Positions 1 to 30,769 of a stretch of DNA of 30,769 bases are shown piece after piece; position 1 is the first letter of the stretch, and each line of letters opens with the position of its first letter. Made by a program: the position numbers and the translations under genes. The notes under the pieces were generated by a model. The model saw nothing but the letters and a program-made list of their open reading frames with translations, was not told where the DNA came from and searched no databases. This stretch comes from a virus, in the IMG/VR virus record IMGVR_UViG_3300030101_000721, positions 1 through 30,769 of that record, one strand, 5' to 3'.

Positions 1-739
1 ATCCTTTTATAAGTAACTCTAATTTAACTCTATTTTTTTCTTTCTTTATATGTTCATCAACAGATTGTTTTACTACTACTCCATCTACATCATCATAAGT
101 TTCAAAGAAAGCACCATTAGCTTGTATAATTTTTCCTACATCTTTTATTGATGTACCAGCATAATCTTTTACTGTTGCATCTTTTATATCCTTAGCAAGT
201 TTTATTTTTTTATCATAGTAACCATTTAAGGATGTATGAGCCATTGTAGCTAATTTAGCTTTAACAGTTACAGCTCCCTCTCCATCTATTTCTAAAAATG
301 ATTGAGTGTATCCATCTACAATTTGATTTAATTGTATTTCAAATTCTTCAACACCCATATCAGTATTGTTTGCATTTAATTCTAACTCAGATATTTTTTT
401 AGATGCAGCCATAGCTACATCAGTTGCTAGAAAGTTTATTTGTGCATTTCTTAATGTAGAATCAAATACATTTGTACCTTTAGGTAATAACTTAGTTCTT
501 TCTGTTGGTGATGCGTTTTCGTATTGACTTAATGTTACTGGATTAGATGCTGCATATTCATAAGCCTTTATCTTGCTTTCTGTTTCTACTTTACCTATAG
601 AAAATTTTAAAACATTATTTATTCTATCTGCAAGGTTTCCTTGAAAAGCAGCTTGAGCCTTAAATTGATCTCCACCTACATTTGTTATAGGAAAGTATTT
701 TACATTGTTGCCTTCAAATATAATTCTTTTTTTTGCCAT
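1..739 (-). CDS. Internal virion protein, N-terminal 246 residues (gene runs off the window edge)
   Basis: ATG at 739-737 overlaps the TAA of the preceding gene (TAATG). The frame stays open to base 1. It begins MAKKRIIFEGNNVKYF and is alanine-, lysine- and acid-rich, mostly predicted helical, with no signal peptide or membrane segment. Its place directly after the tail tube and gp14-like genes and before a 1005-residue virion protein suggests an internal (ejection) core protein; I recognise no catalytic motif. The remaining 63 residues are probably the frame at 30579-30769: joining base 1 to base 30769 continues the frame exactly, giving a 309-residue protein. The function rests on position only. 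Confidence 0.75.
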   Translation of the reverse strand, partial: MAKKRIIFEGNNVKYFPITNVGGDQFKAQAAFQGNLADRINNVLKFSIGKVETESKIKAYEYAASNPVTLSQYENASPTERTKLLPKGTNVFDSTLRNAQINFLATDVAMAASKKISELELNANNTDMGVEEFEIQLNQIVDGYTQSFLEIDGEGAVTVKAKLATMAHTSLNGYYDKKIKLAKDIKDATVKDYAGTSIKDVGKIIQANGAFFETYDDVDGVVVKQSVDEHIKKEKNRVKLELLIKG

Positions 740-1251
740 TAATTATCATCCAATTTATTTGTGTTAGTCAAATCTTTTGTTGTTGTATCTGGTGGTTTAG
801 AAAATCCTCCAGCTGATCCTATAGTTGCTATATCAGTACCAAGTCCAAAGATTGCACCCATGATCCCAGCTTTCTTAGCTTGTTTACCAGCATTTCTAAG
901 ATTAGTATATTCAATGATACCCAGATTTTGCATGAGCTCTTGATTGATTTGTGCAACATTAAAATCTTCTACACCAGATGATAATGATAATGTTGTTGCT
1001 AATAAAACAGAACCCTCATTAGTAAGCATACCACCACTTGCTGCTTTAGCTATAATAGTTGAAATTGCTGCATTTGTTTCTTTAAGAACTTTAACACCAT
1101 CCTCTTTAGCCTCTATCTCTTTTTGTTTATATTGTAATTTAGCAATATCAGCTTGACTATCATAGTAAGCCTTTTGAGCCATACCTTGTTGGTATGTTGC
1201 GTATGATTTACCTACTGATGCTACTACAGCTACTATTGTCCAAGGGCTCAT
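739..1251 (-). CDS. Internal virion protein, T7 gp14-like
   Basis: 170 residues. The N-terminus MSPWTIVAVVASVGKSYATYQQG is a short hydrophobic segment followed by a Gln/Lys/Ala-rich helical region (residues 25-60), then an alanine/glycine-rich part with a second hydrophobic stretch (about 125-150, MGAIFGLGTDIATIGSAGG). This is the usual make-up of the small podovirus internal core protein encoded just after the tail nozzle gene. In T7, gp14 is ejected into the outer membrane at infection. It starts at an ATGA overlap with the tail nozzle gene and ends in a TAATG overlap with the next virion gene, so it is cotranslated with both. The family assignment rests on composition and synteny. Confidence 0.75.
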   Translation of the reverse strand: MSPWTIVAVVASVGKSYATYQQGMAQKAYYDSQADIAKLQYKQKEIEAKEDGVKVLKETNAAISTIIAKAASGGMLTNEGSVLLATTLSLSSGVEDFNVAQINQELMQNLGIIEYTNLRNAGKQAKKAGIMGAIFGLGTDIATIGSAGGFSKPPDTTTKDLTNTNKLDDN

Positions 1252-3212
1252 TGTCCTACACTCACTTTATATTCTACTCCCAATAATGTAAAAAATAATG
1301 GAGCAGACTGGGAGAATGTCATCTGTCCATCTCTATCATATCCAAGCATTGGTTTCTTTCTTTTCTTACCAGTAAAAAAATCACCAGCTACAAATAATAA
1401 ATCATTACCATTTAATGTAAGATTTTGCGAGAGATATAAATTAGCAGTTGCCTCTACTATTCTTTTCTTTTGTGCAGTTATATTACCACTAGATAGTTTG
1501 AGCTCTACTGGTAGTGTTTTAACAGTAGGTGTATAATTTAATCCTATTTCTACATAAGTTGTAGGTACTGCATCTAATGTTATTTGGCCAGAGCTTACAG
1601 TCTTATCAAGTTGCATTTGATCATCTACAATAACCTTAACTGTTTTACCTTCAAGATGTGCTAACCCACTTACAGTTGTAGATGATGGTTTGCTACTTCC
1701 AGATAATAATTTTGCACTATCAGTTGTATTGTCATCATTGAAACACTCTACATAATATTTATCAGAACTACTTATAGATCTTTTCATTGTAAAATATATT
1801 TGGTCCACATCTACTCCTACATTTATAAACTCACCATCTGTTGTACTTAAACTAGGAGCTATAACATTCTGTCCTCTAAGTATTGAGTATGTAGCCAACG
1901 ATCCATCTGTTTCATTTACTATTAATAATAAATCCCCATCTGTGGTTGATGTTGCTTTTCGGAGGGCCATATCAGATGGAGATTTTAGCAAGTGAGAAGA
2001 TAACAATGAAATATTATTTGATATGTAAGATAATTCTACATCACTAAATAAAAACTCTCTCAAAGATTTACCAGCTCTTTGTATAAATAATGTACCACTC
2101 TCAGCACCTACTGGTTTGATACCTTCTTTAGATCCTCTTCTTGTTGCACCATTAACTACAACATTAGTAGGAGTAATAGGATCAAGTGTTGATTGTGGTA
2201 AAAAGAACTCTCCACCTTTTGTAAAAATTTGTAAATCTCTACCAGAAAACATACCAGTTATTGCATTGGTACTATCTGTAGATATTGTTAGTTCAATACT
2301 ATCATCATCTAAAGCCTCACCAGGATTGAAATCAAAGAACCTGGCTACTCTTGATGCAAAGATTGTATTAGGTCTTGACTTAACACCACCAAAGTAAAGC
2401 CTTCCTTCGTGGAAGGTACAAGTTCTTGGAAAGCCTTTTGTACTAGACCAGCTATCTTCATAACCTCCATCTATAAAAGTTCCTCCAGATGCAATAGCAG
2501 ATGTATTAAAAAAAGGTATTTCAACAATAGCCTCTACAGATGTAGCAGAAACAAATCTTGTTATTCTTGCTCTACCAATTCCATCATTAGCCTCTATGTA
2601 TTGATTGACATTACCAGATGCAAAAACATTTCCTCCAGCAGTTATTGTAATATTTCCATCTACAGCAGATGGTGTAATAGTTTGATTGATAGTAGTTTCA
2701 GATGCAGTAAAATTAAACTTAGGTATAAACTCAAATGATAAATCTGATATTGTCCATGTTGAATGAGAACCACCTCTTACTATTTTTTTAGGGGCCATAT
2801 CTTCCTGGACCACAATCAATGTATCTGCTGATTGTGTATGATCCATAGTTGCAAGAACTGTAGATCCTATAGTTGTAGTTAGATAATCATTACCACTAGA
2901 GTTTATGTTTGTTACTAATTCTTTATTTTTAAAAATGTACATTCTATTATGTACAAATAAAAGCATATAACTTTGTGTAGTTGAAAATTCAAATGGTACA
3001 AGTTTCATTCCATTTTGTGGATTGGCAGCACTTGGTACTTCAAATATAAATTGTAATCCTGGCCTTCTTTCTATTCCACCTTGAGGCTGTATTAAAACAT
3101 TACGAGCTTGATCTAATGCGTTGTAGTATTGATTGATGTCTATACGAGATTTTAATAAAGGATCTACCTCACCAGTAGTAAAGTTTGTTTGTATAGTTAC
3201 TGCTCTGCTCAT
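1248..3212 (-). CDS. Tail tubular protein B (tail nozzle)
   Basis: 654 residues, starting MSRAVTIQTNFTTGEVDP with the marks typical of podovirus tail nozzle proteins: TGEVDPLL, then QARNVLIQPQGGIERRPGLQF (about residues 35-56). Related proteins are T7 gp12 and the phage stabilisation protein family. The middle contains the expected beta-rich propeller-like segment (TCTFHEGRLYFGG, about 262-275) and the C-terminus is beta-rich. It forms the distal part of the short tail tube. It overlaps tail tubular A by ATGA (3209-3212) and gp14-like by ATGA (1248-1251). The length is in the usual range, somewhat shorter than T7 gp12. The call is secure. Confidence 0.93.
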   Translation of the reverse strand: MSRAVTIQTNFTTGEVDPLLKSRIDINQYYNALDQARNVLIQPQGGIERRPGLQFIFEVPSAANPQNGMKLVPFEFSTTQSYMLLFVHNRMYIFKNKELVTNINSSGNDYLTTTIGSTVLATMDHTQSADTLIVVQEDMAPKKIVRGGSHSTWTISDLSFEFIPKFNFTASETTINQTITPSAVDGNITITAGGNVFASGNVNQYIEANDGIGRARITRFVSATSVEAIVEIPFFNTSAIASGGTFIDGGYEDSWSSTKGFPRTCTFHEGRLYFGGVKSRPNTIFASRVARFFDFNPGEALDDDSIELTISTDSTNAITGMFSGRDLQIFTKGGEFFLPQSTLDPITPTNVVVNGATRRGSKEGIKPVGAESGTLFIQRAGKSLREFLFSDVELSYISNNISLLSSHLLKSPSDMALRKATSTTDGDLLLIVNETDGSLATYSILRGQNVIAPSLSTTDGEFINVGVDVDQIYFTMKRSISSSDKYYVECFNDDNTTDSAKLLSGSSKPSSTTVSGLAHLEGKTVKVIVDDQMQLDKTVSSGQITLDAVPTTYVEIGLNYTPTVKTLPVELKLSSGNITAQKKRIVEATANLYLSQNLTLNGNDLLFVAGDFFTGKKRKKPMLGYDRDGQMTFSQSAPLFFTLLGVEYKVSVGQ

Positions 3213-3841
3213 CTAACATCTGTTAATGGGAAATCTACTATTGCATAATTTGGTTTACCTCTACCATCTATATTACATGCCTGGCGAAAATACCCACCCC
3301 TTCCATTTTCTGTTAAAGAACCCAAAGCTACACCTCTCCAGTATTCGGCCTTTGTGATTTGGTCTGTTACTGGTTCAGCTAAATGCCAGGCTAACATGTA
3401 AACTAAAAGCTGTACAAAATAATTAGGCATTAAGCCTTCTGATACAACACTAGATATATAGTCAATGTAGATGTTTTCTTCGTTAGTAGCTATAGCTGGT
3501 CCAGAACTTGTATAAACTAATTCAAAGTTTTGGATTGGCAATACTCTTGTTGAGCTTGAGTTATAAACTTGTAAAGCTGTACCACTTACAGCAGTTGAGG
3601 GTAAAGGGTATAAATAAGTCCATTCATTTACTGGTGTTGCTGTTGATCTTGCTAGTTGTTCTTTTACAAGAGCAAAGGACCAGGGATATAAAGATAAAGT
3701 CTTACCTTTGATTGTTTCATAAATACTATTAGCTACTCTTGCAGCATCATTAGTTGTATCAGAAAATGACGAAATTGTGTCTGATCCTAACAACACTAAT
3801 GCCTGGTTTACGATAGTTACTTTTGTATCTCCACTTGCCAT
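3209..3841 (-). CDS. Tail tubular protein A (head-to-tail adaptor)
   Basis: 210 residues. The N-terminal pattern VTIVNQALVLLGSDTISSFSD, then DAARVANSIYE and LYPWSFALVKEQLAR (about 50-65), is characteristic of podovirus gp11/P22 gp4-type adaptor proteins, which form the ring joining portal to tail nozzle. The C-terminal half is the usual helix plus strand (YFVQLLVYMLAWHLAEPVT). It directly precedes tail tubular B with an ATGA overlap, the normal order in T7-like phages. A GC hairpin (3863-3881) lies between it and the upstream head genes, so its level may be set by read-through of that terminator. Confidence 0.92.
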   Translation of the reverse strand: MASGDTKVTIVNQALVLLGSDTISSFSDTTNDAARVANSIYETIKGKTLSLYPWSFALVKEQLARSTATPVNEWTYLYPLPSTAVSGTALQVYNSSSTRVLPIQNFELVYTSSGPAIATNEENIYIDYISSVVSEGLMPNYFVQLLVYMLAWHLAEPVTDQITKAEYWRGVALGSLTENGRGGYFRQACNIDGRGKPNYAIVDFPLTDVR

Positions 3842-3862
3842 AGTATTCCTTTAATAAATGAA

Positions 3863-3881
3863 GAGGCCCATTAAGGGCCTC
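3863..3881 (-). terminator. Intrinsic terminator-like hairpin after the capsid genes
   Basis: Perfect 7-bp GC-rich stem GAGGCCC / GGGCCTC with a 5-base loop. On the minus strand it is followed by TTCATTTATT, a T-rich but not unbroken tail. It sits in the 55-base gap between the capsid-associated 93-residue gene and tail tubular A. This mirrors the terminator that follows the major capsid gene in T7, where partial termination keeps capsid expression above tail expression. Partial read-through is inference. Confidence 0.7.
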
Positions 3882-3896
3882 CCCATGTTTATTTGA

Positions 3897-4178
3897 TTAG
3901 TCGCTGTCAGTAGCAGATATTGCTGTACCATCACCTACATCAACAACACCACTTGCGTTGCTGACTACTGGGTGTAACGAGTAAGTTCTCGTACCACCAG
4001 TTGATGCGTGTACATATATCAAATCACCGACTTTTAACAGATCAGATACACTATCAAAGTATCCAGATGCATCTATATCTGTTTTAGCATCAGTTGATGT
4101 ATAGCTCCACATTTGAGGAGCATTACCAGCTTTTGCTTGACCACCTATTGGTTGAAGTCCAGTTTTATCAAATGCCAT
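3897..4178 (-). CDS. Capsid-associated small virion protein
   Basis: 93 residues. It begins MAFDKTGLQPIGGQAKAG and continues APQMWSYTSTDAKTDID, then GYFDSVSDLLKVGDLIYVHAS and HPVVSNASGVVDV. This pattern is often seen in small beta-rich proteins encoded directly downstream of podovirus or siphovirus capsid genes, usually annotated as hypothetical or head fibre/decoration protein. No cysteines and no membrane segment. The 15-base gap from the capsid gene contains GGAG for ribosome binding (AAAGGAGAATAATT before ATG). A role as capsid decoration is inference from position and composition. Confidence 0.75.
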   Translation of the reverse strand: MAFDKTGLQPIGGQAKAGNAPQMWSYTSTDAKTDIDASGYFDSVSDLLKVGDLIYVHASTGGTRTYSLHPVVSNASGVVDVGDGTAISATDSD

Positions 4179-4193
4179 AATTATTCTCCTTTA

Positions 4194-5045
4194 TTAGCTT
4201 TCATCAGTTGTTATTTTAACTATACCATCTGCATCAATGGCAACAGCACCAGCTGAGAACATTGAGTTCACCAAGAATGATGTTTTCTCTGGAACATAAT
4301 TGATCTCTGTTTTTTGTGCCATATTAACAGCCATACCGACTGCACCTCTATGGAACGCAAAACAAGTTCTGTCATTAGTTGCTAATGGTAATCCACCTTC
4401 ATCTCTATCACCTAGAACATAAAATCTGAAACCGAGAAAAGTATTTATTTCTCCCGATACCAAAGCCTTAATACTAGCGAAATCGCCAGAGATTGCTCTC
4501 TCATCAGCTAGTAATCCAGATAATGAGTTTGCGTGGATTATGATGTGTCTATCATCAAATGGAACATTTTTAGCATCCATAGCTTTTTTAGCAGCTATTA
4601 GCTTTCCAACATTCAGATTTGATGCAGCAGCAGATCCAGAAGTTACTACAGTTTTAGCAACTGTACCAGTTCCAGATGCAGCATTAACAGCATCTATTAT
4701 AAGTTGGTCCATTCTTCTACCTATCGCTTTAGATACAACTTGAACTAACTCTTGCCTTTCATCAAAGTTCACCTTACTTTGGTGGAAAATGTCTGAATAT
4801 TCAGCAGCATTGAAATCACTCATTGTAGCTGTAACTTGTGAATAAGTTACATTCAATGGAGTAACATCAGTCTGAGGAACTCTTGCAGTAGCAGATCCCT
4901 TTCCAAGTTTAGGAAACTTGTATGTTTGCCCTTGTACACCTTGTCTTAGCCTTACACATCCCAAGATTGAACTTTCACCTTGGTATGCTTGTTTTACCTC
5001 AGCATCAAACAGAGTAACAAAAGCATTAGTTATTGATTGTGCCAT
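4194..5045 (-). CDS. Major capsid protein
   Basis: 283 residues, MAQSITNAFVTLFDAEVKQAYQG at the start, then GQTYKFPKLGKGSATAR (about 39-56), a helical region with DFNAAEYSDIFHQSKVNFDERQE and a C-terminal beta-rich domain (GFRFYVLGDRDEGGLP). This matches the capsid proteins of small marine and T7-like podoviruses of the HK97 fold that lack a delta-domain protease cleavage. It follows the scaffold and precedes the tail genes, as expected. The strong site AAAGGAGAAAAC precedes the ATG. A 159-base non-coding gap upstream probably holds its own control elements. Secure from order, size and sequence pattern. Confidence 0.92.
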   Translation of the reverse strand: MAQSITNAFVTLFDAEVKQAYQGESSILGCVRLRQGVQGQTYKFPKLGKGSATARVPQTDVTPLNVTYSQVTATMSDFNAAEYSDIFHQSKVNFDERQELVQVVSKAIGRRMDQLIIDAVNAASGTGTVAKTVVTSGSAAASNLNVGKLIAAKKAMDAKNVPFDDRHIIIHANSLSGLLADERAISGDFASIKALVSGEINTFLGFRFYVLGDRDEGGLPLATNDRTCFAFHRGAVGMAVNMAQKTEINYVPEKTSFLVNSMFSAGAVAIDADGIVKITTDES

Positions 5046-5204
5046 GTTTTCTCCTTTATTAGTTTAACACATTTATATATTTACTCGCAGTTGTCTGGTA
5101 AAATAGCCAGGCTGACATAGTGTACTTTCCACTCGTCAAAAGGCCAAAAAAGAATTTGGTTATCTCTGATTACAAACTAATCGTTTTCTAATTAAATATC
5201 AAGT
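5046..5204 (-). promoter_or_regulatory. Leader region of the capsid gene
   Basis: 159 bases without a recognised gene, unusual in this otherwise overlapping late operon. On the minus strand it holds a short hairpin CCAAA-TTCTTT-TTTGG (plus positions about 5144-5159), an imperfect hairpin around CTGG-CTATTTTA-CCAG, and a possible promoter TTTACC - 17 bases - TATATA just upstream of the capsid ribosome-binding site. Each promoter hexamer matches consensus at only 4 of 6 bases. Two short frames are open on the minus strand but neither has a credible start with a ribosome-binding site except a 19-codon ATG frame. I read the region as control sequence for high capsid expression. Confidence 0.4.
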
Positions 5205-6023
5205 CTATATTTCGCCAGTATTTACTTTTCCTGGAAAAGCTCTAGCAAACTGTTGCTCTACCTTTCTACGAAAAGCTGGATCTGTTTTGTACTTAGGATC
5301 TGCAACTAACTCATATAAATCATCATTTGATGGAGCACCATCTATATCAACTGGAGCTGTAGGTATAGTCTGTTCACCATAATACTTTCTAAGTTTATTG
5401 ATAGTATTGATACCATTTGCAGTAGCAGCAAATACTTTGAACTCCTCAAAATCTTCATCAGAGAACACACCTTTTGCTTTTAATCCTTGGCCCCAAGTTT
5501 TTACACCTTCAATGATTTGTTGAGCATTAGGTCCTAACTTAGATGTTTCTTCTTCTATGTTGATACTATCTGCCTCTTCTTGTTGTACAGATAACTCTTT
5601 GAACTTACCAACAAGATTATCAAATGCAGCTTGAGTAGGTTTGTTTTCTTTTGCCCATTCTAAAAAATATGATTTTAATTCATCATCATCCTCTACATCA
5701 TCTAATGATGATACATCATATTCTTTTGGAGCTTTGTGTTTACCCATAGAAAATTGTTTTTGTAATTCACTATAAGAGTTACTAAGCTCTTCGGTTTTAA
5801 CACCTCTCTTTGGATCCCAAAATTTATCTTCTACATATTCTGGTTTTTCAAGTTTAACTTCTTTTTCATTCTCATAAGTTTTGTCCTCTGCTTTTTCTTC
5901 TTCTTTATGAGGTACTACAGTATCACTTGGATCTGGAGCTTTTGGTTCCTCAGTTGGAACATTACCCATAAGACCTTCGCCTTGGTTCTCTTCTAATATT
6001 TCGTTTTGATTTTCATCAGCCAT
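5205..6023 (-). CDS. Scaffolding protein
   Basis: 272 residues, strongly acidic and Glu/Lys/Asp-rich, with a low-complexity N-terminus (NQNEILEENQGEG, EEEKAEDKTYENEKEVKLEK). It has a WDPKRGVKTEELSNSYSELQKQFSMGK motif near residues 68-95 that is common in podovirus scaffold proteins. The central region is helical and the C-terminus ends in a basic helical patch (FRRKVEQQFARAFPGK), the usual capsid-binding end. No protease domain is visible. It lies between portal and capsid genes and overlaps the preceding 89-residue gene by 8 bases. It guides procapsid assembly and then leaves the shell. Confidence 0.88.
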   Translation of the reverse strand: MADENQNEILEENQGEGLMGNVPTEEPKAPDPSDTVVPHKEEEKAEDKTYENEKEVKLEKPEYVEDKFWDPKRGVKTEELSNSYSELQKQFSMGKHKAPKEYDVSSLDDVEDDDELKSYFLEWAKENKPTQAAFDNLVGKFKELSVQQEEADSINIEEETSKLGPNAQQIIEGVKTWGQGLKAKGVFSDEDFEEFKVFAATANGINTINKLRKYYGEQTIPTAPVDIDGAPSNDDLYELVADPKYKTDPAFRRKVEQQFARAFPGKVNTGEI

Positions 6024-6285
6024 TTTTTGCCCTTTCTATTCTCATTAGTATTTCTCGGACCACACTATTTTGTCCTTCTCTTGCATATCCAGATGTGTGA
6101 TCTCCCCCTGGTACCCAAGTAGGTTGGCTCAATGTTCTACTTACTAAATGTTTCAAACACTTCTTACCTTCCTCTGTTTCAAATGTTCTAGCATACGACT
6201 TATCTATTTCAAGCTGTTGGTTTTTAGTTTCTTGTTTTGCTTGATTGTCTAAGACTTCAATGCCTTCCCATCCTACTTTTGCCAT
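6016..6285 (-). CDS. Bbp19-like small phage protein
   Basis: 89 residues. The core YARTFETEEGKKCLKHLVSR followed by GYAREGQNSVVREILMRIE matches the pattern of the Bbp19-like family, small proteins found between portal and scaffold/capsid genes in many podoviruses (Y-x-R-x-F, G-x-x-x-L, then E-G-x-x-x-x-V-R-x-I). The function is unknown; the constant position suggests a role in head assembly. The start overlaps the portal stop (6285) and the end overlaps the scaffold start. The assignment is from memory of the pattern, without an alignment. Confidence 0.7.
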   Translation of the reverse strand: MAKVGWEGIEVLDNQAKQETKNQQLEIDKSYARTFETEEGKKCLKHLVSRTLSQPTWVPGGDHTSGYAREGQNSVVREILMRIERAKNG

Positions 6286-7880
6286 TATGAACTAACCTCT
6301 TCCTCTACAGCACTTGCTGGTTCTTGTTGAGGAGGAGGAGCATCAGCCTGGGGAGCTTGTCCTTGCATAGCAGCTTGTTGGCTAAACATCTGCATACTTT
6401 GTTGGATGATTTGTTGTTTTTCCTCTGGAGTAGTTCTTAGGTTGGATGGTACTCCTAACTTATCACCTATGAAAGTAGCTATAGCATCTGGTTTTAGTTC
6501 TGCTACACCACCTGGTCCAAGTGAATTTGCTATTTGGAAAAATTGCATAACTTCATTTATCTCTTCTAAGTTTTGAGCTTTAGCCAATGGACTAACTGGT
6601 ACTACTTTTACCTCTAGCCCATTGACTTTCAAAGGGAGCTGGATGAGGCCTTTCTCATCCATAATGAATAATACTCTTGTTATGATTGGTACCATTGTTT
6701 CAGTAATTAATCTACCAAAAGCTGCACCTAAATTTTGAGCTAGTTCTTTCATTCTTTCAACAATCTCTGTTGCAGATCTAGCTGACATATTATCTGGTGG
6801 TAAAGTATCATCTAACAAAGTCTTTTTAATATTTACTCTTAAATCATTTATTACAATTTGTGATACATTGAAATCTCCAGATCTTGGCAAAGGAGCTAGT
6901 GATGCACCTTGAGGTCCACCATTCCTTGCTACTGGTATAATTGATCCTGGAGTAATTCTAATATTAGATGGATTGATTACACCATCATCTGCTGCTGTAT
7001 AAACTCCAGCACATGCTATACTAGCATTTTTAAGTAACAGCTCTAAAGTTTTATTCAAAGTTTTTACATCTGGTAAAGCAGATACTAATGGTCCTCTACC
7101 AAATACCTCACCAGGTATCTTCATGTATCTTGCAACAATCCATGGTGTAGTATCCATTCTTCTAAATACTAACTCATCTTTTGTTTTCTCATGTATGATA
7201 TGATAACAATAATCTTTTCTCTCTGGATCTATAATTACAGCCTCAATCAACTCTACCATCTCTTGAGGTTTAGTTTGTATTAATAATTCAAGTTGTTCAT
7301 TTAATTTTATATCTGGGTATTGTCTTGGCAAAGCCTCAGCTCTAACTTTGTATTTACGATAAACATTATCTACAGTTCCATGTGGTCCTTCTTCTAATGC
7401 AATAAGATACTGAGGAACTGGAGTAAACTGAATAGGATTAATATCATCACCTGGCTGAATGAGCATAACAGCAGTACCTACACAGAGATCTAATAAGAAC
7501 TCTCCCATAGCTAGGTCAAAGTTTGATTGTCTTAACAAAGTAAACATTTTATCTAAATACAGATCTAATGCTTGTTGGACCTCTGCTTTTCTATCTGCTG
7601 GTATGTCATTCCCAGGTTCCAATCTGCACCACTTTTTATAGGGAGGAAATAGGCCAGATTGAATTCTGTTTGCAAATCTTTGAGTTGAATGAATAGCTGT
7701 ACTGTCAAATACCATATTCATTTTGTTTTGACCTGGTACAGTTCCCTCATAATATCCATCATAAAGATTTCTTTGTGGAAGAGCATAACGATAACAATCC
7801 TCGTAAATAGTTCTCCATTGTTCTTTACGAGCAAATGCTTTGTTTGATCTATCTAGTACATCTCTTGGTTTTAATTGCAT
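6285..7880 (-). CDS. Portal protein (head-to-tail connector)
   Basis: 531 residues, in the usual range for T7-like connectors. The N-terminus carries the family signature: WRTIYEDCYRYALPQRN, then FDSTAIHSTQRFANRIQSG and LFPPYKKWCRLEPG (residues about 22-92). The middle has IVARYMKIPGEVFGRGP and LPDVKTLNKTLELLLKNA. The C-terminal 50 residues are Gln/Ala/Pro-rich (QSMQMFSQQAAMQGQAPQ), as in other connectors. It forms the dodecameric portal ring for DNA packaging and tail attachment. It overlaps the upstream 91-residue gene by one base at 7880. Secure. Confidence 0.95.
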   Translation of the reverse strand: MQLKPRDVLDRSNKAFARKEQWRTIYEDCYRYALPQRNLYDGYYEGTVPGQNKMNMVFDSTAIHSTQRFANRIQSGLFPPYKKWCRLEPGNDIPADRKAEVQQALDLYLDKMFTLLRQSNFDLAMGEFLLDLCVGTAVMLIQPGDDINPIQFTPVPQYLIALEEGPHGTVDNVYRKYKVRAEALPRQYPDIKLNEQLELLIQTKPQEMVELIEAVIIDPERKDYCYHIIHEKTKDELVFRRMDTTPWIVARYMKIPGEVFGRGPLVSALPDVKTLNKTLELLLKNASIACAGVYTAADDGVINPSNIRITPGSIIPVARNGGPQGASLAPLPRSGDFNVSQIVINDLRVNIKKTLLDDTLPPDNMSARSATEIVERMKELAQNLGAAFGRLITETMVPIITRVLFIMDEKGLIQLPLKVNGLEVKVVPVSPLAKAQNLEEINEVMQFFQIANSLGPGGVAELKPDAIATFIGDKLGVPSNLRTTPEEKQQIIQQSMQMFSQQAAMQGQAPQADAPPPQQEPASAVEEEVSS

Positions 7881-8155
7881 TATGCAGTTCCTTTGTTTCT
7901 ATTAGCAAAATTTCTAGCAGCCTCTTTACTACCAAAGCCCCATGCCTTGAGAGCTAAAGCTAATCTTGTAGGCCTACCCTTATCATCTTTCATAGGTCCT
8001 TTGTTAGCAGCAAACCTCGCAGCAAAGCTAACCCTTCTCGGATTAGTTCCTTTCTTAACTGGTGATTTTAAATTACTGCCTTCGGTTCTTTTAAAAAAAG
8101 CTCTACCTCTTTCATTTAATCCACCAGATGGGTTTTGATATTTTTTAGCTACCAT
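7880..8155 (-). CDS. Small basic phage protein (DUF6321-like)
   Basis: 91 residues, Lys/Arg/Ala-rich. The sequence GGLNERGRAFFKRTEGSNLK, then NPRRVSFAARFAANKGPM and GRPTRLALALKAWGFGSK follows a recognisable pattern (GGL..GR..., GSNLK.PV, RR.SF.AR, GKPTR.ALALK.W) of small proteins found in phages and giant-virus-like elements, which I recall as DUF6321. No enzymatic residues are known. It has a strong ribosome-binding site (TTAGGAGGAATAATT) inside the end of the preceding 36-residue gene. The basic charge suggests nucleic-acid or virion association; that is inference. Confidence 0.7.
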   Translation of the reverse strand: MVAKKYQNPSGGLNERGRAFFKRTEGSNLKSPVKKGTNPRRVSFAARFAANKGPMKDDKGRPTRLALALKAWGFGSKEAARNFANRNKGTA

Positions 8156-8266
8156 CTAAATAATTATTCCTCCTAAGACAAAAGAGATAATTATAGCAGC
8201 AACAAACCACTTATGTTCTTTTGCTCTTCTCTTCCATTCTCTAGGAGTATGTCCAAAAATTATCAT
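8156..8266 (-). CDS. 36-residue single-span membrane protein
   Basis: ATG at 8266, TAG at 8158-8156. The N-terminus MIIFGHTPREWKRRAKEHKW is strongly basic. It is followed by one hydrophobic segment (FVAAIIISFVLGGIII) that runs to the C-terminus, which suggests a tail-anchored inner-membrane peptide with the basic end in the cytoplasm. It overlaps the preceding EF-hand-like gene by ATGA (8263-8266) and carries the ribosome-binding site of the next gene in its last codons, so translation is likely. The function is unknown. Confidence 0.7.
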   Translation of the reverse strand: MIIFGHTPREWKRRAKEHKWFVAAIIISFVLGGIII

Positions 8267-8400
8267 GCTATTACCTTTTTCTTTTTATTTCTTAACATAG
8301 CAAAGTCTTGCTTACCAATCTTGCCATCTTTGTTTGCATCTAATTTTTTTTGATTGCCTTTTAACTTAGATGCTTTTTTCATTTTCATTTTATATACCAT
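8263..8400 (-). CDS. 45-residue EF-hand-like protein
   Basis: ATG at 8400 overlaps the TAA of the preceding gene (TAATG) and TGA at 8265-8263 overlaps the next ATG (ATGA). After a basic N-terminus (MVYKMKMKKASKLKGNQKKL) it has a canonical EF-hand calcium loop DANKDGKIGKQD at residues 21-32: Asp, Asn and Asp at loop positions 1, 3 and 5, Gly at 6, Ile at 8 and Asp at 12. The C-terminus is basic again. Only one loop and short flanking helices exist, so calcium binding would need pairing with a second copy or partner. The role is unknown; neighbours suggest a virion or late function. Confidence 0.75.
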   Translation of the reverse strand: MVYKMKMKKASKLKGNQKKLDANKDGKIGKQDFAMLRNKKKKVIA

Positions 8401-8636
8401 TAGCTTACCAGTCCTTTCTTTCTTTTTGATCTTATTAAATCTTTATCAGCTTTTCTTGCACCACCCTTGCCAGTCGCAAAGGACCGAACTCTTCCAGCTG
8501 CCCAAGCATGAGCTGATACATTCCTTGATCCACTAGAATAGTAGGCCCCAATCCCACGAGAATAGACCTTGCTTAATGTTCCTTTAGATATTCCACTAGA
8601 CTTAGAATACTTTGCTATAACATCTGCTTTACTCAT
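8400..8636 (-). CDS. Small phage protein with GAYYSSGSR motif (DUF5824-like)
   Basis: 78 residues. It has SGISKGTLSKVYSRGIGAYY, SSGSRNVSAHAWAAGRVRSF and TGKGGARKADKDLIR. This string (K-V-Y-x-R-G-x-G-A-Y-Y-S-S-G-S-R, H-x-W-A-x-x-R-V-x-S-F, G-K-G-G-A-R-K-A-D) recurs in marine phage and cyanophage proteins that I recall as DUF5824. It is sometimes a domain inside larger virion proteins; here it stands alone. It is basic and without membrane segments. ATGA overlap with the gene before it and TAATG overlap with the EF-hand gene after it. The molecular function is unknown. Confidence 0.7.
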   Translation of the reverse strand: MSKADVIAKYSKSSGISKGTLSKVYSRGIGAYYSSGSRNVSAHAWAAGRVRSFATGKGGARKADKDLIRSKRKKGLVS

Positions 8637-8815
8637 GCCTTTGCCCTCTTCTTGCTAATGTCATCCATCATAGCAGCTGTTAATAAACCTTTCTTATATA
8701 ATCTTCTTGTTCTCAATATCTCACTCTCTTTTGCCTTTGGGTTTTTTGCACCAGATAAATATTTAAGTGGTACACCCTTTTTACTCTTCGGAACTTTCGG
8801 AAACTTTCTTGTCAT
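8633..8815 (-). CDS. 60-residue lysine-rich hypothetical protein
   Basis: Begins MTRKFPKVPKSKKGVPLKYL and continues with a predicted helix ESEILRTRRLYKKGLLTAAM, ending in KKRAKA. It is very basic. GGAGCAAGAAG precedes the ATG as a ribosome-binding site. It ends in an ATGA overlap with the 78-residue gene. The plus-strand frame across it is a shadow. I do not recognise the family; the charge and place in a cluster of small basic genes suggest a DNA-binding or virion-internal role. Confidence 0.75.
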   Translation of the reverse strand: MTRKFPKVPKSKKGVPLKYLSGAKNPKAKESEILRTRRLYKKGLLTAAMMDDISKKRAKA

Positions 8816-8879
8816 CTTCTTGCTCCTTTGGTTTTCTAAATTTTGGGTTTCTTATATAAACTTGTTCATGACTATCCAT
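8781..8879 (-). CDS. Possible 32-residue hypothetical protein
   Basis: ATG at 8879, TAA at 8783-8781. The product starts MDSHEQVYIRNPKFRKPKEQ and ends in an acidic DDKKVSESSEE tail. It overlaps the end of the 26-residue gene (8 bases) and the start of the 60-residue gene (35 bases). The GAAAGGA upstream is a fair ribosome-binding site. Without it there would be a 56-base gap in an otherwise continuous series of genes, and its start lies on the previous stop as elsewhere in this operon. It may still be a chance frame. Confidence 0.45.
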   Translation of the reverse strand: MDSHEQVYIRNPKFRKPKEQEDDKKVSESSEE

Positions 8880-8952
8880 AAGATACTAATCCTTTCTTTC
8901 TGGATGATCTTTTCATTTTTTTCTTTTTAGATTTTTTATGATAGCCAGGCAT
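8872..8952 (-). CDS. 26-residue strongly basic peptide
   Basis: ATG at 8952 overlaps the TAA of the preceding gene (TAATG); TAG at 8874-8872. The product is MPGYHKKSKKKKMKRSSRKK followed by GLVSYG. About half the residues are lysine or arginine. The close overlap argues for translation. It resembles other tiny basic late-phage peptides in charge only. A role in DNA condensation or membrane contact is speculative. Confidence 0.55.
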   Translation of the reverse strand: MPGYHKKSKKKKMKRSSRKKGLVSYG

Positions 8953-9215
8953 TATGCACTTCCTAATTTAGATCCACTATCTCTTGGATTTCTTATTGGT
9001 GAATAATCTGATTCAGTTTCTAAACCAGTATTTTGAGATGTTGCCATTAACTGAGATCTTCTTCTAGTTCTTTTTTTTAATCTTCTAGTTACTTTTTTAC
9101 CCTCAGCCTCAGTTTGTTTTTGAACCTCTACTCTTCTTTCAGCTATAGGACTAGCTGCTGGTGGTGGTTTAGGTTTTGAAACAACTTTTTTAATTACTCT
9201 TACTGCTCCTCCCAT
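8952..9215 (-). CDS. Small basic virion-associated protein
   Basis: 87 residues. The N-terminus has hydrophobic/basic MGGAVRVIKKVVSKPKPPPA, followed by a charged central helix with VTRRLKKRTRRRSQL (about 42-56) and a polar tail. It forms a pair with the next gene (88 residues): both have a Pro-rich start, a charged helical middle with an RRR or RTRR cluster, and a polar C-terminus with a conserved-looking RNPRD/VRDPM. They may be distant relatives. Such pairs are common between terminase and portal genes in marine podoviruses and have no known function. It starts directly on the last base of its neighbour. Confidence 0.75.
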   Translation of the reverse strand: MGGAVRVIKKVVSKPKPPPAASPIAERRVEVQKQTEAEGKKVTRRLKKRTRRRSQLMATSQNTGLETESDYSPIRNPRDSGSKLGSA

Positions 9216-9481
9216 TATGTCATCATCCTTTCATCTTTCATTGGATCTCTCACACTAGCTACATCTGTAAGTGTAGTACCTACTCCTAAAGCTGGTAAAT
9301 CTCTATCTTGAGAATAAAGTAATCTACCACCCTTTCGTCTAGTACGAGATCTCGCTGCTAGTTTTCTTATTTCTTTTTTTTCACTTGCCTCTGCTCTCCT
9401 ATCTCTTTCATTAAGTAAATCTTCATTCCTCTTCATTTCTGGTGGAGGAGTGTACTTAGGAGGTTTAAACAAGCTACCCAT
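9215..9481 (-). CDS. Small Pro/Arg-rich virion-associated protein
   Basis: 88 residues, MGSLFKPPKYTPPPEMKRNE at the start, then a charged helix (LLNERDRRAEASEKKEIRKL) and the basic RSRTRRKGGRLLYSQ. Short proteins starting with MG-S-L-F and a run of prolines are frequent in podovirus structural modules. The ATG overlaps the stop of the 29-residue cysteine-rich gene (TAATG). No enzymatic motif. The similar layout in the following 87-residue protein suggests they act together or arose by duplication. Confidence 0.75.
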   Translation of the reverse strand: MGSLFKPPKYTPPPEMKRNEDLLNERDRRAEASEKKEIRKLAARSRTRRKGGRLLYSQDRDLPALGVGTTLTDVASVRDPMKDERMMT

Positions 9482-9570
9482 TATCTTTTACCTCTACAAC
9501 ATGGTGTATAGAAACAAGTACCCATACAGAATACTAAGCAAACCCATTTTCTAAATATTTTTTTTAACAT
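9481..9570 (-). CDS. 29-residue cysteine-rich membrane-like peptide
   Basis: ATG at 9570, TAA at 9483-9481, overlapping the next ATG (TAATG). A basic N-terminus (MLKKIFRKW) is followed by VCLVFCMGTCFYTPCC and a basic end RGKR. Cysteines are at 11, 15, 19, 24 and 25, the first three spaced by four so that they face one side of a helix. It is too short for a full membrane span but is amphipathic and could sit at the membrane surface or bind metal. The overlap supports translation. Confidence 0.65.
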   Translation of the reverse strand: MLKKIFRKWVCLVFCMGTCFYTPCCRGKR

Positions 9571-9571
9571 A

Positions 9572-10063
9572 TTAAAATAACCTACTATACATTATCATGT
9601 CTTGTTTGTTGAAGGAATATTTTTTTAATACACCCTCCCTTTTAAAATATATATGTTCTATCCATTTGACACTACGAACATTGTTAGCACTAACTGTTAC
9701 ATGTAATCTATGTAAATTTAACTCATCAGCTGCCAACTCCATAAATTTTTTTGCACCTTTATGAAATTTTAGTTTCCATTTCTGTATTAGTTTTCTATCT
9801 GGTATAAGCCATAACTCAGCAACTCCAGGCCATTGTGGTACAATACCAAAGCAAACAATAGGTTTACCTTTATCTAAAACTGTATATCCAAAGCCTTGCT
9901 TAGTACAAGCATCTAAATAATCTAAGTAACCAGGTATCTGATCAACATGCTGCCTATCCTCTGGACCTAGATCCATAACATTTAATAAATACGATTTGAA
10001 TGGTAGAACTATCATGTCCTTGCCATCTGCGTTAAATATACTTTCAAGTGTTTGTAATCTCAT
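9572..10063 (-). CDS. GNAT-fold acetyltransferase-like phage protein
   Basis: 163 residues from ATG 10063; an upstream in-frame TTG at 10093 with GGAG four bases before it is an alternative start (173 residues). The sequence runs GFGYTVLDKGKPIVCFGIVP, AELWLIPDRKL, a helix (KFHKGAKKFMELAADELNLH), RLHVTVSANNVRSVKWIEHI and FKREGVLKKYSFNKQDMIMY. These strands and the N-x-x-S-x-K-W-I-E segment follow the C-terminal half of the GNAT fold. Phage proteins of this sort (DUF2833-like, related to T7 gp13) are often annotated as internal virion protein A or acetyltransferase. The substrate is unknown. Confidence 0.72.
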   Translation of the reverse strand: MRLQTLESIFNADGKDMIVLPFKSYLLNVMDLGPEDRQHVDQIPGYLDYLDACTKQGFGYTVLDKGKPIVCFGIVPQWPGVAELWLIPDRKLIQKWKLKFHKGAKKFMELAADELNLHRLHVTVSANNVRSVKWIEHIYFKREGVLKKYSFNKQDMIMYSRLF

Positions 10064-10198
10064 ATGTGGCTCTATACTTTTTTGGTATAACAAATTGCTC
10101 CATCCTTTTCTCTGATATAAAAATAGTAAATTCTTTTTTTAGTTCCATCTCTCCCCTTTTCCAAACTCTTACTAACCATTTTTGTTTTATGTTTTTTT
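10064..10198 (-). other. Gap of 135 bases with two overlapping short open frames
   Basis: On the minus strand this gap is open in two frames. One, ATG 10179 to TAG 10072, would encode 35 residues (MVSKSLEKGRDGTKKRIYYF, then YIREKDGAICYTKKV) but has no ribosome-binding site. The other, from ATG 10145, has AAGGGGAGAG placed very close to the ATG and runs into the GNAT-like gene. The second reading FYIREKDGAICYT looks protein-like, but neither frame can be chosen from sequence alone. I do not see a promoter or terminator here. Confidence 0.35.
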
Positions 10199-10804
10199 CT
10201 ATCCCCATTGTTCTGCCATAGCCTCTGCAATCCCAGTCCAAAATTTACTTCTTTCTTTTGCATTTCTTGGTAAAGGTCTATTTTTATTTTTATTAGTATG
10301 TTTGTATCTACTTGTTCCACTTTGTATAAATGTATGTTTTTTTTCAACTACATTAGTAGGTTTAAGATTTGGTAAACCTTTTAACCACAATCTTGTTTTT
10401 TTACTAAATGGATGTCCATACTCGTATGGTTGTATCTCTTGAGAAAACTCTGGCATATTAAATACTCTTAATGATATTGGATTTTCTATAGCAACTTTAT
10501 CGCAAGGATGATTGTAGAACTGCATAAAAAACTTTTTACCCTCTAATCCTTTTTGGTATCTATCCTGGTCCATCTGACCTTTCTTTGGATATAATCTACA
10601 TGCACCAGCATTTGATAAATAAGTACATGGTGGATGAGCTATAATCATATCCCAATCATCTAACAACAGATCTGTAACATCTCCTTGTACATGTTGTCCT
10701 GGAGTTTCACCTGGTAGTATATCGCAACTCCATGCGTTATGTCCTCGCTTTGCAAAAGCATCTCTTACAATACCAGAATACTCACATGCTATTAGTATCT
10801 TCAT
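10199..10804 (-). CDS. Dcm-like (cytosine-C5) methyltransferase homologue
   Basis: 201 residues. The N-terminal MKILIACEYSGIVRDAFAKR is the S-adenosylmethionine-binding strand and loop; CDILPG (27-32) and GDVTDLL follow. HPPCTYLSNAG (57-67) contains the Pro-Pro-Cys catalytic motif of cytosine-C5 methyltransferases. IENPIS (106-111) corresponds to the ENV/ENP motif, and KKTRLWLKGLPNL near 135-147 is typical of this short phage family. The family is common in phage genomes; the target sequence is unknown and a target recognition domain is missing, so some members may not methylate DNA. It overlaps a 41-residue membrane protein gene by 23 bases. Confidence 0.75.
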   Translation of the reverse strand: MKILIACEYSGIVRDAFAKRGHNAWSCDILPGETPGQHVQGDVTDLLLDDWDMIIAHPPCTYLSNAGACRLYPKKGQMDQDRYQKGLEGKKFFMQFYNHPCDKVAIENPISLRVFNMPEFSQEIQPYEYGHPFSKKTRLWLKGLPNLKPTNVVEKKHTFIQSGTSRYKHTNKNKNRPLPRNAKERSKFWTGIAEAMAEQWG

Positions 10805-10907
10805 CTTCCTCCTTTATGTTATTAATTATATAATAAGCTATGATAGCAGCTATAGTTATAGCAGCCAGACCAACAAAAAACATTCCAATACCATAACCTA
10901 CACTCAT
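10782..10907 (-). CDS. 41-residue membrane protein downstream of TerL
   Basis: ATG at 10907 overlaps the TerL stop as ATGA (10904-10907); TGA at 10784-10782 lies inside the next gene. MSVGYGIGMFFVGLAAITIA and AIIAYYIINN form one long hydrophobic span, followed by an acidic tail (KEEDEDTNSM). AAAGGAGGAAG inside this gene is the ribosome-binding site of the Dcm-like gene. A single span with a charged tail resembles small holin or lysis-regulator peptides, but a better holin candidate is at 24281-24694. The function is open. Confidence 0.65.
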   Translation of the reverse strand: MSVGYGIGMFFVGLAAITIAAIIAYYIINNIKEEDEDTNSM

Positions 10908-12424
10908 GCAAATATATCAAACTCTGTACTGGCAACTGATTGCCTAAACTTATTATTAGTTCCTCTTGTTAATCTTTTATGCTCACCACCTCCAAGCAGT
11001 AAGTACATAAACGCATCACCAACATGCGAATGTTCATTCTTGTTTGGAGCATCCTTATATCTTTCACCACCAGATATTTGTACTCGTTTAAAATGGTAGC
11101 CACCAGATAATGCCTTCCTTAATCTTTGACATCTTTTATCTACAAGTAATCCTGGTTTACCTTCTATCAATCTATTCATAGGCATAGCTCCAGCCTCTCG
11201 TCTTACTCTGAAATCATTTGATGCAGTTGGTCTAGCAGTCAATCCTATAGATCTTAAATGATCAAAAGCTGTAACTTCATAGATCTCATCTCTCTTCATA
11301 CCAGCTGGATCTCCATGGACCAGAACCTCAAACTTAGGAAACTTACTAGCCAGTTCTGTTTTTAACATTTCACCAAATCTTTCTAATCCCATATCAAAGG
11401 TAACTAACTCATGTAAAATATTCCAGGTACCTTTTTTATTTCTTTGGCCAAAGATTGCAGCTGGAGTTAAACCAAAGTCCACACCCACTTGAACTGGTAA
11501 ACTTATATCTGGTTCTAAATAATCTGCTGCCATTAATGTATCATCATACTCAGATAAAACTGGTTTACCTTCTTGCACATAAGTATATAGGCCTTGAGCA
11601 TAACATCTTATCCAATCTAAATTTTTTCCGAGTAGTGTTTGTTCATAGTAACCAGTCGGTAAATTTTTTTTATTTTCAGCTTGAGGGTTTGTCATCCACC
11701 ATTTCTTTGCTGACATAACAAAACCATTAGCCTCTGGATTTTCTGGTAAATCTTCTTTGGTATATTCTAATACTGCACCAGGTTGCTTATAAAACTTCCA
11801 GGCATATTTACCTTTCATCTTTTCTTTCTCTGCTAATCTATACCACCAATGATCATCATCCATTGGGTTAGTATCCATGATGATACCTCTCCAGGGTTTT
11901 GCACCTCCATCTGATAATGTAGGATACCTTCCAACTCTATGTGTTAATCCATCTATAACAGCTTTAGGTAACTCTCTTGCCTCATTCACCCAGGCTCCAG
12001 TCAATTCCATAGATAAAAGTTTTCTAACATCCTTTGGTTGGTCCAATGCTAAGAAGATAACTTCACAATCTATACCTGGAGCTCCATCTCTTGATGGTAA
12101 TTTTATATGATGTGTCAATGGAGGGCTCCATCTAAAAGGCCCCCAGATGTTCTCTGGAAATAACTCTTGCCATGTTTTAATTGTTGTTGTCCTAAGCTCT
12201 GGATAAGAATTACGAACTACAACAAACCTAGAATACTTGATCCCATCCTTAGGACTGGCCACTTGCTGTACAGCTTTCAACATTATCTCAGCTGCACATG
12301 CGTATGATTTGCCAGATCCAACTGGCCCCATCAATCCTCTTACAAATGATTTGTCTTGTAGAAATTTCCAAACTGTTTGTGATGTAGAAAAGTCTAACTT
12401 TAGATTTGTTATTGCATCACTCAT
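10904..12424 (-). CDS. terL: Terminase large subunit
   Basis: 506 residues. Walker A GPVGSGKS at 33-40. A Walker B-like strand TGAWVNEARELP at 142-153 gives the catalytic Glu (E148). MDTNPMDDDHWW (183-194) follows as the coupling motif. The C-terminal RNase H-fold nuclease has VGVDFGLTPA (D316), VLVHGDPAG (D372) and HSHVGDAFMYLLLG near 465-478. Together these are the packaging ATPase and DNA-cutting nuclease that load the head through the portal. It starts at an ATGA overlap with a 50-residue gene. If the genome is circularly permuted, headful packaging is expected. Secure. Confidence 0.96.
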   Translation of the reverse strand: MSDAITNLKLDFSTSQTVWKFLQDKSFVRGLMGPVGSGKSYACAAEIMLKAVQQVASPKDGIKYSRFVVVRNSYPELRTTTIKTWQELFPENIWGPFRWSPPLTHHIKLPSRDGAPGIDCEVIFLALDQPKDVRKLLSMELTGAWVNEARELPKAVIDGLTHRVGRYPTLSDGGAKPWRGIIMDTNPMDDDHWWYRLAEKEKMKGKYAWKFYKQPGAVLEYTKEDLPENPEANGFVMSAKKWWMTNPQAENKKNLPTGYYEQTLLGKNLDWIRCYAQGLYTYVQEGKPVLSEYDDTLMAADYLEPDISLPVQVGVDFGLTPAAIFGQRNKKGTWNILHELVTFDMGLERFGEMLKTELASKFPKFEVLVHGDPAGMKRDEIYEVTAFDHLRSIGLTARPTASNDFRVRREAGAMPMNRLIEGKPGLLVDKRCQRLRKALSGGYHFKRVQISGGERYKDAPNKNEHSHVGDAFMYLLLGGGEHKRLTRGTNNKFRQSVASTEFDIFA

Positions 12425-12573
12425 TTTTGTTCAGCTAATATTAATATTAAAATTGCTCTTAGTTCTGAATTATTAAAAAGATCAAACCCAGTCATTTTAA
12501 ACATTAAATCTTTTTCATCTTTAGTAAAATCAAATTTTTCAGATTGAGATATTTTATTCTTTAAACTATTCAT
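12421..12573 (-). CDS. 50-residue hypothetical protein before TerL
   Basis: ATG at 12573, TGA at 12423-12421 in an ATGA overlap with TerL. A GTG at 12597, placed on the stop of the preceding gene after GAGGG, would add eight residues (58 in all). The sequence MNSLKNKISQSEKFDFTKDE is followed by KDLMFKMTGFDLFNNSEL and a hydrophobic end RAILILILAEQK. It is predicted helical. It is not the small terminase, which lies at 13944-14399. The overlaps at both ends argue for a real, translationally coupled gene. Unknown function. Confidence 0.65.
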   Translation of the reverse strand: MNSLKNKISQSEKFDFTKDEKDLMFKMTGFDLFNNSELRAILILILAEQK

Positions 12574-12589
12574 TTTATCTTTATCTAAA

Positions 12590-13420
12590 TCAAACACCAC
12601 ACATACCCTCGCAATTATCTAATTGTCCAAAATCTTCATGGAATAATTCTGGTTGTCCTTTTTCTGCATTGGTTCTTAAATCTGCCTCATCAAGTGGTAC
12701 ACAATCTTTATGAACATAAACTTTATCATCAGTTTTAGTTCCAGTCCTTATCTTTTTGTCAAACTCTACAGCTTGTTTCCATTCATTCGGAAAATTGTTT
12801 TTTAATGTTTTCCATTCTGTATTTGTTTTATAAGGACAATATATACATGCAGATCTAGGTAAGTTTTTATCATAGTGATTTGCAAACCATTCTTGACAAT
12901 CTTTTCTTTTAATTCTTTTATCTATTAGAGGATATATATTTTCAATCCATTTAATTTGATTTGTTTTCATTCTAATTATTTCATCAAATGATATACCCAT
13001 AAGTAATTGTACATTAGTACCTTGCTTTCTTTTTTCTCCTTTTTGCAAACCTAACAACTCTCTAATCTTTTTATTTACTGGCCTTATTTTGTAGTTACTC
13101 GTACATTGTCTGCGTAATAAACCTTTTTTTCCAGTTTCATTATTTTTAGTAAAGAGTGGCACTTCAACAAAATTCCATCTGCCTTTACCTTCTGCATTGT
13201 TAATACTATCTTGAGTAAGATCTCCACCAGATACTTTGTAAATAGGATATGATAATTGTTTTTCTAACCAGGTAAGATGGTCATAAACCTCTTTAGGTTC
13301 TGCCATAGTATCAGCAAAGATAGCAGCATCTACCATTGGCACCTCTCCTTTTTCAATCATTAATGCAAGAGTAGAACTTTGAACTCCAGCTCCTAAAGAT
13401 AATATTCTAAGATCACTCAT
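12590..13420 (-). CDS. PAPS reductase-like / adenine nucleotide alpha-hydrolase family protein
   Basis: 276 residues from ATG 13420, which overlaps the previous stop as ATGA; an in-frame ATG at 13432 would add four. ILSLGAGVQSSTLALM (6-21) is the PP-loop for ATP pyrophosphate, in the form usual in phage members. FADTMAEP (36-42), RRQCTSNYKIRPVNKKIREL (103-122, C106) and ACIYCPYKTNTEW (191-203, C192/C195) follow, with C175 between. The family activates a nucleotide for sulfur transfer or reduction. In phages it is common near terminase and methylase genes and is suspected to work in nucleic-acid modification. The substrate here is unknown. Confidence 0.82.
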   Translation of the reverse strand: MSDLRILSLGAGVQSSTLALMIEKGEVPMVDAAIFADTMAEPKEVYDHLTWLEKQLSYPIYKVSGGDLTQDSINNAEGKGRWNFVEVPLFTKNNETGKKGLLRRQCTSNYKIRPVNKKIRELLGLQKGEKRKQGTNVQLLMGISFDEIIRMKTNQIKWIENIYPLIDKRIKRKDCQEWFANHYDKNLPRSACIYCPYKTNTEWKTLKNNFPNEWKQAVEFDKKIRTGTKTDDKVYVHKDCVPLDEADLRTNAEKGQPELFHEDFGQLDNCEGMCGV

Positions 13421-13626
13421 TCGCAAATACATCCATATAGATCACCACTACCATCATTCATTACATGTCTATTTATGGGAGCATCATGATAGGTTGTCAA
13501 TTTCAATCTTATTATATCACAAAGCTCAAAGCAATCTACTGCTGTTAATAGTGTAATATTTTGTAACATTTCTTGGGTAACTACTACTAAACTATATAAA
13601 CCATCACTTAAAATAATTAAACTCAT
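13417..13626 (-). CDS. 69-residue hypothetical protein
   Basis: MSLIILSDGLYSLVVVTQEM starts with two hydrophobic strands. The sequence then has three cysteines and a C-terminal NDGSGDLYGCICE. It overlaps both neighbours as ATGA (13623-13626 and 13417-13420), so it is translated as part of the operon. I do not recognise a family. The hydrophobic segments are short and interrupted by charges, more like beta strands than a membrane span. Confidence 0.7.
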   Translation of the reverse strand: MSLIILSDGLYSLVVVTQEMLQNITLLTAVDCFELCDIIRLKLTTYHDAPINRHVMNDGSGDLYGCICE

Positions 13627-13817
13627 TTATACCTCCTAAAAAACAATCTCCATAACCAGGATCTAAATATTGATACACACATAAAAATTAATGCTATATT
13701 AAAACTTTCCCAAACTGTAGGATACATTCCAAAAAATGGAAACACATACAGTTGTAATAATGTTGCTACAATTAAACCAGATCCTACATCAATAATACTT
13801 TCTATAAGACTTCTCAC
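13623..13817 (-). CDS. Two-span membrane protein (DUF7220-like)
   Basis: 64 residues from a GTG start at 13817 that overlaps the previous stop as GTGA; AGAGGTGGA lies upstream. The sequence RSLIESIIDVGSGLIVATLL, QLYVFPFFGMYPTVWESFNI and IFRSWLWRLFFRRYK fits a phage family I recall as DUF7220 (R-S-x-x-E, then F-P-x-F-G, then S-x-x-R-S-x-x-x-R-x-x-F). It has two predicted membrane spans and a basic C-terminus. It is widespread in phages of Alphaproteobacteria; the role is unknown, possibly membrane-linked regulation or exclusion. Confidence 0.75.
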   Translation of the reverse strand: MRSLIESIIDVGSGLIVATLLQLYVFPFFGMYPTVWESFNIALIFMCVSIFRSWLWRLFFRRYK

Positions 13818-13963
13818 ATTCCACCTCTATTTCGTCTTTTCCAAGATCTCTTTTTATGCTTATTCATACTGGAGAACTTCGGCTTTTTTCTTTTTGATAT
13901 TGATGTTTTCTTTGGGATCCTTTCGTGGGGCTGTTTGCTTAGATCAAACTTTACTCTTGCCAT
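13814..13963 (-). CDS. 49-residue arginine/lysine-rich protein
   Basis: ATG at 13963 lies 20 bases inside the end of TerS; TGA at 13816-13814 overlaps the GTG of the next gene (GTGA). The product starts MARVKFDLSKQPHERIPKKT and continues with KRKKPKFSSMNKHKKRSWKR and RNRGGM. It is highly basic and unstructured-looking, suited to binding nucleic acid. Its place between TerS and a membrane protein gives no further clue. Translation is supported by overlap at both ends and filling of an otherwise empty 126-base gap. Confidence 0.65.
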   Translation of the reverse strand: MARVKFDLSKQPHERIPKKTSISKRKKPKFSSMNKHKKRSWKRRNRGGM

Positions 13964-14399
13964 CATCCTCCTCTATATCAATTATAGGCTTAGTGTCTGG
14001 TCCTTGCATTACAATACCTACAACAGAAGGTCTATCACTATCCTCATGTTGTTCTAATAATCCAGCAGCTTTGGCCAACACCCTAAGTACAGCTACCTTG
14101 TCATGCAGCTCTACCTCTAACTGAGGGCCTAGTTTTGTCGGAGTAACTTTAATTTTTTTTATAGCTTTGACTGCTGCATCCGATATGTTTTTAGTATCTT
14201 TTATTGTAACATTACCTTTATCATCCCACTCCATAATATCGGCAATATTAGCTTGAGCTATATCAACAAGTTCTTTAGCAACACTTTCCTTGTTGTGTTC
14301 TATGATCTCTGACTTTTGCACTCTCCTCTGGACCACTCGGACACCACCGAACCGATCCAAAGGAGGTTTTACTATTCTTTTTTTACTTGCATTACTCAT
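13944..14399 (-). CDS. terS: Terminase small subunit
   Basis: 151 residues. The central region KELVDIAQANIADIMEWDDK, NVTIKDTKNISDAAVKAIKK, VTPTKLGPQLEVELHDKVAV and LRVLAKAAGLLEQ is the typical TerS C-terminal pattern (helix ending in I-x-D-x-M-E-W-D, K-x-x-x-x-I-S-D-A-x-x-x-A-I, E-V-E-L-H-D-K-x-x-x-L-x-x-L-x-K-x-x-G-L-L). The usual N-terminal DNA-binding helix-turn-helix is short or missing; instead there is a basic segment (KKRIVKPPLDRFGGVRVVQR). TerS recognises the packaging site and activates TerL. The gene overlaps the Dam-like methylase gene by 8 bases. Confidence 0.82.
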   Translation of the reverse strand: MSNASKKRIVKPPLDRFGGVRVVQRRVQKSEIIEHNKESVAKELVDIAQANIADIMEWDDKGNVTIKDTKNISDAAVKAIKKIKVTPTKLGPQLEVELHDKVAVLRVLAKAAGLLEQHEDSDRPSVVGIVMQGPDTKPIIDIEEDDGKSKV

Positions 14400-14883
14400 T
14401 TCTAAATATCACCACCATCAAACCTTTTATATATCCAACTCTATTTGTATCCTCAGCACCATCATCATGACCAAATCTAAATCCATCCTTTGGCTTTTTT
14501 AGAAACCTTATCTCAACATTATCTTTCTTATACATGTAATCATGAAAATACTTTGAATGAGTAGAGGCTGGTAACAAAAACACTCCAGTAAAATTTTTAG
14601 TTTCTGCTGCCTTCTTAACAAACCTGGGTATATCATTATCAAACATAGGATGTATATATGCAATCTCACCAGTCCAATCCTTTGTTAAGCTATTATCTTC
14701 CTTAGTATAATACTTTGGTAAAAGATGGTTCTGATGAGATGCACAACAATCAACAGTAAAATCAAATTCATTAGATAAATCTTCCCAGATCTGTTTGGGA
14801 GTTCTTACCCATTTCATCAACTTATCATTTCTAAAATGAAGATGTGAAGGATTTTTATTATTCCTAGAATGGGATTGGCTCAT
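14392..14883 (-). CDS. Phage Dam-like adenine methyltransferase homologue with altered motif
   Basis: 163 residues from ATG 14883, which lies inside the end of the preceding gene after GAAGGA; a TTG further upstream is less likely. WVRTPKQIWEDLSNEFDFTVD (25-45) followed by CCASHQNHLLPKYYTKEDN, LTKDW and VFLLPASTHSKYFHDY follows the phage DNA N6-adenine methyltransferase family (W-x-T-P, D-x-x-A, L-x-x-D-W, L-L-P-A-x-T-x-x-x-x-F-H). The catalytic N/D-P-P-Y position reads IHPMFDND (77-84), His-Pro-Met-Phe. It may therefore be inactive or altered. Target unknown. Confidence 0.78.
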   Translation of the reverse strand: MSQSHSRNNKNPSHLHFRNDKLMKWVRTPKQIWEDLSNEFDFTVDCCASHQNHLLPKYYTKEDNSLTKDWTGEIAYIHPMFDNDIPRFVKKAAETKNFTGVFLLPASTHSKYFHDYMYKKDNVEIRFLKKPKDGFRFGHDDGAEDTNRVGYIKGLMVVIFRNE

Positions 14884-15163
14884 CCGATATTCCTTCACTT
14901 GCTGATTTTTGGTGAAGAGGTATCTGAGGATCATCTTTATTCTCAAACACTCTAAAGAAAGCTACAAGATCTCCTTTGTTATAATCCTTAGTAGGATCTT
15001 TCTTGTAGATCTTAATATCCTTTGCACCTGGTACTGATGATCTTTCTTTTGTTTCTTTATCCCAGTTAGATGCGTTCCATTCCTCAATGATGTACTCACC
15101 CTCTGGTAAGTTATATCCTTTCATAACCTTATAGTTACGATTGCTATGTGTCGGTCCACTCAT
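14864..15163 (-). CDS. 99-residue protein with SSB-type C-terminal tip
   Basis: Starts MSGPTHSNRNYKVMKGYNLP and has GEYIIEEWNASNW, GAKDIKIYKKDPTKDYNKGD and LVAFFRVFEN, a small beta-rich body. The last six residues are DEPIPF, close to the DDDIPF tip by which bacterial SSB recruits replication and repair proteins; a polar linker (KSASEGIS) precedes it, as in SSB. It is the first gene behind the promoter at 15299-15327 and follows AAAGGAAAAGG. A single-strand DNA-binding role, or a mimic that captures host SSB partners, is inference; I do not recognise the body. Confidence 0.65.
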   Translation of the reverse strand: MSGPTHSNRNYKVMKGYNLPEGEYIIEEWNASNWDKETKERSSVPGAKDIKIYKKDPTKDYNKGDLVAFFRVFENKDDPQIPLHQKSASEGISDEPIPF

Positions 15164-15194
15164 ATTTTTCCTTTTCCTTTTATGTTTCCTTTTT

Positions 15195-15245
15195 TAAGTG
15201 GAGCTGCTTTGACTAGCCTAGGATGAGAAAGCAATACCCCACTTA
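15195..15245 (-). other. Stem-loop in the late transcript leader
   Basis: Two nested inverted repeats: TAAGTGG (15195-15201) with CCACTTA (15239-15245), and inside it TGCTTT (15205-15210) with AAAGCA (15228-15233). The loop contains the palindrome CCTAGG. Transcribed leftward from the promoter at 15299-15327, it would fold in the 5' leader about 30 bases before the ribosome-binding site of the 99-residue gene. It has no T-run, so it is not a simple terminator. I do not recognise a known riboswitch class. Confidence 0.5.
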
Positions 15246-15290
15246 TAAACTAAATAACTAACTCAATATAGTTATAACCTAGAGAAAGTT

Positions 15291-15305
15291 ATGTGAACAT
15301 TATAA
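15291..15305. repeat. Putative operator, copy 2 of the shared 15-base sequence
   Basis: ATGTGAACATTATAA, one base different from 18026-18040. It covers the -10 box of the late promoter on the minus strand. The weak outer symmetry TTAT...ATAA (15289-15305) would allow binding of a dimer. The role is inferred from position. Confidence 0.5.
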
Positions 15306-15327
15306 TTGATTTGTAAAATAATTGCAA
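15299..15327 (-). promoter_or_regulatory. Sigma70-type promoter for the late operon
   Basis: On the minus strand TTGCAA (15327-15322), a 17-base spacer, then TATAAT (15304-15299). The -10 is a perfect match and the -35 matches at four of six bases. Transcription would start near 15292 and run left into the SSB-tip, methylase, terminase and structural genes. The -10 overlaps a 15-base sequence (15291-15305) repeated in the divergent region at 18026-18040, so the promoter may be under the same control protein. The phage has no recognisable RNA polymerase, so host polymerase use is expected. Confidence 0.68.
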
Positions 15328-15342
15328 AAAAATTGTGAGTAT

Positions 15343-15373
15343 CCCCCCCATATAGTATGACGCGAGGGGGGGG
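15343..15373. repeat. C7/G8 inverted repeat
   Basis: A run of seven C (15343-15349) and a run of eight G (15366-15373) flank 16 AT-rich bases, forming a possible 7-bp all-GC hairpin. In such an AT-rich genome this is the most GC-dense spot. It lies just upstream of the late promoter. It could be a replication- or packaging-related structure or a transcription block; the sequence does not decide. Confidence 0.5.
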
Positions 15374-15444
15374 AAAGGTGTGTCTTTTCTGCAACACTCG
15401 GCCTTTTTTATTTTCTGTAGGAGGACTGCCCTTTCTGGGCCACA

Positions 15445-15480
15445 TTTATAAAATGTAAATGTTCGTTTACGATTTATAAA
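15445..15480. repeat. 36-base dyad next to the replication gene
   Basis: The arrangement is TTTATAAA-N2-GTAAA-N6-TTTAC-N2-TTTATAAA. Each arm holds an 8-base palindrome and a 5-base half-site in mirrored positions, so 26 of 36 positions pair and the mismatches fall only in the two N2 pairs and the N6 centre. It ends one base before the stop codon of the winged-helix gene. Length and symmetry suit a dimeric DNA-binding protein, an origin element or a serine recombinase crossover site. Confidence 0.6.
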
Positions 15481-16326
15481 TTACCTGGGCATCTTCATCT
15501 TCCTGGATATTTTCTTTACCATATCCTGGACCAGTTCCTTATTATTATTAAGCTTGTCTTTCTTGATGAATACATCCTTATAAAAAACCAACCTCTTAGG
15601 ACAATCCTTTCTGTTGGTCCTTCTCCATACAAGTATCTCCTTAAGTCTAGCAGCAGCTCTAGCCTCGGTAAGTCCTTCCTTTACCCATTCAGTTACCATC
15701 TTCTCATCTTCTGTAGTGTACTGAACCAATACTCCGAAAATCTCTTCGGTTAATCTTACAAACCTATTACATATAGATCTCACTATAGGGTATATATGAT
15801 TGTTAGTTAGGTTGTTATGCATGTACTCTGACTGCATATCTGGATATGTATTGGGAACCATATTAGAACTATTCTTATCTACTGACTTATGTACTCTAGG
15901 TGCATAATTCTTTTTACCCCCACCTTTAGGACCTATGTGTATTTCTGGTTTATCTTCATAGGATCTGTCCTTATCTGGTACCATAGCTAAAGCATCCTCT
16001 TCCTTAATCTTAGGATCAAACACCATAAAGTATTTGTTACCTTTGAGGCCAGGATGTTTCTTAGCATAGCGAATATAATCCCACTCAATAAGTTTCTTAA
16101 TATGTCTTGAAACAGTTGATTGGGTTATGTGCAAGTTCCTGGCTATAGTTAATTGGTTCGGCCAACAGACACCTTGCCTGGATGTGTAGTTACCAAGTGC
16201 TGCAAGGATCATGAAGGTTCTTGGATAAGTCTTGAACCTTTTATCTATTACAGCTCTTTGAGGCAGTACACAAAAGTGGCCAGGTGTTCTGCCTTTACCA
16301 TAATCAGCTTTCTTTTTATCACTCAT
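15481..16326 (-). CDS. Winged-helix replication protein (phage O-like)
   Basis: 281 residues. HFCVLPQRAVIDKRFKTYPR and TFMILAALGNYTSRQGVCWP open into a helix-turn-helix NQLTIARNLHITQSTVSRHI followed by KKLIEWDYIRYAKKHPG, about residues 17-95. This is the N-terminal winged helix of phage replication initiators (lambda O-type/replisome organiser) that bind origin repeats. A polar linker follows, then a helical C-terminal half (IVRSICNRFVRLTEEIFGVL, MVTEWVKEGLTEARAAARLK) that could contact a helicase or its loader. It overlaps the MT-A70 gene by ATGA. A transcription regulator role is the alternative. Confidence 0.75.
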   Translation of the reverse strand: MSDKKKADYGKGRTPGHFCVLPQRAVIDKRFKTYPRTFMILAALGNYTSRQGVCWPNQLTIARNLHITQSTVSRHIKKLIEWDYIRYAKKHPGLKGNKYFMVFDPKIKEEDALAMVPDKDRSYEDKPEIHIGPKGGGKKNYAPRVHKSVDKNSSNMVPNTYPDMQSEYMHNNLTNNHIYPIVRSICNRFVRLTEEIFGVLVQYTTEDEKMVTEWVKEGLTEARAAARLKEILVWRRTNRKDCPKRLVFYKDVFIKKDKLNNNKELVQDMVKKISRKMKMPR

Positions 16327-16862
16327 ATTTCGTTACCCCAAACATCCCAGCCTGGAGTTTTTTGTCTTGCAAATAATTCTATTCTTGGAAGATCACCACA
16401 AAGCTCAACAATTCTATCTCTAACACAATCTGGTTTTCTTGAATGTTCTCTTAAATTATCAATAACAAGTTGTTTTACTTTTTTAGAATGTCTTTTAAAT
16501 TTACCTTTTCTACCTATCAAACAAATTTCACAATTTGAATTAGTGTAAAAACCTAAACCAGAATAAAAAGATCCTTTCTTATTTGTTTTTACCCATGTGA
16601 AAGCTACAGTTTTATAAACAAACTGCCATGATTTTAAAACCTCTATTCCTTCAATTAAATTAGGATAAGTAACCCAAAGAAACAAAATACAATTATCATC
16701 AGATATTTGATTTATAGGTAATTGTTTTATTTGATTTAAAGATAAAGTTTTATAATGAGCTGATACATCACCATGAGATTTACCTTTACCTTGAAAATTA
16801 TTATAAGTCCAAGGTGGATCAGCATAAATAATCTGATACTTTTTATTTGGTAGATTATTCAT
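16323..16862 (-). CDS. MT-A70-family adenine methyltransferase
   Basis: 179 residues. YQIIYADPPWTYNNF (9-23) contains the catalytic Asp-Pro-Pro-Trp (15-18) of the MT-A70 family. CILFLWVTYPNLIEG, VYKTVAFTWVKTNKKG, FYTNSNCEICLIGRKGK and REHSRKPDCVRDRIVELCGD follow in the normal order, ending with PRIELFARQKTPGWDVWGNE, the family's C-terminal signature. It transfers methyl from S-adenosylmethionine to adenine N6 in DNA. All motifs are present, so it should be active. It may protect the phage from host restriction or mark the origin. It overlaps the DnaA-like gene by 8 bases. Confidence 0.9.
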   Translation of the reverse strand: MNNLPNKKYQIIYADPPWTYNNFQGKGKSHGDVSAHYKTLSLNQIKQLPINQISDDNCILFLWVTYPNLIEGIEVLKSWQFVYKTVAFTWVKTNKKGSFYSGLGFYTNSNCEICLIGRKGKFKRHSKKVKQLVIDNLREHSRKPDCVRDRIVELCGDLPRIELFARQKTPGWDVWGNEI

Positions 16863-17391
16863 TATCTGGTTGGGCCTCTGACTTTAGCTTTGCCTCTAGC
16901 TTAGCAAAATCAGACCACAATTCTATTCCACTTTCTTTTTTAATACTCCAGCAATTCTTTTTATCTCTCTTCAATCTTACATGGTGAATGACAGTTGTAT
17001 GATCTCTGTTACCACATGCTCGGCCAATCGCTGGTTGAGATGAATGAGTAAGCTCGTTGCATAAGTTGATATATACAGATCTAACTCTTACAAGATCAGC
17101 ATGTCTTTTATCAGACTTAATATCAGTAGGACCTACCTCAAAGTAATCGCAGACAGCCTCAAGTATATCAGAGATCCATACTCTCTTAGCTCTCTCTTCT
17201 GGTTTAGGTCTATACTTATCTCTTCTCTTCAATACTCGGAGCTCATCCATTAACTTATCTATCTTGCTCTCCAGGTAGTCTATTCTTTTTTTAATACCAT
17301 CATCTTTAGATTGGACAATAGGTACAGATCTTTGTTGTACATATTCAAAACCAGGTGGTGGTTTGATTACATTATTTGGTATCTTTGTCAT
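16855..17391 (-). CDS. DnaA domain IV-like protein without the AAA+ domain
   Basis: 178 residues. A Pro-rich start (PNNVIKPPPGFEYVQQR) is followed by a coiled coil (IKKRIDYLESKIDKLMDELR, about 33-52) and then a DnaA-type DNA-binding domain: ISDILEAVCDYFEVGPTDIK, ADLVRVRSVYINLCNELT and the signature IGRACGNRDHTTVIHHVRLK (122-141), which matches the DnaA G-x-R-D-H-T-T-V motif. The ATPase domain III is absent. It probably dimerises through the coiled coil and binds DnaA-box-like sites in the phage origin or competes with host DnaA. It overlaps the DUF3310-like gene by 20 bases. Confidence 0.85.
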   Translation of the reverse strand: MTKIPNNVIKPPPGFEYVQQRSVPIVQSKDDGIKKRIDYLESKIDKLMDELRVLKRRDKYRPKPEERAKRVWISDILEAVCDYFEVGPTDIKSDKRHADLVRVRSVYINLCNELTHSSQPAIGRACGNRDHTTVIHHVRLKRDKKNCWSIKKESGIELWSDFAKLEAKLKSEAQPDNE

Positions 17392-17755
17392 TCTTATCCT
17401 CTTTCTTTTTAGGTTTGAATGGATAGATATGTACTCCAGGATTTAATAGTTCCTCCAGATCTTCTTGAGTAAGTTCCATTGGATCTTTATCCTGGGCCCT
17501 CTTCTTTGGTTTCTTTTTACTTATCATATCTGTAAGTTCTTTGAGTAATCTCTCGCAGTACCAATGAGCTTTACCAGCATCATCCCTGGCTCCCTCAAGA
17601 GTTTCTACTTTCTTACCCATTCGCATGATGTACTTGCAGATATTAAATTTGATAGCTCCAATCTTTTCTGCATCTGTAAACTGAGATGTGATTGCATCAA
17701 AAGTTTGTATTGGATTATCTTTGTAGTGTGATGGATTTATTTTATCCTTGCTCAT
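17372..17755 (-). CDS. DUF3310-family phage protein
   Basis: 127 residues. INPSHYKDNPIQTFDAITSQ followed by DAEKIGAIKFNICKYIMRMG and KDDAGKAHWYCERLL-like sequence (actually ARDDAGKAHWYCERLL) is the DUF3310 pattern (N-P-x-H-Y, F-x-x-G-N/I-x-x-K-Y-x-x-R, D-L-x-K-A-x-W-Y). The family is very common in phages near replication genes and has been loosely called nucleotide kinase-like; no activity is established. The C-terminal third is a Lys/Glu/Asp-rich tail. GGGAGG inside the end of the preceding gene is its ribosome-binding site. Confidence 0.85.
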   Translation of the reverse strand: MSKDKINPSHYKDNPIQTFDAITSQFTDAEKIGAIKFNICKYIMRMGKKVETLEGARDDAGKAHWYCERLLKELTDMISKKKPKKRAQDKDPMELTQEDLEELLNPGVHIYPFKPKKKEDKNDKDTK

Positions 17756-17960
17756 TTGATCCTCCCATTCTAGCTGCGTTAATCATTTTATCTATTCGGT
17801 CCTGGACTACCTTGGGCCTAATAGATATTCCCATCTCTAAGATTTCAGACACCAATGTAGCCATAGGTATTCTCTCTACCTTAGCTTGGTCCTGGATCTT
17901 ATCTTTTAATTTTTCTGGGATCTTCAAATAGAATGGTACAATCTTCATATTTTTCGCCAT
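17742..17960 (-). CDS. Ribbon-helix-helix DNA-binding protein
   Basis: 72 residues. KIVPFYLKIPEKLKDKIQDQ and KVERIPMATLVSEILEMGIS form a strand followed by two helices, the Arc/CopG ribbon-helix-helix layout. The C-terminal part is an additional basic helix (RIDKMINAARMGG). It is the first gene of the leftward unit, directly behind the divergent control region, with a perfect AAGGAGG ribosome-binding site. Such proteins usually repress their own promoter, so it is the best candidate to bind the repeated sequence at 18026-18040 and 15291-15305; that is inference. Confidence 0.75.
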   Translation of the reverse strand: MAKNMKIVPFYLKIPEKLKDKIQDQAKVERIPMATLVSEILEMGISIRPKVVQDRIDKMINAARMGGSNEQG

Positions 17961-17993
17961 TTTTACCTCCTTAAAAATATTTAAAATATATCC

Positions 17994-18021
17994 TTGAAAT
18001 ATATATTAATATCCTTATATT
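17994..18021 (+). promoter_or_regulatory. Rightward (early) promoter
   Basis: TTGAAA (17994-17999), 16-base spacer, TATATT (18016-18021). Each hexamer matches the sigma70 consensus at five of six bases. The start would fall near 18028, inside the repeated 15-base sequence. It drives the protease-like, recombinase and recombination genes. Confidence 0.6.
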
Positions 18022-18025
18022 ACCT

Positions 18026-18040
18026 ATATGAACATTATAA
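18026..18040. repeat. Putative operator, copy 1 of a shared 15-base sequence
   Basis: ATATGAACATTATAA. The same sequence with one change (ATGTGAACATTATAA) lies at 15291-15305. Both copies lie in non-coding regions and both include a minus-strand TATAAT. I found no further copy of the 12-base core TGAACATTATAA in the window by reading. Operator function is inferred. Confidence 0.5.
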
Positions 18041-18073
18041 GACCAAATCAACATATAGGAAAGAGAGGTTAAT

Positions 18074-18478
18074 ATGAGTAATGTTTTTATAAAGAGTGAT
18101 GGTGGTTACGCACAATCTGGTTTTCAATTAAGAAAAAAAATAGGTAATTGTGTACCAAGAGCTATCGCACATGCACTTAATAAACCATACAAAGATGTTT
18201 GGAATGATTTGTTTGATCTTGGAAAAGCAAATGGATTATTTCCAAACCAAGAGAGTTTATACGAAATGTATATCAAGCAGCATGGTTGGAAAAAAATGAA
18301 ACCACAAAGAACTCCAGGTGGTAGGTTAAGAAAGTTAAAATACTTTCAATGCAAAAACATGACAGCTTTAGTTAGAACAAGAAAGCATCTTGTTTGTGTC
18401 AAGGATGGAAAGATCTTAGACACATGGAATAGTGGTAGGTATGCAGCTTGTTCTTATTACATAAAGGAGGACCAATAA
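18074..18478 (+). CDS. C39-like cysteine peptidase fold protein
   Basis: 134 residues. KKIGNCVPRAIAHALNKPYK (21-40) places a cysteine (C26) at the start of a helix; the middle has YEMYIKQHGWKKMKPQRTPG; and TRKHLVCVKDGKILDTW (102-118) supplies H105 and D117. This Cys-His-Asp order and the G-x-C-V-x-R-A-x-A pattern are typical of a papain/C39-like family that many phages carry, without a known target. It is the first gene of the rightward unit, behind GAGAGG. It has no signal peptide, so it acts in the cytoplasm, perhaps on a host or phage protein. Confidence 0.72.
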   Translation: MSNVFIKSDGGYAQSGFQLRKKIGNCVPRAIAHALNKPYKDVWNDLFDLGKANGLFPNQESLYEMYIKQHGWKKMKPQRTPGGRLRKLKYFQCKNMTALVRTRKHLVCVKDGKILDTWNSGRYAACSYYIKEDQ

Positions 18479-19128
18479 TGAATAAGATAGTAGCACTTGT
18501 AAGAGTAAGTACAGACAAGCAAGATGTAAACAATCAAAAGTTTGCAATAGAAAAGAAATATCCTGGATATGATATTGCCTGGTTTGAGGAGCCAGGCATA
18601 TCTGGTGCAAAGAAATTTAGAAATAGACCAGAGCTCCAGGCTGCAATCAGACTAGCTAAAAAATCTGATTGTCCTCTTGTTGTATATTCTTTAAGTAGAT
18701 TAGGAAGGACCTACGAGGTTGGACAATTCCTAGAAGATAACAAAGGTAAAATTAAATTAGATGTTTTAGATACACCTAACCTGGATGATGCAATAGCTGG
18801 GTTTCATGTAGCTATAAATAGAATGGAAAGAATTAATATCTCAAACAGAACAAAGGCAGCTTTACAAAGATTGAAGGCAGAGGGTAAGCAGCTAGGTAAT
18901 CAAACTAATTTAAATGTAGTTAGACTTAGAGGCCATGCAACAATCAAAGCTAATGCTGATAAGTATGCAAAAGATATTTACGATATTATTCAAGGCATCA
19001 AACTATCTGGAGTACATACACTCCAAGGTATTGCTGATGCACTTAATAATAGAGGGGTTAAAACTTTTAAGGACAGAGTTTGGTATCCTTCTACAATTAA
19101 AAATGTCCTGGAAAGAGTAGGTATATAA
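18478..19128 (+). CDS. Small serine recombinase (resolvase/invertase family)
   Basis: 216 residues from ATG 18478 (TAATG overlap, AAAGGAGGACC upstream); an upstream in-frame ATG at 18448 lies inside the previous gene. The N-terminal catalytic domain has ALVRVSTDKQD with nucleophile S11 and R9, then YSLSRLGRT (R74, R77) and ERINISNRTKAAL near 117-129. After the long helix, the C-terminal 40 residues (TLQGIADALNNRGVKTFKDR, VWYPSTIKNVLERV) form a minimal recombinase DNA-binding domain. All catalytic residues that I can place are present. It could integrate, invert or resolve the phage genome; no attachment site was identified. Confidence 0.9.
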   Translation: MNKIVALVRVSTDKQDVNNQKFAIEKKYPGYDIAWFEEPGISGAKKFRNRPELQAAIRLAKKSDCPLVVYSLSRLGRTYEVGQFLEDNKGKIKLDVLDTPNLDDAIAGFHVAINRMERINISNRTKAALQRLKAEGKQLGNQTNLNVVRLRGHATIKANADKYAKDIYDIIQGIKLSGVHTLQGIADALNNRGVKTFKDRVWYPSTIKNVLERVGI

Positions 19129-19508
19129 TGGCTAAAGATAATATTAGTCAATATCCATGGCTTTATCAAATCAAGAAGGGCATGGATAATACTACTGGTG
19201 GTCCTACTGGATCAGAACCAAGAGGTCTTTCAATCAATAGAACTTTGAGTATTAGAAATGTACTTAAAGATTTATTTGAATGGGATGACTGGGGTGATGC
19301 TGGTGCAGAAAGTAACTTGATGGGTGATAGCAGAGTACCAGTTGATAGATCTGACTTAAAAGATTTTAAAACTGGTGGGTTCTTACTTGAGAACCAAGGC
19401 TACACTATCAATGGACCAGCTGCTAAGTTTTCATTCAAAGATGATTTGAGTGATGCTGAGTATGAGGTTGTTGTTCAAAGAAAAAGGGGGTTTAATGAAA
19501 AAAGTTAG
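19128..19508 (+). CDS. 126-residue hypothetical protein
   Basis: MAKDNISQYPWLYQIKKGMD, then GGPTGSEPRGLSINRTLSIR, a helix (NVLKDLFEWDDWGDAGAESN) and a polar C-terminal half (SDLKDFKTGGFLLENQGYTI, YEVVVQRKRGFNEKS). It is acidic, with no cysteines and no membrane segment. It starts on the recombinase stop (TAATG). The C-terminus contains the ribosome-binding site AAAGGGGG of the next gene. I do not recognise it; its place suggests a partner in early host take-over or recombination. Confidence 0.75.
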   Translation: MAKDNISQYPWLYQIKKGMDNTTGGPTGSEPRGLSINRTLSIRNVLKDLFEWDDWGDAGAESNLMGDSRVPVDRSDLKDFKTGGFLLENQGYTINGPAAKFSFKDDLSDAEYEVVVQRKRGFNEKS

Positions 19509-19854
19509 ACCTGGACACTACCAAGAAACAATACCCTTTGGTGAAGGTAGAGATCTTATCATCAAGATAGTTGAGAAACCAAGACGATCAGTTGCAAATG
19601 CTGGTGGTAGATGGAGGCTTACTATTGATGAGAATAGTATCAGACGAGAAAACTCTGATTGGCCTAACAAGAGATCTGCCTATGAACATGCTAGAAATCT
19701 AGCTCAAGACTACTTGTTTAATGACATCATTGATAAGGTGCATAAGGCTTTTCCAGAGCTCAAGTATGAGGATAACAAACCTCTTGCATCTGAACAGAAT
19801 GTGGTTAAAGTGGGTAAGCAAGATGAACATAAAGAACATAAAAGAAATACTTAA
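19495..19854 (+). CDS. 119-residue hypothetical protein
   Basis: Start chosen at ATG 19495, inside the end of the previous gene behind AAAGGGGG; the longer frame from 19450 has no ribosome-binding site. MKKVRPGHYQETIPFGEGRD, LIIKIVEKPRRSVANAGGRW and RLTIDENSIRRENSDWPNKR suggest a beta-rich body, followed by a helix (SAYEHARNLAQDYLFNDIID) and a charged C-terminal tail. I do not recognise a family. Basic and soluble. It overlaps the next membrane protein gene by 32 bases. Confidence 0.7.
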   Translation: MKKVRPGHYQETIPFGEGRDLIIKIVEKPRRSVANAGGRWRLTIDENSIRRENSDWPNKRSAYEHARNLAQDYLFNDIIDKVHKAFPELKYEDNKPLASEQNVVKVGKQDEHKEHKRNT

Positions 19855-19975
19855 GTTCTTAGCAGAGGGCATAGCATTTTTGTTATGCCTTGCTGCCATC
19901 TATTTTCTAGTCATGTTTGGATGCGTGATGGTTGATAGTTGTTACTACTACTATGTACCTGGAGGGGGAGTTTGA
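19823..19975 (+). CDS. 50-residue membrane protein
   Basis: Start chosen at ATG 19823; the open frame extends upstream to 19721, but that part lies wholly in the preceding gene. MNIKNIKEILKFLAEGIAFL is followed by LCLAAIYFLVMFGCVMVDSC, one long hydrophobic span, and a C-terminal YYYYVPGGGV. The TGA overlaps the exonuclease ATG (TGATG), and GGAGGGGGAG in its last codons is the exonuclease ribosome-binding site. The function is unknown; it may be an early membrane protein affecting superinfection. Confidence 0.6.
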   Translation: MNIKNIKEILKFLAEGIAFLLCLAAIYFLVMFGCVMVDSCYYYYVPGGGV

Positions 19976-20946
19976 TGGTAGATAGTGGTAGGAAAACATC
20001 TTTTAAAAGAAAAGAACTAGGAGGGAGTGTTGTTGGCTCCCTCTTAGTAAAAAGTTTCAAGACACCTAACCAAATCTTGAAAGATGCTCTTAATGAGTAT
20101 GATGGGAAGGAGGCTGTGAATGACATAGCTAACGAACCTAAGGTAGTAGCTGGTAGAATGTTAGAACCAGTTATTTTAAAAATGTTCATGGACCAAGTGG
20201 GATCTTATTGCAACGATAAGACTAAAGTTAAGATGACTGTTCCAAAGACAGCTCATTTATATCAGTTGGAAAATGGAAAACTTGGCAGCTCTTTAGATGG
20301 TATGTTACACATATCTCCAGGAACTCTTGAACTCTCAGATTATACAAAGAAAACTTTTATCCTTAAAAACAAAGTAGTCTTAGAGTGTAAGAATTATTCT
20401 GGAGCTGCCGAGGATGAACCTTATCCAGCTTACTTGTATCAGATCCAACAAGCTCTGCTTACTACTGGATGTGAACATGGTATCTTGGTTAGGTTTGTAA
20501 AAGGTTGGCAGCTACAATGGTTTATATATCAAAGAGATCATAAGATGATTGATGAGATTATAAAAGCTGGTAAAGATTTTTGGGATAGGTTTGATGGTAT
20601 AAAGAATGGCCATGACTACTGGTACCCACCAGCTGATACTGCTGAGGCTAGTTTAATTTATACAAGTAATGGATCTAAAGAGGTCCAGGATATGAGTACA
20701 CATAACAAGCTAGGTATTTTGATTGAGCAATTTGTATCTGCATCTGCTGATGAGAAAGAGGCAAAGAAAAGAAAAGATGCTGCATCAATGTACATGAAAG
20801 AAATACTTGGTGGTCATGAGGTAGTTACATGGAATGACTACACAATTAAGCATACAACAAATCAAAAAAAGAAAACTAAAACTGTAACCATACCTGGTGA
20901 GTTCACTAGCTATAGAAGGTTTACAGTAGATGGAGGAAATAAATGA
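19975..20946 (+). CDS. YqaJ-family viral exonuclease
   Basis: 323 residues from ATG 19975 (TGATG overlap, strong GGAGG upstream); the frame continues upstream without support. AGRMLEPVILKMF (59-71) gives E64, GSSLDGML (104-111) D109, VVLECKNYSG (134-143) the E137-x-K139 pair, and YLYQIQQALLTTG (153-165) Q156. These are the catalytic positions of the YqaJ/lambda exonuclease (PD-(D/E)xK) fold. It digests duplex ends to expose single strands for the annealing protein encoded next. The C-terminal part is a charged helix and a basic tail, longer than in lambda exonuclease. ATGA overlap with the ERF gene. Confidence 0.88.
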   Translation: MVDSGRKTSFKRKELGGSVVGSLLVKSFKTPNQILKDALNEYDGKEAVNDIANEPKVVAGRMLEPVILKMFMDQVGSYCNDKTKVKMTVPKTAHLYQLENGKLGSSLDGMLHISPGTLELSDYTKKTFILKNKVVLECKNYSGAAEDEPYPAYLYQIQQALLTTGCEHGILVRFVKGWQLQWFIYQRDHKMIDEIIKAGKDFWDRFDGIKNGHDYWYPPADTAEASLIYTSNGSKEVQDMSTHNKLGILIEQFVSASADEKEAKKRKDAASMYMKEILGGHEVVTWNDYTIKHTTNQKKKTKTVTIPGEFTSYRRFTVDGGNK

Positions 20947-21617
20947 GTAAGGAAAAGCTAACACCTAGTATTTACAAAAAAATATTTGAGGTTCAACATG
21001 AATGTGGGAGTGTAATCAAAGATGCAAAGAGAGGATTACAATACAAACCACTATCATATAATTCAGTTAATGAGGTAGTAAGACCAGCTCTGAAAAAAGC
21101 AAAGCTAACTTTGATACCTTATGTTAAATCACATGAGCAAGATGGCAATCAAACAAGATGTGTCATGGCTGCAAGAGTTGTTGATGTAGAAACTGGACAA
21201 CATATAGATGTAGGAGATTACTTTGGTTATGGGAATGATACCCAGGACAAAGGACCAGGTAAAGCTATGTCTTATGCTTACAAGTATCTTTTATTAAAAC
21301 TTTTCTTATTAGATATATCTGATGAAGAGGATAGTGAGAAAGGTGATAATCAAAAGATAAATACTAAAAACAAAGACAAGGAATGGGCCGATAAGTTTGA
21401 ATTTAACTTACTTAAAAATGTAGATATTATCTGCGAGGCTCCAGACTTAACGAGTGCTGAGAAGGTTCACGAAATATTACAGCTAAAGGATAAGGTAAGA
21501 TCAGACTTTGAAAAGTTGTATGGTATGGATAAAGGTAAAGCGAACATGATAGCAGACAAAATAAAAAATAAGATAGAGGAGCTAAAACCAAATGATGCTA
21601 ACACCAAACCAGCTTAA
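20943..21617 (+). CDS. ERF-family single-strand annealing protein
   Basis: 224 residues. IYKKIFEVQHECGSVIKDAK, KPLSYNSVNEVVRPALKKAK, LTLIPYVKSHEQDGNQTRCV and MAARVVDVETGQHIDVGDYF give the N-terminal ERF domain, and GNDTQDKGPGKAMSYAYKYL LL follows its signature (G-x-x-x-x-D-K-x-x-x-K-A-x-S-Y-A-x-K-Y). The C-terminal third is charged and helical. With the exonuclease it forms a two-gene recombination system that anneals homologous strands, useful for circularising terminally redundant genomes and for replication by recombination. The 4-base ATGA overlap keeps the pair in step. Confidence 0.9.
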   Translation: MSKEKLTPSIYKKIFEVQHECGSVIKDAKRGLQYKPLSYNSVNEVVRPALKKAKLTLIPYVKSHEQDGNQTRCVMAARVVDVETGQHIDVGDYFGYGNDTQDKGPGKAMSYAYKYLLLKLFLLDISDEEDSEKGDNQKINTKNKDKEWADKFEFNLLKNVDIICEAPDLTSAEKVHEILQLKDKVRSDFEKLYGMDKGKANMIADKIKNKIEELKPNDANTKPA

Positions 21618-21816
21618 AGTATTTGACTTTATAAATGGTTATATAAAGCAAAAGAGAGTACCACCTACAATACGAGAGATAGCTCGTAAGCAAGGCTGCG
21701 TACACTCAAACATCTGGAGGATCTTGAGAAACATAGAGCAACGAGGATACATCAAGATCCATACTGGTAAATATAGAGGGATAGAGGTACTGAATGGCAA
21801 CAGCATACAAAAGTAG
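21592..21816 (+). CDS. LexA-type DNA-binding domain protein
   Basis: 74 residues with two adjacent ATGs (21592, 21595) behind GAGGAGC. LTPNQLKVFDFINGYIKQKR, VPPTIREIARKQGCVHSNIW and RILRNIEQRGYIKIHTGKYR align with the N-terminal winged helix of LexA, including the P-P-T-x-R-E-I-A core. The S24 self-cleaving and dimerisation domain is missing, so it is not a normal SOS repressor. It could bind LexA-like sites as a monomer or compete with host LexA. It overlaps the ERF gene end and the next gene start. Confidence 0.8.
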   Translation: MMLTPNQLKVFDFINGYIKQKRVPPTIREIARKQGCVHSNIWRILRNIEQRGYIKIHTGKYRGIEVLNGNSIQK

Positions 21817-22081
21817 ATTTAGAAAGTGGTTTGTCAAGGAACTGATCAAAGCCTTTGATGGGGAGCATGATGTAGTCGTAATCACCTTTGATGAGAAGTA
21901 TAATGATAAGGGAGATCCAGTTCAAAAATTCTATTCGGCTGATAACATTGATCTGGAGGTGCTGCACAAAACTGCCACAATCCAAGTCAAACCTTTTGAG
22001 GAGTTATGGGCAAGAAAGAATAGAGATCGGATTGAGCACATTTTCTTAAAAGATCCTATTGAGAATAAGACTGGTAACTAG
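21794..22081 (+). CDS. 95-residue hypothetical protein, last rightward gene
   Basis: ATG at 21794 lies inside the LexA-like gene. MATAYKSRFRKWFVKELIKA is a basic helix, followed by HDVVVITFDEKYNDKGDPVQ and IDLEVLHKTATIQVKPFEEL, with a C-terminal helix (WARKNRDRIEHIFLKD). I see alternating strands and helices, no cysteines and no membrane span. There is no confident family; some layout resemblance to small nuclease or nuclease-inhibitor folds is not enough to name it. The rightward unit ends here. Confidence 0.7.
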   Translation: MATAYKSRFRKWFVKELIKAFDGEHDVVVITFDEKYNDKGDPVQKFYSADNIDLEVLHKTATIQVKPFEELWARKNRDRIEHIFLKDPIENKTGN

Positions 22082-22138
22082 ATACCATTTAAACGGCCTA
22101 GGATACACCAAATTTTAAGATGTAGGGTTCTTTGGTTG
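22082..22138. other. Convergent gap between the two transcription units
   Basis: 57 bases between the rightward and leftward stop codons. It contains the palindrome GGCC and CCTAGG (22095-22102). I see no clear GC hairpin with a T-run in either direction, so the two transcripts may end by other means or overlap. Confidence 0.5.
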
Positions 22139-22450
22139 TTACCCCTTGCTCATCTCTTTCCAGGCCTTTCTGATAGCTCTCTGTGAGGATTTCGTAAAGA
22201 CTGACATGGGATATACATTACAATCTCCATATCCAATATCATCTTCATTCTGGTACGAGGCAAAGGTCCTTACACATTCAATACCTTCATCCTCAAAGAT
22301 TTCATATAGATATGCCTCAGTAATTATTGTTGCACATTTTAGTTTACCAAATTCATAATCAGTACAAAGAGAACTAGAGCCTACAATATCTAACCAGGTA
22401 AGTCTTAAAAATAAATGTTTCTTGTTGTTGATGGTAACAGCTCTAGCCAT
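22139..22450 (-). CDS. 103-residue hypothetical phage protein
   Basis: Starts MARAVTINNKKHLFLRLTWL and has a W-L-D-I-V-G-S-S-S segment, then CATIITEAYLYEIFEDEGIE and CVRTFASYQNEDDIGYGDCN. The pattern (W-x-D-x-x-G-x-x-S near the start, then a strand with T-x-G/A-Y-L, an acidic turn, V-C/V-R-T, and a C-terminal I-P/V-x-x-x) recalls small conserved hypothetical proteins of many tailed phages. It is the last gene of the leftward unit and starts on the stop of the phosphoesterase. Function unknown. Confidence 0.7.
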   Translation of the reverse strand: MARAVTINNKKHLFLRLTWLDIVGSSSLCTDYEFGKLKCATIITEAYLYEIFEDEGIECVRTFASYQNEDDIGYGDCNVYPMSVFTKSSQRAIRKAWKEMSKG

Positions 22451-23169
22451 TAGACCAACTCACCAATCCATTTACCATTATGATCTAGGACCATAGGTAG
22501 TAACCTCGGCCATCCATTAATTATAATACCACATCCAATAATAAATCTTAGTCTAAATTGTCGGCTGTAATTGAAGGCCATAGATCGTTGGTTTGTGAGG
22601 CAGCCCACTTGCATGGACCATACTAAGTTATCCGGATTACTAAAATATTGTATATTAAATTTAGAATGAAAGTGTCCTTGAACTACATGCTTTCCATATT
22701 GCATAGCAAGTTTTAAACCATCAGCTGATATACCATGTGTCATAAAACATTCCTGGCCATTAGATAATTTTATATTGAGATCATCTACCCATTCCCATCC
22801 AGGTCCTACATCTAAAAAATCATTATAAGATTTTAGATATGCTTTTGGCATACCATGTTTCAAAGCTCTTCTATATATTAATGATGAATGATTGCTATGT
22901 AAGAGTACCATCTCTGGAAACATCTTTTCTAATTCTTTTATATATCTTTTACTGATAGTAAGCTCATCACCAGATGATGGAAGGTCTGGATCTGTATCAT
23001 GAAATGACAAACCATGTTGGTCCAATTCATCACCGATATTGACTACAAGATCTATATCTTTATATTTTTTCTTGATAGCTTTTAGAAAGTCAAAACTTTC
23101 TGGATGATGGTAGGGTATGTGAAGATCACTTTGGATAAGCACACACTCATATTTTTTAGATGCCTTCAT
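22450..23169 (-). CDS. Calcineurin-like metallophosphoesterase
   Basis: 239 residues. LIQSDLHIPYHH (11-22) gives D15 and H17, VVNIGDELDQHG (42-53) D47, LLHSNHSSLI (89-98) N93/H94, MTHG (143-146) H145 and VVQGHFHSKF (162-171) H166/H168. These are the five metal-binding motifs of the family in order; the usual GNHD/E is SNHS here. Substrates are unknown; phage members may act on nucleic acid ends or nucleotides. It overlaps the amidase by 14 bases and is therefore expressed with the lysis genes. Confidence 0.88.
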   Translation of the reverse strand: MKASKKYECVLIQSDLHIPYHHPESFDFLKAIKKKYKDIDLVVNIGDELDQHGLSFHDTDPDLPSSGDELTISKRYIKELEKMFPEMVLLHSNHSSLIYRRALKHGMPKAYLKSYNDFLDVGPGWEWVDDLNIKLSNGQECFMTHGISADGLKLAMQYGKHVVQGHFHSKFNIQYFSNPDNLVWSMQVGCLTNQRSMAFNYSRQFRLRFIIGCGIIINGWPRLLPMVLDHNGKWIGELV

Positions 23170-23635
23170 TAGTTAGTCCGATAAATTCCTCGGCAAACCA
23201 CTCACCTACATCAAACCCTGGACAATTAGGTTTGTTATCTGGATCTAAATCAGCATGACCAACTACCTCAGCTTGAGGGTAGATCATCATTAATACTCTG
23301 ATTAGATCATGAAGAGCTGCCATTTGTTCGTTAGTAAAATTATTCTCTGGTCCTCCATCTTCATCCATACCTCCGACAAGGCAGATGCCTACACTTTCCC
23401 AATTATGCTTAGCCACATGAGCCCCAGGCACAGATACATGTCGGCCTAGTTCTATGATAGGATTTCTATCTCTAGTAATTACAAAGTGATAGCCAATGTC
23501 ATCCCAATTTCTAGGAGGATCAGTATGCCACTTTCTTATTTCAGCAGCTCCAATATCCATTGATGGTTTTGTTGCTGCACAATGTACTACAATATAATTT
23601 GTCTTATCTCTCAAATCTATCTTTCCATTTTTCAT
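23156..23635 (-). CDS. N-acetylmuramoyl-L-alanine amidase (T7 lysozyme-type endolysin)
   Basis: 159 residues, close to T7 lysozyme (151). YIVVHCAATKPSMD (14-27) gives the zinc ligand H18, DIGYHFVITRDRN (46-58) Y49, GHADLDPDNKPNCPGFD (126-142) ligands H127 and C138 with K135 close to the catalytic lysine position. It cuts the amide between muramic acid and the peptide in peptidoglycan. There is no signal peptide, so it needs the holin to reach the wall. T7 lysozyme also inhibits T7 RNA polymerase; no such polymerase gene is seen here. It lies in the lysis cassette behind spanin-like and holin genes. Confidence 0.93.
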   Translation of the reverse strand: MKNGKIDLRDKTNYIVVHCAATKPSMDIGAAEIRKWHTDPPRNWDDIGYHFVITRDRNPIIELGRHVSVPGAHVAKHNWESVGICLVGGMDEDGGPENNFTNEQMAALHDLIRVLMMIYPQAEVVGHADLDPDNKPNCPGFDVGEWFAEEFIGLTNEGI

Positions 23636-23883
23636 TTTTTAACTTCCCTTATTATCTTGTTTATATGTAAAGATTTATCAATTTGCAAGACCTCAAGCTC
23701 TACCTCTGCCTGGATACACTTAAATGTTAGCTTTCCATTGGTATTGCGAGTAGCCTCTCTTCGTAATTTAAGACATGTTGCTGGACTATCGGTGTACATA
23801 AATTCGTTTGCAGTTCTCCAATCATTCGGATCTCCTTGAGAATTAAACATCAACAATGCAAATACTATAGCTACACTTTTCAT
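23632..23883 (-). CDS. Small secreted cysteine-pair protein A
   Basis: 83 residues. MKSVAIVFALLMFNSQGDPN has a basic residue, a hydrophobic core and a small-residue turn, like a short signal peptide or signal anchor. The mature part has two cysteines in SPATCLKLRREATRNTNGKL and TFKCIQAEVELEV, probably joined in the periplasm. It overlaps the 133-residue gene and the amidase by four bases on each side (23880-23883, 23632-23635). The layout (signal, C-x(about 16-25)-F-x-C) is repeated in the protein at 24691-24927. A lysis or spanin-partner role is inferred from place. Confidence 0.7.
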   Translation of the reverse strand: MKSVAIVFALLMFNSQGDPNDWRTANEFMYTDSPATCLKLRREATRNTNGKLTFKCIQAEVELEVLQIDKSLHINKIIREVKK

Positions 23884-24281
23884 TCGTGAGCTCCGTTGTT
23901 TCTTAACTTGTCAATTATCTTTTCTGATTTCTCAAGTCTATCTTCTAAGAACTCTACCTTTAATCTAAGTTTATTTATCTCTGGCATCTCTTCCTCTACA
24001 CTTTCTTTTAGTTTCTCTTGATTAGAACTAATAAACTCTACCAACATGAAGAGCTCATTTATTTGTGGTGATACCATATTACCTTTAGGTACACCTACAA
24101 TAAATTCATTTGCTTTTTGTAAATCATTTAACATTAGCTTTTGTTCTGTTTCAATTATGTTTAATCTTTCAACAACAGTAAATGCGAACCAAGCTCCAAC
24201 AAGACATGCACTAACTATGCTTAAAAGGTTCTTCATAGGCATGGATACTGGTGTCTTATCTGAGAGCTCTAGTCGTTTCAT
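23880..24281 (-). CDS. Membrane-anchored coiled-coil protein (spanin-like)
   Basis: 133 residues. A short cytoplasmic N-terminus with the conserved-looking KTPVSMPMKNLLSIVSA leads into one membrane span (LSIVSACLVGAWFAFTVVERL, about 19-40). The rest is a long helical region rich in leucine, glutamate and lysine, ending in a coiled coil (INKLRLKVEFLEDRLEKSEK). One span plus a periplasmic coiled coil is the design of an inner-membrane spanin; no partner lipoprotein with a clear lipobox was found. Proteins starting this way occur in marine phage lysis modules as hypothetical. It lies between holin and cysteine-pair protein A. Confidence 0.68.
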   Translation of the reverse strand: MKRLELSDKTPVSMPMKNLLSIVSACLVGAWFAFTVVERLNIIETEQKLMLNDLQKANEFIVGVPKGNMVSPQINELFMLVEFISSNQEKLKESVEEEMPEINKLRLKVEFLEDRLEKSEKIIDKLRNNGAHE

Positions 24282-24694
24282 TATTTTTTATTACTTATTT
24301 TTTTTAGCTTGTCAAAAGATCTGGCCCCAGTCAATCCTAGAAGGCTGAACAAAACAGTCATGAGAGTAGAACTATCCAGGGTAGGAAGATCTATTGTTGT
24401 ACCTCTCAAAGCACATACCCAGTTTGTTATAGGTATAACTAAGAACTGAAACATAAAAGCAAACACACATACCCAGGCAAGTGTAGGCCTCCATAATCTT
24501 TGTATCCAGGACAAAGCTCCAGTAGCTTTTGCATCCTCTCTATTTATTTTTGCTTGTTCTTTATCTACATCAACTAAAGCCTTGACTAATTCTTTTTCTA
24601 AATCTGCTTTGTGTTGTGCTACTTTGTTTTTGTCTGGTACCAAATCAACTGCTTTGTTTATGATTGGCAACAGAGCTGTTAGTCCTTGTATCAT
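24281..24694 (-). CDS. Holin, three-span GTA-holin type
   Basis: 137 residues. An N-terminal charged helix (HKADLEKELVKALVDVDKEQ, INREDAKATGALSWIQRLWR) leads into RPTLAWVCVFAFMFQFLVIP and then further hydrophobic segments (STLMTVLFSLLGLTGARSF). The W-R-P-x-x-A-W motif after a Lys/Ala-rich helix is the hallmark of the holin family also found in gene transfer agents. It should open the inner membrane for the amidase. It overlaps cysteine-pair protein B (24691-24694) and the spanin-like gene (24281). Confidence 0.88.
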   Translation of the reverse strand: MIQGLTALLPIINKAVDLVPDKNKVAQHKADLEKELVKALVDVDKEQAKINREDAKATGALSWIQRLWRPTLAWVCVFAFMFQFLVIPITNWVCALRGTTIDLPTLDSSTLMTVLFSLLGLTGARSFDKLKKISNKK

Positions 24695-24927
24695 ATCTCA
24701 GTTCCTTTCAACTTTATTAACTCATAAGGAACACAATGAAACTTAACACCTTGGCCCTCATGCTTTTCTATATCTTCCCTTAAATCCTCTACTACTGTAT
24801 GTGAGTAAAGGTTACATGTATTGTAATCTATAAACTTTATATCACTAGCAATTCTTACACATGTTAAGCTAGTAGGATCACTAGCATTAGTGAGTAAGCA
24901 TAAAGTTCCTATGAGCATCCAATACAT
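24691..24927 (-). CDS. Small secreted cysteine-pair protein B
   Basis: 78 residues. MYWMLIGTLCLLTNASDPTS is a probable signal peptide or anchor (a second ATG at codon 4 would also serve). The mature part contains CVRIASDIKFIDYNTCNLYS and GQGVKFHCVPYEL. The C...G-x(1,2)-x-F-x-C layout is shared with protein A at 23632-23883, although the identity is low. It starts on the stop of the XhlA-like gene. The C10 context (GTLC) is not a good lipobox. Function unknown; the lysis cassette suggests a periplasmic job. Confidence 0.7.
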   Translation of the reverse strand: MYWMLIGTLCLLTNASDPTSLTCVRIASDIKFIDYNTCNLYSHTVVEDLREDIEKHEGQGVKFHCVPYELIKLKGTEI

Positions 24928-25148
24928 TATATAAATTTTCCAATTTTCAATGCTCCTACTATAATAGAAATTAGACCTCCAACATAGAAGATCACTTTGA
25001 GGCCACCCTTACCCATGGCCACTTGTTCTTTTAATGCTACAATATCCTTGGTATTTTGTTCTACATCTTTGTGGATGTGGTCCAGCTTTTGACTTATATG
25101 TTTGAGGGTTACACTTTGGACTGTTGTTTTTTTAGAAACCCTAGCCAT
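24927..25148 (-). CDS. XhlA-like coiled-coil membrane protein
   Basis: 73 residues. A basic N-terminus is followed by a helical heptad region (LKHISQKLDHIHKDVEQNTK, DIVALKEQVAM) and a C-terminal membrane span (GLKVIFYVGGLISIIVGALK). This is the layout of hemolysin XhlA-type phage proteins, which associate with holins and endolysins in lysis. It is the first membrane gene of the lysis cassette, about 230 bases upstream of the holin gene. It could also act as an antiholin. The family call rests on architecture. Confidence 0.7.
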   Translation of the reverse strand: MARVSKKTTVQSVTLKHISQKLDHIHKDVEQNTKDIVALKEQVAMGKGGLKVIFYVGGLISIIVGALKIGKFI

Positions 25149-25156
25149 GACATAAC

Positions 25157-25399
25157 TTAGTCTTTAGAACCAAGTTTGTCATTCCATACAGATTTAATTT
25201 CATCTGTTGTTGTAGCTGTATCTACTTGACTTGGTAAATCTCTTAAAGTTTGTTTATCAGAAACAATAGCAGTAGTATCAGCACCACTCTCATTAGCTCT
25301 CATAAAATCTACATCTAATTGTTCTAATGCAGGTTTTCTTTTTTCTCTTATTTTATCTTTCCAAATATCTTTTGCCTTATCTATATTTATATCAATCAT
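25157..25399 (-). CDS. Tail-fibre-associated small protein (tail assembly chaperone-like)
   Basis: 80 residues. INIDKAKDIWKDKIREKRKP, LEQLDVDFMRANESGADTTA and DKQTLRDLPSQVDTATTTDE match a recurrent phage pattern (K-A-x-x-I-W/H-x-D-K-I-R-x-x-R-x-P-x-L-x-x-L-D-V-x-F-M-R-A-x-E-x-G-x-D-x-x-x-I-x-x-x-K-Q-x-L-R-D). It is usually found after tail fibre genes, often fused to fibre or chaperone proteins. Helical, without membrane span. It overlaps the preceding 73-residue gene by ATGA (25396-25399), and the two probably work together in fibre folding or attachment. Confidence 0.72.
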   Translation of the reverse strand: MIDINIDKAKDIWKDKIREKRKPALEQLDVDFMRANESGADTTAIVSDKQTLRDLPSQVDTATTTDEIKSVWNDKLGSKD

Positions 25400-25617
25400 T
25401 CTCCTACTCCATCAGTTAATTCTGCATCAGATATTTCCCAAGCATTTCTAAATGTTCTATCACTTGGTAAATCTGATAAATTTACAATTTTATAAGACAA
25501 TCCAGTTGGTACATCTTTTTTTGCAATTTCTTCAACTGATCTGCCACAAGTTGGAGATGGAGTAATAATTGCTATTGTACCATTTGTTTGTTTATAAATT
25601 ATTCTTGTATTTTCCAT
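25396..25617 (-). CDS. Tail-fibre-associated small protein
   Basis: 73 residues. IIYKQTNGTIAIITPSPTCG, then GRSVEEIAKKDVPTGLSYKI and LPSDRTFRNAWEISDAELTD is a well repeated phage pattern (Y-K-Q-x-N-G-x-x-A-I-I, I-A-x-K-D-V-P-x-G, L-P-x-D-R-x-F-R-N-A-W). Genes of this sort directly follow tail fibres in many marine phages. It may be a small fibre chaperone; no activity is established. It begins behind AAAGAGGACTT, just after the short-fibre gene. Confidence 0.72.
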   Translation of the reverse strand: MENTRIIYKQTNGTIAIITPSPTCGRSVEEIAKKDVPTGLSYKIVNLSDLPSDRTFRNAWEISDAELTDGVGE

Positions 25618-25626
25618 AAGTCCTCT

Positions 25627-26220
25627 TTATCTAAAAGCTGCACAACAAACCATTTGATGGTCTGTATTTGCATTTGATGAATTTCTACTTTCCATCTCAA
25701 AAGATGATGTTGTAAATAATTTTCTTCTTAAAGCAAAGTTATTGTGGTCATTATGACTATCTGTAGAACTATTCCAGTTTTCAACACTTTCTCCAGTTAC
25801 AACAAAATTTATATCTTCAAGAGCAGTATTAAAATTAAATCTATAATGTCCTGTTCCTAAATCAGTAATGCTTGAACAATTACCATTTGATCTTAATGCG
25901 CCAGATCCACCAGTTATATTCGCCCATCCTCTGCATACAAACCCTGGAGCTGATCCACCAATGCTTAATAAAGTATTAACATCACTATCTGCGTATGAGG
26001 ATATTGTGCCGAACTCTAATGCCGAGCCTCCAGAATTAACTTTTAAACTTTGTCCTGCGCTGCCAAGTGATGTTAAACCAGTTCCACCTTTTGATACTGG
26101 TATAGTCGGTAAAGATGAACTAGCAAGACCATCTGCAATACTTAATGTTTGACCAGTAGGTATTGTGATTGTACTACCAGCAGCTCCTTCTATTTGATCT
26201 ACTTTTATTTTTGATGCCAT
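25627..26220 (-). CDS. Short tail fibre/receptor-binding-like protein
   Basis: 197 residues. MASKIKVDQIEGAAGSTITI, PTGQTLSIADGL, VSKGGTGLTSLGSAGQSLKV and NSGGSALEFGTIS form the repeat-like N-terminal part frequent in phage fibre and collar proteins (G-G-T-G-x-x-S, G-Q-x-L-K-V-N-x-x-x-x-x-L-E-F). The C-terminal 100 residues (FVCRGWANITGGSGALRSNG, FNFNTALEDINFVVTGESVE) look like a small beta domain with the C-terminal MVCCAAFR. It follows the main fibre gene and may form the receptor-binding tip. Confidence 0.78.
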   Translation of the reverse strand: MASKIKVDQIEGAAGSTITIPTGQTLSIADGLASSSLPTIPVSKGGTGLTSLGSAGQSLKVNSGGSALEFGTISSYADSDVNTLLSIGGSAPGFVCRGWANITGGSGALRSNGNCSSITDLGTGHYRFNFNTALEDINFVVTGESVENWNSSTDSHNDHNNFALRRKLFTTSSFEMESRNSSNANTDHQMVCCAAFR

Positions 26221-26259
26221 AATATCTCCTTTTTATAAAATTTTTTAAAATAAATCAAT

Positions 26260-27561
26260 CTATAATATCTCCAATGTTCCATTACCATCTATAGTCAATA
26301 CTACACTACTAGGAATAGTAATAGGACCAAATAAAACACTATTTTTTGTAGATGCTGTTGTTATCGTTGCATTGGTTGATATGCTATTATAGTTTGAAAA
26401 TACTGATCCCACAGTAGTAATCTCACTAGCTTGGATAGTAGTAAAGGATATATTTCCACCACCATCTGTGGTAAGGGCCTGGCCACTCGTACCATCTGCT
26501 GTTGGAAAACTTAAGCCATCTAGTATTACTTTACCAGATCCATTAGGAGTAATAGCGATATTTCCATTTGAGGCAGAAACAATACTATTGCCATTAACAT
26601 CTAAATTACCTCCAAGTTGAGGAGTAACATCTCCAACAATATCTGTAAGTCCTGCTTGTATAGATGACCAAGATGTTCCATTATAAAATTTTACTGCATT
26701 ATCAGTAGAATTATAAAATAAATCTCCCTCGTCTAAACTTGTTGTTGGATCACTTGATCCCACTCTATATCTTTCAGCAAAACTATTAACACCAGTTACA
26801 TTATTAGCAACAGTTGTAACATTTGCTTTTATACCTTCAATAGCATTTAAGTCAGAAACAAAATCACTTGTTGCTAGTTGATTAAGATCACTAACTATAT
26901 CTGATGTAGCTAAAATATTTAGATCTTCTACTATTGCAGATGTAGCTAATGTGTTTAGATCAGATACAAAATCAGATGTAATTAAACTTGAAACTCCAGC
27001 AACAGAATTAATATTACTTATGTTTGCAGCTATAGTTGAAATATCAGTCGTTGTTGGTCCAAGCTCTAATGATGTACCAGAACTATCGTAAGCAATAACT
27101 TTACTTGCATTGTTTGATGGTGTTGCATCATAAGGCCATTGTAAAGGACCAGAGGTACCAGATCCAGTTACAGTTCTTGGAGTAGTAACTTTTAATTGTA
27201 TAGATCTGTCTGTAATCTCTTTTAGTTGTTGTTGTCTAATTAATACATTGTCAAATTCTGTTTCTAATGTAGCTGGATTGTTTGCTTGTCCAGTTTGAAA
27301 TACAGTAGTTCTTGATAATGGTTGATCACCAATAATAGTAATTATTTCACCAGCTGTAGTTGCTGATCCAAAGGTTACAGTTCCAGTACCATCACCATTT
27401 AAAGATACACTATAATGTGTTGTTTCTGTTTTTAAAACATCATTGATATATACCTGGAGCTCAGATGATGCGTTTACTTGAAAACTAAAATTAAACGCAG
27501 TCTGTCCAGTAGATGTATATTGTATCCTTCTATCTACAGCATTTACATTAAAACTTGCCAT
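26260..27561 (-). CDS. Tail fibre protein, T7 gp17-like N-terminus
   Basis: 433 residues. The first 130 residues (RRIQYTSTGQTAFNFSFQVN, LQVYINDVLKTETTHYSVSL, RTTVFQTGQANNPATLETEF, DNVLIRQQQLKEITDRSIQL) are the T7 tail-fibre N-terminal domain that binds the tail. A linker follows, then four 12-residue repeats (196-243), a segment RVGSSDPTTSLDEGDLFYNS that is frequent in marine fibre proteins, and a beta-rich end. It recognises the host surface together with the next gene. The C-terminal part is the expected fast-changing region. Confidence 0.88.
   Translation of the reverse strand: MASFNVNAVDRRIQYTSTGQTAFNFSFQVNASSELQVYINDVLKTETTHYSVSLNGDGTGTVTFGSATTAGEIITIIGDQPLSRTTVFQTGQANNPATLETEFDNVLIRQQQLKEITDRSIQLKVTTPRTVTGSGTSGPLQWPYDATPSNNASKVIAYDSSGTSLELGPTTTDISTIAANISNINSVAGVSSLITSDFVSDLNTLATSAIVEDLNILATSDIVSDLNQLATSDFVSDLNAIEGIKANVTTVANNVTGVNSFAERYRVGSSDPTTSLDEGDLFYNSTDNAVKFYNGTSWSSIQAGLTDIVGDVTPQLGGNLDVNGNSIVSASNGNIAITPNGSGKVILDGLSFPTADGTSGQALTTDGGGNISFTTIQASEITTVGSVFSNYNSISTNATITTASTKNSVLFGPITIPSSVVLTIDGNGTLEIL
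26833..26976 (-). repeat. Four tandem 36-base repeats in the tail fibre gene
   Basis: Residues 196-243 of the fibre read SDFVSDLNTLAT, SAIVEDLNILAT, SDIVSDLNQLAT and SDFVSDLNAIEG. The period of 12 residues is kept with only a few changes, and the DNA repeats are correspondingly similar. The unit has hydrophobic residues spaced as in a trimeric coiled coil. Copy number could vary by recombination, which would change shaft length. Confidence 0.8.
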
Positions 27562-30500
27562 CTATCGTTTACCCATCAATTCTTTTTTCTTTTTTAAATT
27601 TTCTATACCTATACTAATCTGAGGATATGTACTTTTCAATTCTTTTAATGCATCCTCTCTAAAACCTTCTACCACACTTAATAACATTTGTAACTGTTTT
27701 CCTCTTTGTGGTCCATCCTCATTGTTTTCATGTCTTTGCCATGTAGAACTTTCCATTTTCTTTTGCATAGCATCTAACAAATCACTATAACCATTTCCAT
27801 CATTATCTCTATTAATAATTGTTACATAATCATAATATTGTTCACTATCTAAATTTATAACACCACCTACCTTTTTAGGATGCATAGGTATTCCTAGACC
27901 ATAAGTTTGTAGCCAATCATCTACCATATTAAACTTATCTGTATGTTTTATCTTGACTGGATTTATTATACCTTGCTCTGGTCCTTCCATTATTTCACCC
28001 CAATAATTCAAAGCTGGTTTGAGATCTGGGTTAAAGAAAGGACTATTTTTATGTATTTTATTTAATGATTGATAAAACTTTCTAATTGGTAAAGGTATAT
28101 CTGGGTTCTCATCAGTTCTACCAAAGAAACCAAAGAAACCATAATCAGCTTGTTCTGGTGAAATCATAGTATTGTATATTGTTGGATCTTGCATCTTTTC
28201 TAAATATGTACTGAAAGTACCACCAGGATTTACAGCTACACCATAAGTAGCCTCCATAACTTGATCACTTATAGCTGCCAAACCATTCATAAGTCTTGTT
28301 TCTCCATCAGATCCTAATCCATTAAATGCTTTGGCTATTGTAGCAATACCTTCTAAAAAAGGTTGTTCACCCATATATGTGTACATCCAAGTAACTCCAG
28401 CAGAAAAAGCAGCTTGTATGTTTTCATCTTGATCATAACCATATTGTTCTGGCCTTGATGCTGCAAATCCAAGATCAGCTGCCATAGCTAAGAATGTGGA
28501 CATAGGCTCAAACCTTGAGTAAGTATAAAATTTAAAGTTACCATCATCTTGTCTAAAACCTATAGAGTATGGTTGGTAACCATTTCTAAAAAAAGCATCT
28601 CTTTCTTTTTTAGTACCTGGAGCTCTACCAGTAATAATAAAATCACTAGATCCATCAGCAGCTCCATAAGTATATTGCATGAATTGGTACATGGCAAAAG
28701 ATGTTGTTAATAGTTTTGCTTGAGCTAATTGTTTTTTTGCTGGACCATTTACACCCATTAAATCTCTTCTTACAGATGGCATTAGACCAGCAGTAAATGG
28801 ATTTCTTTTAGAACTTTCTAAAAATATATTTGTTACTGTTTTGTAGAATGGTACAAATAATTTTACCTCTGGTATGTTCATAAATGATTGTAAATTTTTT
28901 AATGCACCTGGAGGTAAGTCTGCTTGGAAAGTACCTTCTAACATACTAGCTTTTACATCTAATACTGTTTGATAACTTGGATCTGATAACTCTTTAGTAT
29001 AAGCTGCTTGAGCATCAGCTTTGCTACCACCAGTATTTATAACATCATTGTATTTCCTAGTTGCTAATCTTTCTAATTCTACTTGAAACAATATACCTTT
29101 CATAAATTCATCCTCAGCAACAAGCAATCTACCAGGTACTCTTGCAGCAGTTCCCATGTATTCTAATATCATACCAAGTGGAGTATCTGACATACCACCA
29201 GCTAGTTCTTTACCTATAGCTTTTCTTGGTGGTAAATCTAATTTAGTATTTGATGCACCTTTTTTAAAACCTTCTACCATATTATCTAAACCTAACTTGC
29301 CTCCATAGTTTAGAGCTTTGATCATAGATGCTACCTCGTTGAATTGTACTCCTTGAGGTGATCCATTGAATGGTATTTTGTTAAGTGTTGCTGCTACTGT
29401 GTATTCCATTAATCTTAGTGAATTAAATCCTAAGTTACCTATTGTGTTTACTATGTGTGTTATTGGCGACATCAATCTTGAGTTTACCCATAACTCTACC
29501 CATCCATCTTTCCATTTTGATGCAAGAGATAATTTAGCAAATCTAGCAGCTTGATCTGGTCTAAGCATAAGAAAATGTTGAGATATGTTTTTAAAACCAT
29601 TTTCACTCATATCTGCGTTCATATTATCAGTCATCCATTTAATGGTATCTGTTGCTGTACCTTTATCTACAGTAAGTGAAGGATCTATTTTTTGTACCTC
29701 TTGAATTACTCTAAGTTTTTGACCAGCTGAGGATGCATCAGCAGCAGTCTTAGAAAGTATTTGTCCATACAATCTTAAGACTTTATAAAACTCTATTTTC
29801 TCTGCCTCTGTAGCTATGCCCTTTTTACCTTTATCTGCAATCTTAGCTAAGTAAGTATATAATATTTTTGTTTCCATTATAGCTCTTACACCCACATCAA
29901 GAGGTAGAGCTTGTCCTGGTTTTTTATTTAAGATTTGTAAATACACATCAGATCTACCAAGTTTTGCTGCTTGGCTCATAAGTTGATCTACTTTTATCTT
30001 ACCACCTTTAGCATTTTCTATCTGATCTTTAAATATTGTATAAACTGTATCTGAAAATTTATTTGGTTTGAATGTACCATTTATATCAGTATCTAAATCA
30101 GTAAATATTTTTTTAAGACTTTTTCTTTTACTGACATCTTTTATAGTTCCTAATTCAAACTCTTCTAATATATTGTTTACAGTTTTTAATTCATCCTCAT
30201 CAAACTCTTTAAGTATAATCGTACCAGTAGCTTGATCAATTTCTATATCACCTTCAATCTTATTAAGTATTTCTTTTTGTTTATCTAATCTTTCTTTTTT
30301 ATTTTTACCATAAGGATCACCTTTATGTGTTGGTTTTGATGGTAGTTTAAATCCACCAGCTAGTAATACTTTCTCCTCTTGTAATTGTAGATCTCCTCCT
30401 ATTTGCTCTTGGTCCTCTGTATTTATAGGAGCTACCTCATCACCTTTGCTTACACTTTTAAAATCAACATCATTGTCAATCATTGTCTTGTCATTCTTTT

Positions 30501-30579
30501 CCAAGAAATCTAAATTGACTGTTGTGTTTGTAGTTTCTGCTACAGTATCTAAAGCTAAGTCTTTTGATTTAAGAGCCAT
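27562..30579 (-). CDS. Large internal virion protein (LPD38-like C-terminal region)
   Basis: 1005 residues. A charged, acidic N-terminal half (helical, Lys/Asp/Glu-rich) leads into a more hydrophobic part with ELWVNSRLMSPITHIVNTIG (about 350-370), KLFVPFYKTVTNIFLESSKR (about 570-590) and MYQFMQYTYGAADGSSDF. The W-x-x-x-x-L-x-x-P-x-T-H/Q-x-x-N and F-x-P-F-x-K-T-x-x-N motifs are typical of large polyvalent phage proteins (LPD38-like) ejected with DNA. I see no transglycosylase motif. It comes before the tail fibre, where T7 has gp15/gp16. It starts at a TAATG overlap after AAAGGAGCTG. Confidence 0.75.
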   Translation of the reverse strand: MALKSKDLALDTVAETTNTTVNLDFLEKNDKTMIDNDVDFKSVSKGDEVAPINTEDQEQIGGDLQLQEEKVLLAGGFKLPSKPTHKGDPYGKNKKERLDKQKEILNKIEGDIEIDQATGTIILKEFDEDELKTVNNILEEFELGTIKDVSKRKSLKKIFTDLDTDINGTFKPNKFSDTVYTIFKDQIENAKGGKIKVDQLMSQAAKLGRSDVYLQILNKKPGQALPLDVGVRAIMETKILYTYLAKIADKGKKGIATEAEKIEFYKVLRLYGQILSKTAADASSAGQKLRVIQEVQKIDPSLTVDKGTATDTIKWMTDNMNADMSENGFKNISQHFLMLRPDQAARFAKLSLASKWKDGWVELWVNSRLMSPITHIVNTIGNLGFNSLRLMEYTVAATLNKIPFNGSPQGVQFNEVASMIKALNYGGKLGLDNMVEGFKKGASNTKLDLPPRKAIGKELAGGMSDTPLGMILEYMGTAARVPGRLLVAEDEFMKGILFQVELERLATRKYNDVINTGGSKADAQAAYTKELSDPSYQTVLDVKASMLEGTFQADLPPGALKNLQSFMNIPEVKLFVPFYKTVTNIFLESSKRNPFTAGLMPSVRRDLMGVNGPAKKQLAQAKLLTTSFAMYQFMQYTYGAADGSSDFIITGRAPGTKKERDAFFRNGYQPYSIGFRQDDGNFKFYTYSRFEPMSTFLAMAADLGFAASRPEQYGYDQDENIQAAFSAGVTWMYTYMGEQPFLEGIATIAKAFNGLGSDGETRLMNGLAAISDQVMEATYGVAVNPGGTFSTYLEKMQDPTIYNTMISPEQADYGFFGFFGRTDENPDIPLPIRKFYQSLNKIHKNSPFFNPDLKPALNYWGEIMEGPEQGIINPVKIKHTDKFNMVDDWLQTYGLGIPMHPKKVGGVINLDSEQYYDYVTIINRDNDGNGYSDLLDAMQKKMESSTWQRHENNEDGPQRGKQLQMLLSVVEGFREDALKELKSTYPQISIGIENLKKKKELMGKR

Positions 30580-30769
30580 TATTGATCAGCTCCTTTTGTT
30601 TGATTGTTTATGTTTGGGTTGTCTGGGCTGTTTTGTATTTCCAGCCTTGTTTTTTCAAAGCCTTTATCAATAGCTTTCGCCTCTGTTCTCTTGTTGAGTT
30701 CTTTGGCAGAGCTATAAGATCCACCTTCTTTGAGTTCTGTAAGTCCTTTTTCTGTGTCAATGGTTTTAA
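30579..30769 (-). CDS. Internal virion protein, C-terminal 62 residues plus edge codon (continues at base 1)
   Basis: The frame is open from the window edge to a TAA at 30581-30579 that overlaps the ATG of the large virion protein. It reads KTIDTEKGLTELKEGGSYSS, AKELNKRTEAKAIDKGFEKT and RLEIQNSPDNPNINNQTKGA, DQ; charged, helical then polar. Joined to the frame at 1-739 it gives 930 bases, exactly 310 codons with the stop, with no stop codon at the seam (junction codon TTT). It is therefore most likely the C-terminus of the same protein. Confidence 0.75.
   Translation of the reverse strand, partial: KTIDTEKGLTELKEGGSYSSAKELNKRTEAKAIDKGFEKTRLEIQNSPDNPNINNQTKGADQ

Follow-up and report, generated by a model that had tools for sequence, protein, structure and literature searches.

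The dyad at the end of the replication gene

The window, the whole 30,769-nt stretch of viral DNA analyzed here (IMG/VR record IMGVR_UViG_3300030101_000721), carries at 15445–15480 a 36-bp dyad, TTTATAAAATGTAAATGTTCGTTTACGATTTATAAA, that directly abuts the stop codon (15481–15483, minus strand) of a winged-helix gene, 15481–16326. A check against the window sequence confirmed the exact letters, the coordinates and the abutment that the first-pass annotation had given. The gene product is a winged-helix replication initiator, Rep, of O-like or DnaD_N-like type (phrog_391, replication initiation O-like, E 6e-10; HTH_36). The dyad is composed of two 17-bp half-sites, 15445–15461 and 15464–15480, and a central dinucleotide at 15462–15463, which reads TT on the plus strand and AA on the rep strand. 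Beside the rep gene, a minus-strand gene at 16855–17391 encodes a DnaA domain IV (Bac_DnaA_C, E 3e-22) without the AAA+ part. Two tandem repeats were also recorded in the window: a 24-bp repeat in 2.1 copies at 16704–16753, within the gene 16323–16862, and a period-36 repeat in 3.6 copies at 26852–26980 (minus strand), within a tail-fibre-like gene (26260–27561). On the other side of the dyad, a variable non-coding cassette (15374–15444) starts at the dyad edge, and an inverted repeat of a C run and a G run (15343–15373; C7-N16-G8 on the plus strand) forms its far border. A sigma-70-like promoter, TTGCAA-17-TATAAT (15299–15327, minus strand), which is a consensus match only (10 of 12 positions), precedes the late operon. 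A small serine recombinase of 216 residues is encoded at 18478–19128 on the plus strand.

The dyad had been singled out as the foremost symmetric element of the window and is indeed its best-scoring even-centred palindrome; yet an equal or better palindrome arises in 37% of dinucleotide shuffles of the whole window. When the shuffles are restricted to a 322-bp stretch around the intergenic region, the figure is 0.6%, and the dyad, with 16-nt arms that are 88% complementary, is the sole inverted repeat reported in 15164–16326. Symmetry by itself is thus weak evidence. Chance origin is ruled out by conservation: the dyad is real because dozens of independent contigs carry it at the corresponding position.

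The location between the rep gene and the late promoter, together with a predicted RNA fold of −7.7 to −9.4 kcal/mol, would suit an operator of the late operon or an RNA hairpin that controls this operon or ends the rep transcript. Such a role is highly improbable: the stem is AT-rich and lacks a U tract, no terminator was called, the dyad is ~120 bp upstream of the promoter −35, the ribbon-helix-helix (RHH) protein is missing from dyad-bearing genomes, and the loop-proximal positions are conserved in sequence, beyond what pairing alone would require. A more general RNA element was rejected, with no relevant Rfam match and no terminator.

Conservation and anatomy of the site

With the adjoining Rep as the query, 92 IMG/VR relatives were confirmed, of which 80 were kept. 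In nearly all relatives with enough sequence, about 75 loci whose Rep proteins are 41–94% identical to that of the window, the dyad is found no more than a few bases from the rep stop codon, and the non-coding DNA past the dyad gives no alignment between clades. The consensus on the rep strand is TTTATAAAnnGTAAACG-AA-CCTTTACnnTTTATAAA. The first-pass annotation had made its case depend on conservation of the arms in close relatives, and the arms are conserved. Scored with a weight matrix of the site, the window has a single strong hit (51.5 bits, with a runner-up of 2.9 bits), and 16 of 17 long contigs likewise have one site each; in the remaining contig, G017, a degenerate dyad occupies the corresponding position. 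No second dyad that could support inversion was found in the 16 long contigs, and an inversion role is disfavoured because there is one site per genome. An independent pattern scan of the entire viral collection returned 23 stretches, mostly on contigs already in the set; of four new contigs that were checked, three have a Rep relative beside the site, and the fourth ends there, truncated. Locus L152, considered as a natural experiment because of a Rep identity of 43%, was discarded as an artefact of a truncated contig, the real identity being 54–56%.

The nearest cultured phage by terminase is the OM43 phage MEP301 (Methylophilales phage; 68%), whose Rep is too distant from that of the window for a match by tblastn. 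MEP301 gp55 is an O-like replication protein as well, and the sequence CTAAACG-TC-CCTTTAG (34045–34060) overlaps its stop codon. Among 30 IMG/VR relatives of gp55, the dyad centre lies 3–27 bp past the rep stop in nearly all that are readable, with inner half-sites of the AAACG/CGTTT kind. In MEP301 and its kin, an O-like rep gene with the site at its end occurs together with a serine recombinase. Dyads of other sequence are observed in two more distant relatives: at the 3′ end of rep (+4) in L205, a contig from an alphaproteobacterial MAG, and 46 bp inside the rep reading frame in L208 (Hyphomicrobiales), where the dyad was called on architecture only and is a less certain, probable assignment. 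In L206, no clear dyad occupies the usual position, and the nearest candidate (+40), with a palindromic AT centre, is a doubtful exception to the central asymmetry described below.

Throughout these relatives, the site consists of two 17-bp half-sites flanking a central dinucleotide that is palindromic in none of 50 distinct sites, a count that does not represent 50 independent trials because the sites share ancestry. In the 31 distinct window-type sites, which were gathered by core patterns allowing AA or TT centres only and with which an unselected alignment agrees, the centre is AA in 25 and TT in 6. In the 19 distinct distant sites, which were picked by palindrome score, a choice that favours symmetric centres, it is GT in 8, GA, CC and TT in 3 each, and GG in 2. 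Together, the 50 sites comprise AA (25), TT (9), GT (8), GA (3), CC (3) and GG (2), so that four of the six non-palindromic dinucleotide classes are represented and none of the four palindromic classes. The immediate neighbours of the centre are strongly symmetric: G directly flanks the central pair in 96% of half-sites, 96% of the 50 sites are symmetric at this position, and positions 2 and 4 from the centre are 93–96% one base.

Judged from sequence, an asymmetric centre between strongly symmetric neighbours is the signature expected of a serine-recombinase crossover site. In Bxb1, the strands are cut at an asymmetric central dinucleotide, which is the sole determinant of polarity (PMC3642061). 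Neither a dimer operator nor a replication dyad needs such a dinucleotide. A protelomerase site was rejected because the centre is never palindromic. A XerCD/dif site or another tyrosine-recombinase site was rejected as well, since PF00589 occurs in 1 of 21 contigs and the positions beside the centre are invariable, leaving no variable spacer of 6–8 bp. A resemblance to a tRNA T-loop att core (GGTTCG) was dropped in view of the other centres in the MEP301 clade.

The serine recombinase and the putative reader of the dyad

The recombinase of the window matches PF00239 (E 1e-20) and, over positions 18–50 of 102 only, PF07508. Residues R9, S11, R50, R74 and R77 are invariant in 18–22 aligned homologues, from the window type to the MEP301 type. 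The enzyme is found in 17 of 21 long contigs, the remaining four being partial, and every genome that is long enough encodes a serine recombinase of 214–240 residues with intact catalytic residues. A PDB search with the sequence of the window recombinase gave no match. In the predicted structure (mean pLDDT 83, pTM 0.50), the N-terminal part matches Sin catalytic domains, and the C-terminal part, a long helix followed by two short helices, has no PDB match; the model ends after these three helices, and the zinc ribbon and coiled coil of large serine integrases are missing. The orthologous gene of MEP301, ORF4, occupies the same position and is accompanied by the same site architecture at the rep gene end. 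In the MEP301 report, the functionality of ORF4 was doubted because PF07508 was not found, and the report is not known to describe a recombination site (PMC8024684). Just ahead of the recombinase gene in four type-B genomes (G005, G009, G011 and G015), there is a weak, recurrent half-site-like sequence, TTTATATATCGTAAATATATATTTAG, a possible autoregulatory or accessory site.

Only three proteins are present in all dyad-bearing genomes checked: Rep, the serine recombinase and a YqaJ-type exonuclease. The RHH protein, which had been put forward as a dyad ligand, is missing from dyad-bearing G006, G018–G020 and MEP301, and a DnaA-domain protein from G006, G017 and MEP301; because dyad-bearing genomes exist without them, both are excluded as general ligands. 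The distance between sites correlates with the distance between recombinase C-terminal domains (r 0.80; partial 0.51 given Rep) and, somewhat less well, with that between Rep proteins (r 0.75; partial 0.32). The inner site positions lean toward Rep (partial 0.49, vs 0.32 for the recombinase). The TATAAA/TACAAA state of the outer arm requires one change on the tree of the recombinase C-terminal domain and two on the trees of Rep or of the catalytic domain. In L035 and L040, where the recombinase has a catalytic domain of type B but a C-terminal domain that is type-A-like, the arms are type A. L168 is a counter-example, its site being identical to that of L166 and its recombinase C-terminus different. 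The covariation is suggestive, not decisive, and points to the recombinase C-terminal domain as the putative reader of the arms.

These data also bear on whether the dyad is part of a replication origin bound by the winged-helix Rep, with the variable cassette and the C-run/G-run element belonging to the same origin. The site adjoins rep in every case, in the window as in MEP301 and L208, Rep is encoded in every dyad-bearing genome, and the distance between sites tracks that between Rep proteins too, for the inner part slightly better than it tracks the recombinase. An origin is nevertheless unlikely. Binding of a dimer would leave the never-palindromic central dinucleotide unexplained, the outer arms vary more closely with the recombinase C-terminal domain than with Rep, and O-like initiators would be expected to have iterons, which a lone 36-bp dyad does not resemble; a check for iterons found one weak 18-nt repeat pair, inside the rep gene.

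If the dyad were instead an attP site, the serine recombinase would integrate the phage into the host there. The sites of serine integrases are indeed imperfect inverted repeats in which the central dinucleotide is asymmetric (PMC3642061), and there is one site per genome. However, a search of ~85,000 bacterial and archaeal species genomes yielded no Rep relative, the 216-residue enzyme has no counterpart of the zinc and coiled-coil segment found in large serine integrases, and the one long contig of 21 with a tyrosine integrase (PF00589), G019, carries it besides the serine recombinase and the dyad. A search by terminase alignment identified 16 relatives, among them L208, the sole relative inside a large host contig (186 kb, Hyphomicrobiales), with rep beside terS. 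In this contig (L208/L229/L230), a relative of these marine podoviruses is present at 63.5–98.8 kb as a 35.3-kb prophage. Its ends, 35.3 kb apart, are marked by 16-bp dif-like direct repeats, GTCGCATAAGACATAT, one side continuing as TATTATGG; it encodes its own XerC-like tyrosine recombinase and keeps the serine recombinase and the probable dyad inside. By its sequence, the prophage is probably a Xer/dif-integrating podovirus. Because this relative is integrated elsewhere, at a dif-like site, with the probable dyad in its interior, an attP role is very unlikely.

Of the three readings offered by the first-pass annotation, an origin element, an operator and a crossover site, the last is best supported, by the half-sites, the asymmetric centre, the single site and the presence of the recombinase in every genome that is complete enough. 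The operator found no positive support, the dyad following a stop codon and lying ~120–145 bp upstream of the −35/−10 elements of the next gene. The dyad is thus a candidate, and on the sequence comparisons a probable one, for the crossover site of the small serine recombinase of the phage itself (18478–19128).

Proposed function and relation to known systems

In the proposed mechanism, a recombinase dimer would bind both inverted 17-bp half-sites, TTTATAAAnnGTAAACG, with the short C-terminal domains reading the half-sites and the catalytic domains sitting over the centre. Two dimer-bound sites would then synapse, and cuts on both sides of the central dinucleotide would be followed by rotation and religation. 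The sites should have polarity because the dinucleotide is never palindromic, so that head-to-tail repeated sites would be resolved rather than joined at random. Since each genome has one site, two sites would meet only in joined or redundant genomes, namely, in multimers that replication or recombination has produced or at the two ends of an infecting molecule with terminal redundancy, and the likely job of the system would thus be a return to monomer circles. Multimer resolution or circle closure, by analogy with res/resolvase or P1 lox/Cre and with no host integration, is the likeliest function that we infer.

Crossover at the dyad would provide a target, open to testing, for a recombinase that nearly all members of a widespread and mostly uncultured marine podovirus group encode; MEP301, the only close cultured relative, had a recombinase of doubted function. 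Such a crossover would also suggest that, even in the absence of an integrase, lytic phages retain site-specific recombination as a means to manage the form of the genome. A minimal enzyme (~216 residues) paired with a simple 36-bp site that shows no accessory sites could be useful for the study and application of serine recombinases.

The cassette that starts at the dyad edge is exchanged between near-identical genomes. Among 109 pairs whose flanks are each at least 90% identical, 20 have a cassette identity below 70%, many of these pairs involving the same contigs. For example, L048 and L055 are 99% identical upstream, 53% in the cassette and 100% downstream. Alignments of close relatives stop at the dyad edge, with 32 interior ends between +16 and +27 as counted from the dyad centre, including pairs that are 98–99% identical upstream, and identity returns near the C-run/G-run element. 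One cassette is common to distant clades (L003 and L025), and in L025 the break seems to fall within the right arm; the mosaic breaks as a whole map to the outer edge of the right arm and are not resolvable to the centre. The loss of homology at the dyad edge counts in favour of the crossover site, and its position away from the centre counts against it. The C-run/G-run element is present in all aligned relatives and is kept even where the dyad has changed (L205 and L208). After it, on the rep strand, comes a conserved block, GGGGGG..CTCACAATTTTTTTGCA. No intrinsic terminator was called in the element, for which a terminator, an origin and a packaging element are all candidate roles.

A dyad with a recombinase could be a natural exchange point, at which a crossover during co-infection would join two genomes and later homologous recombination would leave phages that differ only in the cassette (up to ~100 bp). 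This origin of the mosaics is quite doubtful, and the border could also be explained by homologous recombination or selection. If it holds, site-specific recombination would drive the rapid switching of a control or packaging segment in near-identical marine phages.

Similar to the attP sites of large serine integrases such as those of A118 and Bxb1, the putative crossover site is an imperfect inverted repeat with an asymmetric central dinucleotide (PMC3642061), and the window enzyme contains a partial PF07508 domain. The half-site is 17 bp here versus 25 bp in attP (PMC3783163), the enzyme has neither zinc ribbon nor coiled coil in its 216 residues, and the prophage relative is not integrated at the dyad.

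The site also resembles site I of the resolvase res sites (Tn3/γδ and Sin), where inverted half-sites surround a 2-bp crossover recognized by a small serine recombinase. The best fold match of the recombinase model is the Sin catalytic domain, and one site per replicon would suit multimer resolution. A res site I is ~28 bp long, whereas the site described here spans 34–36 bp. In addition, the recombinase gene is 3 kb away, unlike the adjacent genes of most resolvases, the C-terminal part of the enzyme is a partial PF07508-like domain rather than HTH_7, and no further half-site match that could represent accessory site II or III was found near the dyad. The site is accordingly filed neither as a Tn3-type res, the accessory sites not having been found, nor as attP.

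P1 lox is a single-copy inverted-repeat site of the 34–36-bp class with a polar spacer and a presumed role in circle closure and dimer resolution. Its enzyme, Cre, is a tyrosine recombinase that acts across an 8-bp spacer, whereas here the enzyme is of the serine family, and freedom and polarity are confined to the central 2 bp. In both phages, a single-copy inverted-repeat site of 34–36 bp has a polar centre.
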